A DNA stretch of 64,000 nt from Lichenibacterium ramalinae. GTDB taxonomy: Bacteria; Pseudomonadota; Alphaproteobacteria; Rhizobiales; Beijerinckiaceae. Location: NCBI RefSeq assembly GCF_004137085.1, contig NZ_QYBC01000018.1:1-64000 (forward strand), given 5' to 3'. The stretch's first letter is position 1, and every line of letters starts with the position of its first letter. Below the pieces are notes generated by a model. The model saw nothing but the letters and a program-made list of their open reading frames with translations, had not been told where the DNA came from and searched no databases. The position numbers and the translations under genes were made by a program. Below, in pieces: positions 1 through 64,000 of the stretch.

Positions 1-1
1 G

Positions 2-196
2 GCAGACCGACGCGAGGGGGACGACCAGCCAACCATACCAAAAGCCAAAAGGGCCGTTAAGTCCGACAAGCTGCTAGAGGCGTTTGCTGAGGGATATTTC
101 CGGGCAACTGCCGCTCTCACAGATTCGCGGCCTCCTGCGGAGGATCGTCAAGAATCGCCTCACCCCGACCCTGACCAGCCAAGCTTCTTCGATTAG
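2..196 (+). CDS. C-terminal end of an unidentified gene running in from the left edge
   Basis: An open frame enters from the left edge and ends at a TAG at 194-196, giving about 64 residues. The peptide is hydrophilic: a Lys/Arg-rich stretch (KAKRAVKSDKLLEAF), then an acidic, proline-rich tail ending DPDQPSFFD. Composition and the helical middle look like a real protein end rather than random frame, but I do not recognise the family and no start codon is in view. A competing frame stops at 58-60. The surrounding 450 bases are visibly less GC-rich than the rest of the window. Confidence 0.45.
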   Translation, partial: ADRREGDDQPTIPKAKRAVKSDKLLEAFAEGYFRATAALTDSRPPAEDRQESPHPDPDQPSFFD

Positions 197-455
197 GTAT
201 GCCCGGCAGCGCCGCGTCGTCTCTATCAGCCATATTTTTTGGCATGCCAGAACAGCCCTGAGGTAACAGCTACCAGCTGAGCGATCGTCGATTGCCGAGC
301 CCTTCGATGCTGGCGCGAACGCCTTCCGTGAGGGAGTGCAGAAGTTTAAAGGTGATTTTGGTGGCAAGCGAGCCAACCTTGCCAAGGCTCGCCATGGGTC
401 CTTCCCACCCCGCCCCCCTCCGGCCCATAACCTGCATGGCCTGCACGGGGGAATC
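197..455. other. Gene-free, lower-GC intergenic stretch
   Basis: No convincing gene is seen here. The sequence has local AT-rich patches, for example a run of six T near 235, which contrast with the roughly 70% GC around it. A purine-rich GGGGGA at 446-451 is a plausible ribosome binding site for the kinase gene starting at 456. The part around 300-400 faintly recalls the interspersed palindromic repeats described elsewhere in the window, but too weakly to call. Confidence 0.4.
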
Positions 456-3400
456 ATGACCGGACGCCAACGCATCCTGCCCGTCAGGCGCGACTACAAT
501 CGCTGGGTCGCCGACGAGACGCTGGAAGACTTCGCGCTGCGCTTCACCGCCAAGGCGGCGCGGCGCTGGTCGTCGTCGCGCGTGTCGCAGACGGCGCTCG
601 GCGCCATCTCGTTCCTGGCGCTGGAAGCCATCGGGGGCAGCGTCACCCTCACCTACGGCTTCACCAACGTGCTGGCCGCCACGCTCGTGGTGGGCCTCGT
701 GCTCTTCGTCACCGGGCTGCCCGTCAGCATCGTGGCGGCGCGCTACGGGGTCGACGTCGACCTGCTGACCCGGGGCGCCGGCTTCGGCTACATCGGCTCC
801 ACCGTCACGTCGCTGGTCTACGCCACCTTCACCTTCATGCTCTTCGCCATCGAGGGGTCGATCATGGCGAGCGCGCTGAAGCTCGTCTTCGGCGTGCCGC
901 TGCCGCTCGGCTACCTCGTCAGCGCCCTCGCCGTCATCCCCCTGGTGACGCATGGCATCAGCTGGATCAGCCGCTTCCAGCTGCTCACCCAGCCGCTGTG
1001 GATCGGGCTGAACCTGCTGCCCGTGGGCTTCATCGCGCTGCACGACTGGCCGGCCGTCGCGGCCTGGACGCGCTTCGGCGGGCTCGGCGTGCCGGAGGGG
1101 GCCGGGGGGTTCGACCTCCTGAAGTTCGGCGGCGCCGCCTCCGTCATCCTGGCGCTGATGCCGCAGATCGGCGAGCAGGTGGACGTGCTGCGCTTCCTCC
1201 CCGCCCGGCCGGCGCCGGGCCGCGCGGCCCGCGCCTGGTGGCTGTCGCTGCTCGCCGCCGGCCCGGGCTGGATCGTGCTCGGCGCCCCGAAGCTGCTGTT
1301 CGGCTCGCTGCTCGCCGTGCTGGCGCTGCGCGCCGGCGTCGGGCCCGGCCATGCCGCCGACCCGGCCGAGATGTACCGCATCGCCTTCGGCCACGTGCTC
1401 GGCAGCCCCGAGGCGGTGGCGCTGCTCACGGCGGGCTTCGTCGTGGTGTCGCAGCTGAAGATCAACGTCATGAACGCCTATGCGGGCTCGCTCGCCTGGT
1501 CCAACGTGTTCTCGCGCGTCACCCACTCGCATCCCGGCCGGGTGGTGTGGCTGGTGTTCAACGTCGCCATCGCGCTGCTGCTGATGGAACTCGGCATCTA
1601 TGCGGCGCTGGAGCGCATCCTGTCGCTCTTCGCCGTGGTGGCGGTGGCGTGGCTCGGCGCCGTGGTGGCGGACCTCGCCGTCAACAAGCCGCTCGGCCTG
1701 TCGCCGCCCGGCATCGAGTTCAAGCGCGCCCACCTCTACGACATCAACCCCGTGGGCTGCGGCGCCATGGCGCTGGCGACGCTCGTCGCCCTGCTGGCGG
1801 CGGCGGGCCTGTTCGGCGAGGCCGCGGCGGCGCTGGCGCCCTTCGTGGCGCTGGGCACGGCGCTCCTCGCCGCCCCCGCCATCGCGGCGCTGACGCGCGG
1901 GCGCTTCTACCTCGCCCGCAAGCCCCGGGCCTCCTGGGGGGCGCTGCCGACGATCGCCTGTTCCATCTGCGCCCACCCGTTCGAGCCCGAGGACATGGCG
2001 CATTGCCCGGCCTATGCCGGCCCCATCTGCTCGCTGTGCTGCTCGCTCGACGCGCGCTGCGGCGACCTGTGCCGGCCGCGCGCCACCGCGCTGGCGCAGG
2101 GCACGGCGGCCCTGAAAGCCCTGCTGCCGCGGCGCTGGGGCCTGCGGGTCAGCCGCCCCGCCGTGCAGTTCGGCCTCACCTTCCTGTGCTTCGTCGCCGT
2201 GGTCAGCCTCGTGGTGCTGCTCATCCACGTCGGCGCCGCCGCCACGGGCCCGGACATCCGGCCGGTGATCGACCGCACGCTGGTGGCGGCCTTCGCCATC
2301 CTGTGCATCGTATCGGGCGTGCTGGCCTGGTTCTTCACCCTGGCGGGGGAAAGCCGCCGCGCCGCCCAGGACGAATCCGCCCGCCAGACGGCCCTGCTGC
2401 TGCAGGAGATCGACGCCCACCGCCGCACCGATGCCGAGCTGCAGCGGGCGCGGGACCGGGCCGAGGCGGCGAATTCCGCCAAGAGCCGCTACGTGGTGGG
2501 CCTCAGCCACGAGCTGCGCACCCCGCTCAACGCCGTGCTGGGCTACGCGCAGCTGCTGGAGCGCGACGGCGACCTGCCGCCGGCGCGCCAGAACGGCGTG
2601 CGGGTGATCCGCCGCTCGGCCGAGCACCTGTCCGGCCTCATCGACGGGCTGCTCGACGTGTCCAAGATCGAGGCCGGCCGCCTGCAGATCCGCGCCGACC
2701 CGGTCCGCACGGCCGAGTTCTTCGCCGGCCTCGTCGACATGGTGCGGCTGCAGGCCTCGGCGAAGGGCCTCGCCTTCCGCGTCGCCGGGCTCGACCTGCT
2801 GCCCCCCGTGGTGCGGACGGACGAGAAGCGGCTGCGGCAGGTGCTCATCAACCTCCTGTCCAACGCCATCAAGTTCACGCCCGCCGGCCACGTCGCCCTC
2901 ACGGTGGCGTTCCGCAACCAGGTCGCCACGCTCGACGTGTCCGACAGCGGCCCGGGCGTCGCCGCCGAGGACCGGGCCCGCATCTTCGAGCCCTTCGACC
3001 GCGGCCCCCAGGCCCGGGCCGATGCCGTGCCGGGCCTCGGCCTCGGCCTCACCATCACGAGGCTCCTCGCCGAGCTGATGGGCGGCGACATCGCCGTGCT
3101 GGACCCCCCGGCGGGCGGCGGCGGCGCGCTGTTCCGGCTGCGGCTGATGCTGGCGGCCGCCGCCGCGCCCGCCCTCGCGGCGGCGCCCCGCGCCGTGTCG
3201 GGCTATCGCGGGCGCCGCCGCACCCTCATGGTGGTGGACGACGACCCCGAGCAGCCGGTGCTGCTCCGCGCCATCCTGGAGCCGCTCGGCTTCGCCCTGC
3301 TCAGCGCCCGCGACGGGCCGACCTGCCTGTCGCTGCTCGCCGACGTCGCGCCCGACCTCTTCGTGCTCGACGTGTCCATGCCCGGCATGGACGGCTGGAC

Positions 3401-3845
3401 GCTGGCCCACGCCGTGCGGGCCCGCGGGCTCGACGCCCCGATCCTCATGATGTCGGCCAACCTCGGCGAAGTGTCGCCGGCCGGCGGGGCCGCGGCGGGC
3501 GAGGACGCCGACCACGACGCCGTGCTGCCGAAGCCCTTCGACCTCGCCCGGCTCATCGACAGCCTCGGCACCCTGCTGGCGCTCGACTGGATCGAGGGCC
3601 CGCCCGCGCCCCCGCCGCCGACACGGCCGGCGGCGGCGCGGGACCCCGATCCCGCCGACGTCGCGGAGCTCCGGCGCCTCGCCTCCATCGGCTACGTGCG
3701 CGGCCTCGAGGCCAAGCTCGCCGCCATGGCGGGGGACCCGGCCCAGGGCGCGCTGGTGGCGGCGCTGCGCGAGCGGGTGGGGCGCTTCGACCTCGACGGG
3801 CTGGCGGCGCTGCTCGACGGCGCGGGCGCGGAGGCCGCCTCGTGA
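456..3845 (+). CDS. Hybrid sensor histidine kinase with N-terminal NCS1-type permease domain
   Basis: This 1129-residue protein has three parts. Residues about 25-495 form a polytopic domain resembling NCS1 (purine/cytosine permease) carriers. A cysteine cluster follows (C502, C505, C517, C525, C528, C529, C535, C539), then two more membrane segments near 570-640. The C-terminal half is a hybrid kinase: HisKA with phospho-acceptor H685 in SHELRTPLN, an HATPase domain (NLLSNAIKF, DSGPG) and a receiver with acceptor D972 in VLDVSMPGMDGW. A short tail follows. It probably senses, and may transport, a small solute at the inner membrane and relays phosphate to the next gene product. ATG 456 is preferred because GGGGGA lies just upstream and the extension to 336 is proline- and arginine-rich. 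The stop overlaps the next start (GTGA), so the pair is translationally coupled. Solute identity is unknown. Confidence 0.88.
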   Translation: MTGRQRILPVRRDYNRWVADETLEDFALRFTAKAARRWSSSRVSQTALGAISFLALEAIGGSVTLTYGFTNVLAATLVVGLVLFVTGLPVSIVAARYGVDVDLLTRGAGFGYIGSTVTSLVYATFTFMLFAIEGSIMASALKLVFGVPLPLGYLVSALAVIPLVTHGISWISRFQLLTQPLWIGLNLLPVGFIALHDWPAVAAWTRFGGLGVPEGAGGFDLLKFGGAASVILALMPQIGEQVDVLRFLPARPAPGRAARAWWLSLLAAGPGWIVLGAPKLLFGSLLAVLALRAGVGPGHAADPAEMYRIAFGHVLGSPEAVALLTAGFVVVSQLKINVMNAYAGSLAWSNVFSRVTHSHPGRVVWLVFNVAIALLLMELGIYAALERILSLFAVVAVAWLGAVVADLAVNKPLGLSPPGIEFKRAHLYDINPVGCGAMALATLVALLAAAGLFGEAAAALAPFVALGTALLAAPAIAALTRGRFYLARKPRASWGALPTIACSICAHPFEPEDMAHCPAYAGPICSLCCSLDARCGDLCRPRATALAQGTAALKALLPRRWGLRVSRPAVQFGLTFLCFVAVVSLVVLLIHVGAAATGPDIRPVIDRTLVAAFAILCIVSGVLAWFFTLAGESRRAAQDESARQTALLLQEIDAHRRTDAELQRARDRAEAANSAKSRYVVGLSHELRTPLNAVLGYAQLLERDGDLPPARQNGVRVIRRSAEHLSGLIDGLLDVSKIEAGRLQIRADPVRTAEFFAGLVDMVRLQASAKGLAFRVAGLDLLPPVVRTDEKRLRQVLINLLSNAIKFTPAGHVALTVAFRNQVATLDVSDSGPGVAAEDRARIFEPFDRGPQARADAVPGLGLGLTITRLLAELMGGDIAVLDPPAGGGGALFRLRLMLAAAAAPALAAAPRAVSGYRGRRRTLMVVDDDPEQPVLLRAILEPLGFALLSARDGPTCLSLLADVAPDLFVLDVSMPGMDGWTLAHAVRARGLDAPILMMSANLGEVSPAGGAAAGEDADHDAVLPKPFDLARLIDSLGTLLALDWIEGPPAPPPPTRPAAARDPDPADVAELRRLASIGYVRGLEAKLAAMAGDPAQGALVAALRERVGRFDLDGLAALLDGAGAEAAS

Positions 3846-4804
3846 GCCTTCCTCCGGCCGGCGGCCCCACCCCGGGCGGCCCCGCCCCGGGCGACACCAC
3901 CCCGGGCGGCACCGTGGCGCTGCGCGACACCGTGCTGGTCGTCGACGACACGCCCGACACGCTGGGCTTCCTCACCGAAGCCCTGGAGCGGGCCGGCATC
4001 ACGGCGCTGGTCGCCACCGGAGGCCCGCAGGCGCTGGCCCTGGTCGGCCGCCTCGTGCCCGACCTCGTGCTGCTCGACGCCATGATGCCGGGGATGGACG
4101 GGTTCGAAACCTGCCGCCGCCTCAAGGCCGGCCCCGCCGCCCACGTGCCGGTGATCTTCATGACGGCGCTCAGCGACACCGAACACGTGGTGGCGGGCCT
4201 CGATGCCGGCGGCGTCGACTACGTCACCAAGCCCATTCGCCTCGACGAACTCCTGGCCCGCATCCGCGTCCACCTCGCCAACGCCCGGGCGGCGCGGAGT
4301 GCCCGGGCGGCGCTCGACACCTCCGGCGCCGCGCTGGTGGCGGTCGACGGCGCCGGCGCGCTGCTGTGGTCGACGCCCGGCGCCGCCGCCATGCTCCGCG
4401 CCGCCTGGCCGGAGGACGGGGCGTTGCCGGCCGGCCTCCCGGCGCGGCTCGCCGCCGGCCGCGACGCGCCCGGGCCCGTGACGGCGGCCGGGGCCGACGG
4501 CCGCCCGGCGCTGCGCTTCGCCCATCTCGGGGCGGCGGCGCCGGGGGAAACGCTGTTCCGCCTGAGCCTCCACGACGCCCGGCCCGACGAAGCCGTGCTA
4601 CAGGGGCGCTTTCCCCTCACGGCGCGCGAGGCCGAGGTGCTGCTGTGGCTGGCCCGCGGCAAGAGCAACCGCGACATCGCCGCCATCCTCGATCTCGCGC
4701 CCCGCACGGTGAACAAGCACCTCGAGACGGTCTTCGCCAAGCTCGGCGTCGAGAACCGCGCCTCGGCGGCCGTGCTGGCGACGCGGGCGCTGGGGGAGCG
4801 GTGA
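3842..4804 (+). CDS. LuxR-family response regulator, partner of the permease-kinase
   Basis: The 320-residue protein has an N-terminal receiver (VLVVDDTPDT; acceptor D79 in VLLDAMMPGMDG; conserved K in VTKPI). A middle segment of about 120 residues, poorly conserved in appearance, follows. The C-terminus is a LuxR-type helix-turn-helix (LTAREAEVLLWLARGKSN, then RTVNKHLETVFAKLGVENR). It should bind DNA once phosphorylated by the upstream hybrid kinase. The GTG start at 3842 shares four bases with the kinase stop. The first 25 residues are Gly/Pro/Thr repeats, so a later start is possible, but no better codon is seen before the receiver. No target operon is evident beside it. Confidence 0.9.
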   Translation: MSLPPAGGPTPGGPAPGDTTPGGTVALRDTVLVVDDTPDTLGFLTEALERAGITALVATGGPQALALVGRLVPDLVLLDAMMPGMDGFETCRRLKAGPAAHVPVIFMTALSDTEHVVAGLDAGGVDYVTKPIRLDELLARIRVHLANARAARSARAALDTSGAALVAVDGAGALLWSTPGAAAMLRAAWPEDGALPAGLPARLAAGRDAPGPVTAAGADGRPALRFAHLGAAAPGETLFRLSLHDARPDEAVLQGRFPLTAREAEVLLWLARGKSNRDIAAILDLAPRTVNKHLETVFAKLGVENRASAAVLATRALGER

Positions 4805-4874
4805 GGCGCCGCGTGGGTCGATTCCCCACCCGCGAACCTGTATCGCTTCCCCGCCGACCCAGGGGAGCCCGCCG

Positions 4875-5297
4875 GTGATCAGGATCACGGAGCGCATCGC
4901 GCTCGACGACGACGAAGTGCAGGAGGAGTTCCTGCGCGCCTCGGGCGCGGGCGGGCAGAACGTCAACAAGGTCGAGACGGCGGTGCAGCTCCGCTTCGAC
5001 GTGCGTGGCTCGCCGAACCTGCCGGAAGGCGTGCGGGAACGGCTGGCCCGGCTGGCGGGCCGGCGGCTGACCAAGGACGGCGTGCTGGTCCTGTCGGCCC
5101 AGCGCTTCCGCACCCAGGAGCGCAACCGCGCCGACGCGCTGGCGCGATTCGTCGCCCTGGTCCAGGAGGCCGCGGTGCCGCCGCCACCGCCGCGGCGGCC
5201 GACCCGTCCCACCCTCGGGTCGAAGAAGCGCCGGCTCGAGGGCAAGCGAATCAGGGGGGACGTCAAGGCGATGCGGGGGCGGCCCGAGGGCGACTGA
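4875..5297 (+). CDS. arfB: Alternative ribosome-rescue factor ArfB (peptidyl-tRNA hydrolase, YaeJ-type)
   Basis: This 140-residue protein carries the release-factor catalytic loop GAGGQNVNKVETAVQLRF near residues 24-41, with the GGQ that enters the peptidyl-transferase centre. It also has the basic C-terminal tail (KKRRLEGKRIRGDVKAMR) that ArfB places in the empty mRNA channel of stalled ribosomes. Length and domain order match ArfB and exclude a full release factor, because no codon-recognition domain is present. The start is GTG 4875, following GGGGAG at 4862-4867. It lies 70 bases after the response regulator and is probably transcribed separately. Confidence 0.93.
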   Translation: MIRITERIALDDDEVQEEFLRASGAGGQNVNKVETAVQLRFDVRGSPNLPEGVRERLARLAGRRLTKDGVLVLSAQRFRTQERNRADALARFVALVQEAAVPPPPPRRPTRPTLGSKKRRLEGKRIRGDVKAMRGRPEGD

Positions 5298-5421
5298 GCC
5301 GGCATTGTGTCAAAAAGCGCCCAGTCCCGCCGTATTTTACCATGATGCGGCGCGCTAATAGAACAAAAAGTGGCAGAACGTCATCTTACCGGGCGAAGGT
5401 AGCTCGCAAGCAGGTGGTGAC

Positions 5422-5673
5422 GTGCTGGATGAGACGAAGGTTGGGCGGCCGCCGGTCGAACTCGTCGGCGGGGAAGATGCGGTCCTGACGGCGCTTCGTC
5501 GCCTGTCGGCGCTGGAGGACCGCGGCGTCACGGCCTTCGAGGTCGCCGAGGCGTTGGGGACCGACAGCGGCCGGGTGCGGGCCGAACTCGGCTCGCTGCT
5601 CCGCAAGGCCCTGGTGCGCTGCGAGGGCCTGGTCGGCGATCCGGGCGTCGCCTGCTGGCGCCCCGTCTTCTGA
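5422..5673 (+). CDS. Small winged-helix-like protein, function unknown
   Basis: This predicted 83-residue protein starts at GTG 5422. The middle (LTALRRLSALEDRGVTAFEVAEALGTDSGRVRAEL, read in two parts) has the spacing of a helix-turn-helix: helix, turn at G/T, recognition helix. It ends in LRKALVRCEG and WRPVF, like a winged-helix wing. No ligand or catalytic motif is visible. It is preceded by about 120 bases that are less GC-rich (TATTTTA at 5333-5339), which may hold its promoter. A small regulator or toxin-antitoxin-like DNA-binding protein is possible; no partner gene is adjacent. Confidence 0.55.
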   Translation: MLDETKVGRPPVELVGGEDAVLTALRRLSALEDRGVTAFEVAEALGTDSGRVRAELGSLLRKALVRCEGLVGDPGVACWRPVF

Positions 5674-5801
5674 GGACGGGTGAACGCCTGCGCTTTGCCC
5701 GAGACGGCTGAGGGCGGTCCCCGTGTGCTCCGGGGGCGTCCCGCCACGCTCCCGGTCCCGTCACCGACCCGGCATGGTGCCTGCCCCGCCGGTCGCGCCC
5801 G

Positions 5802-7793
5802 TCACGCCGGGGCGTCGTGGAAGGCGAAGTCCTGCCGATTGTGCTGGAGCTGCGCCTTGGTGATGCCGGTGAGGCGGATCGAATCGCCCGACGTGGGGTC
5901 GACGATGCGCACCCCGCCCGACACGTTCTGGGTGTGGCGCAGGATGTCGGCGATGGAATTGGCGAAATCGGCGCCGGGCAGGCTGATCGTGTCGTGGTCG
6001 GCCCCGTTGAGCCTGAACGCGTTCAGCACGTCGGCCCCGTATCCCGGATCGAACACGAAGGTCGTCGCCGCCATGCCGTGCACCTGGAACGTGTCGCGGT
6101 AACCGGACGCGATCGTGTGCCCCGGCGACGTGATGTCGACGGTCCGCGAGCCGTTCCGGTTCGTCACGGCGGTGAAGCCCGGGTCCGAGGCGCCGGCATC
6201 GGCCGCGACCGCCGTGCTGGCGGTGGCGGTCGATGCCGCGAGCAGCGACGCGCCGCCCGCGCTCGTCGCACCGAGCGGCACCGCCGATACGTCCGTGCCG
6301 GTCGTCGTGGTCGTGCTGGCGACCGTGGCGGCGGCCGTGCTGGCGACCGTGGGGGTGGTCGCCGCCCCCAGTGACGAGGCCGCAGGCGTCGATGCGGTCG
6401 TCGACGCGGACGTCTGCGCCGAAACCGCCGGGGCCACCTGGGCGGTGGCAACGGTCTGGATCGCCGCCGCCTGCGCCCCGCCGCTCGACACCGGTGCCGA
6501 GGCTGCCGCGCCGAGCGTCGGCCCCACCGCGATGATCAGGGGGTGGTCGGTGACCGACACCGCCACCGTGCTGGTGGCGCCATAGGTGGCGATCGGCGTC
6601 GAGCCGAGCAGGGGATCGTAGACCGACACGGCGTGGAGGCCACCGAGCCCCACCGTCACGGTTTCGGTCGGCGCCGCGACCTCGGCGTGGTTGCTCCACA
6701 GGGTCGGTTCCGCCCACACCACGATGTCGGTGGTGCCGTCCGATTTGGCGACCTCCAGGCTGTTCCCGGTCTGCGGCAGGCCCGTCAGCGTGTAGGGCAG
6801 GGGCGTCGGCGTGAAGGTGTGGGCCGAAGCGCCCGTGTCGGCCAGGATGGCGGTGAGGTTGTGGATGCCGGTGGCGGCGAGCTTGGGGGCGTTGGCGGTG
6901 TCGAACAGGCCGTAGCCGGCGTTGCCCTGCGGCGAGCCCGTCGCATACGCGTCCATCAACTCGTAGAGGTAGGTCGCCGAGGCGCCGTCCTTGGCCGTGT
7001 CCATCAGCAGGTCGAGCGTGTATTTGCCCTGCACGGTGGCGTCGACGCCGTTCACGTCGGAAAGCTTCGTCGTATAGCCGGTCTCGGTATAGACGAACGG
7101 CCCCTTGGTGCCGGGTTCGTTCCGCAAAGCCATGCCGGGGTCCACCCAATAGGCGGGCGCCCCCCCGTTCTGGGGGTAGGGATGCTGGGTATCGAAGTCG
7201 GCGAGCCCCGACGTCGTGCTGGGGTCGGGCCCCGCCCCGAAGCCCACGGTGCTGTAGCCGGTGAAATAGTCGACCTTGACGCCCGGCAGACGCGGGTCGG
7301 CCTTCACGGTCTGGTACAGGTAGCGCTGCAACGCGACCGCGCCGTCGAGCCCGCCCTGGCCGTTGAAGGTGAGCGTCCCGTTGTTGATCTCGTTCGGGCC
7401 CTCGATCGCGTCGACGCTCCCCGGCACCGCCGCGGCCAGCGCCTCGATCTTGCCGAGCGTATACTGGATCGAGGCCGTGGTGGAGGTGCCGCCGCCCACC
7501 ACGAAGGTGAAGGTGATGCCGGCCCTGGCCAGGGCGATGTAGGACGACAGCGGGGCGGAGCCGTTCTCGCCGTCCGAGATGCCGTCGCGGACCTTCTTCA
7601 CGCCGAGGGCGGCGAGGTCGGCGGCTATGTTGCCGACGTTGGCGTAGCCGCCGTCCGTGTAGGCGATATGGGTGTCGACCCCAATGCCGCCGAGTACGTC
7701 GGCCGCCCGCATGGCCGCCGTCCCGGCCTGGATCGTCGCAGTGTCGCTGGTTGCCAAGACCGCCCACTCACATTCGTGACACTCGGACACCAA
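5802..7793 (-). CDS. Exported TIM-barrel glycoside hydrolase (clan GH-A type) with T1SS-like C-terminal module
   Basis: Residues about 35-350 resemble clan GH-A glycosidases such as PslG/GH39-type enzymes. EGPNEINN supplies the candidate acid/base (E135) and VYTETGY the candidate nucleophile (E237). A beta-sandwich-like segment follows to about 410. Next comes a long Ala/Thr/Ser-rich linker (about 415-560). The C-terminal 90 residues (FDPGYGADVLNAF, TISLPGADF, IRLTGITKAQLQ) resemble the tails of type I-secreted calcium-binding repeat proteins. There is no N-terminal signal peptide, consistent with C-terminal secretion signals. A role in cutting or remodelling exopolysaccharide is inferred; the substrate is not shown. 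The start is uncertain: TTG 7793, GTG 7790 and ATG 7712 are in frame, and homology appears to begin near 7700. Confidence 0.75.
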   Translation of the reverse strand: MVSECHECEWAVLATSDTATIQAGTAAMRAADVLGGIGVDTHIAYTDGGYANVGNIAADLAALGVKKVRDGISDGENGSAPLSSYIALARAGITFTFVVGGGTSTTASIQYTLGKIEALAAAVPGSVDAIEGPNEINNGTLTFNGQGGLDGAVALQRYLYQTVKADPRLPGVKVDYFTGYSTVGFGAGPDPSTTSGLADFDTQHPYPQNGGAPAYWVDPGMALRNEPGTKGPFVYTETGYTTKLSDVNGVDATVQGKYTLDLLMDTAKDGASATYLYELMDAYATGSPQGNAGYGLFDTANAPKLAATGIHNLTAILADTGASAHTFTPTPLPYTLTGLPQTGNSLEVAKSDGTTDIVVWAEPTLWSNHAEVAAPTETVTVGLGGLHAVSVYDPLLGSTPIATYGATSTVAVSVTDHPLIIAVGPTLGAAASAPVSSGGAQAAAIQTVATAQVAPAVSAQTSASTTASTPAASSLGAATTPTVASTAAATVASTTTTTGTDVSAVPLGATSAGGASLLAASTATASTAVAADAGASDPGFTAVTNRNGSRTVDITSPGHTIASGYRDTFQVHGMAATTFVFDPGYGADVLNAFRLNGADHDTISLPGADFANSIADILRHTQNVSGGVRIVDPTSGDSIRLTGITKAQLQHNRQDFAFHDAPA

Positions 7794-8212
7794 CCTGGGT
7801 TAGCGCACTTAAGAAAAGAATAATTACGCTCAGTTTCACCATGGTATCGCCGTGTCGTGGCCTGCGACCTGTTGCAGGGTTAAGTAAAGTTTCACGTAAT
7901 TCTCAGAATGCCGCAGCAGAACGGCCGTGGAACCGGCCCGTCGACCGGGGAGACTGGGTCGGCATTGGCGCAAGGGAGTCGTCCTTGCGGATTGACGACG
8001 TTTCCCTTCGAGCAGGCGCGCGAGACGGGGCGGCGAGCGCAGGGTGACCTTGCGTCGCGACCCCCGGCCGGCGCTTCGCTGCCGGCTCCCTCGCCGGGAG
8101 ACGCCCGGCTGGGACGTCCGGGGGGGGCGGCGCATTTTAACCCATGTGAGTGCGGGCCGCGCGGTCGCGTGCTAGCTCCGCCGGGACGCGACCGCGACCG
8201 GGACGGCGCCGA
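7794..8212. other. Intergenic region, 419 bases, with an AT-richer core
   Basis: Bases 7800-7910 are markedly richer in A/T (AAGAAAAGAATAATTACG at 7812-7829; AAGTAAAGTTTCACGTAATT at 7884-7903). They probably contain the promoter of the minus-strand hydrolase, perhaps divergent promoters. From 7920 the sequence returns to high GC. A 102-codon open frame at 7908-8216 runs into the next gene with a GTGA overlap, but its Pro/Gly/Arg/Ser-rich translation does not look like a protein, so I do not call it. Confidence 0.4.
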
Positions 8213-8503
8213 GTGACCTCTCACGCTGCGAGGTGTTTCTTGGACCACGCGCTCCGTTCCGCACTTGACCTCACGCGCGCCATCGTCGAGGTCGCACCGC
8301 TCGATCTCGACGCGGCCGCCCTCATGGTGGACCGAATCGGGTCCCTCGGCGGCCTCCCCCTCCGCAACCAGACCCTGCAGACCGTGGCCGCCATCGATGC
8401 GGCGCGGGCCCGGGCCGACGGACGCTGCGGCGTCGTCGCCTGCTACGCCATCTTCACCCTCGTGGCGGCAGCCGAGGGCATGCTGGTGAGACGTTCTCAT
8501 TGA
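8213..8503 (+). CDS. Small hypothetical protein
   Basis: From GTG 8213 this would be a 96-residue, Ala/Leu-rich, mostly helical protein. Segments such as LDHALRSALDLTRAIVEV and ADGRCGVVACYAIFTLVAAAEG suggest a compact helical fold with one moderately hydrophobic stretch near the end, possibly membrane associated. GTG is chosen because the frame upstream of it is arginine-rich and unlike coding sequence. TTG 8240 is an alternative. No family is recognised and no operon partner is clear; the diguanylate cyclase begins about 230 bases downstream. Confidence 0.45.
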   Translation: MTSHAARCFLDHALRSALDLTRAIVEVAPLDLDAAALMVDRIGSLGGLPLRNQTLQTVAAIDAARARADGRCGVVACYAIFTLVAAAEGMLVRRSH

Positions 8504-8735
8504 GAGCCGGGCACGGGCCGGGGCTCGACCTCCGTCGCCCGCAACGGAATCCGGGAGCTTCGGCCTCGTCCTGCGGCGAAGCCTGAAACAGGCCAAGGTT
8601 AGGCCGGCCCGTCACGGGACGACGCCAGGGTTTTCACCCTGTTGTGGACCGGGTGACGAAAGGCGAAGAAGCGCCAGCATAGGATAAGACGAGTTTCACC
8701 TTTTTGACCTGTACTCCGCCGCAAGGGGGAGCAGG

Positions 8736-10262
8736 ATGACGTTCAGGCCGATCGAGGAGGTCATGCGGCTGCAGTCGGGCCGGCAGTCTGGCCGGGGTCG
8801 GACGGCGCTGCTGGCGCTCACCGGTGCCGTGCTGGTGGCGATCTGCCTCGTCTTCACCTTCGTCATGGCGGGCTGGTACCGCGACGTCGGGCGCGGCCTC
8901 GGTGCTTCGGGCGAAAGCGTGGCGGCCGCCGTCGCCGAAGAGGTGGACCGCAACATCGAACTGCTCGATCTCGCGCTGCGTGCCCTGTCGCAGCAGTGGA
9001 GCAAGCCGGACCTGCAGGCCATGCCGACCGCGCTGCGCGACCGGGTGCTGTTCGACAATGCCATGCGGGCGCCCGGCTTCGGCAACCTCCTGGTGCTCGA
9101 CCGGGACGGCGCCCTCGTGGCGCATCCGCCCGGCACCGATCCCGTGTCGTCCCGATTCGGGGATCGGGACTATTTCCGCGTCCATATCGCCGGCGGCAGC
9201 GTCGGCCTTTTCGTCAGCAAGCCGTTCCAAAGCCGCCTGTCGGGCCGTTGGACGTTGGCGCTGAGCCGCCGCATCGACGGGCCCGGGGGCGAGTTCGGCG
9301 GCATCGTCCTGGGCACGCTCGACCTCGGCTACCTCGCCAAGCTCTACAAACCGCTCGCCATCGGGCCGGGCAGCGCCGTGACGTTGTTCCGGACCGACGG
9401 CACCGTGATCACCCGCGAGCCCTTCGTGCAGGCCGACATACGGCTGTGGGCGGGGGGCGGCGACGCCTTCAACCGCATGCGGTCGACCCATTCGGGCACC
9501 TTCGCGGGCGCGTCGCCGATCGACGGCGAGGAGCGCATCATCTCCTACCACAGGGTCGGCAACCTGCCGCTGATCCAGGCCGTGGAGATCACGGGCGAGG
9601 CGGCCTACGCGGATTGGTGGCGCCGGGCCGTGGCGGTGGCGGGGCTGCTGACGCTGCTGTGCCTCGGCAGCATGGGCCTGTCGCTGCGGCTGTACCGGGA
9701 AGTCGGGCGGCGCGCCATCGCCGAGGCGGAATTGTCGCGGCTCGCCGGCACCGACGCCCTGACCGGCCTCGCCAACCGGCGGCAGTTCGAGGCCGTCCTG
9801 GGGCGCGTGTGGCCCCGCGCCGCCGCCTCGGGCGAAAGCCTCGCCCTGCTCATGATCGATGCCGACGCCTTCAAAGCGTACAACGACCTCTTCGGCCACC
9901 AGGCGGGCGACGGCGTGCTGCGGGCCATCGCCGGCCGTCTCGACCGCGTCGCCCGGGACCTCGGGGGACTCGCCTGCCGCTGCGGCGGGGAAGAATTCAT
10001 CCTGTTGGTGCCGAGCGTGACGGAGGCCGGCGCGCTGGCGACGGCCGAGGCGGCCCGCGCGGGCGTCGAGGCCTTGGCGCTTCCCCACCCGCGGGGCGTC
10101 GCCAGCGTCGTGACGATCAGCGTCGGCGTGTCGATGCAGCGGCCCGCGGCGGGTGGCACCGCGGAGGGCGCGCTCGCCGAGGCCGATGCCGCCCTCTACC
10201 GGGCCAAGGCGGAAGGCCGCAACCGTTGCCGCGGCGCCCCCGCGCTCGACCGGGCCGCCTGA
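8736..10262 (+). CDS. Membrane-bound diguanylate cyclase with periplasmic CACHE-type sensor
   Basis: This 508-residue protein is predicted to make cyclic di-GMP from two GTP. A first membrane helix lies at about 30-48 (LALTGAVLVAICLVFTFVM). A periplasmic region of about 240 residues with PDC/CACHE features (FGDRDYFRVH, GRWTLALSRRI) comes next. A second helix (VAVAGLLTLLCLGSMGLSL) precedes the GGDEF domain beginning at DALTGLANRR. The active-site motif is GGEEF at residues 417-421, a catalytically competent variant. No canonical RxxD inhibitory site lies five residues before it; an RARD sits further upstream. GGGGGAGCAGG just before ATG 8736 is a good ribosome binding site. It appears monocistronic. 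Confidence 0.92.
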   Translation: MTFRPIEEVMRLQSGRQSGRGRTALLALTGAVLVAICLVFTFVMAGWYRDVGRGLGASGESVAAAVAEEVDRNIELLDLALRALSQQWSKPDLQAMPTALRDRVLFDNAMRAPGFGNLLVLDRDGALVAHPPGTDPVSSRFGDRDYFRVHIAGGSVGLFVSKPFQSRLSGRWTLALSRRIDGPGGEFGGIVLGTLDLGYLAKLYKPLAIGPGSAVTLFRTDGTVITREPFVQADIRLWAGGGDAFNRMRSTHSGTFAGASPIDGEERIISYHRVGNLPLIQAVEITGEAAYADWWRRAVAVAGLLTLLCLGSMGLSLRLYREVGRRAIAEAELSRLAGTDALTGLANRRQFEAVLGRVWPRAAASGESLALLMIDADAFKAYNDLFGHQAGDGVLRAIAGRLDRVARDLGGLACRCGGEEFILLVPSVTEAGALATAEAARAGVEALALPHPRGVASVVTISVGVSMQRPAAGGTAEGALAEADAALYRAKAEGRNRCRGAPALDRAA

Positions 10263-10353
10263 GAGGACGGGACTGGATGCCGCCGTCCCAGACCCGACGT
10301 CGTCCGACCGTGTCGTAACGCATCCGGGCCCGGGCCCGGTCGCGGTCGCAGGC

Positions 10354-11466
10354 TCAATCCACCGAAACCCAGCCGCCCTCGCGTGCCGCCCGGTAGATGG
10401 CGGCGACCGTGCGGGTCACGGCCCAGCCTTCCCGAAAGTCGGCGTGGCCCACGGCTTCGCCGCCGATCGCCCGCAGGAAGTCCGCCACCTCGATGGTCTT
10501 GAGGTCGTTGAAGCCGAGCCCATGCCCCGCCGCCGGGCAGAAGGCCCCGTAGGGCGGGTGGGCCGGCCCGGCCTCGATGGTGCGGAACCCCTGCAGGCTC
10601 GCCGGGTCCCGGGTGCGATACAGCGCGAGTTCGTTCATCCGCTCCTGCGTGAAGCGGATGGCACCCTCCGAACCCGACACCTCGAAGGCGAGGCCCATCT
10701 TGCGGCCCGTCGCCAGCCAGTTGGCCTCGATCGTGCCGACGGCGCCCGTCGCGAAGCGGAGCGCCGCCGTCGCGACGTCGTCGACCTCCACGGCCCGGCT
10801 GCCGCCGTCGAAGGGCCGGCGGGGCACCAGCGTGGCGGTCTCGCCCGTGACGGCCGCGATGGGGCCGACCACGAAGCGGGCGATCGCCACGATGTGGCTG
10901 CCGATGTCGGCGAGCGCGCCGCCGCCGCCCGACGGGTCGAGGCGCCACGTCCAGGGGATCGCGGCGTCGCTCATGAAATCCTCGGCATGGACGCCGCGGA
11001 AGGAGCGGACCTCGCCGATCTCCCCCGCCGCCACGAGGTCCCGCGCCAGCTTCACCATGGGGTTCTTGAGGTAGTTGAAGCCGACCTGCGTCGACACGCC
11101 CGCCGCCTCGGCCGCCAGAGTCATCTCTTCGGCTTCGGCGGCCGTGGGGGCGAGCGGCTTCTCGCAATAGACGTGCTTGCCGGCCGCGATGGCGGCCAGC
11201 GCCATCTCGCGGTGGAGCGTGTTGGGCGTCGTGATCGACACGATGCCGACAGCGGGATCGGCGATCAGCGCCCGCCAGTCCCCGGTGGCGCGGGGGAAGC
11301 CGAGGCGGGCCGCCGCCTGCTCGGCCGCGCCGGGCGAGGCGTCGGCCAGGACGGCGAGTTCGGCGCGCACCGGCAGGTCGAACACGCGGTTGGCGGCGAG
11401 GAAGCCGAGGGCATGGGCCTTGCCCATGAACCCCGAGCCGATGAGGCCTACGCCCAGCACTGCCAT
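10354..11466 (-). CDS. Gfo/Idh/MocA-family NAD(P)-dependent oxidoreductase
   Basis: The 370-residue protein has an N-terminal Rossmann fold (GVGLIGSGFMGKAHA). The family signature EKPLAP lies near residue 100, where the lysine contributes to catalysis. A C-terminal alpha/beta domain includes GGALADIGSH, which carries the typical catalytic Asp/His region. Members oxidise or reduce sugars, inositols and related polyols; the substrate cannot be read from the sequence. A clean ATG follows a G-rich leader. It lies alone on the minus strand, about 190 bases downstream of the AEC carrier gene, so co-transcription is possible but not shown. Confidence 0.9.
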   Translation of the reverse strand: MAVLGVGLIGSGFMGKAHALGFLAANRVFDLPVRAELAVLADASPGAAEQAAARLGFPRATGDWRALIADPAVGIVSITTPNTLHREMALAAIAAGKHVYCEKPLAPTAAEAEEMTLAAEAAGVSTQVGFNYLKNPMVKLARDLVAAGEIGEVRSFRGVHAEDFMSDAAIPWTWRLDPSGGGGALADIGSHIVAIARFVVGPIAAVTGETATLVPRRPFDGGSRAVEVDDVATAALRFATGAVGTIEANWLATGRKMGLAFEVSGSEGAIRFTQERMNELALYRTRDPASLQGFRTIEAGPAHPPYGAFCPAAGHGLGFNDLKTIEVADFLRAIGGEAVGHADFREGWAVTRTVAAIYRAAREGGWVSVD

Positions 11467-11660
11467 CCCGTCCTCCCGACAGCGGCGGCCTCGTCGGGCG
11501 CCTGCCGCATCCTGAGCCTGTGGACCGGCTCGCCTGCCGAAGCTGTCGCGTGTCCGCTACGGCAAGACACACGCTAGCCCGGGGGCACGTCTCGGGATAG
11601 GCCGAAACGGACCGTATGTTTCGAAAAAATGCGCGTCTGGAACGGCCGGACTGCCGCGTT

Positions 11661-12605
11661 TCAGCGGCCCAGCCAGGCCACCAGGGCCGATACGGTGACG
11701 ACCGACAGCACGGTCGAGACCAGGATGGCGCGCGACGTCGCCGCCGCCTCGCGCCCGTAGAGCTTGGCGAGCATGAAGGGGCCGGTGCCGGTCGGCAGCG
11801 CGGCGAGCAGCACCGCGGCGTCGAACCAGGGCTTGGGCATCGGCACCAGCCAGGCGAAGGCGAGCGCGAACAGCGGCTGCCCCACCAGCTTGAGGCCGAC
11901 CAGCCGGGCGACCTCGGCCGTGTCGGCCCGCTCGCGCTGCTGGTGCAGGAACAGCCCGATCGTGACCAGCGCGCAGGGGCTGGCGGCGGCGCCGAGCAGG
12001 CCGAGGAAACGGTCGGCCGGCAGGGGCAGGGCGAGGCCCGTCGCCGCCCAGATCCCGCCCGCCACCGGCGACACCAGCAGCGGGTTGCGGGCCAGCGACG
12101 CGGCGGTGCGCACCAGCGTGGCCCACCGGCCCGGCGCGCTCCCGCCCTCGGCTCTGGCGAGATCCGCCTCGATCAGCACGATGGCGAAGGCGAAGAGCAG
12201 GCAGGCCGTCAGCAGCACCGAGATCACCAGAGCCGGCAGGATGGCGTTGCCGAACAGCGCCAGTCCGAGCGGGATGCCGAGGAAGCCCGAATTGGCGTAG
12301 GCGGCGTCGAGCCCCTCGATGGCCCTGTCGGCGAGGCGTTTGCCCCGGCGCCGGTCGAGCACCATCGACAGCCCGAAGGTGGCCGCCATGGCGCCGCCCG
12401 ACGCGACGGCGAAGCCGGGGTGATCGATATCGGCGAAGCTCATCTTGGCGGTCGCGGCGAAGAGCAGCGCCGGCAAGGCCAGCCACACGACGAAGCGGTT
12501 CAGGGCGTCGGTGACGCCGGCATCCAGCACCCCGCTCGCCGCCGCCAGATAGCCGATGCCGATCAGCGCGAAAACCGGCAGGACGGCATCGATCACGGAT
12601 TGCAT
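11661..12605 (-). CDS. AEC-family (auxin efflux carrier-like) transporter
   Basis: This 314-residue integral membrane protein has about ten hydrophobic helices. It opens with [17 protein letters not shown], followed by the family-typical [15 protein letters not shown] and a kinked N/P-containing segment ([11 protein letters not shown]). AEC carriers in bacteria move organic acids such as malate or malonate, or other anions; the substrate here is unknown. ATG 12605 sits directly at the first helix. An interspersed palindromic repeat lies about 60 bases upstream. Confidence 0.88.
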
Positions 12606-12662
12606 GGCCGGCGCGACATCCCGTTGGCGAGGCTTCCCGGCCTGGAGGGCCGCCGCCTGCAG

Positions 12663-12745
12663 CGACCTCGCTCCAGCTCCGAATCGAGAGCAGTTTCACG
12701 GACTTGGAATCGCCGAGGCGGTCCCGGGGAAGCCAGCACTCGTTT
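12663..12745 (+). repeat. Interspersed palindromic repeat, copy 1
   Basis: This copy shares CTCCGAATCGAGA, the GGACTTGGAATCGCCGAGGCG block (compare CGGCTTCGAGTCGCCAAGGCG in copy 2) and GGGGAAGCCAGCACTC with the copy at 23250-23355, in the same orientation. It is degenerate in the central stem. It sits between the AEC carrier start and the small kinase gene end. No open frame crosses it that looks coding. Confidence 0.6.
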
Positions 12746-12847
12746 AGCGCGTCCGCCCCTGGGCGGCCAGCGGCGGGGACGCGGGCCCACCCTGCGCGCA
12801 GCGCGGGGCAGCGGGCCGCGGCGGCGAGGCGGGCCCGTCGCGGCCGA

Positions 12848-13381
12848 TCAGCCGCCGTCGGCGCCGAGATGCGCCACGATCTCGTCGAGGCTCCGTGCGC
12901 TGTCGCGGTGCGCCGTGTCGCAGACGAGGTGCGGCTCCGGCCAGGGATCGGTCTCCAGGGCCTGCACCCTGGCCCACCCGGGCGGGACGAGGCCCGGGAT
13001 GTCGGAGCCGCGCGTCTCCACCCGATGCCGGTGCTCGGCCAGGTCCGAACACACGACCTCGATCTCGACCGACCGGGCGCCCGTCCGCGCCGCCACGGTT
13101 CGCCAGCCCTGCCGGCTCGCCGCGACGGGGTTGACGGCATCGGCCACGACCGAGAGGCCCTGGCTCAGGTGATCGGCCGCGAGGGCATTGGCGATGCCGT
13201 AACCGGCCGCCCCGACGTCGCCCGCCGGCACGCCCGCGTCGCGCATCGCCTGCTCGATCGTGTCGATCCGCAGCGCCACCGCGCCGAGGCGTCGTGCCAG
13301 GGCCCGCGCCAGCGTGGTCTTGCCGACGCCCGGCCTGCCGCCGAGAACGATCAGCGTCGGGCGGCCGCCGGTGCGCGTCAC
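12848..13381 (-). CDS. Small P-loop kinase-like ATPase
   Basis: This 177-residue protein has a Walker A motif GGRPGVGKTT (residues 14-23), an R-I-D-T pocket and SVVADAVNP in the position where small-molecule kinases hold their substrate. It is like gluconate-kinase, chloramphenicol-phosphotransferase or zeta-toxin-like proteins; phosphorylation of a small hydroxylated substrate is inferred. The start is GTG 13381, overlapping the stop of the aminopeptidase gene by four bases (GTGA), so the two are translationally coupled. The cognate substrate is unknown. Confidence 0.78.
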   Translation of the reverse strand: MTRTGGRPTLIVLGGRPGVGKTTLARALARRLGAVALRIDTIEQAMRDAGVPAGDVGAAGYGIANALAADHLSQGLSVVADAVNPVAASRQGWRTVAARTGARSVEIEVVCSDLAEHRHRVETRGSDIPGLVPPGWARVQALETDPWPEPHLVCDTAHRDSARSLDEIVAHLGADGG

Positions 13382-14622
13382 ACCCACTCGCCCTTGCGGA
13401 ACAGCGGCACGCGGCTGCCGTCGAGGTGCAGGCCGTCGATGTCGATGAGGCCGGAGCCGATCATCCAGTCGATGTGGATGGCGCTGGAATTGCCGCCCCG
13501 CGCGGCGATCTCCTCCGGGCTCAGCGTGGCGCCGTCGACGAAGCACTTGGCGTAGCACTGGCCGAGCGCGATGTGGCAGGCGGCGTTCTCGTCGAACAGG
13601 GTATTGAAGAACAGCAGCCCGCTCCGCGAGATCGGCGAGGAATGGGGCACCAGCGCCACCTCGCCGAGGCGTCGCGCGCCGGCGTCGGTGTCGAGCACCT
13701 TGTCGAGCACCTCCTGCCCGCGCGTCGCCCTGGCGTCGACGATCCGGCCCTCGGCGAAGGTCACGGTGATGCCGTCGATCAGCGTGCCCTGGTAGGACAG
13801 CGGCTTGGTGCTGGACACGCGGCCCTCGACGCGCAGGGCGTGCGGGGTGGTGAAGACCTCCTCGGTGGGGATGTTGGGGTTGCAGGTGATGCCGTTCTTC
13901 GCCGTCGAGGCGCCGCCGTGCCATTCGTGCCCGTCGGCGAGGCCGATGGTGAGGTCGGTGCCGGGGCCGGAATAATGGAGGGCGCTGAAGCGCTGGCCGT
14001 TCAGCCGCTCGGTGCGGGCGCGCAGGTTGGCGTTGTGCTCCGCCCAGGCCGCCACGGGGTCGGGGCGGTCGACGCGCGAGGCCGCGAAGATGGCGTCGGC
14101 GAGCCTGCGGGTGGCGGCCTCGGCCGGGAGGTCGGGGAAGACCTGGCGGGCCCAGGCCGCGCCCGGATAGGCCACGATGTTCCAGTTGACGTCGAAACCC
14201 GTGATCCGCTCCATGGCGGGCCGGTAGGCGACGGAATTGGCACGATTGGCGCGCGACACCCTGGCGGCGTCCTGCCCGGCCAGCAGCATCGGGTCCTCGC
14301 CCACCACGGCGAGGCGCGCCGTGCCGGCGTCGAAGGCCTTGGCCATGCCGTCGTAGAGCCAGCCGGCCGCGCGGTCGAAACTCGCCTCCTCGCCCGAGCG
14401 GTAGCGCGCCAGCGCCACCTCGGGGTCGGACAGCAGCGGCGTCACGAGGCCGGCCCCCGCCCGGTAGGCGTGGTCGGCGATGCGCCGCACCAGCGGCAGC
14501 GCCTCGACCGGCGCGGTGAGCAGGAGGTCCTGCCCGGGTCGCAGCTGCAGGCCGACCTTGACGGCGACCTCGGCCAGGGCGTCGAGCCGGGCGGGGTCGA
14601 TGGCGGGGGAGATGTCGGTCAT
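13378..14622 (-). CDS. M29-family metallo-aminopeptidase
   Basis: The 414-residue protein matches the length and layout of thermophilic-type M29 aminopeptidases, which remove N-terminal residues from peptides using a two-metal site. The C-terminal half contains the metal-ligand region: SSPISRSGLLFFNTLFDENA, then GNSSAIHIDWMIGSG with the H-x-D ligand pair, and IDGLHLDG. The N-terminus is the substrate-stacking domain. ATG 14622 follows AGGCAGG. It lies about 100 bases downstream of the SLC13-type permease on the same strand and is coupled to the kinase gene after it, suggesting a three-gene minus-strand unit. Confidence 0.9.
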   Translation of the reverse strand: MTDISPAIDPARLDALAEVAVKVGLQLRPGQDLLLTAPVEALPLVRRIADHAYRAGAGLVTPLLSDPEVALARYRSGEEASFDRAAGWLYDGMAKAFDAGTARLAVVGEDPMLLAGQDAARVSRANRANSVAYRPAMERITGFDVNWNIVAYPGAAWARQVFPDLPAEAATRRLADAIFAASRVDRPDPVAAWAEHNANLRARTERLNGQRFSALHYSGPGTDLTIGLADGHEWHGGASTAKNGITCNPNIPTEEVFTTPHALRVEGRVSSTKPLSYQGTLIDGITVTFAEGRIVDARATRGQEVLDKVLDTDAGARRLGEVALVPHSSPISRSGLLFFNTLFDENAACHIALGQCYAKCFVDGATLSPEEIAARGGNSSAIHIDWMIGSGLIDIDGLHLDGSRVPLFRKGEWV

Positions 14623-14726
14623 GGGCCTGCCTTTCGGGATCGGGAGTCTGGTGCCGGGCGACGACGCTTCCGGCTCACCCCACCGTGGACCCGGCGGGCC
14701 GGGGCTTCAATCCGCTCGCCGCGGCA

Positions 14727-16496
14727 TCAGGGGCCATGCCCGTGCAGCGGCCAGAACCAGGAGATGAGCGGCACGCCGGCCGCCACCACCATGATGGAGA
14801 GCGGCAGGCCGAGCCGCGGGTAGTCGCTGAACCGGTAGCCGCCGGGGCCCAGCACCAGCGTGTTGCACTGGTGGCCGACCGGCGTGAGGAAGTCGCAGCC
14901 GGCGCCGAGCGCCACCGCCATCAGGAAGGGGTCGGGGTTCAGCCCGAGCTTCAGGGCGAGGCTGCCGGCGATGGGGCCCATCACCAGCGTGGTGGGGGCG
15001 TTGTGGAAGAAGGGCGTGACCCCCATGGCGATGACCATGACGACGGCCAGCGTCGTCGTCGGGCCGAGCCCCTGCACGGCGTGTTCGAGCCCGCGCGCCA
15101 GGAGGTCCGTCCCGCCCGTGTCGCGCACGGCGTGGGACAGCGGGATGAGGGCGCCGAGCAGGAACAGGATGTGCCATTCCACGGTCTTGTAGGCCTCGTG
15201 CATCGTCATGGTGCGCAGCAGCAGCAGCACCACGGCGGCGCCGAAGAACGCCACCGCCACGCCGACGAGCTTGAACGCCACCATGACCATGGCGACCGCC
15301 AGCACGCCGAGCGGCACCCAGCTCCGGTGGCTGATGCCGAGCGTGATGGCGCGTTCCGCCAAGGGCAGCACGTGCAGTTCGCCCAGGGTTTCCGGCAGGG
15401 TCGGCGAGGACGAGCGCAGCACCACGACGTCGCCCTGGCGGAACCGCACCGTCGAGAGCCGCTGCAGGATCGCGGTGCCGCGGCGCGACAGGGCCAGGAG
15501 GCCGAGGCCGTGCCGCGCCTGCAGCGAGAGCTGGCTGGGCGTGTGGCCGATCAGGGGCGAGTTCTCGGTGATGACGCCCTCGACGACGGCGGCGGCCTTG
15601 CCGGGCGGCCCGCCGCTGGCGAGGTCGAGCCGCGCCTGGGCGATCAGCTGCTCGAGCGTTTCGGGCTCGCCGCGCAGCAGCAGCACGTCGCCGGCCTGGA
15701 GGCGGGAGGCGGGGGTCGGGGCGTAGCGCCGGAAGCGCTCGCGCACGATGCCGGCCACCGACACTTCCCCCTCCTGCATGGCTTCGAGCTCCGCCACCGT
15801 GCGGCCGGCCACGGGCGAGCCGGCGCCCACCACCGCCTCGGCCGTGTAGCTTTCGATGGTGAAGGCGGCGTCCATCGACGAGGCGGCGCGGCGCTCCGGC
15901 AGCAGGCGCCAGCCCACTGCCAGGAACGCGATGGTCAGGCCCGCGATCGACAGGCCCACCGGCGTGAAGTCGAACATGGTGAATGGGTGGCCGAACATGT
16001 CGGCCCGGACCTTGGCGATGATGATGTTGGGGGACGTGCCCACCAGCGTCACGACGCCGCCCGTCAGCGACGCCGCCGCCATGGGCATCAGCAGGGCCGA
16101 GGGCGAGGTCCTGTGACGCCGCGCGAGCTGCAGCGCGATGGGCATGAAGATGGCGAGCGCCCCGACGTTCTTGGTCACCATCGACAGCACCAGCACGCAG
16201 CCAGCCAGCACCGGCACCTGCACGGCGGTGGTGCGCAGGCGCGGCAGGATGGGGCGCATGATGGCCTCGATGACGCCCGAGCGCGCGATGCCGGCGCTGA
16301 CCACCAGCGCGGCCGCGATGATGACGATGATCTCGTCCGAGAAGCCTTCGAAGGCGTGTTTCTCCGGCACGATGCCGATGGCGATGCCGATGAGCAGCGC
16401 CGACAGGGCCACGAGGTCGTAGGGCAGGCGCCCCCAGACGAACATGCCGATGGTGGCCGTGATGAGGCCGAAGGCCAGCGCCTGGTCGAGTGTCAT
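14727..16496 (-). CDS. SLC13-type anion permease with two TrkA-C (RCK_C) domains
   Basis: This 589-residue membrane protein has an N-terminal bundle opening with LDQALAFGLITATIGMFVWG and the family motif VTLVGTSPN. Two central cytosolic TrkA-C domains cover about 200-370 (SPVAGRTVAELEAM, LQAGDVLLLRGEPETLEQL; SPLIGHTPSQL, RFRQGDVVVLR). A second bundle includes THFHN-like FFHNAPTTLVMGPIAGSLA. The inserted regulatory domains identify the CitT/SLC13-with-TrkA-C group that moves divalent anions (sulphate, dicarboxylates); the ion is not determined. ATG 16496 begins the first helix. It is divergent from the hybrid kinase gene, with only about 80 bases between. Confidence 0.9.
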   Translation of the reverse strand: MTLDQALAFGLITATIGMFVWGRLPYDLVALSALLIGIAIGIVPEKHAFEGFSDEIIVIIAAALVVSAGIARSGVIEAIMRPILPRLRTTAVQVPVLAGCVLVLSMVTKNVGALAIFMPIALQLARRHRTSPSALLMPMAAASLTGGVVTLVGTSPNIIIAKVRADMFGHPFTMFDFTPVGLSIAGLTIAFLAVGWRLLPERRAASSMDAAFTIESYTAEAVVGAGSPVAGRTVAELEAMQEGEVSVAGIVRERFRRYAPTPASRLQAGDVLLLRGEPETLEQLIAQARLDLASGGPPGKAAAVVEGVITENSPLIGHTPSQLSLQARHGLGLLALSRRGTAILQRLSTVRFRQGDVVVLRSSSPTLPETLGELHVLPLAERAITLGISHRSWVPLGVLAVAMVMVAFKLVGVAVAFFGAAVVLLLLRTMTMHEAYKTVEWHILFLLGALIPLSHAVRDTGGTDLLARGLEHAVQGLGPTTTLAVVMVIAMGVTPFFHNAPTTLVMGPIAGSLALKLGLNPDPFLMAVALGAGCDFLTPVGHQCNTLVLGPGGYRFSDYPRLGLPLSIMVVAAGVPLISWFWPLHGHGP

Positions 16497-16578
16497 TGTT
16501 CGTCCCCGACCGGCATGGGCCGGTCCGGCCGCGTTATAGTCCGGCTCCGGCCTTCCATCCAGGGAGCGGGCGGGCCAT

Positions 16579-19038
16579 ATGGCACGAGAACGCTGCCGGG
16601 GACGCAGGATGGCCGACGCGAACGACAGGGTTTCGGAGATTGCGGCGGCCGCCGGGCCCGCGGTCACCGATTCCAAGGTGCCCGAACCCGAGGTTCCCGG
16701 ACCCGAAGTGTCCGATCTCAAAGTGACCGCGCCCGGGGCCGTCGAGCCCACGACGGCCGACTTCCGCCACCTCGCCGACGCCATTCCCCAGCTCGCCTGG
16801 ATCGCGGACGGGCATGGCTCCATCTTCTGGTACAATCGGCGCTGGTACGACTACACCGGCACGACGCTCGCCGACATGCGCGGCCGCAGCTGGTCCAAGG
16901 TCCACCACCCCGATCACGTGCTCCAGGTCGTGGAGCGCTACAACACGGCCTTCGCGGCCGGCGAGACCTGGGAGGACACCTTCCCGCTGCGCCGCCACGA
17001 CGGCGTGTTCCGCTGGTTCCTGTCCCGCGCCGAGCCGGTCCGCGATGCCGAGGGCACGGTCGTCCGCTGGTTCGGCACCAACACCGACATCACCGAATCG
17101 CGCGATGCCGAGGCCGCCGTGCGGCGCTCGGAGGAGCGGTTTCGCACGCTGATCTCGGCGTCCGCCGACCTCATCTGGACGGCCGGGCCCGACGGCGGCA
17201 TGATCCCGCCGCTGCCGACCTGGCGCGCCTACACGGGCCAGACGGAGGCGGACTACGCCGGCTGGGGCTGGTTCGACAGCGTCCACCCGGAAGACCGGGA
17301 GCGGGTGATGGACCTTTGGCGGGACTGCCTGGCGAGCCGGGCGCCGCTCCATGCCGAGTTCCGCCTGCGCCGCCGCGACGGCGCCTGGCGCTATTCGGAC
17401 GTGCGGGCCGCCCCGGTCCTGGGGCCGGACGGCAGCGTGCGCGAATGGGTCGGCGTCAGCTCGGACATCAGCGAGAGGCGCGAGGCCGAGGACGCCATCT
17501 TCGAGGCCAAGGAGCTGGCCGAGAGCGCCAATCGCGCCAAGAGCCAGTTCATCGCCAACATGAGCCACGAGCTGCGGACCCCGCTCTCGGCCGTGATCGG
17601 CTACAGCGAGATGCTGGCCGAGGAGATCGAGGACGTCGGACAGACGCACCTCCTCACCGACGTCGGCAAGATCGAGAGCAGCGCCCGCCACCTGCTCGGC
17701 CTCATCAACGACGTGCTCGACCTGTCCAAGATCGAGGCCGGCCGCATGACGGTCGAATCGGTGGATTTCGACGTGGCCGCCATGGTGGACGAGGTGGTGG
17801 GGGCCACGGGCGGGCTCATCGGCAAGAAGGACAACCGCTTCGTCCTCGACCTCGGCGAGGGGCTCGGGCGCATGCAGTCGGACGAGCTGAAGATCCGGCA
17901 ATGCCTGATGAACCTCATCGGCAATGCCGCCAAGTTCACCGAAGCCGGCACCATCACGCTGCGGGTCAGGCGCCCGGAGCCGGACCGTCTCGCCTTCGAC
18001 GTCGCCGACACCGGCATCGGCATGACGGCCGACCAGCTGGGCCGGCTGTTCCAGCGGTTCTCGCAGGCGGACGAATCGACGACGCGGCAGTTCGGCGGCA
18101 CGGGGCTCGGCCTCGCCATCACGCGCGCCTTCGCCAAGCGCCTGGGCGGCGACGTCGTGGTCGAAAGCGCGCCAGGGCGCGGCTCCGTGTTCCACCTCGT
18201 CCTCGCCGCGGCGGTGCGCTCCGACGACGGCGGGGCGACGGCCCACCCCGTCACCATCAAGCCCGAGCCCGAGGAGGCGGCGGCTGAAGGCGGCGGCGAA
18301 GCGCCGCGCCGCATCCTCGTCGTGGACGACGACCCGGCGGCCCGCGACCTGCTGGCGCGCTTCCTCAAGCGCGAAGGCTTCAGCGTCACGGGCGCGGCCG
18401 ACGGCCAGGCCGGCCTGACGCTCGCCCGGGCGCTGCGCCCCCAGGCCATCCTGCTCGATGTCGAGATGCCGCGCATGGACGGCTGGTCGGTGCTGCACGC
18501 GCTGCGCCAGGACCCGGTGCTGGTGGACACGCCGATCGTCATGGTGTCGGTCAAGAACGAGCAGAGCCTCGCCTACGCGCTCGGCGCCACCGACTACCTG
18601 ATGAAACCGGTCGACTGGGAGCGGTTGAAGCGCGTGCTGGACCGCCTCCAGCCCCAGCGCGACGGCACCATCCTGGTGATCGACGACGACGAGGGCGCGC
18701 GCGAACGCATGCGCTTCACCTTGACGCGCGCCGGATGGACGGTGGTGGAGGCGGGCGACGGCCAGCAGGCGCTGGAGCGCCTCGACGGCGTGACGCCCTG
18801 CCTCATCCTGCTCGACCTGATGATGCCGGTGATGGATGGGTTCGACTTCCTCGAGCGGCTGCGCCAGCGTGCCGACGGCGGCCTTGTTCCCGTGGTGGTT
18901 TTGACCGCCAAGGATGTTACACCGGAAGAAAGGGCCTGCCTCGACCGGCAGGCCGAACGGATCATCACCAAGGGCAGCCTCAGCCTGCCCGACCTCGCCC
19001 AGGAACTGAGGGATCTCATCCCGGCTCCCGCGCGATAG
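16579..19038 (+). CDS. Hybrid sensor histidine kinase: PAS-PAS-HisKA-HATPase-REC-REC
   Basis: This 819-residue soluble kinase starts with a Pro/Glu/Val-rich lead with repeated (E/G)PEV units. Two PAS domains with PAC motifs (IPQLAWIADGHGSIFWYNRR; LIWTAGPDG) follow. HisKA has acceptor H330 in NMSHELRTPLSAVIGYSEM. An HATPase carries NLIGNAAKF, DTGIGM and GGTGLGL. The first receiver has D627, the second D746. There is no membrane segment, so the signal is cytoplasmic. The next gene, 20 bases on, encodes a single-domain receiver that is the likely phosphate exit. ATG 16609 is an alternative start. The HisKA/HATPase/REC/REC part is closely similar to the kinases at 52298-55177 and 55423-57477. Confidence 0.92.
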   Translation: MARERCRGRRMADANDRVSEIAAAAGPAVTDSKVPEPEVPGPEVSDLKVTAPGAVEPTTADFRHLADAIPQLAWIADGHGSIFWYNRRWYDYTGTTLADMRGRSWSKVHHPDHVLQVVERYNTAFAAGETWEDTFPLRRHDGVFRWFLSRAEPVRDAEGTVVRWFGTNTDITESRDAEAAVRRSEERFRTLISASADLIWTAGPDGGMIPPLPTWRAYTGQTEADYAGWGWFDSVHPEDRERVMDLWRDCLASRAPLHAEFRLRRRDGAWRYSDVRAAPVLGPDGSVREWVGVSSDISERREAEDAIFEAKELAESANRAKSQFIANMSHELRTPLSAVIGYSEMLAEEIEDVGQTHLLTDVGKIESSARHLLGLINDVLDLSKIEAGRMTVESVDFDVAAMVDEVVGATGGLIGKKDNRFVLDLGEGLGRMQSDELKIRQCLMNLIGNAAKFTEAGTITLRVRRPEPDRLAFDVADTGIGMTADQLGRLFQRFSQADESTTRQFGGTGLGLAITRAFAKRLGGDVVVESAPGRGSVFHLVLAAAVRSDDGGATAHPVTIKPEPEEAAAEGGGEAPRRILVVDDDPAARDLLARFLKREGFSVTGAADGQAGLTLARALRPQAILLDVEMPRMDGWSVLHALRQDPVLVDTPIVMVSVKNEQSLAYALGATDYLMKPVDWERLKRVLDRLQPQRDGTILVIDDDEGARERMRFTLTRAGWTVVEAGDGQQALERLDGVTPCLILLDLMMPVMDGFDFLERLRQRADGGLVPVVVLTAKDVTPEERACLDRQAERIITKGSLSLPDLAQELRDLIPAPAR

Positions 19039-19058
19039 AACGGATTGGAGGCCACTGC

Positions 19059-19439
19059 ATGCGTATATTGCTCGTCGAGGACCACGAGGAGATCTGGGAC
19101 TTCCTGTCGCGTCGGCTCCGCCGCCGCGGTTTCGAGGTCGTCCTGGCGGCGGACGGCCAGGAAGGGGTCGACAAGGCGGGTGCCGAATCGCCCGACATCA
19201 TCCTGCTCGACATGAACCTGCCGATCATCGACGGGTGGACCGCGGCCAGCATGATCAAGGCCGAGGCCAAGACCGCCCACATCCCCATCATCGCCCTGAC
19301 GGCCCACGCCATGTCGGGCGACCGCGAGAAGGCCATCGCGGCTGGCTGCAACGATTACCACCCGAAGCCGGTCGATTTCTCGCGGCTGCTGGCGCAGATC
19401 GAGGCGCTGGGCGGCAAGGCGGCGCCGGCTGCGGGCTGA
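19059..19439 (+). CDS. Single-domain response regulator (DivK/CheY-like)
   Basis: The 126 residues form one receiver: ILLVEDHEE at the acidic pocket, acceptor D53 in IILLDMNLPIIDGW, T in ALTAHA and K in HPKPVDF. There is no output domain, so it acts by protein contact or as a phosphotransfer intermediate, as DivK does. GGATTGGAGG precedes ATG 19059. It lies 20 bases after the double-receiver kinase and 7 bases before the next gene, indicating a three-gene operon. Confidence 0.92.
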   Translation: MRILLVEDHEEIWDFLSRRLRRRGFEVVLAADGQEGVDKAGAESPDIILLDMNLPIIDGWTAASMIKAEAKTAHIPIIALTAHAMSGDREKAIAAGCNDYHPKPVDFSRLLAQIEALGGKAAPAAG

Positions 19440-19446
19440 CGGGCCC

Positions 19447-20115
19447 GTGGGAGCGGTGCCGACGACCCCGTCCCGCGCCGGCCTGCTGGCGGGGCTGCGA
19501 CACCTGCTGGACCGCCGGCTCGGCCCCGGCGGCGAAGCCGCGGCGCCGCACCGACGCGCCGCGCCCGGCGACGCGGCGCTCGATTCGACCCAGGACGCCA
19601 CTCGAGACGCCACCCAGGACGCGGCCGGCGAAACGGGCCGGCGCGACCGGCGCCTGGGCCTGCCGCAGGAGATCCTCGACCGCAGCCTGTCCGGCAAGGT
19701 CCTGGACGGCTGGCTGCAGAACCGCCACCAGGTGCTGGTGCCGCTGACGCTGCGCCTGGGACGGCTTTCCCCGGACGATGCCGCCCTGGTGATGCGGTTC
19801 ACCGCCGTCGCGGTGCTCAACGCCACCGACGGCGGCGACGGGGCCCGCCGGTCAGCCGAGCGTTGGCTGCGGGAGATCGGCGCGCCCGGCGACGGGCTCG
19901 GCCCCTTCGCGGCGGCGCTGGATTCGCCCCCGCCCCTGAGCCAGATGCTGGCGGCGCTCCGGGCCCGCGACCTCGCCCCTTACGCCTATGCGGCGGCCGT
20001 GGCGGCCGTCGATACGCGCGAGCCCGCCGGCCGGGTCTTCGCCAGCTTCGTCGCTATCCGCCTCGACCTGCCGGCCGACGCCGTGCGCTCGATCGACCGC
20101 CGCGCCCGCCGCTGA
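19447..20115 (+). CDS. Hypothetical protein with DUF533/TerB-like C-terminus
   Basis: From GTG 19447 this is a 222-residue protein. The first 65 residues are Arg/Gly/Ala-rich and disordered looking, with a short repeat of D-A-T-(Q/R)-D units. The rest is helical: LVPLTLRLGRLSPDDAALVMRF in part, then MLAALRARDLAPYAYAAAVA. The end, FVAIRLDLPADAVRSID, resembles the last helices of DUF533/YebE or TerB-like proteins. No catalytic motif is seen. Its position directly after the receiver gene suggests a link to that signalling operon. The stop codon lies in the loop of a 9 bp hairpin. Confidence 0.6.
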   Translation: MGAVPTTPSRAGLLAGLRHLLDRRLGPGGEAAAPHRRAAPGDAALDSTQDATRDATQDAAGETGRRDRRLGLPQEILDRSLSGKVLDGWLQNRHQVLVPLTLRLGRLSPDDAALVMRFTAVAVLNATDGGDGARRSAERWLREIGAPGDGLGPFAAALDSPPPLSQMLAALRARDLAPYAYAAAVAAVDTREPAGRVFASFVAIRLDLPADAVRSIDRRARR

Positions 20116-20124
20116 GCGGCGGGC
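20104..20124. terminator. Hairpin enclosing a stop codon, possible bidirectional terminator
   Basis: GCCCGCCGC (20104-20112) pairs perfectly with GCGGCGGGC (20116-20124), leaving the TGA stop of the plus-strand gene as the three-base loop. It lies between convergent genes, which fits a bidirectional terminator, but no U-run follows on either strand. It may instead be chance in GC-rich coding sequence. Confidence 0.35.
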
Positions 20125-20231
20125 CGCGACGTCACGGCTGTGGACGGATCGGACGGGCGCTCGAAGGCCCGCCGATACCATCGAGAGACGTCTCGCCGTC
20201 GTCGAGCCGTAGGGCTGTCAGTCCCCGATTC

Positions 20232-20918
20232 TCACGCGCGGAAACTCGTCAACCCCTGTCGCTGCCGGCCCGCGGGGTCGAAGTTCTCCGGCGCGAGCCA
20301 GAGCGCGAAGGCGCGGCGCACGGCCGGCCAGTCGCCGTCCGTCATGGCATACCAGGCGGTGTCGCGGTTGCGCCCCTTCACGATCATGTGTTGGCGGAAC
20401 ACGCCCTCGAAGACGAAGCCGAGACGCTCGGCCGCGGCGCGCGAGGGGGCGTTGAGGGCGTTGCACTTCCACTCGTAGCGGCGGTAGCCGAGCCCGTCGA
20501 AGGCATATCCGGCGAGCAGCGCCATGGCTTCCGTCGCGCCGGGCCGGCGCTGCAGCGCCGGGGTGAACAGGATGTTGCCGACCTCGATGCAGCGGTGGGC
20601 CGGGTCGTGCCGCATCAGCGTGGCGAAACCCACGGCGTTGCCCGAGGCGCGATCCACGATGGCCCAGAAGAGGGGATCGGCCGAGGCGGCCTTCTCGGCG
20701 AGCGCGGCCGTCAGGCGCGCCGCGTCGGGGTAGGGCCCGTCGAACAGGTAGTCCCACACCGCATCGGCGCCGGCGAGGTTGCGCCACAGGGCCGGGCCGT
20801 GCGCGGCGGCGTCGAGCGGTTCAAGCCGGACGAAGCGGCCCTCGATGGGCTTGCGCTCCGGCCGGCGCGCCGGGGTGGCGTCGATGGCGGGGCCGATCGG
20901 GCGGGCGGGGGCCTGCAT
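20232..20918 (-). CDS. GNAT-family N-acetyltransferase (RimJ/RimL-like)
   Basis: The 228-residue protein shows the pattern of RimJ/RimL-type acetyltransferases. It has FVRLEPLDAAAHGPALW at the start, a central VGFATLMRHDP and IEVGNILFTPALQRRPGATEA with the acetyl-CoA-binding turn. YEWKCNALNAPSRAAAERLGF, the signature of this branch, follows (shown here in part: NAPSRAAAERLGF). The substrate could be a protein N-terminus or a small amine. It starts 9 bases after the HerA-like ATPase gene ends on the same strand, so the two are probably co-transcribed. Confidence 0.9.
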   Translation of the reverse strand: MQAPARPIGPAIDATPARRPERKPIEGRFVRLEPLDAAAHGPALWRNLAGADAVWDYLFDGPYPDAARLTAALAEKAASADPLFWAIVDRASGNAVGFATLMRHDPAHRCIEVGNILFTPALQRRPGATEAMALLAGYAFDGLGYRRYEWKCNALNAPSRAAAERLGFVFEGVFRQHMIVKGRNRDTAWYAMTDGDWPAVRRAFALWLAPENFDPAGRQRQGLTSFRA

Positions 20919-20927
20919 CGTGTGTCC

Positions 20928-22490
20928 TCATTCGGCGGCGGTGCGTTCGGACGGACCGAAGAGGTCCGGCGTTACGGCCCGTGCCGCTTCGGCCGGCGCC
21001 GTCGCGGGGGCGTTGGGGTCGCCGGGCGCCGTCTCCCAGCCGAACTCCGGCACGGCCGCCACGCGGTTGCCCGACATGTCCGATCGCGTCACCACGAGGT
21101 CTCCCTTGTCGAGGTGGCGGATGCGCGAGCGTGCCCGTCCGGCCGAATGCATGCCGCAGCGGCGCGCGACCTCGTGGTCCGACGGACAGGGCGCCCCCGC
21201 CAGCGCCGCCCCCGCCATGATGAGGTAGATGGCCTGCATGTCGTCCGGGATGGCGCGGGCCACCGCCAGGGCGCGGTCCCACTCGGCGCCGGCCGCGCGG
21301 TCGGGGTCGAGGCCGGCCCGGGCGGCGTTGAGGTACAGCTTCACCTCGGCCGGTGCGACCGTGCCGACCCGGCCGATGCGGCAGCGGACCTGGAAATCGC
21401 CGAACAGCACCGGCTCGGGCCGGAAGAAGCTGTCCGGGTCGGCCATGGTCTCGCGCGCGATGGCGCGCAGGCTCCGCTCGCGCTCCTCCGCCGGCAGGGC
21501 CGGCACCTCCTCGGGGGCGGGGCCGGCGGGCCGGTTGCGGACGATCTCCTCTAGGATCTGGTGCATCGAGGGCGCCGACGGCGCGGCGGCGCGGCGCTCG
21601 GCCGCCGTGGCCCGGGCCGGCCCGAGCGGGACCGGCGCCAGGATGAGGTCGCGTGCTTCGGCGCTCGGCTGTCCGGGCAGGGGCGTCAGCTTCGGCGTGC
21701 CGCCGCGCGGCGCCGTTTTGACGGCTCCGACGCGGATCGGCAAGGGACGGCGCGACAGGGCGGGGCCCAGCGCCACGAAATGCCCGCGCTGCAGCTCCCG
21801 AAACACTTCGGCCTGCCGGCGCTCGAGGCCGAGCAGGTCCGCCGCCCGGGCCATGTCGATGTCGAGGAAGGTGCGGCCCATCAGGAAGTTCGTGGCTTCC
21901 GCCGCGACGTTCTTGGCCAGCTTGGCCAGGCGCTGCGTCGCGATGACGCCGGCGAGGCCGCGCTTGCGGCCGCGGCACATGAGGTTGGTCATGGCGCCGA
22001 GCGACAGCTTGCGCGCCTCCTCCGACACGTCCCCCGAGACGGCCGGCGCGAAGAGTTGGGCCTCGTCGACGATGACGAGGGCCGGAAACCAATGGTCCCG
22101 GTCGGCGTCGAAGAGGCCGTTGAGGAACAGCGCGGCGGCGCGCATCTGCATCTCGGCGTCGAGCGTTTCCAGCGTCAGCACGGCCGAGATGCGGTGCTGA
22201 CGCACCCGGGCCGCGATGGTCTCGAGTTCGGCGACGCTGCGGTCGCCGTCCACCACCACATGGCCGAAGCGGTCGGCGAGGCCGACGAAGTCGCCCTCCG
22301 GGTCGATCACGACCTGTTGGACGTGGGGGGCGCTCTGTTCGAGCAGCCGGCGCAGCAGGTGTGACTTGCCCGAGCCCGAATTGCCCTGGACCAGGAGGCG
22401 CGTCGCCAGCAGTTCCTCGAGGTCGAGCATGGCAGGCCCGGGGACGGCGCCCGACGCGGCCGTGAGCCCCATGTCGATTTCGATCTTCAT
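20928..22490 (-). CDS. HerA-like/DUF87 P-loop ATPase with C-terminal winged-helix
   Basis: This 520-residue protein has Walker A GNSGSGKSH (residues 36-44), Walker B LVIVDEAQLF (D142, E143) and a sensor Q in GVIATQRLAKLAKNV. That is the layout of the HerA/FtsK-like DUF87 group. Between residues about 230 and 370 is a proline-rich linker. The last 130 residues include SDHEVARRCGMHSAGRARSR, which looks like a winged helix-turn-helix. No NurA nuclease gene is adjacent, unlike archaeal HerA pairs or HerA-based defence islands. DNA translocation or remodelling is inferred. ATG 22502 is an in-frame alternative start. Confidence 0.82.
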   Translation of the reverse strand: MKIEIDMGLTAASGAVPGPAMLDLEELLATRLLVQGNSGSGKSHLLRRLLEQSAPHVQQVVIDPEGDFVGLADRFGHVVVDGDRSVAELETIAARVRQHRISAVLTLETLDAEMQMRAAALFLNGLFDADRDHWFPALVIVDEAQLFAPAVSGDVSEEARKLSLGAMTNLMCRGRKRGLAGVIATQRLAKLAKNVAAEATNFLMGRTFLDIDMARAADLLGLERRQAEVFRELQRGHFVALGPALSRRPLPIRVGAVKTAPRGGTPKLTPLPGQPSAEARDLILAPVPLGPARATAAERRAAAPSAPSMHQILEEIVRNRPAGPAPEEVPALPAEERERSLRAIARETMADPDSFFRPEPVLFGDFQVRCRIGRVGTVAPAEVKLYLNAARAGLDPDRAAGAEWDRALAVARAIPDDMQAIYLIMAGAALAGAPCPSDHEVARRCGMHSAGRARSRIRHLDKGDLVVTRSDMSGNRVAAVPEFGWETAPGDPNAPATAPAEAARAVTPDLFGPSERTAAE

Positions 22491-22613
22491 CGCCACGACC
22501 ATAGCGCGGATCGACCGGCCGGGGCAGGGGGCATCGGGCGCGATCCCCAGGCGCAGGGCGGCGGCCGCGGCCCATCAAGGGTCCGTTCACATTCGAATCG
22601 TATCTTCGCTGTC

Positions 22614-22619
22614 AGGAGG
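22614..22619 (+). promoter_or_regulatory. Strong Shine-Dalgarno for the 47-residue membrane protein
   Basis: A perfect AGGAGG lies eight bases before ATG 22628. Two other ATGs (22620, 22623) lie too close to it and in other frames. This site is the main reason to accept the short gene that follows. Confidence 0.6.
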
Positions 22620-22627
22620 ATGATGCG

Positions 22628-22771
22628 ATGATCCTGGCCGCCCTCGCCGCCGTCCATGCTTCGCCCGCGCTGCTGGCGATGGGCTTCTCGATCCTGCTCG
22701 TGGTGTCGCTGGTGGCGGCCGAGGAGGCCGAACGGCGGACGGACGACCGCCCGGAGGAGCGCGGCGTCTGA
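22628..22771 (+). CDS. Small single-span membrane protein, 47 residues
   Basis: This short gene encodes MILAALAAVHASP, then one hydrophobic helix (ALLAMGFSILLVVSLVAA), then a charged tail (EEAERRTDDRPEERGV). The arrangement of a short N-terminus, one membrane span and an acidic/basic cytosolic end is typical of bacterial small membrane proteins. It has a perfect AGGAGG at ideal spacing and is divergent from the HerA-like gene. Function is unknown and no homologue is recognised. It is too short for most gene finders. Confidence 0.55.
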   Translation: MILAALAAVHASPALLAMGFSILLVVSLVAAEEAERRTDDRPEERGV

Positions 22772-22781
22772 GCCGCCCGCG

Positions 22782-23072
22782 TCAGCTCACGACGCCCTGT
22801 TTCAGGCGCTCCAGCGCCACCAGGCCCGAGCGTCCCGCATCCACGGGACTGCTGAACCGGCCGGGGCTCTGCGCCACCGGCTGGATGTGGCCGAACCGGC
22901 GGATCTGCCAACCGAAGCCGGTCGGCGTCTCGGCCGCCCGCACCACCACCATGACGAGGTTGTGGTCCTCCGGGAACTGCAGCCTGTGCTCGCGTTTGCG
23001 CTGCCGTGCCAAAGCGGCAGCTTCCCGCGCCGCCTCGGTGAAGTGGCGGCGCGTCTTGCTGGTCGACGCCAT
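22782..23072 (-). CDS. Small hypothetical protein, 96 residues
   Basis: From ATG 23072 the protein opens with a basic, Ala-rich helix (TRRHFTEAAREAAALARQRK). A mixed beta-like part follows (NLVMVVVRAAETPTGFGWQIR, shortened here) and it ends in LVALERLKQGVVS. The pattern recalls the small DUF-type proteins with a GWQIRR core that are common in Rhizobiales, but I cannot name a family. It converges on the 47-residue gene, with 10 bases between the stops. An upstream extension exists in frame but is Ser/Gly/Ala-rich and unlike protein. Confidence 0.6.
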   Translation of the reverse strand: MASTSKTRRHFTEAAREAAALARQRKREHRLQFPEDHNLVMVVVRAAETPTGFGWQIRRFGHIQPVAQSPGRFSSPVDAGRSGLVALERLKQGVVS

Positions 23073-23249
23073 CGGTCCCAACCTCGACTTTCCAGCCGCC
23101 CGGAGATCCGTCCCGCGGACCCACGCCTGCGACGCCGTGTTGCCGGCCGCGCCCGCGGCGACACGGGATCGCGACGTTGGCGACCCCACGGCAGGATAGG
23201 AGCAAGTGCCGGCCGATCCAGCATTCACATGGGATAAGCTTCGGCGCCC

Positions 23250-23355
23250 CTAGAGCGCTTTCGCCTTCGGCCCATTCGCTCCGGCTCCGAATCGAGATCA
23301 GTGTCGTCGGCTTCGAGTCGCCAAGGCGACTCGGGGAAAGCCGATACTGCTCCAG
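23250..23355 (+). repeat. Interspersed palindromic repeat, copy 2 (best preserved)
   Basis: About 106 bases bounded by CTAGAGCGCTTTCGCC and CTGCTCCAG. The right half folds into a long hairpin: TCGGCTT (23307-23313) with AAGCCGA (23338-23344), enclosing the perfect arms CGAGTCGCC (23314-23322) and GGCGACTCG (23325-23333). It recurs at 12663-12745 in the same orientation, and inverted at 32816-32920 and 47253-47358. It is always between genes. It is a REP-like non-autonomous element by form; no transposase is nearby. Confidence 0.75.
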
Positions 23356-23469
23356 GGCAAGGATCACGGCCGGCGCCCGTCGATCGACTTGAGCTTGGCC
23401 TTTAAACTGGACTGCGTTGCTCTGTGGCGATTGGACGCGTTGCAGATAAGGGACGGTTTTGCCCGCCCT

Positions 23470-24591
23470 TCAAGGCGTGCGGGGCGCGGCCGGGCCGACA
23501 TGTTCGGCGAAGAAGCGCAGCATCTCGCCCGACGCATCCGGGCCGTGCGGGTCGGTATAGGACCCGGCCGCATCGCCGCCCGCCCAGGCATGGCCGGCGC
23601 TGCGGATGGCCCATTGCTCGACGAGGGCGCGCCCGTCGGCATCGAGGAAGCGGGTGCGGCGATAGGCGTGGCCGCCCGGCGCGACGCCGTCCTCGGCCTC
23701 GCGCAGCACGGTCGCGGCCTGGATCGCCTGGGTCGCCACGGCGTCGCCGTTGACGGGATGGACGGTGCCGTCGCGGTCGCCGTGGAACACGATGGTGGGC
23801 ACGGCGGCGGTGGCGGCAGCGCCGGCCGGGGAAGCACTGCCCTGCCGCATGGCCGAGAAGGCCGAGGCCATGTCGTGGGCCGCCCCGCAGGCGAGGCCCG
23901 AATGGACCCCCACGGCGGCGTAGAGATCCGGATAGGCCTGGCCCATCGTGGCGGCGAGGGCGCCCCCGGCCGAGAGCCCGGCGACGTAGACCCGGGCGGG
24001 ATCGACGGGGTGGCGCGCCATGACGTCGCGCGTGATGCCGGCGATGAGGGCCGGCTCGCCGCGATCCCGGTGCTGGTCCCCGTCGTTGAACCAGTTCCAG
24101 CACTTCTGGCCATTGGCGGCCGTGGTCTGCCCCGGGTAGCACACCAGGAAGCCGTCGCGCTCGGCCCAGGCGTTCATGCGCGTGCCGGCGGCGAAGTCGT
24201 CGGGGGACTGGCTGCAGCCGTGCAGCATCACGACGAGCGGCATGGCGATGCCGGCCTCGGCGCAGGCCGGGACGTACAGTTTGTAAGGCCGGCTGCCGGC
24301 GGGACCGGCGAAGCGCGCTTCCGTGAAACTGCCGACGGCCGAGCCGGCCGGGGGCGGCGCCGGCGCCTTGGCGGGGGGCGTGAAGGGATTGAAGGCGCAG
24401 AAGCTGTCGAAGGCGTCCTGCATGTCCGACATCATGCCGTCGAAGAGGCTGGCCGGCGCGGCGGCACGGGCCGCCGGCGGCGCGGCGTCGTCGAGAAGGC
24501 CGCGCTTGACCACCGTCGCGGCTTCGCCGAGACGGCCCGCGCGCACCAGCCGGGTGGCGCCGATCATCCCGGCTCGAAACATTTGCGTCAT
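23470..24591 (-). CDS. PHB-depolymerase-family secreted or cytosolic esterase
   Basis: This 373-residue alpha/beta hydrolase of the PHB depolymerase family (polymer or oligomer esterase) has oxyanion-region LHGCSQSPDDFA and the nucleophile S207 in GLSAGG. A catalytic acid lies in HGDRDGTVHP (D274 likely) and H334 in SAGHAWAGG. The N-terminus (FRAGMIGATRLVRAGRLGEA) is the helical lead usual for this branch and is not a signal peptide. Hydrolysis of polyhydroxybutyrate oligomers or other esters is inferred. ATG 24591 is chosen over an in-frame extension to 24744 that is Arg/Pro-rich and not protein-like. Confidence 0.88.
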   Translation of the reverse strand: MTQMFRAGMIGATRLVRAGRLGEAATVVKRGLLDDAAPPAARAAAPASLFDGMMSDMQDAFDSFCAFNPFTPPAKAPAPPPAGSAVGSFTEARFAGPAGSRPYKLYVPACAEAGIAMPLVVMLHGCSQSPDDFAAGTRMNAWAERDGFLVCYPGQTTAANGQKCWNWFNDGDQHRDRGEPALIAGITRDVMARHPVDPARVYVAGLSAGGALAATMGQAYPDLYAAVGVHSGLACGAAHDMASAFSAMRQGSASPAGAAATAAVPTIVFHGDRDGTVHPVNGDAVATQAIQAATVLREAEDGVAPGGHAYRRTRFLDADGRALVEQWAIRSAGHAWAGGDAAGSYTDPHGPDASGEMLRFFAEHVGPAAPRTP

Positions 24592-25031
24592 GGGTGCCGT
24601 ATCCTCGTCGTTCCGCCAGGCGGAAAAAGTCGGGGGCGCCGGACCGGCCGCCCCTGGCGGAGGCGCGCGGGATGCGCCTCCTTCGTCGCGGGCGGGTGGG
24701 AGCCGCCTGCCGCGCCTTGAGACGGCGTCGTTGTTGCGCCGCACAATGATATGCGACGCCGTTTATTGCAATGCACGGGCCGCGTCGGAGTTGCCTGACG
24801 CCCCTGCACGGCAGGTCTGCCCCCGGCGGGCAGGGCGGGACTGAGGGAGCGTGGCAGGCGCCGATGCCGCAGGATCGGCGGCGGGGCTTTCGGGGGCCTG
24901 ACGCCGCGCGGCGGCGCTTTCCTGGGCCTGACGCCGCGCGGCGGCGCCGTGGCGCGTGGCCTTGGAGGAACGATCGGCGGCCCGGAGCTTTATCGGTTCT
25001 GCCCGTGTCCGCGGGCCACAGGAGACGTCCC
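24592..25031. other. Divergent intergenic region, 440 bases
   Basis: This region separates the divergent esterase and SDR genes. Bases 24731-24775 are AT-richer (AATGATATGCGACG, TTTATTGCAATG) and are the most promoter-like part. A two-unit direct repeat lies at 24894-24947. An open frame extends the SDR upstream to 24771, but its translation is Arg/Ala/Gly-rich. No gene is supported. Confidence 0.4.
24894..24947. repeat. Two-copy 30-base direct repeat
   Basis: The 24-base unit beginning GGGCCTGACGCC occurs at 24894-24917 and again, identical, at 24924-24947, so the period is 30. Each unit contains the self-complementary GCCGCGCGGC. It lies upstream of the SDR gene. Whether it is a binding site or a slippage product cannot be told. 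Confidence 0.6.
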
Positions 25032-25892
25032 ATGCAGCACCATCCCGCCATCGCATCCGGCCGGACGGCCGTCATCACCGGGGGCGCCAGCGGCATCGGC
25101 CTCGCGGCCGGCAAGCGCCTGGCCGGGCTGGGCCTCAACGTGGTCCTGGCGGATCTCGCCGGCGACAGGCTCGAGGCGGCCCGGGCCGCCGTCGTGGCGG
25201 CGGCATCGGCAGCCGGCGCGCCGGACGGGGCCGCGACGGTCCGCGCCGTGCCGACCGACGTCGGCCGCATCGACGACCTGCGCGCCCTGAAGGACGCCGC
25301 CTATGGCGCGTTCGGCGACGTCGCCGTGCTGATGAACAATGCCGCCGTCAGCCCGGTCGGCAAGCCGTGGGACGCCTACGAGGACTGGCAGAGGCTCATC
25401 GCCACCAATCTGTGGGGCGTGATCAACGGCGTGCAGGCCTTCGCGCCCGCCATGCTGGCCGCCGGCAAGCCCGCCGCCATCGTCAACACCGGCTCGAAAC
25501 AGGGCATCACGACGCCGCCCGGCAACGCCGCCTACAATACCAGCAAGGCCGGCGTGAAGGTCTTCACGGAAGCGACCGCCTACGAGTTGCGCCAGACGCC
25601 CGGCTGCCCCGTGACGGCTCACCTGCTCATCCCGGGCTTCACCCACACGGGCCTGACGGGCACCGAGGAGAAGCCCGCCGCCGCCTGGACGGCCGAGCAG
25701 GTAGTAGATTTCATGCTGGCCTCGATGGCGAGCGGCGACTTCTACATCCTGTGCCCGGACAACGACGTCGACCGCGCGACGGACGAGAAGCGCATGGCCT
25801 GGGCCATCGGGGACGTCATCGAGAACCGTCCGGCGCTGTCGCGCTGGCACCCCGACCACAAGGAGGCCTTCGCACGCTTCATGGGATCCTGA
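25032..25892 (+). CDS. Short-chain dehydrogenase/reductase (SDR)
   Basis: The 286-residue NAD(P)-dependent oxidoreductase shows the classical SDR motifs: cofactor loop TGGASGIG, NNAAVS, the catalytic serine in NTGSKQG and YNTSK. It is somewhat longer than a typical 250-residue SDR because of a C-terminal extension (DNDVDRATDEKR, HPDHKEAFARF), a form seen in a group of uncharacterised proteobacterial SDRs. The substrate is unknown. GGAGACGTCCC precedes ATG 25032. The membrane-protein gene follows 165 bases later. Confidence 0.9.
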   Translation: MQHHPAIASGRTAVITGGASGIGLAAGKRLAGLGLNVVLADLAGDRLEAARAAVVAAASAAGAPDGAATVRAVPTDVGRIDDLRALKDAAYGAFGDVAVLMNNAAVSPVGKPWDAYEDWQRLIATNLWGVINGVQAFAPAMLAAGKPAAIVNTGSKQGITTPPGNAAYNTSKAGVKVFTEATAYELRQTPGCPVTAHLLIPGFTHTGLTGTEEKPAAAWTAEQVVDFMLASMASGDFYILCPDNDVDRATDEKRMAWAIGDVIENRPALSRWHPDHKEAFARFMGS

Positions 25893-26056
25893 AGCCTGCC
25901 GCGGCCGCGCCGCGCAATGGAGTCCTGAAGCCCTGCGGCTGCCGCCGGCGCCCCCCAGGATGTGAAACGCCCTCGCCTTCACGCCCGAAAGCGTGTTCAG
26001 CATGCGCCGGCCACCGCCGGCGGGGCGGACGGCGTGGCGAAGGCGACGGGACTGCG

Positions 26057-27835
26057 ATGGACGACGGGTCGACGGCAATCGCGGCGGGTCGCCGGGGCGA
26101 AGAGGCCGGACAGCGCGAGGTCGGCCCCGGCCGCCGGTCCGGCCGGCCGGCGCCGCCGCGCCAGTGGCTCGTCCGGGCGGCCGCGGCGATTTCCGCCGTC
26201 GCCGCCGCCGCCACGCTCGCCTTCACAGTCGCGACGGCCTATCGCCTCCACGTCCCGCTGCCCTACTGGGACGAGTGGTACAACATCCTGCACTTCCGCA
26301 GTTTCGCCGAAGGGCGATACGGGCTCGCCGACCTCGCCTCGCAGCACAACGAGCACCGCCTGCTGGTGCCGCGCCTGTTCTTCTTCGCCGATGAGATGGG
26401 GTTTCGCCTGTCCGGCCTCTTCGACCTGACGGTGACGTTCGTCCTGCAGGCCGCCAATGCCGCCATCCTGATCCTGCTGATGCGCCGCGGCGTGGCGCGA
26501 TCCGCACCGCGCCTGCTGCTGGTGGGCTTCGTGCTGCTCCTGCTGTTCACGCTGCGGCAGGAACAGAACTTCACCAACGGCTTCCAGCTGCAGTTCGTCG
26601 GCGTCTTCACCGCCGCCGCCCTGGCGGCGCTGGCCTATGGGGCGGCGCTGGAGCGCTTCGGCGCCGGCCGGCGCCGCGCGTCGCTGCCGTTCTTCGCCCT
26701 CGCCGCCCTGGCCTCGGCCGTGTCGGCCTATACGATGGCCAACGGCGTCATGACGGGCTTCGTCCTGGCCGTCGCGGCCCTGCTGCGCGGCGCCCCGCTG
26801 CGCGTCCCCCTCGCTACCGCGCTGCTGTCGCTGCTGCTGGCGGCGCTGTTCTTCCACGGCTACGTGCCCGGCGGCGGCAGCCTGCCGGCCGGCGAGATCC
26901 CCTCGCACCTCCTGGCCTATCCGCGCTTCGTCACCGCCTACCTCGGCAACCCGCTGGGCGACGACCTGCGGGCCGCCCAGGCGCTCGGCCTCGTCGGCCT
27001 GGGGCTCGCCGCCGCCGCGGCCTTCAGCGTCGCGACCGGGCGCCGGCGCGACGCCGAAGGCCTGGTGCTGCTCACCGTGGCGGGCTTCATCCTGGCCACC
27101 GCCGCCGTCACGGCCTACGGGCGGGTCGCGGCCGGCAGCCACCAGGCCTTCGAAAGCCGCTACGCGACACCGTCCCTGATCTTCTGGTGCGCCATCGTCC
27201 TGTTCTGGTTCCCGGCTCTGGTCCGGCCCGGCCGCGCGACGCTCGGCGCCATCGCCCTCGGCACCCTGATGCTGCTGCTCGGCCTCGCCGCCTGCTGGTC
27301 CGAGGCGACCGCCTGGCCCGCCCTCGCGGCCCGGACGGCGGCGCTGCGCCACGTGGCGGACAGCCTGCTCGCCGGCCTCTACGACGCCGAGGCGGCCGGC
27401 ACCTACGAGAACACCACCGCCGAGGAGGTGGTGGGCTTCGCCCCCTTCCTGCGCGAGCACCGGCTGGCGGTCTTCGCCGGTGCCGATTATGCGGCCCTCG
27501 GCCGGCCCCTGGAGCCGCTCGCGCCCGCCGGCAGCTGCGCGGGCACGGTCGTGGCGCGGGCCGATCCGGCGCTCGGCGCGGACGGCGTCCGCCTGTCGGG
27601 GACGGCCCGGGACGCCGCGACGCGCCGGGCCCCGACCCGTCTCTTCGTCACGGCTGCGGGGAGGGTCGTCGGCTTCGGCTCGGCCTCGGTGCCGGGCGTG
27701 CCGTCGCGGCTCTGGACCGGCTACGCCAAAGCGCGCCCGGGCGATGCCCTGCAGGCCGTGGCGCAGCGGCCGGACGGTTCGCTCTGCACCATCGGCGAGG
27801 CCGTCGTGGCATCGCCGGACCCGGCCGGGGGCTGA
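26057..27835 (+). CDS. Polytopic membrane protein, glycosyltransferase GT-C-like, function unknown
   Basis: This 592-residue protein has a basic N-terminal tail, then about eleven hydrophobic helices. The first lumenal loop, LPYWDEWYNILHFRSF, places acidic and aromatic residues where GT-C/PMT-type glycosyltransferases hold catalytic acids, followed by LASQHNEHRLLVPRLFFF. The last 140 residues are soluble, with a C-x-G-T beta-like domain. Many bacteria carry such proteins annotated only as hypothetical membrane proteins. A lipid-linked sugar transfer role is inference. ATG 26057 is chosen as the first start after the SDR that leaves a normal N-terminus. Confidence 0.72.
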   Translation: MDDGSTAIAAGRRGEEAGQREVGPGRRSGRPAPPRQWLVRAAAAISAVAAAATLAFTVATAYRLHVPLPYWDEWYNILHFRSFAEGRYGLADLASQHNEHRLLVPRLFFFADEMGFRLSGLFDLTVTFVLQAANAAILILLMRRGVARSAPRLLLVGFVLLLLFTLRQEQNFTNGFQLQFVGVFTAAALAALAYGAALERFGAGRRRASLPFFALAALASAVSAYTMANGVMTGFVLAVAALLRGAPLRVPLATALLSLLLAALFFHGYVPGGGSLPAGEIPSHLLAYPRFVTAYLGNPLGDDLRAAQALGLVGLGLAAAAAFSVATGRRRDAEGLVLLTVAGFILATAAVTAYGRVAAGSHQAFESRYATPSLIFWCAIVLFWFPALVRPGRATLGAIALGTLMLLLGLAACWSEATAWPALAARTAALRHVADSLLAGLYDAEAAGTYENTTAEEVVGFAPFLREHRLAVFAGADYAALGRPLEPLAPAGSCAGTVVARADPALGADGVRLSGTARDAATRRAPTRLFVTAAGRVVGFGSASVPGVPSRLWTGYAKARPGDALQAVAQRPDGSLCTIGEAVVASPDPAGG

Positions 27836-27946
27836 GGCCGCGGGGATGGATGGCCCTTGCTCCCAGACGAAGCGGCATCGCCGCCCGTCATCCCGGGAGC
27901 ATCAGGCGCGGGTCCATGACGTGATCGACCCCGACCGCAGCGCGGC

Positions 27947-28966
27947 TCAGCGCGCGGCGGCCTCGGGCACCGGCAGCGCGGCATGGGGGGCGACCGCGCC
28001 CCGGCCCATGCGCTCCGCCACGGCCGCGATGGCGTCGACCACGACCGCTGGGTCGGACCATTGCGGGGAGTGACCCCGTCCGGGCAGCAGCGCGATGGTG
28101 GTGCCGGGGAGTTCGCGCACCAGCCGCTCGGCGTGGAAGGAGGCCGGCACGATGCCGTCGCTGTCGCCCGCCACGATGGCGACCGGGACCGCGATGCCGG
28201 GCAGGCGCGGGCCGAGCCCGGTGACGAAGGCGTGCAGGTGGAACACGTCCGTCGCGTTGTTCTCGAACTCGGCGGGCCGCAGCACCAGCGCCACGCCCGT
28301 GAGGGCGGCGAAGTCCGGCGGCGGCGCCTGGGGGGTGAAGACCGAGGCGATGCCGGCCGGCATCAGCAGCTGGCCGAACGGCATGGTCAGGATGTGGGTG
28401 AAGGCCGGGCCGAGCCAGCGCGACGCCGCCGGCCCGTAGTACCATTCGATGCCGGTCGGCCACGGATAGAGCACGGGCGACAGCAGCACGATGCCGCCGG
28501 TGACGTCGCGGTGGTCGAGCGCGAAGACCGCCGCCAAGGCCCCGCTCCAGCTGTGGCCCACCATGATGGCGTCGGACACGTCGAGGCGCTTCAGCCCGGC
28601 CGCGATGAGGTCGGCCTGGCGCGCGGGCGAGGAGTCGGGCTCCTCGCCGCCGGGCCGATCGCTCCAGCCATGGCCGGGCCGGTCGAAGGCGAGGACGCGG
28701 AAGCCGAGCGCGGCCAGACGGTCGCCGATCGGCACCATCAGGTCGGCCTGGTTGCCGCTGGCGCCGTGCAGCAGCACCACGGTGCCCCGGGCAGGGCCCG
28801 CCGGAACGCGCTCGGTATAGTGCAGCCGGGCGCCCGGGCCCACGGCGACGAAGCGGCCGCGCGGCGGGAATCGCCGCTCGATGACGCCCGTCTGCCAGAA
28901 CGTGTAGAGCCAGCCACCGGCCGCGAGGAGCAGGACGGCGACGGCGAGGCCGATCGGGATCTTCAT
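27947..28966 (-). CDS. Membrane-anchored alpha/beta hydrolase
   Basis: The 339-residue protein opens with one membrane anchor (IPIGLAVAVLLLAAGGWLY). A canonical alpha/beta hydrolase fold follows: VLLHGASGN, FDRPGHGWS, nucleophile S139 in VGHSWSG, acid in AGDSDGIVP and histidine in GRGHSPQW. It is likely an esterase or lipase acting at the periplasmic or inner-membrane face; the substrate is not determined. It ends convergently with the membrane protein, about 110 bases away. The TPR gene lies 34 bases downstream on the same strand, so they may form an operon. Confidence 0.88.
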   Translation of the reverse strand: MKIPIGLAVAVLLLAAGGWLYTFWQTGVIERRFPPRGRFVAVGPGARLHYTERVPAGPARGTVVLLHGASGNQADLMVPIGDRLAALGFRVLAFDRPGHGWSDRPGGEEPDSSPARQADLIAAGLKRLDVSDAIMVGHSWSGALAAVFALDHRDVTGGIVLLSPVLYPWPTGIEWYYGPAASRWLGPAFTHILTMPFGQLLMPAGIASVFTPQAPPPDFAALTGVALVLRPAEFENNATDVFHLHAFVTGLGPRLPGIAVPVAIVAGDSDGIVPASFHAERLVRELPGTTIALLPGRGHSPQWSDPAVVVDAIAAVAERMGRGAVAPHAALPVPEAAAR

Positions 28967-29000
28967 CGGGCCGGATCCGGCACCGGCGGGCGCGGAGCCG

Positions 29001-29750
29001 TCAAAGGTCCTGCCCTTCCACCGTCGGGGCCAGCTTGTCGACGGCCTTTCGCACGTCGCCGTCCTGCGGATAGACGGCGAGGGCGCGGCGCAGCGCCTTC
29101 AGGGCGGCGGCGTCCTCGCCGTGCCGCTCCAGGATGAAACCCATGCCGCTCAGCGCCCCGAAATGGCGGGGCTCCAGCACCAGCACGTGGCTGATGTCCT
29201 CCATGGAGCCGGTGTCGTCGTTCTCGAGGAAGCGCAGCGTGGCGCGCTTGTTCCAGGCTTCCGCCCAGCCGGGCGCGAGGTCGATGATCTTGTCGAGAAG
29301 CGCCGCCGCGACGTCGCGACGGTCGCCGTTCATCGCCGCGACCGCGCGCGTCATCAGCAGGTCCGCCGTGTCGGACCCCGATTCCATCCAAAGCCGTTCC
29401 ACCATGCCGGCGACGGCGTGGGCTTCGGCCTCGTCCTGCGCCCTGGCGAGGCGGCCGAGCAGCTTGTCCAGCGCTTCGGCGCGGGTCGGCGCCCGATCGG
29501 GCTTCGGCGCCGTAACCTCGGCCGCATCGGCGCCCGGCGGGCCGGGCCGGTCGGGCGCCCCGTCGGACCCGGGCAGGGGGCGCCCCGGCCGCGCCTGCAG
29601 GCCGGGGAGGGGCGGGACGATGTCGCCGAGGCCGCGGCGGAAGAACGGGAGCGGCGCGCCGGGCCCGCCGGGATCGGGGGCGGCGGCGACCGGCACGGCG
29701 ACGGGGAGAAAGGCCGCCAATGCGGCGCCGATGGTCATGCGATAGCCCAT
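29001..29750 (-). CDS. Exported TPR-repeat protein
   Basis: From ATG 29750 this is a 249-residue protein. A signal-like N-terminus (MTIGAALAAFLPVAVPVAAA) precedes a Pro/Gly-rich linker to about residue 95. Helical pairs with TPR spacing follow (AWNKRATLRFLENDDTGSM, HFGALSGMGFILERHGEDA, LKALRRALAVYPQDGDVRK). TPR domains mediate protein contacts, so a periplasmic scaffold role is inferred. The frame extends upstream to 29813 without signal-peptide quality, so the shorter start is preferred. Confidence 0.82.
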   Translation of the reverse strand: MGYRMTIGAALAAFLPVAVPVAAAPDPGGPGAPLPFFRRGLGDIVPPLPGLQARPGRPLPGSDGAPDRPGPPGADAAEVTAPKPDRAPTRAEALDKLLGRLARAQDEAEAHAVAGMVERLWMESGSDTADLLMTRAVAAMNGDRRDVAAALLDKIIDLAPGWAEAWNKRATLRFLENDDTGSMEDISHVLVLEPRHFGALSGMGFILERHGEDAAALKALRRALAVYPQDGDVRKAVDKLAPTVEGQDL

Positions 29751-29848
29751 CGCCCCAAGATAGGGAGGAGGTGCCACCCCGTCAAAGACGGGGCCGGCGG
29801 CGAAACCCCGCAAGGCGGCGCCCCGACGACGAGACCCCCGAACGACGA

Positions 29849-29874
29849 AACCCCGGAACGGGCGTTCCGGGGTT
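29849..29874 (-). terminator. Intrinsic terminator after rpmJ
   Basis: AACCCCGGAAC (29849-29859) and GTTCCGGGGTT (29864-29874) form a perfect 11 bp stem with a four-base loop. Read on the minus strand it follows the rpmJ stop by about 30 bases and is followed by TTTCGTCG, a short U-rich tail. Confidence 0.7.
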
Positions 29875-29903
29875 CGTCAGGACGTCACGGTCGCGAAACG
29901 CGT

Positions 29904-30029
29904 TCAGCCCTGGCGGGCCTTGTAGCGCTTCTGGGTCTTGTTGATGATGTAGACCCGGCCCTTGCGGCGCACGAGCTGGTTGTCGCGGTGACGTCCGCGG
30001 AGCGACTTCAAGGAATTGCGGACCTTCAT
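29904..30029 (-). CDS. rpmJ: Ribosomal protein L36, cysteine-less type
   Basis: This 41-residue gene reads [18 protein letters not shown], then [21 protein letters not shown]. It matches bL36 in length, basic charge and order, and is the longer paralogue type (YkgO-like) in which the C-x2-C...C-x4-H zinc ligands are absent. This form is the usual L36 of many Alphaproteobacteria. It is a component of the large ribosomal subunit. It is followed by a clear terminator and preceded by a hairpin with a U-tract at 30043-30072, so it is a single-gene unit. Confidence 0.93.
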
Positions 30030-30052
30030 CACAGCACCCGATCAAAAGAAAG

Positions 30053-30072
30053 GCGGCGGGATAACCCGCCGC
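30053..30072 (-). terminator. Hairpin with U-tract between the reductase gene and rpmJ
   Basis: GCGGCGGG (30053-30060) and CCCGCCGC (30065-30072) make an 8 bp GC stem with loop ATAA. On the minus strand the right-hand product is followed by CTTTCTTTT (30052-30044), a proper U-rich tail. It lies 75 bases after the reductase stop and 14 to 24 bases before the rpmJ start. It can terminate the reductase transcript or act as an attenuator in an rpmJ leader. Confidence 0.65.
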
Positions 30073-30147
30073 GTCTGCCGCTGCTATGCCCGATCGCGCG
30101 GCCGCGATCAAGCCCCAAGATGGTGCCGGGAGCGCGGCACCCGCCGC

Positions 30148-31209
30148 TCAGGCGGCGTCGAGCGCCGGATAGTCCGTGTAGCCCTCGGGGCCCGACCCAT
30201 AGAAGGTTTCGGGCTTGGGGGCGTTCAGCGGGGCGTCCTCGCGGAAGCGGCGCACGAGGTCCGGGTTGGCGATGTAGAGCTTGCCGAACGCGACCGCATC
30301 GGCCTCGTTGTCGGCCAGCACCCGCACGGCATCGGCCTTCGAGAAGAGCTCGTTCTCGATATAGAGGCCGCCGAAGGCGCGCTTGATCGCCGCCCCGAGG
30401 CTGTCGTCGCCGAGCTTCTCACGGGCGCAGATGAAGGCGACCTTCCGGGCCCCGAGTTCGCGCGCCACGTAGGTGAAGGTGCCGAGCGGGTCGGAATCGC
30501 CCATGTCGTGCGCGTCGCGCCGCGGCGCCAGATGCATGCCGACGCGCTCCGCACCCCAGACCGCGATGCAGGCGTCCGTCACTTCCAGCATCAGCCGGGC
30601 CCGGTTCTCGATCGGCCCGCCGTAATCGTCGTCGCGCAGGTTGGTCTTGTCCTGCAGGAACTGGTCCAGCAGGTACCCGTTGGCGCCGTGGACCTCGACC
30701 CCGTCGAAGCCCGCCCGCTTGGCGTTCTCGGCACCCCTGCGGTAGGCCGCCACGACGCCCGGGATCTCGGCGATCTCCAGAGCGCGCGGGGTTTCAAATG
30801 CCTTCGTGGGCCGCACCAGGCTGACGTGGCCGGCGGGCTTCACGGCGCTCGGCGCCACGGGGAGGCGGCCGCCGAGATAGCTCGGGTCCGAGATGCGGCC
30901 GACGTGCCAGAGCTGCATGAAGATGCGGCCACCCGCCTCGTGCACGGCTTGGCTCACGAGCTTCCAGCCCTCGACCTGTTCGTCCGACCAGATGCCGGGC
31001 GTGTCGGGATAACCGACGCCCTCGTCGGTGACGCTGGTGGCTTCGGACAGGATCAGCCCGGCCGTGGCGCGCTGGCGGTAATAGTCCGCCATCAGCGCGT
31101 TGGGGACGCGTCCGCCGCCGCCGGCGCGGCAGCGCGTCAGGGGCGCCATCACGATGCGGTTCGGCAGGCGGAGGTCGCCGATGGTGAGGGGATCGAAGAG
31201 GTCGGCCAA
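30148..31209 (-). CDS. nemA: Old yellow enzyme-family alkene/ene reductase
   Basis: This 353-residue FMN enzyme has FDPLTIGDLRLPNRIVMAPL, the FMN-binding start of the family. HGANGYLLDQFL carries the substrate-anion His/Asn pair (H-x-x-N), and GGLYIENEL and FGKLYIANPDLVRR are the C-terminal FMN-phosphate region. NAD(P)H-dependent reduction of activated alkenes, N-ethylmaleimide or nitro esters is expected by family. Length and motifs match NemA-type proteins, though paralogues make the exact name less certain. ATG 31209 follows GGGAGACC. Confidence 0.92.
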   Translation of the reverse strand: MADLFDPLTIGDLRLPNRIVMAPLTRCRAGGGGRVPNALMADYYRQRATAGLILSEATSVTDEGVGYPDTPGIWSDEQVEGWKLVSQAVHEAGGRIFMQLWHVGRISDPSYLGGRLPVAPSAVKPAGHVSLVRPTKAFETPRALEIAEIPGVVAAYRRGAENAKRAGFDGVEVHGANGYLLDQFLQDKTNLRDDDYGGPIENRARLMLEVTDACIAVWGAERVGMHLAPRRDAHDMGDSDPLGTFTYVARELGARKVAFICAREKLGDDSLGAAIKRAFGGLYIENELFSKADAVRVLADNEADAVAFGKLYIANPDLVRRFREDAPLNAPKPETFYGSGPEGYTDYPALDAA

Positions 31210-31311
31210 GCTGGTCTCCCGGCAAAAGGGTGGCAGGTCGGCCGAGACATGGGGATGCCATCGCGCAGGGTAAGGCCGCGCTCAAGCCCGCAGGGCAGCC
31301 CTGCGCGGCCG

Positions 31312-31929
31312 TCAGGGCTTGAGCACCTGCTTGCTGTCGACCGTCGAATCGGCCTTCAGCCGGTAGACGATCGGCACGCCGGTCTCGAGCTCGACGCCGA
31401 CGATGCCCTCGGGAGACAGCCCGTCCAGCACCATGATGAGCGCGCGAAGCGAGTTGCCGTGCGCCGCCACCAGCACCTTTTGGCCCGACAGGACGCGCGG
31501 CAGGATGCGCTGGTTGTAGTAGGGCAGGGCGCGCGCCACGGTGTCGCGCAGGCTTTCGCCGCCGGGCGGATTGATGTCGTAGGAGCGGCGCCAGACGTGG
31601 ACTTGGTCGGCGCCCCACTTCTCGCGGGCCTCGTCCTTGTTGAGGCCCGACAGGTCGCCGTAGTCGCGCTCGTTCAAGGCCTTATCGGCGATCGTGTCCA
31701 GCCCCTCCTGGCCCACCTCGCCGAGCACGAGGCGGCAGGTGTGCTGGGCCCGGCCAAGGGCGGAGGTGAAGGCGACGTCGAAGGGGCCGACGCCCTTCAG
31801 CGCGCGGCCGCCGGCCTTGGCCTCCTCGATGCCCTTCGGCGTCAGCTCCGGGTCCTTCCAGCCGGTGAAGAGGTTCTTCAGGTTCCAGTCGGACTGGCCG
31901 TGGCGGATGAGGACGAGCAGGCGGTCCAT
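31312..31929 (-). CDS. gpmA: 2,3-bisphosphoglycerate-dependent phosphoglycerate mutase
   Basis: The 205-residue glycolytic enzyme interconverts 3- and 2-phosphoglycerate. RHGQSDWN near the start holds the phosphorylated histidine (H10). [10 protein letters not shown] carries the catalytic glutamate and the late [10 protein letters not shown] the second histidine. It is shorter than the roughly 250-residue E. coli GpmA, as usual for alphaproteobacterial forms. It starts a few bases after the dapB stop (ATG 31929; ATG 31941 is an alternative), indicating an operon dapB-gpmA. Confidence 0.94.
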
Positions 31930-31954
31930 GGGGGATCCCATCGCTGGTTCGGGG

Positions 31955-32770
31955 TCAGGAGGCGGCAAGGTCGAGCACGTCGGCCATGCTGTAAAGCCCG
32001 GGCCGGCGCCCCCGCGCCCACAGCGCCGCCTTCACGGCGCCGCGGGCGAAGAGCGAGCGGTCCTCGGCGCGGTGGTTGAGCTCGATGCGCTCGCCGTCGC
32101 CGGCGAAGACGACCGAATGCTCGCCCACCACGGTGCCGCCGCGCAGGGCCGCGAAGCCGATGGTGCCGGCTTCGCGCGCGCCCGTGATGCCGTCGCGACC
32201 CCGCACGGCCGCCTCGGCGAGGCTGGTGCCGCGGCCCTCGGCGGCGGCTTCGCCGAGGAGCAGCGCGGTGCCCGAGGGGGCGTCGACCTTGCCGCGATGG
32301 TGCATCTCGGCGATCTCGATGTCCCACTCGGTGCCGAGCGTCCGCGCGGCGCGGCGCACCAGGGCGGCGAGGAGGTTGACGCCGAGGCTCATGTTGCCCG
32401 ACCGCACCAGGGGGGCATGGCGCGCCGCGGCCTCGAGCCGGGCGAGATCGGCGGCGACGAGCCCCGTCGTGCCGATGACGTGGGCGATGCGGGCCTGGGC
32501 CGCCAGCATGGCGAAATGCACCGTGGCGTCGGGCAGGGTGAAGTCGAGCACGCCGTCGGCGGCCACGAAGGCTTCGAGCGGGTCCTCCGTCACCGGGACC
32601 CCGATGGGGCCGAGGCCCGCCAGCATGCCGGCATCCTGGCCGAGCGCGGGAGACCCGGCGCGCGCCAGCGCGGCCGACAGCATCACGCCCGGCGTCGCCT
32701 GGACGGCCGCCACCAGCATGCGACCCATCCGGCCGCCGGCTCCGGTGACGACGAGCCGCATGTCCGACAT
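31955..32770 (-). CDS. dapB: 4-hydroxy-tetrahydrodipicolinate reductase
   Basis: The 271-residue enzyme of lysine/diaminopimelate synthesis shows the cofactor loop [12 protein letters not shown]. The catalytic segment [15 protein letters not shown] has H157, H158 and K161. DFTLPDA and IGTTG occur at the expected places. It reduces the cyclised product of aspartate semialdehyde and pyruvate with NAD(P)H. Length matches the family. ATG 32770 is the first of a strong N-terminus. It lies directly upstream of gpmA on the minus strand. Confidence 0.95.
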
Positions 32771-32815
32771 GGTTTGGATCTCCCGCGCGCCGTGGAATGC
32801 GGCCGAGCGCGGGTC

Positions 32816-32920
32816 TTAGAGCAGGATCGCCTTTCGTGGAATCGCCTTGACGATGGCAAGCCGACGGCACCGGACACGATCGGCGAGCGAGGTCGCCGAA
32901 GGCGACGGGGCTCCGGAGCA
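32816..32920 (-). repeat. Interspersed palindromic repeat, copy 3 (inverted, degenerate)
   Basis: TTAGAGCAGGATCGCCTTTC at one end and GAGGTCGCCGAAGGCGACGGG at the other match the copy at 47253-47358 in order and orientation, and the 23250 copy when inverted. The central stem has diverged (AATCGCCTTGACGATGGCAA). It lies upstream of dapB and overlaps the end of a doubtful short gene. Confidence 0.55.
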
Positions 32921-33160
32921 GACCGCGGCGAGGCATGGGAGGCACCGATCGCGCCTCGACCGCTGCAGCCCCACCGCCTTGCGCAGGGGTTCGGCCATGC
33001 GCTCGCGCCAGTCCGGCCCGTCGGCGCGGAAGGCCACCACGTCGCCGGGCAGGTCGCGGTCGACGTGCTCGCGGCTCGTGGCCAGCGCGGCGGACATGGC
33101 GGCCCGGCCCTCGGCTTCGCCGACCACGCGCCCGCCGAACCGCCACGCGACGAGCGACAT
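32816..33160 (-). pseudogene. Possible short gene whose 3' end runs into a repeat
   Basis: A frame from ATG 33160 has plausible protein composition for about 70 residues (SLVAWRFGGRVVGEAEGRAA, REHVDRDLPGDVVAF, DWRERMAEPLRKAVGL). It then becomes Arg/Cys/Ser-rich as it enters the palindromic repeat and stops at 32816. This may be an intact small gene, a gene truncated by insertion of the repeat, or a chance frame. No family is recognised. The 450-base gap between bolA and dapB otherwise holds only the repeat. Confidence 0.3.
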
Positions 33161-33219
33161 GGCGGCACTCGGACCGGCGACCACGGACGAAGCCTGGAAA
33201 AGGTCGATGCCCCGCCCCG

Positions 33220-33498
33220 TCAGCGCCCCGCCTCGCCCGGCGCCCACGCCTCGATGGCGAGGGCGTGGATGCCGTCGGGGCGCAGTTCGTCGGCCAGCAG
33301 CGCGTTGATGGCGCGGTGGCGGTCGACGCGGCTGCGGCCCGCGAAGGCTTCCGCCGTCACCCGCACGCGGAAATGCGACTCGCCCGAGGGCCGCGAGCCC
33401 ATGTGGCCGGCGTGCTGGTGGGACTCGTCGAGCACTTCGAGCGCCTCGGGTCGGAGTTCCCGGGTCAGCGTCGCCACGATTCTGTCCTTAACGGTCAT
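33220..33498 (-). CDS. bolA: BolA-family protein
   Basis: This 92-residue protein has the BolA core: LDESHQHAGH in the loop that, with a partner glutaredoxin, can bind an Fe-S cluster; ESHFRVRVTAEAF; and the helix RSRVDRHRAINALLADEL. It belongs to the BolA/IbaG group linked to iron-sulphur handling and stress. It is divergent from the J-domain gene, with about 100 bases between; this bolA/J-domain/cobS order is common in Hyphomicrobiales. ATG 33498 is clear. Confidence 0.9.
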   Translation of the reverse strand: MTVKDRIVATLTRELRPEALEVLDESHQHAGHMGSRPSGESHFRVRVTAEAFAGRSRVDRHRAINALLADELRPDGIHALAIEAWAPGEAGR

Positions 33499-33596
33499 GA
33501 TACCAAATCCTCGGCAGGCAAGGGTTGCGGGGCGGGGCAGGGATGCGTCGCGGCCCGCCTTGCGACGCCCGCGATCTCCCCCATAATAGGCCGGTG

Positions 33597-34226
33597 ATGA
33601 ACCTCAACTCGCACCATTTCGATCGCATCCGCTCCAAAAGCGCGGGCAAGAGCGGCAAGGCCGCCGCCGTGCCGTCGACGACGCCGTGCGATCACCCGGG
33701 TTGCGACAAGGCGGGCGACTTCCGCGCGCCGCAGGGGCGCGACCGCGAGGGCCAATATTTCTGCTTCTGCATCGATCACGTGCGGGAGTACAATGCCACC
33801 TACGATTATTTCAGCGGCATGAGCGACGACGCCGTCGCCCGCTACCAGAAGGAGGCCCTGGTCGGCCATCGGCCGACCTGGAACATGGGGGTCAACCGCG
33901 CCGCCGGCGAGGCGGGATCGCCCGACGACCTCCATCCCGACAGCCTCGGCATCTTCCGGGCGCGCGCCCGGCAGGGGCAGGCCGAGGCGCCGCGCCGCCC
34001 GCGCTATTCCATCGCCACCACCAAGGCCCTGACCACGATGGGGCTCGACGACACGGCGGATGCTGCCGCCGTGAAGGCCCGCTACAAGCAGTTGGTCAAG
34101 CAATTGCATCCCGACGCCAACGGCGGCGATCGGTCCAGCGAAGACAAATTGCGCGACATCATCCGCGCCTATAACTTCCTCAAGACCATCAAGCTTTCGC
34201 CACCGGGCGCCGCGGCGTCCCGGTAA
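33597..34226 (+). CDS. J-domain (DnaJ-like) protein
   Basis: The 209-residue protein has a C-terminal J domain: [22 protein letters not shown] in [10 protein letters not shown], then [10 protein letters not shown]. The HPD tripeptide stimulates Hsp70 ATPase. The N-terminal half has a C-x4-C / C-F-C pair ([18 protein letters not shown]) followed by HVREYN, a pattern seen in this alphaproteobacterial family and possibly metal binding. It lies 58 bases before cobS; a chaperone role in assembling that complex is inference from position only. Confidence 0.88.
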
Positions 34227-34284
34227 AACCCCAAGAAGCCCAGGAGCGGGCGCCGCACCCTCGCGGGGCGGGCTCGGAGGATCG

Positions 34285-35274
34285 ATGCAGAACGCCACTT
34301 CAGATACGCAGGCCCTTCCCGACACGACGGTCTCGGTCCGTGATGTCTTCGGCATCGACATCGACATGCGCGTGCCTGCCTATTCGCGCACAGAAGAGCA
34401 TGTCCCCGATTCGGACCGGGACTACCTCTTCGACCGCGACACGACCCTCGCCATCCTGGCGGGTTTCGCCCGCAACCGCCGCGTCATGATCACGGGCTAC
34501 CACGGCACCGGCAAGTCGACCCACGTCGAGCAGGTGGCGGCTCGCCTCAACTGGCCCTGCATCCGCATCAACCTCGACAGCCACGTGTCGCGCGTCGATC
34601 TCGTCGGCAAGGACGCCATCGTCCTGCAGGACGGCAAGCAGATCACGGAGTTCCGCGACGGCATGCTGCCCTGGGCGCTGCAGAACAACGTCGCGCTGTG
34701 CTTCGACGAATACGACGCCGGCCGGCCCGACGTGATGTTCGTGATCCAGCGCGTGCTGGAACTGTCGGGCCGCCTGACGCTGCTCGACCAGAAGCGCGTG
34801 ATCAAGCCGCACCCGGCCTTCCGGATGTTCGCGACCGCCAACACGGTGGGTCTCGGCGACACGTCGGGCCTGTATCACGGCACCCAGCAGATCAACCAGG
34901 GCCAGATGGACCGCTGGTCGATCGTTACGACGCTCAACTACCTGCCGCACGACCGCGAGGTCGACATCGTCCAGGCCAAGGCGCCCCATTACCAGGGTTC
35001 CAAGGAGGGGCGCGACATCGTCAACAAGATGGTGCGGGTGGCGGACCTCACCCGCAACGCCTTCACGGCGGGCGACCTGTCGACCGTGATGAGCCCCCGC
35101 ACCGTCATCACCTGGGCGGAGAACGCCGAGATCTTCGGCGACATCGGATTCGCGTTCCGGCTGACCTTCCTCAACAAGTGCGACGAGCTGGAGCGGTCGC
35201 TGGTGGCGGAATTCTACCAGCGCTCCTTCGGCAAGGAACTGCCGGAAAGCGCCGTCAACGTCGCGCTGAGCTGA
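34285..35274 (+). CDS. cobS: Cobaltochelatase subunit CobS
   Basis: The 329-residue AAA+ ATPase of the aerobic cobalt chelatase (CobNST), which inserts cobalt into hydrogenobyrinate diamide, has Walker [12 protein letters not shown] and Walker B ALCFDEYD. The MoxR-like sensor region is [19 protein letters not shown] (shortened). Length is as expected. GGCTCGGAGG precedes ATG 34285. In this organism cobS is not directly followed by cobT: a DUF29 gene and an acetyltransferase gene intervene on the same strand. Confidence 0.95.
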
Positions 35275-35317
35275 AGCCGACGCCGCCACGGCGGCCACAC
35301 CGGGAAGGAGACGAGCC

Positions 35318-35809
35318 ATGCAGCACGCGACCTTCGTTGTGACCCATGACCGGGACGAGCGTCTGCCCAAGCCGCTCGCCCGCTATGAGGAGGATACCCA
35401 CGCCTGGGCGCTGGAGCAGGCGGACCTCCTCAAGGCTGGACACTTCGCCGATCTCGACCTCATCAATCTGGCCGACGAGGTCGCCGACGTGGGACGCCGC
35501 GAGTACGACAAGCTGGAGAGCGATCTCGCGCGGGTGATCCAGCATCTGTTGAAATGGGATTGCCAGCCTGACCGCCGGAGCCGCAGCTGGGTCAACACGG
35601 TCGAGGAGCACCGCCGCAGGGTGGCGCGGCATCTCGATCAGAACCCGAGCCTGAAGGGTCGCCGGGACGAAGCGCTGTCCGAAGCTTTCCTGCGGGGCCG
35701 CGGCGATGCGTCGATCGAGACCGAACTGCCGATGGCGATCTTCCCCGTGGACGTTCCCTATACCTGGGATCAGGTGATGACCCGGCCCATCGCCTGGCCG
35801 GAGCCGTGA
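35318..35809 (+). CDS. DUF29-domain protein
   Basis: The 163-residue protein carries the DUF29 pattern: [56 protein letters not shown] and [16 protein letters not shown]. No function is established for the family; it is frequent in cyanobacteria and some Alphaproteobacteria and often linked to mobile or toxin-like contexts. It starts 43 bases after cobS with GAAGGAGACGAGCC ahead of ATG 35318, and its stop overlaps the next start (GTGA). Confidence 0.88.
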
Positions 35810-36222
35810 CGGCCGCCATCCGCCTCGTGCCCGGACTCCGCGAGGCCGAGGCTCGGCACGCCATCATGGAGGCGCTGCGGGCCGATACGCGTGCCAAGCA
35901 CGATGGCGGGCGCCGGCCCCTCACCTTCGTGCTGCGGCAGGACGGGGCCTTCGTCGGCGGCCTCGTCGGCCAGACCTTCATGGGCTGGCTCGCCGTCGAC
36001 GGGCTCTGGGTCGCGGCCGAGCACCGCGGCCGGGGCCATGCCACAGCCCTCATGGCGCGCGCCGAGGACGAGGCCCGCGCCAGAGGTGCGACGGATTGCG
36101 TGCTCGACACGTTCTCCTTTCAGGCGCCGGACTTTTATCGCAAGCTCGGTTACCGCGACTTCGCCAGGCTCGACGGCTTCCCCGCCGGCCATCGCCGCCA
36201 CTACATGACCAAGAGCCTATGA
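35806..36222 (+). CDS. GNAT-family N-acetyltransferase
   Basis: The 138-residue GNAT protein has motif A ([20 protein letters not shown]) with the R/Q-x-x-G-x-G/A acetyl-CoA loop, and motif B ([16 protein letters not shown]). The GTG start overlaps the DUF29 stop, and its own TGA overlaps the cobT ATG (ATGA), so DUF29, GNAT and cobT are translationally coupled. The substrate is unknown. Whether it modifies a cobalamin enzyme or is a passenger is not shown. Confidence 0.9.
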
Positions 36223-38138
36223 GCCCCCTTTCGAACCGCAAGCCCGGCACGCCCACGGAGGCTCCGCAAGAGCCATTCAAGCGGGCGGTCGCCTCCTGCA
36301 TGCGCGCCATGTCACGCACTCCCGGGCTCGAAGTCTCCTACGCGCCCGACAAGCCCAGCGTCGTCGGCCACGGCGAGGGCGCCAAGGCGCGCCTGCCCGA
36401 GCCGGCCCGCAAGCTGAGCCCGCGCGAGGCCGCCATCGTGCGGGGCCACGCCGATTCCATGGCGCTCAAGCTCGCCTGCCACGATGCCGCCACCCACCGC
36501 CGGCTGCTTCCCGAGGCGCAGGCGGCCCGCTCGGTCTTCGAGGCGGTCGAGCAGGTGCGGGTCGAGTCCATCGGGGCGCGCCGCATGGACGGTGTCGGCG
36601 TCAACCTCGCCGCCATGCTGGAGGACCGCTACCACCGCGGCAACTATGCCGAGATCACCGACCGGGCCGACGCGCCCATCGAGGATGCCGTTGCCCTGAT
36701 GGTGCGCGAGCGCCTCACCGGCCGGGCCCCGCCGCCGGCTGCCCAGACCATCGTCGACCTGTGGCGACCCTGGATCGAGGAGCGCGCCGGCGCCGATCTC
36801 GACCGGCTCGACACGATCCTCGAGGACCAGCGCGCCTTCGGCCGCTCCATCCACAAGCTGCTCCAGTCGCTCGACATGGCCGATCCCTCCGCCTTCGACC
36901 GGGAGGAGGACGACCAGGACGAGAACCAGGACCAGGCCGAGGACGATGCCGACCAGTCGGAAGGCGAGGGCCAGGAGTCCGAGACCGGCCAGACCCTCGA
37001 GATGGACACGGCCGAGTCGTCCGCCGAGGACATGGAGGAGGGCGCCATGGAGAGCCCCGACGCTCCCGCCGGCGAGACCCTCGAGGACCAGGACGACGGC
37101 GAGGCCGAGGAGGCTGCCGAGAGCCGCCGTCCCCAGGCTCCTCCCGGCGATGCGAAGGGCCCGGACTACAAGGCCTTCACGGTGAAGTTCGACGAGGTCG
37201 TGCCCGCCGAGCAACTCTGCGACGCCGAGGAACTGGAGCGGCTGCGCGCCTATCTCGACAAGCAGCTCAACAACCTGTCGAGCGTCGTGGCGCGCCTCGC
37301 CAACCGCCTGCAGCGCCGGCTGATGGCGCAGCAGAACCGCGCCTGGGAGTTCGACCTCGAGGAGGGCATGCTGGATCCGGCGCGCCTGTCCCGCGTGGTC
37401 ATCGATCCCCAGCAGCCCCTGTCCTTCAAGCGCGAGAAGGACACCGACTTCCGCGACACCGTGGTGACGCTGCTGCTCGACAATTCCGGCTCGATGCGGG
37501 GACGCCCCATCACGGTGGCGGCGACCTGCGCCGACATCCTGGCGCGGACGCTGGAGCGCTGCGGCGTCAAGGTCGAGATCCTGGGTTTCACCACCAAGGC
37601 CTGGAAGGGCGGCCAGTCCCGCGAGGCGTGGCTGCAGTCCGGCAAGCCCGCTACGCCGGGCCGCCTCAACGACCTGCGCCACGTCATCTACAAGGCGGCC
37701 GACGCGCCCTGGCGGCGGGCGCGCCGCAACCTCGGCCTGATGATGCGCGAGGGCCTGCTGAAGGAGAACATCGACGGCGAGGCGCTGGATTGGGCCCACA
37801 AGCGCCTGCTCGGCCGTCCCGAACAGCGCAAGATCCTGATGATGATCTCGGACGGGGCCCCGGTCGACGACTCGACCCTCTCGGTCAATGCCGGCAATTA
37901 CCTCGAAAAACACCTCCGCGCGACCATCGAGGAGATCGAGACGCGGTCTCCCGTGGAACTGATCGCCATCGGCATCGGCCATGACGTGACACGCTACTAC
38001 CGGCGCGCCGTGACGATCGTCGACGCGGAAGAGCTCGGGGGGGCCATGACCGAGAAGCTGGCCGAACTCTTCTCCGAAACGGGACAAGGCCCGGCCCGAA
38101 GCTCCGGGTCTCGCCGTCGCGTGTCGGCGCCGGTCTGA
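36219..38138 (+). CDS. cobT: Cobaltochelatase subunit CobT
   Basis: This 639-residue subunit works with CobS in the ATP-driven cobalt chelatase. Residues about 225-320 are a long acidic low-complexity stretch rich in Glu/Asp/Gln, typical of CobT. The C-terminal von Willebrand A domain has the MIDAS motif [11 protein letters not shown] (D421) and [13 protein letters not shown]. The start ATG 36219 overlaps the GNAT stop by four bases. The catalytic subunit CobN is not in the window. Confidence 0.95.
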
Positions 38139-38225
38139 GGGGAAGGGGGCCGCCGATGCAGGTCGCCGAACGGGATCGGACATCGGGGCCCGTTCCCGGC
38201 CTCCGGGAACCATGAGGAGGTCGCC

Positions 38226-39191
38226 GTGCCGCGTGCTGCCCAGTGCCTCGCGGGCCACTCTCCGCTGTTCTGGCGGGCCGACCCGTCGGGCAGATGGACG
38301 TGGTCCTGCCATGGTTGGTCGGCCTTCACGGGCCTGTCTGAGCCCGGCAGCCGCGGCCAGGGCTGGCTGGAGGCTGTCCACCCCGCCGACCGTGCAGCCG
38401 CTGCGGCGCCCTGGGTGGTCGGCGGCGCGAGCCTCGAACGGCCGCCCTTCCGCCTGAAGCACCGTGGTGGCGAGGACTACCGCGAGGTTCGCCCCTACGC
38501 CACCCATGCCCTCCATCCCGACGGCACGCTGCACGAATGGATCGGGACGTTGACGGTGCAGGCCCGCCCGCTCGGCGTCGGCCGGGGCTGCCTCGACGAC
38601 GTGCAGCATTACATGCGCAACGCCCTCGCCGTGATCCGCTCGGTGGCGCGGCGAACGGCGCGGACCAGCGACACGGTCGAGCATTACGCCACCCATTTCG
38701 AGGGGCGGCTCGACGCCTTCGCCCGGGTCCAGGACGCGCTGATCCGCAGCGGCGACGACGGCGTCGACCTCGAAGGCATGATCCGCGAGGAACTCGTGGC
38801 GCATCGCGTCACCGATACCAGCGTCACCGTGGACGGCCCGCACCTGCGGCTGCGCGGGCGGGCAGCCGAGGCCGTGATGCTGGCCTTGCATGAACTCGTC
38901 ATCAACGCCGTCAAGTTCGGCGCCCTGACGTCCGACCGGGGGGCGGTGTCGGTGGTCTGGACCATCGACCGCAGCGCCGACCCGCCGCGGCTGCTGTTCC
39001 GCTGGAGCGAGACGGGCGTGAGGGTGGCGGGCCCGGCCCCTCGACGCCGGGGGTTCGGCACCGACGTGATCGAACGGAGCCTGCCCTATGAGCTCGGCGC
39101 CGTGACCCGGCTCGACTTCCTGCCGGGCGAGGTCCGCTGCAGCATCGCGCTGCCGCTGCTGCCCGGGATCGTGGTGGGCGACGCCGCCTGA
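38226..39191 (+). CDS. PAS-HWE-type sensor histidine kinase
   Basis: The 321-residue protein has an N-terminal PAS domain (FWRADPSGRWTWSCHGWSAF, GWLEAVHPADR). A HWE/HisKA_2 kinase follows: the H-box-like DVQHYMRNALAVIRSVARR and LALHELVINAVKFGAL with the N-box asparagine. The final part (GFGTDVIERSLPYELGA) is the G-box region. In Alphaproteobacteria such kinases often feed the PhyR general stress pathway or light responses; no partner regulator is adjacent. GTG 38226 follows AGGAGG at good distance. Confidence 0.87.
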   Translation: MPRAAQCLAGHSPLFWRADPSGRWTWSCHGWSAFTGLSEPGSRGQGWLEAVHPADRAAAAAPWVVGGASLERPPFRLKHRGGEDYREVRPYATHALHPDGTLHEWIGTLTVQARPLGVGRGCLDDVQHYMRNALAVIRSVARRTARTSDTVEHYATHFEGRLDAFARVQDALIRSGDDGVDLEGMIREELVAHRVTDTSVTVDGPHLRLRGRAAEAVMLALHELVINAVKFGALTSDRGAVSVVWTIDRSADPPRLLFRWSETGVRVAGPAPRRRGFGTDVIERSLPYELGAVTRLDFLPGEVRCSIALPLLPGIVVGDAA

Positions 39192-39451
39192 CGGGCGCCG
39201 AGGCCGGGCCGCTCCCGGCGCGCCGGGCGCGGCACCGCCTCGGCGTGCGGAGCCGTGCGTGCCCTCGTGTGGATCAGGTCCGGCGGTCGCAAAACACCGC
39301 CGATATCGACGGCTTTGCAACCCTTGATTCATCGGTCGTCGCCTAGTGTGACGGGAGCCGCGAGCCCGACGTCCGTCCTCGTCGGGCCGCTGTAGGCCGG
39401 ATCTCGCCGGGGCATCTGGCCCGTGGCGGGGGGCGGCCCGTCCTCGAGGGC

Positions 39452-40039
39452 ATGTCGATGCGGTGCTGGTTCGCAACAGGTCGGCGTCTTGCCGGCGACC
39501 GCCGGGGCACGAGTGCCGTCGAGTTCAGTCTCGTGGCCTTGCCCTTGTTCATGCTGATCTTCGCCATCGCCGAGATGGGGCTCGACTCCTATTGCCGCTC
39601 CAGCCTCGACGTGGTGTCCCAACGTGTGGCCCGACAGATCGCCATCGGCGCCGTCCAGACCGACAACCTGGACGCCGACGGGTTCCGGGCCCTCGTCTGC
39701 GGTTATCTACCCTCGGTCCTCTCCTGTTCCAACCTCGTCTTCAGCGTGCAGACGGTGCCGTCGAGCTTCTACGGGCTCACGACCTCCTACAAAGCCTCCA
39801 ACGGTCGTGTGCAATACGTCGTCACCCGGCCGTCTCTGGACCAGTCGCTGAACAAGTTCTGCCCCGGCGACAAGAACCAGTTCGTCGTCCTTGAACTCCT
39901 CTATGCCATGCCGGTCGTCACGGGCCTCTGGCTGACCAGCTCGGTCAGCTACAGGGGCGGCTCCGTTCGGGTCATCGGCGCATCGCAGGTGTTTCGAAAC
40001 GAGTCGTTCCTGGCCGCCAACACAGCTGCGGGATGCTGA
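39452..40039 (+). CDS. TadE-like pilus assembly protein
   Basis: The 195-residue protein has a basic N-terminus, then DRRGTSAVEFSLVALPLFM, the TadE/TadG prepilin-like motif with E at position 5 of the mature end. One membrane helix and a periplasmic domain with several cysteines (CGYLPSVLSC, FCPGDKN) follow. It should be a minor pseudopilin or assembly factor of a Flp/Tad pilus. It starts a three-gene group; the stop is 4 bases before the next start. ATG 39458 is an alternative start. Confidence 0.85.
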   Translation: MSMRCWFATGRRLAGDRRGTSAVEFSLVALPLFMLIFAIAEMGLDSYCRSSLDVVSQRVARQIAIGAVQTDNLDADGFRALVCGYLPSVLSCSNLVFSVQTVPSSFYGLTTSYKASNGRVQYVVTRPSLDQSLNKFCPGDKNQFVVLELLYAMPVVTGLWLTSSVSYRGGSVRVIGASQVFRNESFLAANTAAGC

Positions 40040-40043
40040 GGCG

Positions 40044-40760
40044 ATGCAGCGCGCGATCCGCTCCGTCCCGGCCCGTCCACCGCTGCTTGCAGGCAGGGCT
40101 GTGCCCGGACGTGCCCTTGCGCGGTTCGCCCGCGGGGTCGGCGCGACATCGGCAGTGGAATTCGCGCTCGTGCTGCCCGTTCTGCTCGGTCTGATGATGG
40201 GCTCCGTGGAGATCTACCGGCTCGCCACGACCGGCAAGGAGGTGGTCGCCACCGCGAACGCCATCGGCGAGATGCTGTCGAGTTCGCAAAGCCCGCCGAC
40301 GGCGGCGGACCTCCAGTTCATCTCGGACTCCGGCATGATCATCGATCCGGAGGTTCTCACCGATGCCCAGATGCAGGGCGTGGACTGGTGGTCGATCATG
40401 ACGTCGAGCTTCACCAGCGTGGTCTTCAAGCCGACGGTCGCGGGCTGCACGGTCCGGTGCAAGTACGAGGCCCATGTGGCCTGGAGCGCGGGCGCGCGAC
40501 GCCGGCCGTGTGGGACGCTCCGATCCGTCGCCGACGGATCGCCCTACAGCCCCACGACCCTGCCGCTGAGCCTGTTCAGCCCGGGTTCGACCATCGTGGT
40601 CGACAGCCAATATGCCTACAAGCCGTTGTTCGGAGACCGGATCGCGGGACCGCGCACGATCACCCGGTCCGCCTACTTCGCCCCCCGCTACATCGACCCG
40701 CTGACCCTGGGCGACCTTTCGGCGAACCCGTCCATCGCCATCGTATGCCCGGGGTTCTGA
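40044..40760 (+). CDS. TadE/TadF-like pilus assembly protein
   Basis: The 238-residue protein is similar in plan: the helix begins GATSAVEFALVLPVLLGLMMG with the conserved E, followed by a periplasmic domain containing a cysteine pair (GCTVRCKYEAH). The C-terminus ends CPGF. It is the second of two TadE-type genes in tandem, with the vWA gene two bases after it, so the three are co-transcribed. The rest of the tad machinery (ATPase, secretin, peptidase) is not in the window. Confidence 0.85.
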   Translation: MQRAIRSVPARPPLLAGRAVPGRALARFARGVGATSAVEFALVLPVLLGLMMGSVEIYRLATTGKEVVATANAIGEMLSSSQSPPTAADLQFISDSGMIIDPEVLTDAQMQGVDWWSIMTSSFTSVVFKPTVAGCTVRCKYEAHVAWSAGARRRPCGTLRSVADGSPYSPTTLPLSLFSPGSTIVVDSQYAYKPLFGDRIAGPRTITRSAYFAPRYIDPLTLGDLSANPSIAIVCPGF

Positions 40761-40762
40761 CC

Positions 40763-42112
40763 ATGCTGCATCGTCTTCGTCCGCGTTTCGCGCGACTCGT
40801 TCCAGCGGCGCCGCGACGTTTCGCCGGGGATGTGCGCGGCAACGTCGCCATCATCACGTGCCTGGCGCTTCTGCCGCTCATCGGCCTGACCGGGCTCGCC
40901 ATCGACCATATCGTGCTGGCGACGGGCAAATCCCAGTTCGACCAGGCCGCCGACGCGGCCTCGCTCGGCGCCGTCAGGGCGACGGCGAAGGACATCCAGG
41001 CGGGCGTGTCGACCGCGCTCGCCCGAAGCCATGGCGAGCAGGTCGGCGCACAGATCTTCGCCGCCAATGCCGGCAATGCCGGCCAACAGCCGACGCCGAC
41101 GCCCGTGATCTCCGTCGATGTCCCGGCGAACGGCAATGTCGTGACCGCCAAGGTCGGCTACAGCGCCACCGGCAGCCTCAGGTTCGGGCGCATCTTCGGG
41201 TCTCCGACCGCCGATGTCGCGGGCCAGTCGTCGGCTTCGATGTCCCTGCCGTCCTTCATCAATGTGTACCTGATGATCGATACGTCCGGGTCGATGTCGA
41301 TCGGGGCCTCCTCGGACGACCAGGCGAGGCTGATCCAGACCACCGGCTGTGCCTTCGCGTGCCACGACGGCCAGCCTTTCGCGGGCTATGCCGATCAATA
41401 CGCCTATGCCGAGGCCACCGGCGTGCACCTCCGCTACGACGTGATCAACAGCGGGATCCGCAAGTTCTTCGATACGGTGGATCGCGACGACCCGCAGCAT
41501 CGCTACATCCGCTCGAGCATCTACAGTTTCGACAGCACCCTGCACAATCTGACCGGCAGCTCCACGCCGATCAGCGATACGGCGCGACTGCGCAACAACC
41601 TCCCCACGGCTCCGGCGACATCGGGCGACTATGCCGGCGCCACCCACTTCAACGAGTCGATCGGCAGCGTCATGGCCGACATCGGCGCCGGTGGCGACGG
41701 CCTGTCGGCGGGTCATCCGAAGAAGCTGCTGATCATCGCGACGGACGGCGTCCAGGACCCCAACCGGACCTGGACCGACGACCTTTCGCTCCGCCCGCAG
41801 GTCACCGTCATCGACACCAGCTTCTGCAACGTGTTGCGCGCCGCCAAGGTCAGCGTCGCCTTCATCCACACGGCCTACCTGCCGATGACCTTGGATTGGG
41901 GATATATGGCCACCCTCGGCCAACCCGTCACGGCGATCGTGGGGCCGTCCCCGACATCCGTCGCGGTGAGCCAGACCAGGGTCGATCTCATCAGGCCGGC
42001 TCTCCAGGCCTGCGCCGGCAAGCTCTACACTCCGGCCAACGACACGACGGCGCTCAACAACGCCTTCACCAACATCCTGCAGGCCTATATCGGGGTGCGC
42101 CTGACCTATTGA
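40763..42112 (+). CDS. TadG-like protein with von Willebrand A domain
   Basis: The 449-residue protein has the Tad-type N-terminus (DVRGNVAIITCLALLPLIG) with its membrane helix, a linker of beta-strands, then a vWA domain from about residue 165. The MIDAS is LMIDTSGSMS, with KKLLIIATDGVQD as the second metal loop. A pair of cysteines (TTGCAFACHDG) follows the MIDAS. Such proteins are thought to anchor or tip the Tad pilus. A stem-like pilus operon ends here, about 115 bases before the ABC transporter. Confidence 0.87.
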   Translation: MLHRLRPRFARLVPAAPRRFAGDVRGNVAIITCLALLPLIGLTGLAIDHIVLATGKSQFDQAADAASLGAVRATAKDIQAGVSTALARSHGEQVGAQIFAANAGNAGQQPTPTPVISVDVPANGNVVTAKVGYSATGSLRFGRIFGSPTADVAGQSSASMSLPSFINVYLMIDTSGSMSIGASSDDQARLIQTTGCAFACHDGQPFAGYADQYAYAEATGVHLRYDVINSGIRKFFDTVDRDDPQHRYIRSSIYSFDSTLHNLTGSSTPISDTARLRNNLPTAPATSGDYAGATHFNESIGSVMADIGAGGDGLSAGHPKKLLIIATDGVQDPNRTWTDDLSLRPQVTVIDTSFCNVLRAAKVSVAFIHTAYLPMTLDWGYMATLGQPVTAIVGPSPTSVAVSQTRVDLIRPALQACAGKLYTPANDTTALNNAFTNILQAYIGVRLTY

Positions 42113-42229
42113 GCGTCGGACGCGCGGGCGCCAGCACCCGTTGTCCCACCCACCCGGGCCCCCGGACCCGTCCCGCCTCGGTCGCTCTGCCCCTTGCGTC
42201 CGCCCCGGCGACGCGGTCAAAGGTCGGGC

Positions 42230-44080
42230 ATGGCCGCCTTCCAGCCCCTCGCGATGCTGCACGACCGGCTCGGCACGCTCGGCAGCCTGCCGCGCCTGCT
42301 GCGCCTCATCTGGCGGACCAGTCCGGGTCTGGCGCTCGCCACGGTCGCTCTGCGGCTCGCCCGCGCCCTGCTGCCCACGGCGGCACTCTACGTCGGCAAG
42401 CTCATCATCGACGCCGTCGTGTCCGAGGCGCGGCTGCCCCATCCCGGACCCGCCCTCGCCGACTGGATCGCGGCGGGGCGCCTGACCCACATCGCCCTGC
42501 TGGTCGGCACCGAGGCCGGGCTCGGCATCCTGTCGGACCTGCTCGGCCGGGCCAGCCAACTCGTCGGCGACCTGCTCGGCCAGCGCTACAGCGACGGCGC
42601 CAGCCTCGCCCTGATGCGCCATGCCGCGACGCTCGACCTCGAACAGTTCGAATCCGCCGACCAGCAGGACCGGCTCGACCGGGCCCGCCGCCAGGTGACG
42701 GGCCGCTCCTCCATCCTGCAGCTCGTGTTCGGCCAAGCGCAGGACCTCGTCACCGTGGCGGTGCTGGCGGCCGGCTTCGCCGCCTATGCGCCCTGGCTGC
42801 TGCTGCTGCTCGCCGCCGCGCTCGTGCCCGCCGCCTACGGCGAACTCCACTTCAACCGCGAGGGCTACCGGCTGAACTTCGGCCGGACGCCCGAGCGGCG
42901 CCAGGTCGACTACCTGCGCTACCTCGGCGCCAGCGTCGAGACCGCCAAGGAGGTGAAGCTCTTCGGGCTCGAGGGCTTCCTCGCCGGGCGCTTCGCGGCC
43001 CTGTCCGACCTCATGTACGGCGAGACGCGCCGGCTCGCGACGCGGCGGGCGCTGTGGGGCGGGCTCTTCGCCACGCTGAGCGCGCTCTCCTACTACGCCG
43101 GCTACGCCGTCATCCTGTGGCGCACGCTCGCCGGCGACGTCACCATCGGCGACCTCGGCTTCCTCGCCGGCTCGCTGCTGCGGCTGCGCTCGCTGCTGGA
43201 GGGGCTCCTGCTCGGCCTGTCGCAGCTGGCCTCCCAGGCCGCCTATCTCGACGACCTGTTCTCGTTCTTCGACATCGTGCCGGCGGTGCGCTCGCCCGCC
43301 CGGCCCGTGCCGTTCCCGGCGCCGATCCGCTCCGGCATCCGCTTCGAGGGGGTGGGCTTCCGCTACCCCGAGGCGGAACGCTGGGCGGTGCGGAACCTCG
43401 ACCTCGAGATCCGCGCCGGGGAGGTCGTGGCGCTGGTGGGGGAGAACGGCGCCGGCAAGACCACGATCGTCAAGCTGCTGTCGCGCCTCTACGATCCCGT
43501 CGAAGGGCGCATCACGGTGGATGGGATCGATCTGCGCGCCTTCGCGCTCGACGACCTGCGCGGCCGCATCGCCCTCATCCTGCAGGACTTCGTGCGCTAT
43601 TCCTTCACGGCGGCCGAGAACATCGAGGTGGGGCTCATCGCCGAGGCCGGCAATGCGCCGCGCGTCGCCGACGCCGCCGCCCGGGCGCTGGCCGACCGCG
43701 TGATCGCGCGCCTGCCGCAGGGCTACGGGCAGCCGCTCGGCCGCCGCTTCAAGGACGGCGTCGAGCTGTCGGGCGGCGAGTGGCAGAAGATGGCCATCGC
43801 CCGCGCCTACATGCGCGACGGCGCCGTGCTGGTGCTCGACGAGCCGACGGCGGCCCTCGACGCCCGGGCCGAATACGAGGTGTTCCGGCGTTTCCGCGAC
43901 CTCAGCCGCGGGCGCACCTGCCTCATCATCTCGCACCGCTTCTCGACGGTGCGGATGGCGGACCGCATCCTGGTGCTGGAGGAGGGGCGCGTCGCCGAGC
44001 AGGGCAGCCACGCCGAACTCGTGGCGATGGGCGGGCGCTACGCGGCGCTCTTCGATCTCCAGGCCGCCGGGTACCGCTGA
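42230..44080 (+). CDS. ABC transporter, fused permease and ATPase (exporter type)
   Basis: This 616-residue half-transporter has about six membrane helices in the first 330 residues, with the coupling element AKEVKLFGLEGFLAGRF. The ATPase follows: Walker A GENGAGKTT (about 403-411), Q-loop LILQDFVRYSFTAAENI, signature LSGGEWQKMAIARA (a GE variant of LSGGQ), Walker B VLVLDEPTAALD and the H-loop ISHRFS. It should act as a homodimeric exporter; the substrate is unknown. ATG 42230 is preferred to an Arg-rich extension from 42194. Confidence 0.9.
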   Translation: MAAFQPLAMLHDRLGTLGSLPRLLRLIWRTSPGLALATVALRLARALLPTAALYVGKLIIDAVVSEARLPHPGPALADWIAAGRLTHIALLVGTEAGLGILSDLLGRASQLVGDLLGQRYSDGASLALMRHAATLDLEQFESADQQDRLDRARRQVTGRSSILQLVFGQAQDLVTVAVLAAGFAAYAPWLLLLLAAALVPAAYGELHFNREGYRLNFGRTPERRQVDYLRYLGASVETAKEVKLFGLEGFLAGRFAALSDLMYGETRRLATRRALWGGLFATLSALSYYAGYAVILWRTLAGDVTIGDLGFLAGSLLRLRSLLEGLLLGLSQLASQAAYLDDLFSFFDIVPAVRSPARPVPFPAPIRSGIRFEGVGFRYPEAERWAVRNLDLEIRAGEVVALVGENGAGKTTIVKLLSRLYDPVEGRITVDGIDLRAFALDDLRGRIALILQDFVRYSFTAAENIEVGLIAEAGNAPRVADAAARALADRVIARLPQGYGQPLGRRFKDGVELSGGEWQKMAIARAYMRDGAVLVLDEPTAALDARAEYEVFRRFRDLSRGRTCLIISHRFSTVRMADRILVLEEGRVAEQGSHAELVAMGGRYAALFDLQAAGYR

Positions 44081-44202
44081 TGCGCCTCCTCCGGCCCGGG
44101 CCGCGATGGGCATCGGCGCCCCGCCCCTGTATGCGTGGGGCTCCGGCGCGGTGCAATGGTGCCGCGCCGGGCCAGTGACCATCGGCAAACGGAAAACCAA
44201 CC

Positions 44203-44928
44203 ATGCTGGACGGCAAGACGGTCCTCATCACGGCGGCCGCGCAGGGTATCGGCCGCGCCTCGGTCGAGGCCTTCGCGGCGGCGGGCGCCCGCGTGGTCGC
44301 CACCGACATCAACGCGGACGGGCTCGCGGGCCTGGACGGGCTCGGCCGGGTCGAGGCCCACAGGCTCGACGTGCTCGACGGCGAGGCCGTGTCGGCGCTC
44401 GCCGCCCGCATCGGCGCCGTCGACGTCCTGTTCAACTGCGCCGGCGTGGTGCACGGCGGCAGCCTGCTCGAATGCAGCGACCGGGACCTCGACGTCGCCT
44501 TCGACCTCAACGTCAAGGCCATGGTGCGGACGATCCGGGCGGTGCTGCCCGGCATGTTGGAGCGCCGCGACGGCGCCATCGTCAACATGGCCTCGGTGGC
44601 CAGCAGCGTGAAGGGCGTGCCCAACCGCTTCGCCTACGGCGCCACCAAGGCGGCCGTCATCGGCCTCACCAAATCCGTGGCGGCCGACTACGTCGCGCAG
44701 GGCATCCGCTGCAACGCCATCTGCCCGGGGACGGTGGAGTCCCCCTCGCTGCAGGACCGGCTGCGCGCCCAGGGCGATTACGAGGCGGCCCGCGCCGCCT
44801 TCGTGGCGCGCCAGCCGATCGGTCGCATCGGCCAGCCGGCCGAGATCGCCGCCCTGGCCGTCTATCTCGCCGGCGCCACCTACACGACGGGCCAGATCCA
44901 CGTCATCGACGGCGGCTGGACGATCTGA
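44203..44928 (+). CDS. SDR oxidoreductase, sugar-acid or BDH2-like
   Basis: The 241-residue SDR has cofactor loop ITAAAQGIG (ATDI after strand 2 suggests NAD), NCAGVV, the catalytic serine in NMASVASS and YGATK. It ends HVIDGGWTI. The sequence pattern is close to 2-keto-3-deoxy-L-fuconate or 3-hydroxybutyrate (BDH2/DHRS6-like) dehydrogenases. Because a 2-keto-3-deoxy acid would be produced by the IlvD-type dehydratase 4 kb downstream, a role in that pathway is plausible but inferred. It is convergent with the GntR gene. Confidence 0.88.
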   Translation: MLDGKTVLITAAAQGIGRASVEAFAAAGARVVATDINADGLAGLDGLGRVEAHRLDVLDGEAVSALAARIGAVDVLFNCAGVVHGGSLLECSDRDLDVAFDLNVKAMVRTIRAVLPGMLERRDGAIVNMASVASSVKGVPNRFAYGATKAAVIGLTKSVAADYVAQGIRCNAICPGTVESPSLQDRLRAQGDYEAARAAFVARQPIGRIGQPAEIAALAVYLAGATYTTGQIHVIDGGWTI

Positions 44929-45329
44929 CGGCACCGGTCGAGCGACGCCGGTCCCGGCGGGGTCCGCCCCGCCCCGCGCCGCCCCGACCATGCGCGGCAT
45001 GCATGGCGTCGCTGCGGCGCGGGAAATTGCTGCGCTGCGATAAAACCCGCATTGTGCGTCGGACAGCGCGCCCGCCCGGGTTTCGCACCGACCCATGGGG
45101 ATGAGCCTTGACGTCCTATTCGCTCGCCGCCGCGCGGCCCGGCCGGGCTCCCGCCCGCGCCGAAAGCTTCCTCGCCCGCGTGGTCCGCCTGTGGATCGCC
45201 CATCACCAGCGCATCGTCGCCTCCGGCGTTACCCTGTTCTGATGCTGCCCGCCCGCCGCGGCGGGCGAGGCGCGCGTCCATGGTCTGGCCCGTGTCGGCC
45301 GCAGCCCGACATGGGCCGGCGGCCCGGCG
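44929..45329. other. Convergent intergenic region, 401 bases
   Basis: This space lies between the stops of the SDR and the GntR gene. A 44-codon frame from TTG 45108 to 45242 has reasonable composition (FLARVVRLWIAHHQRIVASG) but no ATG or GTG and no clear ribosome binding site, so it is not called. No strong hairpin with a U-tract was noticed. Confidence 0.35.
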
Positions 45330-46046
45330 TCATTGGTCGCGCTGACCGTCCGTGAGCCGCTGGCGGGCGCGGTGGAGGTGGTAGCGCATGGTCAGGGTGG
45401 CGGCTTCGGCGTCGCCCTGGCGGATGGCCTCGGCGATGGCCTCGTGCTCGTCGAACACGCGCCGGGCCCGCTCCTGCGAGCCCGCCCGGGTGATGCCGAG
45501 CGCCACCCCCATCATCTCCTGGATGGTCTCGTTCAGCGTTTCCAGGATCTCGCCGAACAGCGGGTTGCCGCTCGCCGCCGCGACGGCGAGGTGGAAGGCG
45601 AAATCCGTGCGGGCCGGCACGCTGCCCCGCGCGAAGGCCGCCCGCAGCGCGTCGAGCGCCGCGAAGATGGCCTCCACCTCGGCCGGCGTCCGGCGCTGCG
45701 CGGCGAGGCCCGCCGCCTGGCTCTCGAGCCCGAGACGCACCTCGAAGCAGCGCAGCAACTCGGCGATGTCCGAAGCCTTGGCGAGCCGCGTCAGGTGTTC
45801 GGACGGGCGGTGCTGCACATAGGTGCCCGAGCCCTGCCGCGTCACGACGAGCCCGTCGGCGTGGAGGCGCATCAGGGCTTCCCGCACGGTGGGGCGCGAC
45901 ACCTGCGACGAACGGCAGATCTCGTTCTCCGACGGCAGCTTGTCGCCCGGCTTCAGCGCGCCCGCCGTGATCCGGTCGAGGATCTGCCCGTAGATGATGT
46001 CGCCGAGCCGCTCCTTGCGGCGCGGAACCGGCCGGAACTCGCTCAC
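45330..46046 (-). CDS. GntR-family transcriptional regulator, FadR/FCD subfamily
   Basis: The 238-residue regulator has an N-terminal winged helix (LKPGDKLPSENEICRSSQV, SRPTVREALMRLHADGLV). The C-terminal all-helical FCD domain contains the metal-ligand pattern D-x3-H (TDFAFHLAVAAASGN), H in EHEAIAEAIRQGD and H in TMRYHLHRARQ. Such proteins usually repress a neighbouring sugar-acid or organic-acid operon and release it when the acid binds. It is divergent from the DapA-family gene; a 9+9 bp inverted repeat lies between them. Confidence 0.92.
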   Translation of the reverse strand: MSEFRPVPRRKERLGDIIYGQILDRITAGALKPGDKLPSENEICRSSQVSRPTVREALMRLHADGLVVTRQGSGTYVQHRPSEHLTRLAKASDIAELLRCFEVRLGLESQAAGLAAQRRTPAEVEAIFAALDALRAAFARGSVPARTDFAFHLAVAAASGNPLFGEILETLNETIQEMMGVALGITRAGSQERARRVFDEHEAIAEAIRQGDAEAATLTMRYHLHRARQRLTDGQRDQ

Positions 46047-46211
46047 GGCCGACGGCGCCGAACGTCGCTACCGTCGGCGCGCCGCCGCGGCGTCCCGTCC
46101 TCCCGCCAGCCCCTTCGCCCGCACTCCTGCCCGTCCACCGCAAGCTCCACGCGCGCCGACCCCGCCCGAGTGCCGGTCCTCCGGCAGGATGACGGCCCTG
46201 CGACAGACCGT

Positions 46212-46238
46212 CAACCTGTCCGACGACTTGACAGGTTG
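46212..46238. promoter_or_regulatory. Inverted repeat with TTGACA, candidate operator/promoter for the catabolic operon
   Basis: CAACCTGTC (46212-46220) and GACAGGTTG (46230-46238) are perfect inverse complements, nine bases apart. TTGACA, a perfect -35 hexamer, lies at 46228-46233 on the plus strand, inside the right arm. No good -10 follows at 17 bases. The position between the divergent GntR gene (start 46046) and the operon (start 46320) is right for an operator where repressor binding would block RNA polymerase. Binding by this GntR is inference. Confidence 0.5.
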
Positions 46239-46319
46239 CCGGTGCGGTGACACCGTCGTGGTCGTTCGGACGACGCGGCTCCCTCGAAGGCCGCGCCCCG
46301 CTCGCCGAAGGAGGGACCC

Positions 46320-47255
46320 ATGCCGTCGCCGCATCCCGGCCTGCTCCAGGCCCTCACGGGCATATCGGGCATCCTGGTGACGCCCTTCGACCGGGACGAC
46401 CGGCTCGCGCCCGACCGCCTCCGGCCGATCGTCGACCGGGCCGTCGCGGCCGGCGTCCACATCCTCACCGTCAACGGCAACACGGGCGAGTTCTACGGCC
46501 TCACCACGGCCGAGGCCGAGCGCATGGTGGCGGCGGCGGCCGAGATCGTCGACGGGCGCGTGCCGCTGGTGGCCGGGGTCGGGCGCGCGATCGGCGACGC
46601 CGTGGCGCTGGCCCGCGCTGCCCGGCAGGCCGGGGCCGCCGGCCTGATGGTGCACCAGCCGCCCGACCCCTTCGTGGCGCCGCGGGGCGTCGAGGCCTAT
46701 GTGGCGCGGATCGCCGAGGCCGGCGACGGCCTGCCGCTCGTGCTCTACCTGCGCAACGACGCCATCGGGCTCGACGCCATCGCGCGGCTCTGCACCGTTC
46801 CGGGCGTGGTGGGCGTCAAGTGGGCCTCGCCCACGCCCCTGCGCCTCGCCGAGGCGATCCGCCGCTCCGACCCCGCCATCGTCTGGGTGGGCGGGCTGGC
46901 CGAAACCTGGGCGCCCCCGCTCTGCGCCGTCGGCGCGCGGGGCTTCACCTCGGGCCTCATCAACGTCTGGCCCGAGCGCTCCGTCGCCATTCACGCGGCC
47001 CTGGCGGCCGGCGATTACCCGGGCGCCAACGCGCTCATCGCCGGCATGCGGGCCTTCGAGGACCTCCGCGCCGAGGAAGGCAACGGCACCAACGTGACGG
47101 TGGTGAAGGCCGCCCTGGCCCTGCTGGGCCGGGACTGCGGGGCGGTGCGGCCGCCCGGCGCCTGGCCGCTGTCGGAACGCCAGGCGACGGCGCTGCGCGC
47201 CGCGCTCGAAGCCTGGGGCCTCGTCGGCCCCGCGCGGGCCGCCGCCGCGGCCTAA
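46320..47255 (+). CDS. DapA-family lyase (dihydrodipicolinate synthase-like)
   Basis: The 311-residue TIM-barrel enzyme is of the class I aldolase/DapA superfamily. The pyruvate-carboxylate loop is NGNTGEFYGLT (residues 52-62), the active-site tyrosine Y143 (in VLYLRND) and the Schiff-base lysine K167 (in GVKWAS). The lysine biosynthesis form is unlikely because of context. With an IlvD-type dehydratase in the same operon, 2-keto-3-deoxy acid aldolase or 5-keto-4-deoxyglucarate dehydratase activity fits. GAAGGAGGGACCC precedes ATG 46320. Confidence 0.9.
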   Translation: MPSPHPGLLQALTGISGILVTPFDRDDRLAPDRLRPIVDRAVAAGVHILTVNGNTGEFYGLTTAEAERMVAAAAEIVDGRVPLVAGVGRAIGDAVALARAARQAGAAGLMVHQPPDPFVAPRGVEAYVARIAEAGDGLPLVLYLRNDAIGLDAIARLCTVPGVVGVKWASPTPLRLAEAIRRSDPAIVWVGGLAETWAPPLCAVGARGFTSGLINVWPERSVAIHAALAAGDYPGANALIAGMRAFEDLRAEEGNGTNVTVVKAALALLGRDCGAVRPPGAWPLSERQATALRAALEAWGLVGPARAAAAA

Positions 47256-47358
47256 AGCAGGATCGGCTTTCTCCGAGTCGCCTTGGCGCCTCGAAGCCGA
47301 TGAAACTGCTGTCGATTCGAAGCTGGAGCGAATTCGCCGAAGGCGAAAGTGCTCTGGC
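47253..47358 (-). repeat. Interspersed palindromic repeat, copy 4 (inverted)
   Basis: TAAAGCAGGATCGGCTTTC at 47253, CCGAGTCGCCTTGGCGCCTCG in the centre, GATTCGAAGCTGGAGCGAA and TTCGCCGAAGGCGAAAGTGC at the end match, as the inverse complement, the best copy at 23250-23355. It lies inside the catabolic operon, between the DapA-family gene (the stop of which it touches) and the MFS gene. This is consistent with an element that settled between genes without breaking them. Confidence 0.72.
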
Positions 47359-47499
47359 ATCTGGGGACAGGCTCGGCGTCGAAAGCTGGCGCGGGTCGGC
47401 GACACGCCGCGGCTCGTCAGGGCGTCGATGACGCGACCATTCCGCCGGACGCGGCCCGCCAAGAGGCCGCCGGCGACCATGCTGTTGGGGAGGGACGGG

Positions 47500-48864
47500 A
47501 TGTCGACGGCGACGGGGATGGCCGAACTGGCGATGGGCCGGGTTCGGTTCGGGATCGTGGCGATGCTTTGCGTCGTCACGGTCGTCAACTACGCCGACCG
47601 GGCGACGCTGTCCATCGCCGGTCCCGTCATGGCCAAGGACCTCGGCCTGACGCCCATCGGCATGGGCTACGTCTTCTCGGCCTTCGGCTGGTCCTACGTC
47701 ATCGCCCAGATCCCGGGCGGCTGGCTGCTCGACCGCTTCGGCTCGAAGCGGGTCTATTTCGCCAGCATCTTCACATGGTCGCTCTTCACCCTGCTGCAGG
47801 GCGGCGTCTGGGTGTTCAGCGCCGTCACGGCGGTCTACGCGCTCTTCGCGCTGCGCTTCCTCGTCGGGGCCGCCGAGGCGCCCTCGTTCCCCGCCAACGG
47901 CCGCATCGTGGCGGCCTGGTTCCCGGCCGGCGAGCGCGGCACGGCCTCGGCCCTGTTCAACGCCGCCCAGTATTTCGCCACCGCGCTCTTCGCCCCCATC
48001 ATGGGCTGGATCACCGTCACCTATGGCTGGCCGGCGGTCTTCGTCGTTATGGGCGTGCTCGGCATCGCGGTCAGTGCCGTCTGGCTCAAGGTCGTCCACA
48101 GCCCCGGCCACCACCCGCGCCTGGGGACGCTCGAGCGCGACTACATGCGCGAGGGCGGCGCGCTGGTGGACCTCGACGGGCCGGGCGCCCCCCCGCGCGG
48201 GCGCCGGGCGTCCACCTCCGGGGCGGACTTCGACGCCATGTTGGCCCTGCTGCGCGACCGCATGATGGTGGGCATCTTCGTCGGCCAGTTCTGCATCAAC
48301 GCCATCACGTATTTCTTCATCACCTGGTTCCCCGTCTACCTGGTCCAGCAGCGGCACATGGGCATCCTCAACGCCGGCTTCGTGGCCGCCATCCCGGCGA
48401 TCTGCGGCTTCGCCGGCGGCGTCGTGGGCGGCACCTGGTCGGATGCGCTGCTGCGGCGCGGGCACTCGCTGACCTTCGCCCGCAAGCTGCCGCTCGTGCT
48501 CGGCATGCTGGTGTCGATGTGCATGATCCTGTGCAACTACGTCGAGGCGCAGTGGCTCGTCGTCGCCATCATGGCGGTGTCGTTCTTCGGCAAGGGCATC
48601 GGGGCGCTCGGCTGGGCGGTCCTGTCCGACACGGCGCCGCGCGAGATCGCCGGCCTGTCGGGCGGGCTGTTCAACATGTGCGGCAACGTTTCGTCGATCA
48701 CGACGCCGATCGTCATCGGCTACATCATCGGCATCACCGGCTCCTACGACGGCGCGCTCGTCTTCGTGGGGCTCAACGCCCTCGCGGCGGCGGTGAGCTA
48801 CCTCGTGATCGTCAAGGACATCCACCGCCTCGAGCTGCACCGCCCGCAGCCGGCGGCCCATTGA
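47500..48864 (+). CDS. MFS transporter, anion:cation symporter (sugar-acid uptake) type
   Basis: The 454-residue, twelve-helix major facilitator opens with NYADRATLSIAGPVMAKDL, the start typical of the ACS family (galactonate, glucarate and tartrate carriers). The loop motif is GWLLDRFGSKRVYF and an R-x-G-E-x-S/P-like FLVGAAEAPSFPANGRI sits on helix 4. It should bring the operon substrate in by proton symport. ATG 47500 follows GGGGAGGGACGGG. It is 11 bases upstream of the dehydratase gene. Confidence 0.92.
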   Translation: MSTATGMAELAMGRVRFGIVAMLCVVTVVNYADRATLSIAGPVMAKDLGLTPIGMGYVFSAFGWSYVIAQIPGGWLLDRFGSKRVYFASIFTWSLFTLLQGGVWVFSAVTAVYALFALRFLVGAAEAPSFPANGRIVAAWFPAGERGTASALFNAAQYFATALFAPIMGWITVTYGWPAVFVVMGVLGIAVSAVWLKVVHSPGHHPRLGTLERDYMREGGALVDLDGPGAPPRGRRASTSGADFDAMLALLRDRMMVGIFVGQFCINAITYFFITWFPVYLVQQRHMGILNAGFVAAIPAICGFAGGVVGGTWSDALLRRGHSLTFARKLPLVLGMLVSMCMILCNYVEAQWLVVAIMAVSFFGKGIGALGWAVLSDTAPREIAGLSGGLFNMCGNVSSITTPIVIGYIIGITGSYDGALVFVGLNALAAAVSYLVIVKDIHRLELHRPQPAAH

Positions 48865-48875
48865 GGGAGGCCCCC

Positions 48876-50684
48876 ATGCCCGACAGCAAGCCCGACGCCC
48901 CGCTCGCCCCGCCGGAGCTCGAGCCCGGCGCCGTCCCGGCGGAACCGCTGCAGGTCCGCAAGCAGCCCTCGGAGCTGCGCTCGGCCCGCTGGTTCGGCCC
49001 GGCCGACCTGCGCTCCTTCGGCCACCGTTCCCGCGCCATGCAGATGGGCTACGCGCCCGAGGAATGGTCCGGCAAGCCCGTCATCGCCATCCTCAACACC
49101 TGGTCCGACCTGCAGCCCTGCCACATGCACTTCAAGCAGCGCGTGGATGACGTGAAGCGCGGCATCCTCATGGCCGGGGGCTTCCCGGTTGAGCTGCCGG
49201 CGCTGTCCATGTCGGAAAGCTACCTGAAGCCGACCTCCATGCTGTACCGGAACATGCTCGCCATGGAGGCCGAGGAGCTGCTGCGCTCGCACCCGATCGA
49301 CGGCGCCGTGCTGATGGGCGGCTGCGACAAGTCCACGCCCGGGCTGCTGCTCGGCGCCACCTCCATGGACGTGCCGGCGATCTTCCTGCCCGCCGGCCCC
49401 ATGCTGCGCGGCAACTGGCAGGGCAAGGTGCTGGGCTCGGGCTCGGACAGCTGGAAATACTGGGACGAACTCAGGGCCGGGAAGATCACCGACCAGGACT
49501 GGCTCGGCGTCGAGGGCGGCATCGCGCGCTCCTACGGCACCTGCATGACCATGGGCACGGCTTCCACCATGACGGCCATCGCCGAAGCTGTCGGCATGGT
49601 GCTGCCGGGCGGCTCCTCGATCCCGGCCGCCGATGCGGGGCACATCCGCCTCGCGTCCGAAAGCGGGCGGCGCATCGTCGACATGGTGTGGGAGGACCTG
49701 ACGCCGAGGCGCATCCAGACGCGCGCGGCCTTCGGCAACGCCATCGCGGTCGCCATGGCGATGGGCTGCTCGTCCAACGCCATCATCCACCTCATCGCCA
49801 TGGCGCGCCGCGCCGGCCACGACGTGGGCCTCGCCGATTTCGAACACCACAGCCGCCGCGTGCCCGTCATCGGCAACGTGCGGCCGTCGGGCGACAAGTA
49901 CCTCATGGAGGACTTCTTCTACGCCGGCGGCATCCGGGCGCTGATGAACGAGATCCGCCAGCATCTCGACCTCGACTGCCTCACCGTCACGGGGCGCACG
50001 CTGGGCGAGAACATCGCGGGCGCCAAGGTCTACGACGCCGACGTGATCCGCCCGCTGTCGAAGCCCATCTACGGCGAGGGGTCGCTCGCGGTGCTGCACG
50101 GCAACCTCGCGCCCGACGGCTGCGTCATCAAGCCGGCCGCCATGGACCAGCGCTTCCTCAAGCATTCGGGTCCCGCCCTCGTCTTCGACGACTACCCGAG
50201 CCTCAAGAAGGCCATCGACGACGAGGATCTCGACGTCACGGCCGACAGCGTCCTGGTGCTGCGCAACGCCGGGCCGCAGGGCGGGCCCGGCATGCCGGAA
50301 TGGGGCATGCTGCCCATGCCGAAGAAGCTGCTGAAGCAGGGCCACCGCGACATGCTGCGCCTGTCGGACGCCCGCATGTCGGGCACCAGCTACGGCGCCT
50401 GCGTGCTGCACGTGGCGCCGGAAAGCTACGTCGGCGGGCCGCTGGCGCTGCTGCGCACCGGCGACATCGTCACGCTCGACGTCGATGCCCGCTCGATCCG
50501 CATGGAGGTGTCGGACGCCGAACTGGCGGAGCGCCGCGCCGCCTGGGTGCCGCCGGCCCCGCGCTACGAGCGAGGCTACGGCTGGGCCTTCTCCCGGCAC
50601 ATCCAGCAGGCCGACCAGGGCTGCGACTTCGATTTCCTGCGCACCGAATTCGGCGCGCCGGTGCCCGAGCCGGCGATCTTCTGA
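48876..50684 (+). CDS. IlvD/Edd-family sugar-acid dehydratase (L-arabonate/D-xylonate type)
   Basis: The 602-residue Fe-S enzyme dehydrates a sugar acid to a 2-keto-3-deoxy acid. Cysteines C82 (LQPCHMHF), C150 (MGGCDKSTPG) and C223 (YGTCMTMGTAS) are spaced 68 and 73 residues apart, the same spacing as the [2Fe-2S] ligands C59, C127 and C200 of the L-arabonate dehydratase of R. leguminosarum. SMSES and SDARMSGTSYG lie in the active site. Length of about 600 residues agrees with the aldonate branch and not with IlvD proper. Exact sugar acid unknown. Confidence 0.92.
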   Translation: MPDSKPDAPLAPPELEPGAVPAEPLQVRKQPSELRSARWFGPADLRSFGHRSRAMQMGYAPEEWSGKPVIAILNTWSDLQPCHMHFKQRVDDVKRGILMAGGFPVELPALSMSESYLKPTSMLYRNMLAMEAEELLRSHPIDGAVLMGGCDKSTPGLLLGATSMDVPAIFLPAGPMLRGNWQGKVLGSGSDSWKYWDELRAGKITDQDWLGVEGGIARSYGTCMTMGTASTMTAIAEAVGMVLPGGSSIPAADAGHIRLASESGRRIVDMVWEDLTPRRIQTRAAFGNAIAVAMAMGCSSNAIIHLIAMARRAGHDVGLADFEHHSRRVPVIGNVRPSGDKYLMEDFFYAGGIRALMNEIRQHLDLDCLTVTGRTLGENIAGAKVYDADVIRPLSKPIYGEGSLAVLHGNLAPDGCVIKPAAMDQRFLKHSGPALVFDDYPSLKKAIDDEDLDVTADSVLVLRNAGPQGGPGMPEWGMLPMPKKLLKQGHRDMLRLSDARMSGTSYGACVLHVAPESYVGGPLALLRTGDIVTLDVDARSIRMEVSDAELAERRAAWVPPAPRYERGYGWAFSRHIQQADQGCDFDFLRTEFGAPVPEPAIF

Positions 50685-50694
50685 GGAGCCCGCC

Positions 50695-51420
50695 ATGGAT
50701 CTCACCATGAACCCCGACACCCGCTCCAAGCTGAAGGGCGTCAGCACCGCCACGCTCGCCTCGGCGCTGTTCAAGCGCGGCCTGTTCAAGCAGATGGTTC
50801 AGGACGTGCGCCCGCTGAGCCTCCCGCGGGACGGCTCCATGGTGGGGCCGGCCTATACGCTGCGCTACATGCCGGCCCGCGAGGACCTGAACCCCATGAC
50901 GGTGTTCCGCGACCCGTCCCATCCGCAGCGGCGCGCCGTCGAGGAATGCCCGCCCGGCGCCGTGCTGGTGATGGACAGCCGCAAGGACCCGCGCGCCGCC
51001 TCGGCCGGCGGCATCCTGATGACGCGGCTGACGGTGCGGGGCGTGGCCGGCGTCGTGACCGACGGCGGCTTCCGCGACACGGCCGAGATCGCCGCGCTCG
51101 CCATGCCGTCGTTCCACGCCCGCGCCTCGGCCCCCACCAACCTCACCCTGCACCAGGCCGTCGACCTGCAGGTGCCGATCGGCTGCGGCGACGCGCCGGT
51201 CTTTCCCGGCGACGTCATGGTGGGGGACGCCGATGGCGTCATCGTGGTGCCGGCCGGCATCGCCGATGCCATCGCCGACGAGGCCGTCGAGATGACGGCC
51301 TACGAGGATTTCGTCATGGAGCGGGTGCGCGCCGGCGCCCGGACGGTCGGCCTCTACCCGCCGACCGACGAGAGCAACCTCGCGGCCTTCGCCGACTGGC
51401 GCGCCCGCCACGGCCGCTGA
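50695..51420 (+). CDS. RraA-like/DlpA-type family protein, possible aldolase
   Basis: The 241-residue protein of the RraA/HMG aldolase fold has VSTATLASALFKRG at the start. The core GVAGVVTDGGFRDTAEI carries the family D-G-G-x-R-D motif, GRASAPT-like RASAPTNLT follows, and VFPGDVMVGDADGVIVVP is the end strand. Members include class II pyruvate aldolases and oxaloacetate decarboxylases as well as RNase E inhibitors. In this operon, cleavage or decarboxylation of a keto acid is the better guess. It starts 10 bases after the dehydratase stop (TGAGGAG). Confidence 0.9.
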   Translation: MDLTMNPDTRSKLKGVSTATLASALFKRGLFKQMVQDVRPLSLPRDGSMVGPAYTLRYMPAREDLNPMTVFRDPSHPQRRAVEECPPGAVLVMDSRKDPRAASAGGILMTRLTVRGVAGVVTDGGFRDTAEIAALAMPSFHARASAPTNLTLHQAVDLQVPIGCGDAPVFPGDVMVGDADGVIVVPAGIADAIADEAVEMTAYEDFVMERVRAGARTVGLYPPTDESNLAAFADWRARHGR

Positions 51421-51457
51421 TACGCCACATTTGACCCCGCCCGACACGGAACCCGCC

Positions 51458-52252
51458 ATGGAACCGCAAAGCCTGAAGGCCCTCTGGACGGAGGGACGGG
51501 CCGCCCTCAACGGATGGCTGTCGATCGGCGACGCCTTCGCGGCCGAGATCGTGGCGAGGGGCGGCTACGACTCGGTCACGATCGATCTGCAGCACGGCAT
51601 GATCGACGACGGCGACGCGCTCGCCATGATCCAGGCGCTGCGGGCGAGCGGCGCCGCGCCGCTGGTGCGGGTGCCCTGGCTGGCGCCCGCGCCGATCATG
51701 AGGGCGCTCGACATGGGCGCGGTGGGCGTCGTCTGCCCCATGGTCGAGACGGCCGCTCAGGCGGCGGAACTCGTGTCCTACGTCCGCTACCCGCCGGCCG
51801 GCACCCGCAGCTTCGGGCCGACCCGGGCCGCAATCGTCGAAGGCGCCGGCTACGGCGAGACGGCCGACGCGCGGGTGATCTGCTTCGCCATGATCGAGAC
51901 GGCCCGGGGCTTCGGCGAGGTCGACGCCATCGCGGCGACGCCGGGGCTCGACGGTCTCTACATCGGGCCGGCGGACCTGACCCTCGCCCTCACGGGCCGG
52001 CGCTTCCGCACCGGTTTCGACCGGGAAGAGCCCGAGATGCTGGATGCGATCCGGACGATCCTGGGCGCCGCCAAGCGGGCCGGCATCCGGGCGGCGCTCC
52101 ATTGCGGCAGCCCCGCCTATGCCGCCCGGGCGATCGGCTGGGGCTTCGACCTCGTGACGCTGCCGAACGACGTCCGCATCCTGGCCCGCGGCGCCGCCGC
52201 CGATGTGGCGGCGGTGCGGGCTGCGCTGGCGTCGCCCGGTCCCGCCGCCTGA
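51458..52252 (+). CDS. HpcH/HpaI-family class II aldolase
   Basis: The 264-residue TIM-barrel aldolase has IDLQHGMID with the base histidine, RVPW, and the metal site MIETARGFGEVDAIAATPG (E ligand) followed by GLYIGPADLTLAL (D ligand). By family it splits 2-keto-3-deoxy acids into pyruvate and an aldehyde, for example 2-keto-3-deoxy-L-rhamnonate aldolase. Thus it can act directly on the dehydratase product. ATG 51458 is preferred to TTG 51431. It is the last gene of the operon. Confidence 0.92.
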   Translation: MEPQSLKALWTEGRAALNGWLSIGDAFAAEIVARGGYDSVTIDLQHGMIDDGDALAMIQALRASGAAPLVRVPWLAPAPIMRALDMGAVGVVCPMVETAAQAAELVSYVRYPPAGTRSFGPTRAAIVEGAGYGETADARVICFAMIETARGFGEVDAIAATPGLDGLYIGPADLTLALTGRRFRTGFDREEPEMLDAIRTILGAAKRAGIRAALHCGSPAYAARAIGWGFDLVTLPNDVRILARGAAADVAAVRAALASPGPAA

Positions 52253-52258
52253 CCCGCC

Positions 52259-52278
52259 GGGCCGCGGCACGGCGGCCC
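52259..52278. terminator. GC hairpin between convergent genes, weak bidirectional terminator
   Basis: GGGCCGC (52259-52265) pairs with GCGGCCC (52272-52278) around a six-base loop, 7 bases after the aldolase stop and 20 before the end of the minus-strand kinase gene. No U-run follows. Position is right, form is weak. Confidence 0.35.
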
Positions 52279-52297
52279 CGTCCAGGGCTCGCCGCCG

Positions 52298-55177
52298 TCA
52301 GGATTTGGCGAGCCCCTGCAGGCGGTCCACCACGGACCGCAGGCTGAGGTCGCCCTTGTTGAGGATCTGGTCGGCGCCGCGCAGCAGGCGCCGGTCTTCG
52401 CGCGTCAGGTCCCGCGCCGTCAGCACCACGACCGGGATGTCGCCGCAGCCCGGCAGGGTGCGCAGCTCCTTCAGGAAGTCGAAGCCGTCCATCACCGGCA
52501 TGTTGAGGTCGAGCAGCACGACCTCGGGCCGCTGCTCGGCGACGCGCAGCAGCGCGTCGCGGCCGTTCTCGGCTTCCCGCACGTCCCAGCCGTCCGCCGC
52601 CAGCATGGTGCGGATGTTGGTGCGCGCCGCCTCGTTGTCCTCGACCAGCAGGATGCCGCCTTCCGGGGTCCGGAACCGGTCCATCACCTGGCTGAACCGG
52701 TCCCAGCGGACGGGCTTGATCATGTAGTCGGCGGCCCCGAGCGAGGCGGCGAGGTTGCGCTGGTCGACGGACGTCACCATGACGACCGGCACGGCGGCGA
52801 GGTCCGGGTCGGCCTTGAGCTCGCTCAGCACCGACCACCCGTCGACGCCCGGCATCATGACGTCGAGCAGGATGGCGCGGGGGTGGAGCGAGCGGGCGAG
52901 GGCGAGGCCCTTGCGGCCGTCGCCCGCCACCTGGACGCCGAAGCCCTCGCGGGTGAGGAACCGGGTGAGGAGGTCGCGCTGGTCGGCGTCGTCGTCGATC
53001 ACCAGGATGAGGTCGCGGTCGCCCTCGCCCGGGGCGCCCTCGGCCTCGACCTCCGGCCCGTCCTCGGTCGCCGCCACATAGCTGTCCGGAAGCCGCACCG
53101 AGAAGGTGCTGCCCTGGCCTTCCGTGCTCTCGACCGAGACGTCGCCGCCCAGCATGTCGGCGAAGGCCCGGGTCAGCGACAGGCCGAGGCCCGTGCCGCC
53201 GAACCGGCGGGTGGTGGATTCGTCGGCCTGTTGGAAGCGCTGGAACAGCTTTTCGCGCTGGTCGGGCGTCATGCCGATGCCGGTGTCGGAGACCTGGAAG
53301 ACGACGCGGCCGGCACCCTCCTCGCGGGCGACCGACAGCGTGACGACGCCGTTCTCGGTGAACTTGGCGGCGTTGCCGAGCAGGTTTAGCAGGATCTGGC
53401 GCACCTTGGTCAGGTCGGACGTCATGGAGCCGAGGTCGGGCGCCAGGGCCAGCGCCAGCCGGTTGTTCTTCTTGCCGACGAGGGTCCCGACGGTTTCGGC
53501 GACCTCGCCCACCGCCGCCGCGATGTCGAAGGTTTCCGCATAGACCTCCATCTTGCCGCTCTCGACCTTGCTGAGGTCGAGCACGTCGTTGATGAGGCCG
53601 AGCAGGTGGCGGGCGTTGCCCTCCACCTTGCGCATGTCGGGCACGAGGGTGCCGGCGTCGCCCCCGTCCTCCATCTCCTCCAGCATCATCTCGCTGTAGC
53701 CGATGATGGCCGACAGCGGCGTGCGCAACTCGTGGCTCATGTTGGCGATGAAGGTGGATTTGGCGAGGTTCGCCTCCTCGGCGGCGTCCTTGGCCGCCAG
53801 CACGTCGAACTCGGCCCGCTTCTGGTCGTCGATGTCGGTGTTGGCGCAGACCCACTGCAGGATGGCGCCCTCCTTGTCGCGGAGCGGCACCGCACGGGCG
53901 ATGTGCCAGCGGTGGCTTCCGTCGGCGCGGCGCAGGCGGAACTCCGCCTCGTAGACCGTGCCGGCGGCCCGGGCGGCTTCCCAGCGGGCGACGGCCTCGG
54001 GCCGGTCGTCGGGATGCACGAGGCCGGCCCAGAGCTCGCCGTCGAGCGCGCCCGGCGCCAGCCCCGCATAGGCGTAGCTGCGCTCGTTGCACCAATCGAG
54101 CGTGCCGTCCGGACGGAAGGTCCACACCTGGTTGGGCAGGGCCTGGGCCAGCATGCTGAACTGCGCCTCGCTGTCGCGCACCGCCGCCTGGGCCTGGGCG
54201 CGTTCCACGGCGTCGAAGACGCGCGCCGCCACCCCCTCGATGAGCGCGACGTCGCCCTCGATCCAGTCCCGGGGGTGGCGCTGGTTGACGTAGAGCATGG
54301 CGGTCAGCCGGCCCTGCCGCACCAGCGGCACCGAAACGTAGGCGCGCGTCTCGATGCCGGCCCAGGCCGCCGCGTCGTAGAGCGGCTCGGCCGCGACATC
54401 CGCGCTGAGGCTGGTCTCGCCCCGTCGCTGCCGGTCGGCCGCGTCCGCCCCGAAGGCGTCGATCCGCACCGCGCCGCTGTTGGGCGCGACGCCCTCCTCG
54501 TAGCCCGATACCAACAGCACGGTCCGGCCGTCGGGCTGCATCTCGCCGTAGCCGACGCGGTTGGCGCCGAGGTGCCGCCCGAGGGCGCGGACCGCCGTCC
54601 CGACGATCTCGTGGGGGTCGGACAGGTCGCGCAGCTGCTCCTCGAGGTCGAGCCGGAAGGCCTGCCGCCGCTCGGCCAGCACCTGGGCGGTCGTTTCGGA
54701 GCAGGGGCACAGGAGGCCGGCCACCTGCCCGTCGGCGTCGCGCACGGGCGTGTAGGAGAAGGCGAAATGCGCCTCGCACATCGCCCCGTCCCGGTCGACC
54801 ATCAGGGTGATGTCGTCCATGTGGACGGGCTCGCCGGCGAAGACCTGGTCGACCAGCGGGGCGAGGTCCTGCCGCACCTCGGCCCACACGTCGAGGAAGG
54901 GGGCGCCCAGGGCGGCGGGATGCTTGAAGCCGAGCAACACGCGATAGCTGTCGTTGTACAGCATGGTGAGGTCGGGACCCCAGGCGACATACATGGGCTG
55001 CTTGGCCGCCAGCGTGACGTCGACCAGCGCCTTGAGGGCCGGCGACCAGCCCGACGGGGGCCCGAGTGCACTGCCGCTCCAGTCGAAGGCGCGCATGCGG
55101 TCGCCCATCTCTCCCCCGCCGTGGAACACGGGCCGGCTTGACTGGTTCAAAGCACACTCCCTGTGGCTCCACGCCAC
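52298..55177 (-). CDS. Hybrid sensor kinase: PAS-GAF-PAS-HisKA-HATPase-REC-REC
   Basis: This is a 959-residue soluble kinase. A PAS-like start has the pattern GGGEMGDRMRAFDWS...LGPPSGW seen in a large group of alphaproteobacterial kinases. A GAF domain (about 195-340; RVGYGEMQPDGRTVLLVSGY) and a second PAS with PAC (FRPDGTLDWCNERSYAYAG) follow. HisKA has H482 in NMSHELRTPLSAIIGYSEMM. HATPase (NLLGNAAKF, GGTGLGL) and two receivers (ILLDVMMPGVDGW, VLLDLNMPVMDGF) complete it. GTG 55177 is used because the GGGEMG motif precedes ATG 55108; the latter has a better ribosome site (GGGGGAGAG) and remains possible. It is divergent from the kinase at 55423. Confidence 0.9.
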   Translation of the reverse strand: MAWSHRECALNQSSRPVFHGGGEMGDRMRAFDWSGSALGPPSGWSPALKALVDVTLAAKQPMYVAWGPDLTMLYNDSYRVLLGFKHPAALGAPFLDVWAEVRQDLAPLVDQVFAGEPVHMDDITLMVDRDGAMCEAHFAFSYTPVRDADGQVAGLLCPCSETTAQVLAERRQAFRLDLEEQLRDLSDPHEIVGTAVRALGRHLGANRVGYGEMQPDGRTVLLVSGYEEGVAPNSGAVRIDAFGADAADRQRRGETSLSADVAAEPLYDAAAWAGIETRAYVSVPLVRQGRLTAMLYVNQRHPRDWIEGDVALIEGVAARVFDAVERAQAQAAVRDSEAQFSMLAQALPNQVWTFRPDGTLDWCNERSYAYAGLAPGALDGELWAGLVHPDDRPEAVARWEAARAAGTVYEAEFRLRRADGSHRWHIARAVPLRDKEGAILQWVCANTDIDDQKRAEFDVLAAKDAAEEANLAKSTFIANMSHELRTPLSAIIGYSEMMLEEMEDGGDAGTLVPDMRKVEGNARHLLGLINDVLDLSKVESGKMEVYAETFDIAAAVGEVAETVGTLVGKKNNRLALALAPDLGSMTSDLTKVRQILLNLLGNAAKFTENGVVTLSVAREEGAGRVVFQVSDTGIGMTPDQREKLFQRFQQADESTTRRFGGTGLGLSLTRAFADMLGGDVSVESTEGQGSTFSVRLPDSYVAATEDGPEVEAEGAPGEGDRDLILVIDDDADQRDLLTRFLTREGFGVQVAGDGRKGLALARSLHPRAILLDVMMPGVDGWSVLSELKADPDLAAVPVVMVTSVDQRNLAASLGAADYMIKPVRWDRFSQVMDRFRTPEGGILLVEDNEAARTNIRTMLAADGWDVREAENGRDALLRVAEQRPEVVLLDLNMPVMDGFDFLKELRTLPGCGDIPVVVLTARDLTREDRRLLRGADQILNKGDLSLRSVVDRLQGLAKS

Positions 55178-55422
55178 GATCCCGGTCCGGCGGAGCGCGA
55201 GGCTCCACCGGGTCTAGGACGGAAGCGTCGACGGCCCCCGCGGTTCCCTCGCCGGGGCCAGAAAGGTCCCGGCGCGGCGATGGCGCGCTCGGGTTCGGCG
55301 TCAATCACGTCCCGTCTACCCCAAATCTGCAGCGGAACCATGGACCTTCCGCCGCAGCCGGTGCACGAAGCTCTGGCGACTGACTCCGCGTCGCGCCGAC
55401 GCCGGTCGGGGGAGCGAGCCGC

Positions 55423-57477
<2,055 letters not shown>

Positions 57478-57641
57478 CGGGCCCCGGGCCGGACCCTCGT
57501 CTGCCGGCCCGTCGCAGTAAAACCGCGGCACTGTAGCCTCGAGGCGCTCTTGAACGCTGTGCAAGATCGTCGTTCCGAAGACTTTTCGCGTCAAAATTCC
57601 CCGAAATATTGGCGATGACTGGCAAGACTCTGCAGTCGGTG

Positions 57642-57647
57642 TAATGT
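57642..57647 (+). promoter_or_regulatory. Possible -10 element for the GGDEF-EAL gene
   Basis: TAATGT at 57642-57647 has CTGGCA 17 bases upstream (57619-57624), a weak match to a housekeeping promoter, about 95 bases before ATG 57741. This is the most AT-rich spot in the 263-base gap. Confidence 0.3.
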
Positions 57648-57740
57648 TTCTCTAAGGGGATGGGCTGATCGTCGGTCTATGCCGGCTCGCCTGTCGCGGT
57701 GTTGCCGGTCCTCCTGCCGAACAGGCCCGACGTAGCGCCC

Positions 57741-60083
57741 ATGGACACGAACGTCGTCGAGATTGCGCAGACCCTGGGCGAGGCGATGGCGGACCGCCGG
57801 GCCGTCGGCATGGACGAGCTGGTGCTGGCGCGGGCGCTGCTCGACCAGATCCCCGACATCCTGTTCATCAAGGACCAGAACAGCCGCTTCCTCCTGGCCA
57901 ACCGCGCGCTCTGCCACGCCTATGGCTTCGCCGACCAGGGCGGGATCGTCGGCAAGTCGGATTTCGACCTGCATCCCGAGCCGGTCGCGCGCGGCTTCTT
58001 CGCCATCGAGCAGCAGATCATGGCGCGGGGCGATGCCGTGACGGATCTCGAGGAGTCCTTTCCCGACAGCCGGGGCGCGTGGCGCTGGTACCTGACCACC
58101 AAGCTGGCGCTGCGCGGCCGCGACAGGACGGTCGTCGGCCTGATCGGCATCGGGCGCGACATCACCGAGCGCAAGCTGGCGGAGCGCTACCGCTTCGAGC
58201 AGGGCGCCATCCTCGAGATGGTGGCCAAGAACGAGCCCCTGCCGGCGGTGCTGGAGCGGCTGGTGCTGTTCACCGAACGCCAGCTCGAGGGCATCCGCGG
58301 CTCGATCCTGCTGATGGACCGGGAGTCCGGGGTGCTGCGGGCGGGCGCGGCCCCGCGGCTCTCGCCCGACTATACCGCCGCGCTCGACGGCCTGCCGGTG
58401 GGGCCGGGCGTGGGGTCCTGCGGAACGGCGGCGTTCCGGCGCGAAACCGTCCTCGTGGCGGACATCGCCACGGACCCGCTCTGGGCGGGTTTCCGGGACC
58501 TCGCGGCGGCGCACGGGCTGCGCTCCTGCTGGTCGACCCCCATCCTGTCCCATGACGGGAGCGTGCTCGGCACCTTCGCCACCTATTCCGATCGGGTGCG
58601 CCTGCCGAGCGCGGCCGAGACCCACTTCATCGATGTGACGACGCGCATCGCCGGCATCGCGATCCAGCGCCAGGCCTCGGAGGACAGGATCCGCTTCGTC
58701 GCCCACCACGACGACCTGACCCGCCTTCCCAACCGCACCCTCCTCGAGGGGCGGCTGATGGCCGCCATCGCGGCGGCGCGGCCCGACGCCGGCGAGGTCG
58801 CCGTGGCCTTCATCGACCTCGACGACTTCAAGGTCATCAACGACGGGCTCGGCCACAGCGGCGGCGACGAGGTGCTGCGCGTCACGGCGGCCCGCATGGT
58901 CGAGGCGCTGGAGCCGCAGGACAGCGTCATCCGGCTCGGCGGCGACGAGTTCGTCGCCATCCTGCCGCACCGGCCCGGCGGCCCCCCGGCGCTCGAGCGG
59001 ATCGCCTGCCTCAACGAGGCGATCTGCCGGCCCGTCGCCATCGCGGGGCGGGACGTGCGCATCACCTGCAGCATGGGGATCGCGCGCTTCCCGCGGGACG
59101 GCGCCGACCCCGAAACCCTGCTGACCAACGCCGACGACGCCATGTACGTCGCCAAGGAGGCGGGGCGGAACAACCGCAAGCTCTACGACATCGGCATGAA
59201 CGCGGAGAAGCGCCACCGCGCCATGCTGAACGACCTCATGCACGGCGCCATCGATCGCGGCGAGATGCACCTCGTCTACCAGCCGCAGGTGGAGGTCCGC
59301 ACCGGACGCATCTTCGCCGCCGAGGCCCTGCTGCGCTGGAACCATCCGGGGCTCGGCCTCATCCCGCCCTCCACCTTCGTCCCCATCGCCGAGGCTTCGG
59401 GCCTCATCGGGCGGATCGGCGACTGGGTCCTGGAAACCGCCTGCCGCCAGAACCGGGCGTGGCAGCAGGCCGGGGGCGAGGCCATCACGGTGTCGGTGAA
59501 CGTGTCGGCGCGCCAGTTCATGGAACGGGACTGGGCGCAGACCGTCGGCCGCGTCCTCGCCGCGACGGGCCTCGACGCCCGCTTCCTCGACCTCGAAGTC
59601 ACCGAAAGCATGCTGATGCGCGATGTCGGCCGCGCCGTCGCGACGATGCGCGAGCTGAAGGCCCTCGGCGCCCAGCTGTCGATCGACGACTTCGGCACCG
59701 GTTATTCCAACCTCAGCGCCCTCAAGCGCTTTCCGGTGGGCCGGCTGAAGATCGACCAGTCCTTCGTGCGCGACCTCGCCTCCGACGAGAACGACCGGGC
59801 CATCGCCTGCGCGGTCATCTCGCTCGGCCGCAGCCTCGGGCTGCGCATCATCGCCGAGGGGGTCGAGACCGAGGAGCAGGTCGCCTTCCTGACGCTGCAC
59901 GGCTGCGACGAGGTGCAGGGCTATCACTTCGGCCGCCCCATGGAGGCGCGAGACCTCGCCCGCCTCCTGGGCTGCCGCGACGGGCCGGGGCGCCTTCCGG
60001 ATCAGGACGGCGCGGCGGCGGAGGCCGGCGCCGGGCTGCGGCGGGCGCTCGGCCGGGACTGCGCCCTGCCGATGACCCCGTAG
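57741..60083 (+). CDS. PAS-GAF-GGDEF-EAL c-di-GMP turnover protein
   Basis: The 780-residue cytosolic protein has PAS (about 30-150; IPDILFIKDQNSRFLLANRA), GAF (about 165-310) and GGDEF with an intact GGDEF at 400-404 (RLGGDEFVAI). EAL carries E528-A529-L530 (AEALLRWNH), NVSARQF, DDFGTGYSNLSALKRFP and EGVETEEQ. Both output domains keep the residues needed for synthesis and hydrolysis of cyclic di-GMP, so it could be bifunctional or switch by signal; direction is not predictable from sequence. ATG 57741 is preferred; GTG 57699 is in frame. Its place next to two hybrid kinases suggests shared signalling, not proof. Confidence 0.92.
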   Translation: MDTNVVEIAQTLGEAMADRRAVGMDELVLARALLDQIPDILFIKDQNSRFLLANRALCHAYGFADQGGIVGKSDFDLHPEPVARGFFAIEQQIMARGDAVTDLEESFPDSRGAWRWYLTTKLALRGRDRTVVGLIGIGRDITERKLAERYRFEQGAILEMVAKNEPLPAVLERLVLFTERQLEGIRGSILLMDRESGVLRAGAAPRLSPDYTAALDGLPVGPGVGSCGTAAFRRETVLVADIATDPLWAGFRDLAAAHGLRSCWSTPILSHDGSVLGTFATYSDRVRLPSAAETHFIDVTTRIAGIAIQRQASEDRIRFVAHHDDLTRLPNRTLLEGRLMAAIAAARPDAGEVAVAFIDLDDFKVINDGLGHSGGDEVLRVTAARMVEALEPQDSVIRLGGDEFVAILPHRPGGPPALERIACLNEAICRPVAIAGRDVRITCSMGIARFPRDGADPETLLTNADDAMYVAKEAGRNNRKLYDIGMNAEKRHRAMLNDLMHGAIDRGEMHLVYQPQVEVRTGRIFAAEALLRWNHPGLGLIPPSTFVPIAEASGLIGRIGDWVLETACRQNRAWQQAGGEAITVSVNVSARQFMERDWAQTVGRVLAATGLDARFLDLEVTESMLMRDVGRAVATMRELKALGAQLSIDDFGTGYSNLSALKRFPVGRLKIDQSFVRDLASDENDRAIACAVISLGRSLGLRIIAEGVETEEQVAFLTLHGCDEVQGYHFGRPMEARDLARLLGCRDGPGRLPDQDGAAAEAGAGLRRALGRDCALPMTP

Positions 60084-60120
60084 ACGGCCGGCGTACCCGG
60101 CCGGCCGCGCCGCCGCGCCG

Positions 60121-60987
60121 TCAGAACCGGTGCGCCACGCCCGCGGCGACCTGCAGGTCCGGCGCGGCGCGGTTGAGGCCGACGAAGCCGCCGAGGTCGA
60201 TCTGCGTGTCGGGCGTCACCAGATAGGCGATGGCGGTCTCGATGGTGGCGGTGTCGGGCGTCTTGCGGTCGCCGTTGACGACCGACGTCACCTCGAGGCT
60301 CGCCGTCAGCCCGTCGACGCCGGGCACGGGGTGGGACAGGTTGACGATGTTCGTCACGCTGGCGAAGGCCGGCCCGGTGCCGGCCCGCATGGCCTGGACC
60401 TGGCTCTGCAGCTCGAGCGTGAAGTCGTTCGGCAGCTTGAGCGAGAAGGGCGCCACCACGCCGCCGATCACCCGCTGGTTGCCGAAATGCGGGTCGCCGC
60501 TCGGCAGGGCGACGAACGGCGCCAGGGCGAAGGCCGCCCGGCCGCCGTCGTTGCCGAAGAGGTTGTAGCGGCCCTGGAGCGTCACGGCCCCGGTGCCGAC
60601 GTCCCGCTCCTGGACGTGTCCGGTGCCGTCCGCCACGGTCCTGTCCGCCATCACGCCCGCCGTGAAGAGGTCGAACTCGAAGGACGGCGTGAGGCCGACG
60701 CGGATCTCGGGATCGGCGGCCTGCCAGGTGGTCGTGGTGGCGCCGTGGTCGCGGGACTGCAGGACGTTGGCGAGGTCGCTCTCGACTTGGATGCGGCCGG
60801 GGTCGAGGGTGAAGGGCGACAGGCTGTTCAGCGGCCGGTCCGGCGAGAAGCTGCGCAGCGCGGCATCGGGCGTCGGGTCGACGATGCTGTAGACGGACGT
60901 GTCGGCGGCGAAGGCCGGGCCCCCGAAGGCCAGCAACCAGGGGGCGAGCCATCGACCCGCCTTGGCTTTCTCACGCATGTTGTTCAC
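60121..60987 (-). CDS. Outer-membrane beta-barrel protein (MetA-pathway phenol-degradation-like)
   Basis: The 288-residue protein has a signal peptide ending GGPAFAADTS. The rest is a beta-rich chain with alternating hydrophobics (FEFDLFTAGVMADRTVAD, VTLQGRYNLFGND, LPNDFTLELQSQVQAM) and a C-terminal phenylalanine (AAGVAHRF), the mark of an outer-membrane barrel. The pattern is that of the Phenol_MetA_deg family, a putative outer-membrane channel or meta-pathway-associated protein of unknown role. It is convergent with the GGDEF-EAL gene, 38 bases apart. Confidence 0.82.
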   Translation of the reverse strand: MNNMREKAKAGRWLAPWLLAFGGPAFAADTSVYSIVDPTPDAALRSFSPDRPLNSLSPFTLDPGRIQVESDLANVLQSRDHGATTTTWQAADPEIRVGLTPSFEFDLFTAGVMADRTVADGTGHVQERDVGTGAVTLQGRYNLFGNDGGRAAFALAPFVALPSGDPHFGNQRVIGGVVAPFSLKLPNDFTLELQSQVQAMRAGTGPAFASVTNIVNLSHPVPGVDGLTASLEVTSVVNGDRKTPDTATIETAIAYLVTPDTQIDLGGFVGLNRAAPDLQVAAGVAHRF

Positions 60988-61153
60988 CGGAACTCCGCCG
61001 CACTTCGTGGCGCGGCCGGACTATGGACGCCGGCAATGACGGATTCCAGCTCGAATCGAGGGCCTGTGCCAGCCAGCGTCGGGCTGTGGCCGGGGCGCGT
61101 CAGCACACATGCGCGTCGGGGACGGCGGCCCGGAAACGCCCGCTCCGAAACGA

Positions 61154-61189
61154 CATCGCCCGCCACCGGGCGACCGGTGGCGGGCGATG
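61154..61189 (-). terminator. Perfect 16 bp hairpin, terminator of the stress-protein gene
   Basis: CATCGCCCGCCACCGG (61154-61169) and its exact complement (61174-61189) form a 16 bp stem with the loop GCGA, 40 bases after the stop at 61229. On the minus strand it is followed by TCGTTTCG, so the U-run is short. By strength it is the clearest hairpin in the window. Confidence 0.7.
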
Positions 61190-61228
61190 CATGGGGTCGG
61201 ACGCGTCCGGCGTCCGACCGCGGCGGGA

Positions 61229-62020
61229 TCAGTACAGGCGAACGCGACGGCCGGCGTTGTCCCGGCTGCCGAGCGTGCCGGAGTCGAGGCCGGTGCCGGT
61301 CCCGAGGCCGGTGCCGGTCACGCCCGGCTCGGCGCGGGTCGGGGTTCCGCCGAACCCCGTGCCGGCGGGGCGGCTGTCCGGCGTAACGGCGTCGGCGACA
61401 CGGGCGCCGGCCCGCTCCACGGCGTCCTTGGCGCGGGTCGCGCCGTCGGCGATCCGCTCGCCGGCGGTGCGATCCTCGGGCGCCCTGGCGAACGTCGTCT
61501 GCGGCCCGGCGGTCCAGCCGTCCTGGCCCCAGGCGGTGCGGCGCTCGTCGAGGTCCACGGCGCCGTCGACGTCGAGGATCTGGGTGGCGCGGTCGATCTG
61601 GGCCTCGTCGGCCCGCACCGTCACCAGCGTGCCGCCGCGGCGTACGCCCTCGGCATAGGCGTCGGCGTCGCCGTGGTCGATGCCGGCATCGGTCAAGGCG
61701 CCCACGAGGCCGCCGGCCGCAGCGCCGACGCCGGCGCCGACCAGGGTCGAGGCCAGCCAGCCCGCCGCCACCACGGGGCCGAGGCCCGGGATCGCCAGCA
61801 TGCCGAGGCCTGCCAGCAACCCGGCGCCGCCGCCCAGGACCGTGCCGAACGAGGCGCCGGCGCCGGTGCCCGGATGGTCGCTGTATTGGCCGGTGTTGGC
61901 CTCGTCGTTGGAGACGATGGAGATGTTGTCGTGCGGGATGCCCGCAGCTTCGAGCTTGCCGACGGCATCGGCGGCGCTAGCGTAGCTATGGTAGAGTGCG
62001 GTCGCGGTTCTCGTGGCCAT
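61229..62020 (-). CDS. YflT-like general stress protein with glycine-zipper core
   Basis: The 263-residue protein has an N-terminal domain (TATALYHSYASAADAVGKLE, IPHDNISIVS) like the YflT/GSP17M stress-protein fold. A Gly/Ala-rich hydrophobic stretch (GAGLLAGLGMLAIPGLGPVV, GVGAAAGGLVGAL) suggests membrane or multimer association. A second alpha/beta part (GGTLVTVRADEAQIDRATQI) follows. The C-terminal 80 residues are disordered with Gly/Thr repeats. Members are induced by heat or salt; role here is inferred. Two genes of small exported or stress proteins lie in tandem. Confidence 0.8.
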   Translation of the reverse strand: MATRTATALYHSYASAADAVGKLEAAGIPHDNISIVSNDEANTGQYSDHPGTGAGASFGTVLGGGAGLLAGLGMLAIPGLGPVVAAGWLASTLVGAGVGAAAGGLVGALTDAGIDHGDADAYAEGVRRGGTLVTVRADEAQIDRATQILDVDGAVDLDERRTAWGQDGWTAGPQTTFARAPEDRTAGERIADGATRAKDAVERAGARVADAVTPDSRPAGTGFGGTPTRAEPGVTGTGLGTGTGLDSGTLGSRDNAGRRVRLY

Positions 62021-62057
62021 GATCAGTCCTCCAATGTCGACGGATGCGATGCGGCGC

Positions 62058-62432
62058 TCACTGCGCGCCGATGTTGCCCTTGTAGTCGAAGCCGATCTGC
62101 TCCTGCTTGCCGCCGCGGGTGGCGGTTCCGCGCCAGATGCCCTGGTCGTCCTTCTTGAGGTCCGACACGTCGGTGAAGCCCGCGCTGGAGATGCGGGACT
62201 TGGCCTGGCCTTCGGTGAAGCTGTTGGCACCCTTCTCGAGGGCCGTCATGGCGAGGACGTTCACGGTGCCGGACGCATTGACATTCGAGCCGGCATTGCC
62301 GGACCCGTTCACGGCTCCGTTGGAGGAGTTCGTCATCGTGCCGCTGCCCGGCGAGGCCGGGGTGGCGTTCTGCGCCAGCGCCGGGCCGGCGGCAAGCGTC
62401 AGAACGATCAAGGACGGTAGCAGCGCGCGCAT
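62058..62432 (-). CDS. Small secreted protein with PepSY-like domain
   Basis: From ATG 62432 the 124-residue precursor has a clear signal peptide (MRALLPSLIVLTLAAGPALA, cut after ALA). A Ser/Asn/Gly-rich linker is followed by a globular end (SFTEGQAKSRISSAGFTDVS, LKKDDQGIWRGTATR, QIGFDYKGNI) with PepSY_2-like order. Likely periplasmic; function unknown. It lies 37 bases upstream of the YflT-like gene on the same strand, so the two probably share a transcript. Confidence 0.8.
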   Translation of the reverse strand: MRALLPSLIVLTLAAGPALAQNATPASPGSGTMTNSSNGAVNGSGNAGSNVNASGTVNVLAMTALEKGANSFTEGQAKSRISSAGFTDVSDLKKDDQGIWRGTATRGGKQEQIGFDYKGNIGAQ

Positions 62433-62725
62433 TGTAAGTCTCCCGTGGTGACGTATCGGCAAAATCATCGAGGGCACCGGATGGTTCCGTATGAAGCAGC
62501 GGCTGCCCGGCCGTTAAGCAACAGGTCATTTTCAAGGCAGTCCGCGCCGTGACGGGACCGGCTTGTGCTCGGTCGGTCGGCCATGGGACGCGGCGGTTGC
62601 AGTCCCGGCCGTCCGGTGGCGGCGGGGCTTGCCTTTTGCGGGGTGCGGGACCCTTATCGGGTTGCAGGACCCCGTCGGGTCGCGGCGCCGCCCCGGGCGG
62701 ACGGGCGGCGTGAGATCGAGGCCAG

Positions 62726-63169
62726 ATGAAGCGGGACAGTGCGGGGGACGGCTCCACGGTGGACTACCGGCTCGACGAGCAGATCGGCTTCGTGCTGCGC
62801 CAGGTCGTCCAGCGCCATGCCGGCATCTTCGCGGCCGGCATGGACAGCGAGATCACGTCGACGCAATGGGCCGCCCTCGCCAAGCTGCACGAGCGCGGGC
62901 CGCTGAGCCAGAACCTGCTGGGGCGCATGATCGCCATGGACGCCGCGACCGTGAAGGGCGTGATCGACAGGCTGACGGCCCGCGGCCTGACCGCCACTCG
63001 CCCCGACCCGGTCGACCGCCGGCGGCACCTCGTCGCCCTGACGCAGGGCGGCGAGGCCCTGGTGCTGCGGCTCCTGCCCCGCGCCATCCGCATCACCGAG
63101 GACACGCTGGCGCCGCTCGACGGCGCGGAGCGCGTCGCCCTGGCGGGGCTGCTCGCCAGGCTGTGCTGA
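62726..63169 (+). CDS. MarR-family transcriptional regulator
   Basis: The 147-residue regulator has a winged helix with recognition helix region LLGRMIAMDAATVKGVIDRL and the wing DPVDRRRHLVALTQGGEAL, the D-x-R-D/R signature of MarR. The flanking helices form the dimer interface. MarR proteins bind aromatic or other small ligands and commonly repress a divergent or neighbouring catabolic gene. Here it converges on the enamidase-like gene, 12 bases apart, which resembles NicR-type control of nicotinate degradation, but that link is inferred. Confidence 0.92.
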   Translation: MKRDSAGDGSTVDYRLDEQIGFVLRQVVQRHAGIFAAGMDSEITSTQWAALAKLHERGPLSQNLLGRMIAMDAATVKGVIDRLTARGLTATRPDPVDRRRHLVALTQGGEALVLRLLPRAIRITEDTLAPLDGAERVALAGLLARLC

Positions 63170-63181
63170 CGCCCGGAGCCG

Positions 63182-64000
63182 TCAGCCGGCGACCACCTCG
63201 GGCACCGCCACGGCCGGCGGGGTGTTCCGGCTGCGTCCGGTGCGGACGAGCCCGTCGATCATCACCATGCCGATGCCCGGCAGGTCGCCGAGTTCGACCG
63301 CCTCGAGCAGCGTGCGGCCGGCGCCGTGCTGCGGCCGGTCGAGGAAGGTGAAGTCGGCGGCGCGGCCGACCTCCACCAGGCCGCAGTCCAGCGCCCGCAT
63401 CCGCGCCGTGTTGCCGGTGCCGAAGCAGAACGCCACCTCGGCCGGCACCTCGCCGAGCGACGACAGCATGGCGATCATCCGCAGGATGCCGAGCGGCTGC
63501 ACGCCCGAGCCGGCCGGCCCGTCGGTGCCGAGGATCACGCGCTCGAGCTGGCCCATCTCGCGCGCCGTCCGCAGCGTGTAGAGGGCGGCGCGCTCGTTGC
63601 CGTTGTGGACGATCTCGAGGCCGCGCCGGCAGCCCTCGCAGATGCAGCGGATCTCGCGGTCGGGCAGGGCGGTGTGGCCGCCGTTGACGTGGCCGACGAC
63701 GTCCGTGTCGGCTTCCAGCACCACGGCGGCGTCGATGAGGCCCGAGCCCGGGATGGAGGGGCCGCCGGTGTGGATGGTCGACTGAATGCCGTACCGGCGC
63801 GCCCATCCCACCATGCGCCGCGCCGTCGGCCCGTCCTTGACGCCGCCGAGCCCCACCTCGCCGAGCAGCGTGACGCCCGCCTCGGCGAGGTCCTTGAAGT
63901 CCTGCTCCACCATGTCGGGCTCGATCACGGGCGCGCCGGCGTGGATCTTCATGCCGCCCGGCCGGAAGGCCGTGAACATGCGCTGCGCCGCGATCGCCAT
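63182..64000 (-). CDS. Enamidase-like amidohydrolase, truncated by the window edge
   Basis: The visible 272 residues are the C-terminal two-thirds of an amidohydrolase-superfamily enzyme. IHAGAPVIEPDMVEQDF, VTLLGEVGLGGVKD (metal-ligand E), STIHTGGPSIPGSG, VVGHVNGGHTAL (ligand histidines) and ILGTDGPAGSGVQPLG (catalytic D) are in order. The pattern is close to enamidase of nicotinate fermentation (6-oxo-tetrahydronicotinate hydrolysis). The H-x-H of the N-terminus lies off the edge. An ATG at the very edge is probably not the true start. Confidence 0.82.
   Translation of the reverse strand: MAIAAQRMFTAFRPGGMKIHAGAPVIEPDMVEQDFKDLAEAGVTLLGEVGLGGVKDGPTARRMVGWARRYGIQSTIHTGGPSIPGSGLIDAAVVLEADTDVVGHVNGGHTALPDREIRCICEGCRRGLEIVHNGNERAALYTLRTAREMGQLERVILGTDGPAGSGVQPLGILRMIAMLSSLGEVPAEVAFCFGTGNTARMRALDCGLVEVGRAADFTFLDRPQHGAGRTLLEAVELGDLPGIGMVMIDGLVRTGRSRNTPPAVAVPEVVAG

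Follow-up and report, generated by a model that had tools for sequence, protein, structure and literature searches.

The window analysed in this work is a stretch of 64,000 nucleotides from Lichenibacterium ramalinae, at the beginning of which two genes with overlapping ends are located (Table 1). The ORF (open reading frame) of the first gene was read directly from the sequence, and its start codon specifies the same methionine that is used by the orthologues. The encoded protein consists, in order, of a carrier, an eight-cysteine module, two helices, a HisKA/HATPase core and a receiver; the HisKA, HATPase_c and Response_reg domains all score well over the Pfam cut-offs, and their occurrence in one chain makes the protein a hybrid histidine kinase. 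In the secondary structure of the predicted kinase structure, helices extend over residues 567-594 and 602-658, and a membrane-crossing topology of residues 567-630 is probable from this model. The second gene begins with a GTG (3842-3844) that overlaps the TGA of the kinase gene (3843-3845), and its product is a NarL/FixJ-type regulator with a Response_reg domain at residues 31-142 and a GerE domain at residues 258-313. The ORF, Pfam and model data bear out the gene architecture claimed in the original prediction (carrier, cysteine cluster, HisKA/HATPase and receiver), as well as the GTGA overlap with a response regulator bearing a DNA-binding end. The regulator gene lies beside the kinase gene in the relatives too, and the recognition helix of the regulator is conserved across them.

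Table 1. Features of the kinase-regulator locus in the window and the predicted regulator site
Feature	Position	Strand	Evidence
Kinase gene (product of 1129 aa): hybrid sensor histidine kinase that bears a carrier domain of the NCS1 type	456..3845 (ATG at 456, TGA ending at 3845)	+	ORF, Pfam
NCS1/LeuT-fold carrier domain, residues 23-484	522..1907	+	Structure model, Foldseek, VIA-align, BLAST to L120, profile match to CodB/Mhp1, residue mapping
Module of eight cysteines, residues 502-539; a cytoplasmic cross-brace of the RING/PHD type is predicted, perhaps with two zinc ions	1959..2072	+	Invariance, separate model, weak Foldseek matches
Additional helix pair, residues 567-630, that runs into the coiled coil of the kinase and is probably transmembrane	2154..2345	+	Secondary structure of model
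HisKA (DHp) domain, residues 676-741	2481..2678	+	PF00512, E 1.5e-16
HATPase_c catalytic domain, residues 788-899	2817..3152	+	PF02518, E 3e-24
C-terminal receiver (Response_reg) domain of the kinase, residues 925-1036	3228..3563	+	PF00072, E 5.5e-16
GTGA in which the stop codon of the kinase gene and the start codon of the regulator gene overlap	3842..3845	+	Sequence
Partner of the kinase: response regulator of the LuxR/NarL type, 320 aa	3842..4804	+	PF00072, E 1.8e-28; PF00196 (GerE), E 8.9e-19
GerE DNA-binding domain, conserved recognition helix (A/S)PRTVNKHLE	4613..4780	+	Pfam, relatives
Candidate DNA site of the regulator: TACGTCRATTGACGTA			Predicted from palindrome

The last ~80 residues of the kinase, which follow the receiver (window positions 3600-3842), look helical and phosphotransfer-like, yet they contain no histidine at all, and the kinase chain has no His-phosphotransfer partner for its internal receiver. 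About 110 residues of the regulator, between its receiver and its DNA-binding domain (4268-4612), match no Pfam family and are perhaps a degenerate PAS domain.

The N-terminal part of the kinase had been predicted to be an NCS1-like carrier. Direct Pfam, NCBIfam and PDB sequence searches with this part returned nothing useful: neither the window protein nor any of 31 relatives gave a direct match to PF02133 (Transp_cyt_pur), and the carrier domain gave no Pfam match to a solute:sodium symporter family. A profile of the sensor picked up a free-standing transporter, L120, at an E value of 4e-25. This transporter is the closest free carrier to the sensor; it is a member of PF02133 (36.4 bits against a cut-off of 23.5), and BLAST aligns it with the window protein over most of the length at 31% identity (E 2e-31). 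By using a mixed sensor/transporter profile, to which the transporter rows contribute, CodB (3e-23) and Mhp1 (4e-14) were found by sequence. The carrier domain was also modelled by AlphaFold2 with the 31 relatives (pLDDT 79), and the top Foldseek matches of the model were again CodB and Mhp1. VIA-align gave Z scores of 34.9 for CodB (rmsd 3.3, 397 residues aligned) and 26.5-30.0 for Mhp1, against 25.0 for the best non-NCS1 structure and 23.7 for a sialic acid symporter of the SLC5 type. Because the bridging transporter, the fold ranking and the mixed-profile matches agree, we concluded from sequence profiles and model that the carrier domain is of the NCS1 type and not SLC5. The predicted fusion of a hybrid kinase to a carrier of a family other than SLC5 was thus borne out, and the NCS1-like assignment itself held by way of L120 and the fold and failed as a direct match to PF02133; the lack of a significant transporter match is confined to the direct Pfam searches. 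Directly 3' of the L120 transporter gene (L120:9949-13168), an ORF resembling a nitrilase-family hydrolase is present, which may reveal an ancestral substrate.

In Mhp1, hydantoin is contacted by Gln121 and Asn318, and Ser312 takes part in sodium binding. The carrier domain resembles Mhp1 and CodB in fold (Z 26-35), in profile homology and in the substrate-site asparagine, Mhp1 Asn318 being kept as N340. It differs from them in the attached kinase and in several aligned residues: Gln121 corresponds to E133, Trp117 to L129 and Ser312 to K335. The invariant polar residues of the carrier, as determined from an alignment of 118 kinases, include E133, Q333, K335, N337 and N340. The lysine at the sodium-ligand position recalls sodium-independent relatives such as ApcT, and suggests that transport by this domain would be non-canonical at best.

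The cysteine spacing C-x2-C-x11-C-x7-C-x2-C-C-x5-C-x3-C, which had been given for residues 502-539, is exact in the sequence (Cys502, 505, 517, 525, 528, 529, 535 and 539). Conservation among orthologues, on which the earlier claim depended, was complete: the eight cysteines are kept without exception in 81/81 close relatives and in 118/118 homologous kinases from across Pseudomonadota, and they are absent from the free transporter. The other cysteines of the kinase vary (those at 435, 578 and 617 are kept in 1-2% of the sequences and that at 957 in 84%); therefore, the eight-cysteine pattern is more than chance. When the module was modelled alone from 44 sequences, pLDDT was about 90 over residues 494-523, and the top Foldseek matches, weak ones with a best E value of 0.26, were RING, PHD, ADD and FYVE fingers, almost all of them binuclear zinc cross-braces. 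Sequence profiles gave weak zinc-finger-like matches at most and no accepted Pfam match. The modelled fold thus weakly resembles two-zinc RING/PHD fingers, and the module may bind zinc. An Fe-S or redox role, part of the earlier reading of the cluster, found no support. Compared by position and Pfam only, the module sits where STAC is found in CbrA-type kinases, that is, between the carrier and two helices. The likeliest role for it, judging from the model, is that of a structural hinge; since the cysteines are totally invariant, a structural coupling element fits better than a tunable redox switch.

To gain a clue to what the kinase responds to, we considered its distribution and its gene neighbours. 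The contig collection searched contains 575 candidate loci encoding a relative of the kinase, and a near-complete sensor part is present in 52 of 398 sampled Pseudomonadota genomes. Among the 79 relatives with usable upstream DNA, 76 have a divergent urtA near the kinase gene, followed by urtBCDE and often by urease genes (urtABCDE and ureD/ureA were identified at these loci); three relatives (L002, L038 and L080) have no urt gene within 10 kb. At the genome level, 51 of the 52 kinase-bearing genomes also encode UrtA, compared with 167 of the 398 overall (Fisher 1e-20, a value that overstates independence because the species are related). In many Rhizobium, an unrelated and possibly phosphatase-like gene is inserted between the kinase gene and urtA (L054:7922-9859). 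A published genome paper lists a urtABCDE operon beside a hybrid kinase and a LuxR regulator, without analysis (PMC13296017).

The kinases of a sister clade have other neighbours, namely a urt-like transporter and the formamidase gene fmdA, often with the aliphatic amidase gene amiE. Of the loci that have the urt-like transporter, all 17 contain fmdA and 9 contain amiE as well, while fmdA occurs in none of the 78 urea-type loci. From these neighbours, formamide or short-chain amides would be the ligand in the sister clade. Two shorter sensors beside fmdA (L121:4502-7183 and L122:4666-7362) have the same carrier and cysteine module, no receiver and, in their loci, no urt-like genes. The window kinase falls in the urea clade with a support of 0.998; its own genome contains urease and, on another contig, urtABCDE, but has no FmdA that passes the family cut-off. 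The conserved neighbours at the kinase loci are urt, ure, amiE and fmdA. No conserved purine, pyrimidine or hydantoin genes were seen among them, and the link to these compounds, for which the original prediction had looked to comparative genomics, was rejected in favour of urea (urt, ure) or amide (urt-like, amiE, fmdA) genes.

Residues at positions 129, 339 and 392 separate the alphaproteobacterial urea-type from the amide-type sensors perfectly, but they may mark ancestry and not ligand, because the four urea-linked sequences outside the alphaproteobacterial clade have mostly amide-type letters there. The position of Mhp1 Trp117 is occupied by Leu in the urea clade and by Phe in the amide clade.

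These neighbourhoods also bear on the possibility that the cysteine module is itself the input, sensing a metal (zinc, or nickel in view of the nickel enzyme urease) or else redox state through an Fe-S centre, with the carrier as a scaffold. The invariance of the cysteines and the urease genes linked to the kinase in many loci would fit such a role. However, linkage is equal at formamidase loci that have no urease, the polar carrier residues are just as invariant as the cysteines, and the model and its Foldseek matches favour, weakly, structural RING/PHD-like zinc sites; we therefore consider a cysteine-borne input quite improbable.

The intergenic regions have in common ATACGTCGATTGACGTAG. 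This 16-bp palindrome, TACGTC-N4-GACGTA (TACGTCR-nn-YGACGTA), was found upstream of urtA in 76/76 urtA-linked loci when up to three mismatches were allowed, and in 0/4 loci of relatives that have no urtA in the available sequence. Where inserted genes part urtA from the kinase gene, as in many Rhizobium, the palindrome remains next to urtA. A weight matrix derived from the urtA-linked loci was applied to the urtA upstream regions of other genomes, and a score of at least 10 was reached by 28 of 37 regions from kinase-bearing genomes and by 0 of 40 from kinase-less ones (Mann-Whitney 3e-13, the species being related). Six other kinase-bearing regions (L239-L244), with scores of 5-9, have a variant resembling TACGC-N6-GCGTA, and four sampled kinase-bearing regions (L243, L220, L221 and L222) scored below 6. 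Several alphaproteobacterial amide-type loci (L137-L140 and L144) have no TACGTC palindrome; the variant TACGC-N6-GCGTA is found in upstream regions from genomes with amide-type loci (L235-L247), where the specificity of the regulator has perhaps shifted.

NarL sites have a 7-2-7 inverted layout that begins with TAC and ends with GTA. The palindrome matches this layout, and binding of the regulator to it is predicted. The regulator resembles NarL-type regulators in its REC and GerE domains and in this predicted site, and differs from them in the ~110-residue linker between the domains and in its predicted urea/amide regulon. In the 5.8-Mb genome of the window's strain, the palindrome occurs once (up to two mismatches allowed), 75 bp before the ATG of urtA on another contig. 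The neighbourhood of the kinase gene in this genome is uninformative, because the contig starts 455 bp upstream of its ATG and the window contains no copy of the palindrome. Control would be exerted in trans in this strain, since urtABCDE is on a different contig from the sensor pair.

Taken together, we predict, with a probability of roughly 0.7, that the gene pair is a transceptor two-component system in which urea is sensed through the NCS1-type carrier and urtABCDE is activated. Urea, or formamide or short-chain amides in sister clades, would bind in the pocket of the carrier domain, and the resulting conformational change would reach the kinase core by way of the cytoplasmic eight-cysteine module and the two helices. 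The kinase would thereby control phosphorylation of the NarL-type regulator encoded by the overlapping gene; phosphotransfer is assumed to be direct and to be modulated by the internal receiver. Dimers of the phosphorylated regulator would bind the palindrome upstream of urtA and, presumably as an activator, turn on urtABCDE, plus the urease genes where these are in the same cluster.

The same regulon would be expected if the carrier were mainly a working urea or amide importer whose flux is read by the kinase, as proposed for CbrA. The carrier is strongly conserved, including the invariant N340 (Mhp1 Asn318), and the carrier domain of CbrA has been reported to take up histidine (PMC13022988, PMC7096432). 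On the other hand, high-affinity urtABCDE is already there, an invariant lysine stands where Mhp1 binds sodium, and Ks-Amt5 is a precedent for a carrier serving as a sensory module (PMC5764959). We consider a main role in import unlikely and infer that the carrier senses without transport, or with little of it.

Neighbouring genes prove at most a regulon and not a ligand, so that the input could also be nitrogen status, ammonium or urea-loaded UrtA. For the last of these, periplasmic UrtA carrying urea, and not free urea in the carrier, would trigger the kinase by docking on the carrier domain. The close linkage of urtA to the kinase gene is in line with such docking, and kinase input via another protein is known in other systems; the receiver-less sensors L121 and L122, which stand beside fmdA with no urt-like genes in their loci, argue against it, and we regard it as very improbable.

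Urea sensing through the carrier would follow a principle already known from CbrA and Ks-Amt5. CbrA, CrbS and RpuS are SLC5/STAC histidine kinases in which, as here, a secondary carrier and a kinase form one chain; LuxR-type regulators are found in CrbS/R and RpuS/R too, and RpuS/R drives the uptake gene mctP through a repeat that is conserved in the promoter (PMC13022988, PMC5715377, PMC9100948). In contrast to these, the carrier of the window kinase is NCS1, its linker is an eight-cysteine cross-brace-like module with two helices instead of STAC/PAS, its predicted regulon is urea/amide and its predicted site is a 16-bp inverted repeat. In Ks-Amt5, a histidine kinase that senses ammonium, the fold of an uptake transporter has likewise been recruited for the sensing of a small nitrogen compound and is fused to the kinase; unlike the window kinase, Ks-Amt5 has an Amt trimer fold, another ligand and no cysteine module (PMC5764959). 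What is new here is the NCS1 carrier with the eight-cysteine linker; no description of an NCS1-kinase fusion was found in a search of the freely accessible literature.

More tentatively, and at somewhat less than even odds, these kinases may form an undescribed family of urea/amide receptors that is widespread in Pseudomonadota, as judged from the number of sampled genomes that encode a near-complete sensor part. In such a family, an NCS1 carrier with a lysine in its sodium site would have given up sodium coupling and become a direct urea sensor. Its state would be relayed to the histidine kinase by a bacterial hinge of the RING-like, two-zinc kind, which among the examined sequences occurs in these kinases only, and a handful of residues in the pocket (129, 339 and 392) would decide between urea and formamide.

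Few carrier-kinase transceptors have been characterised so far, and the window kinase adds another carrier family and another linker to them. Because the ligand class, the DNA site and the target operon are all predicted, the mechanism is open to immediate test. The sensor family is common in soil and plant bacteria, rhizobia included; the proposed system would explain the induction of urea and amide uptake in many bacteria, which bears on fertiliser nitrogen, and it could find use as a genetically encoded sensor of urea.
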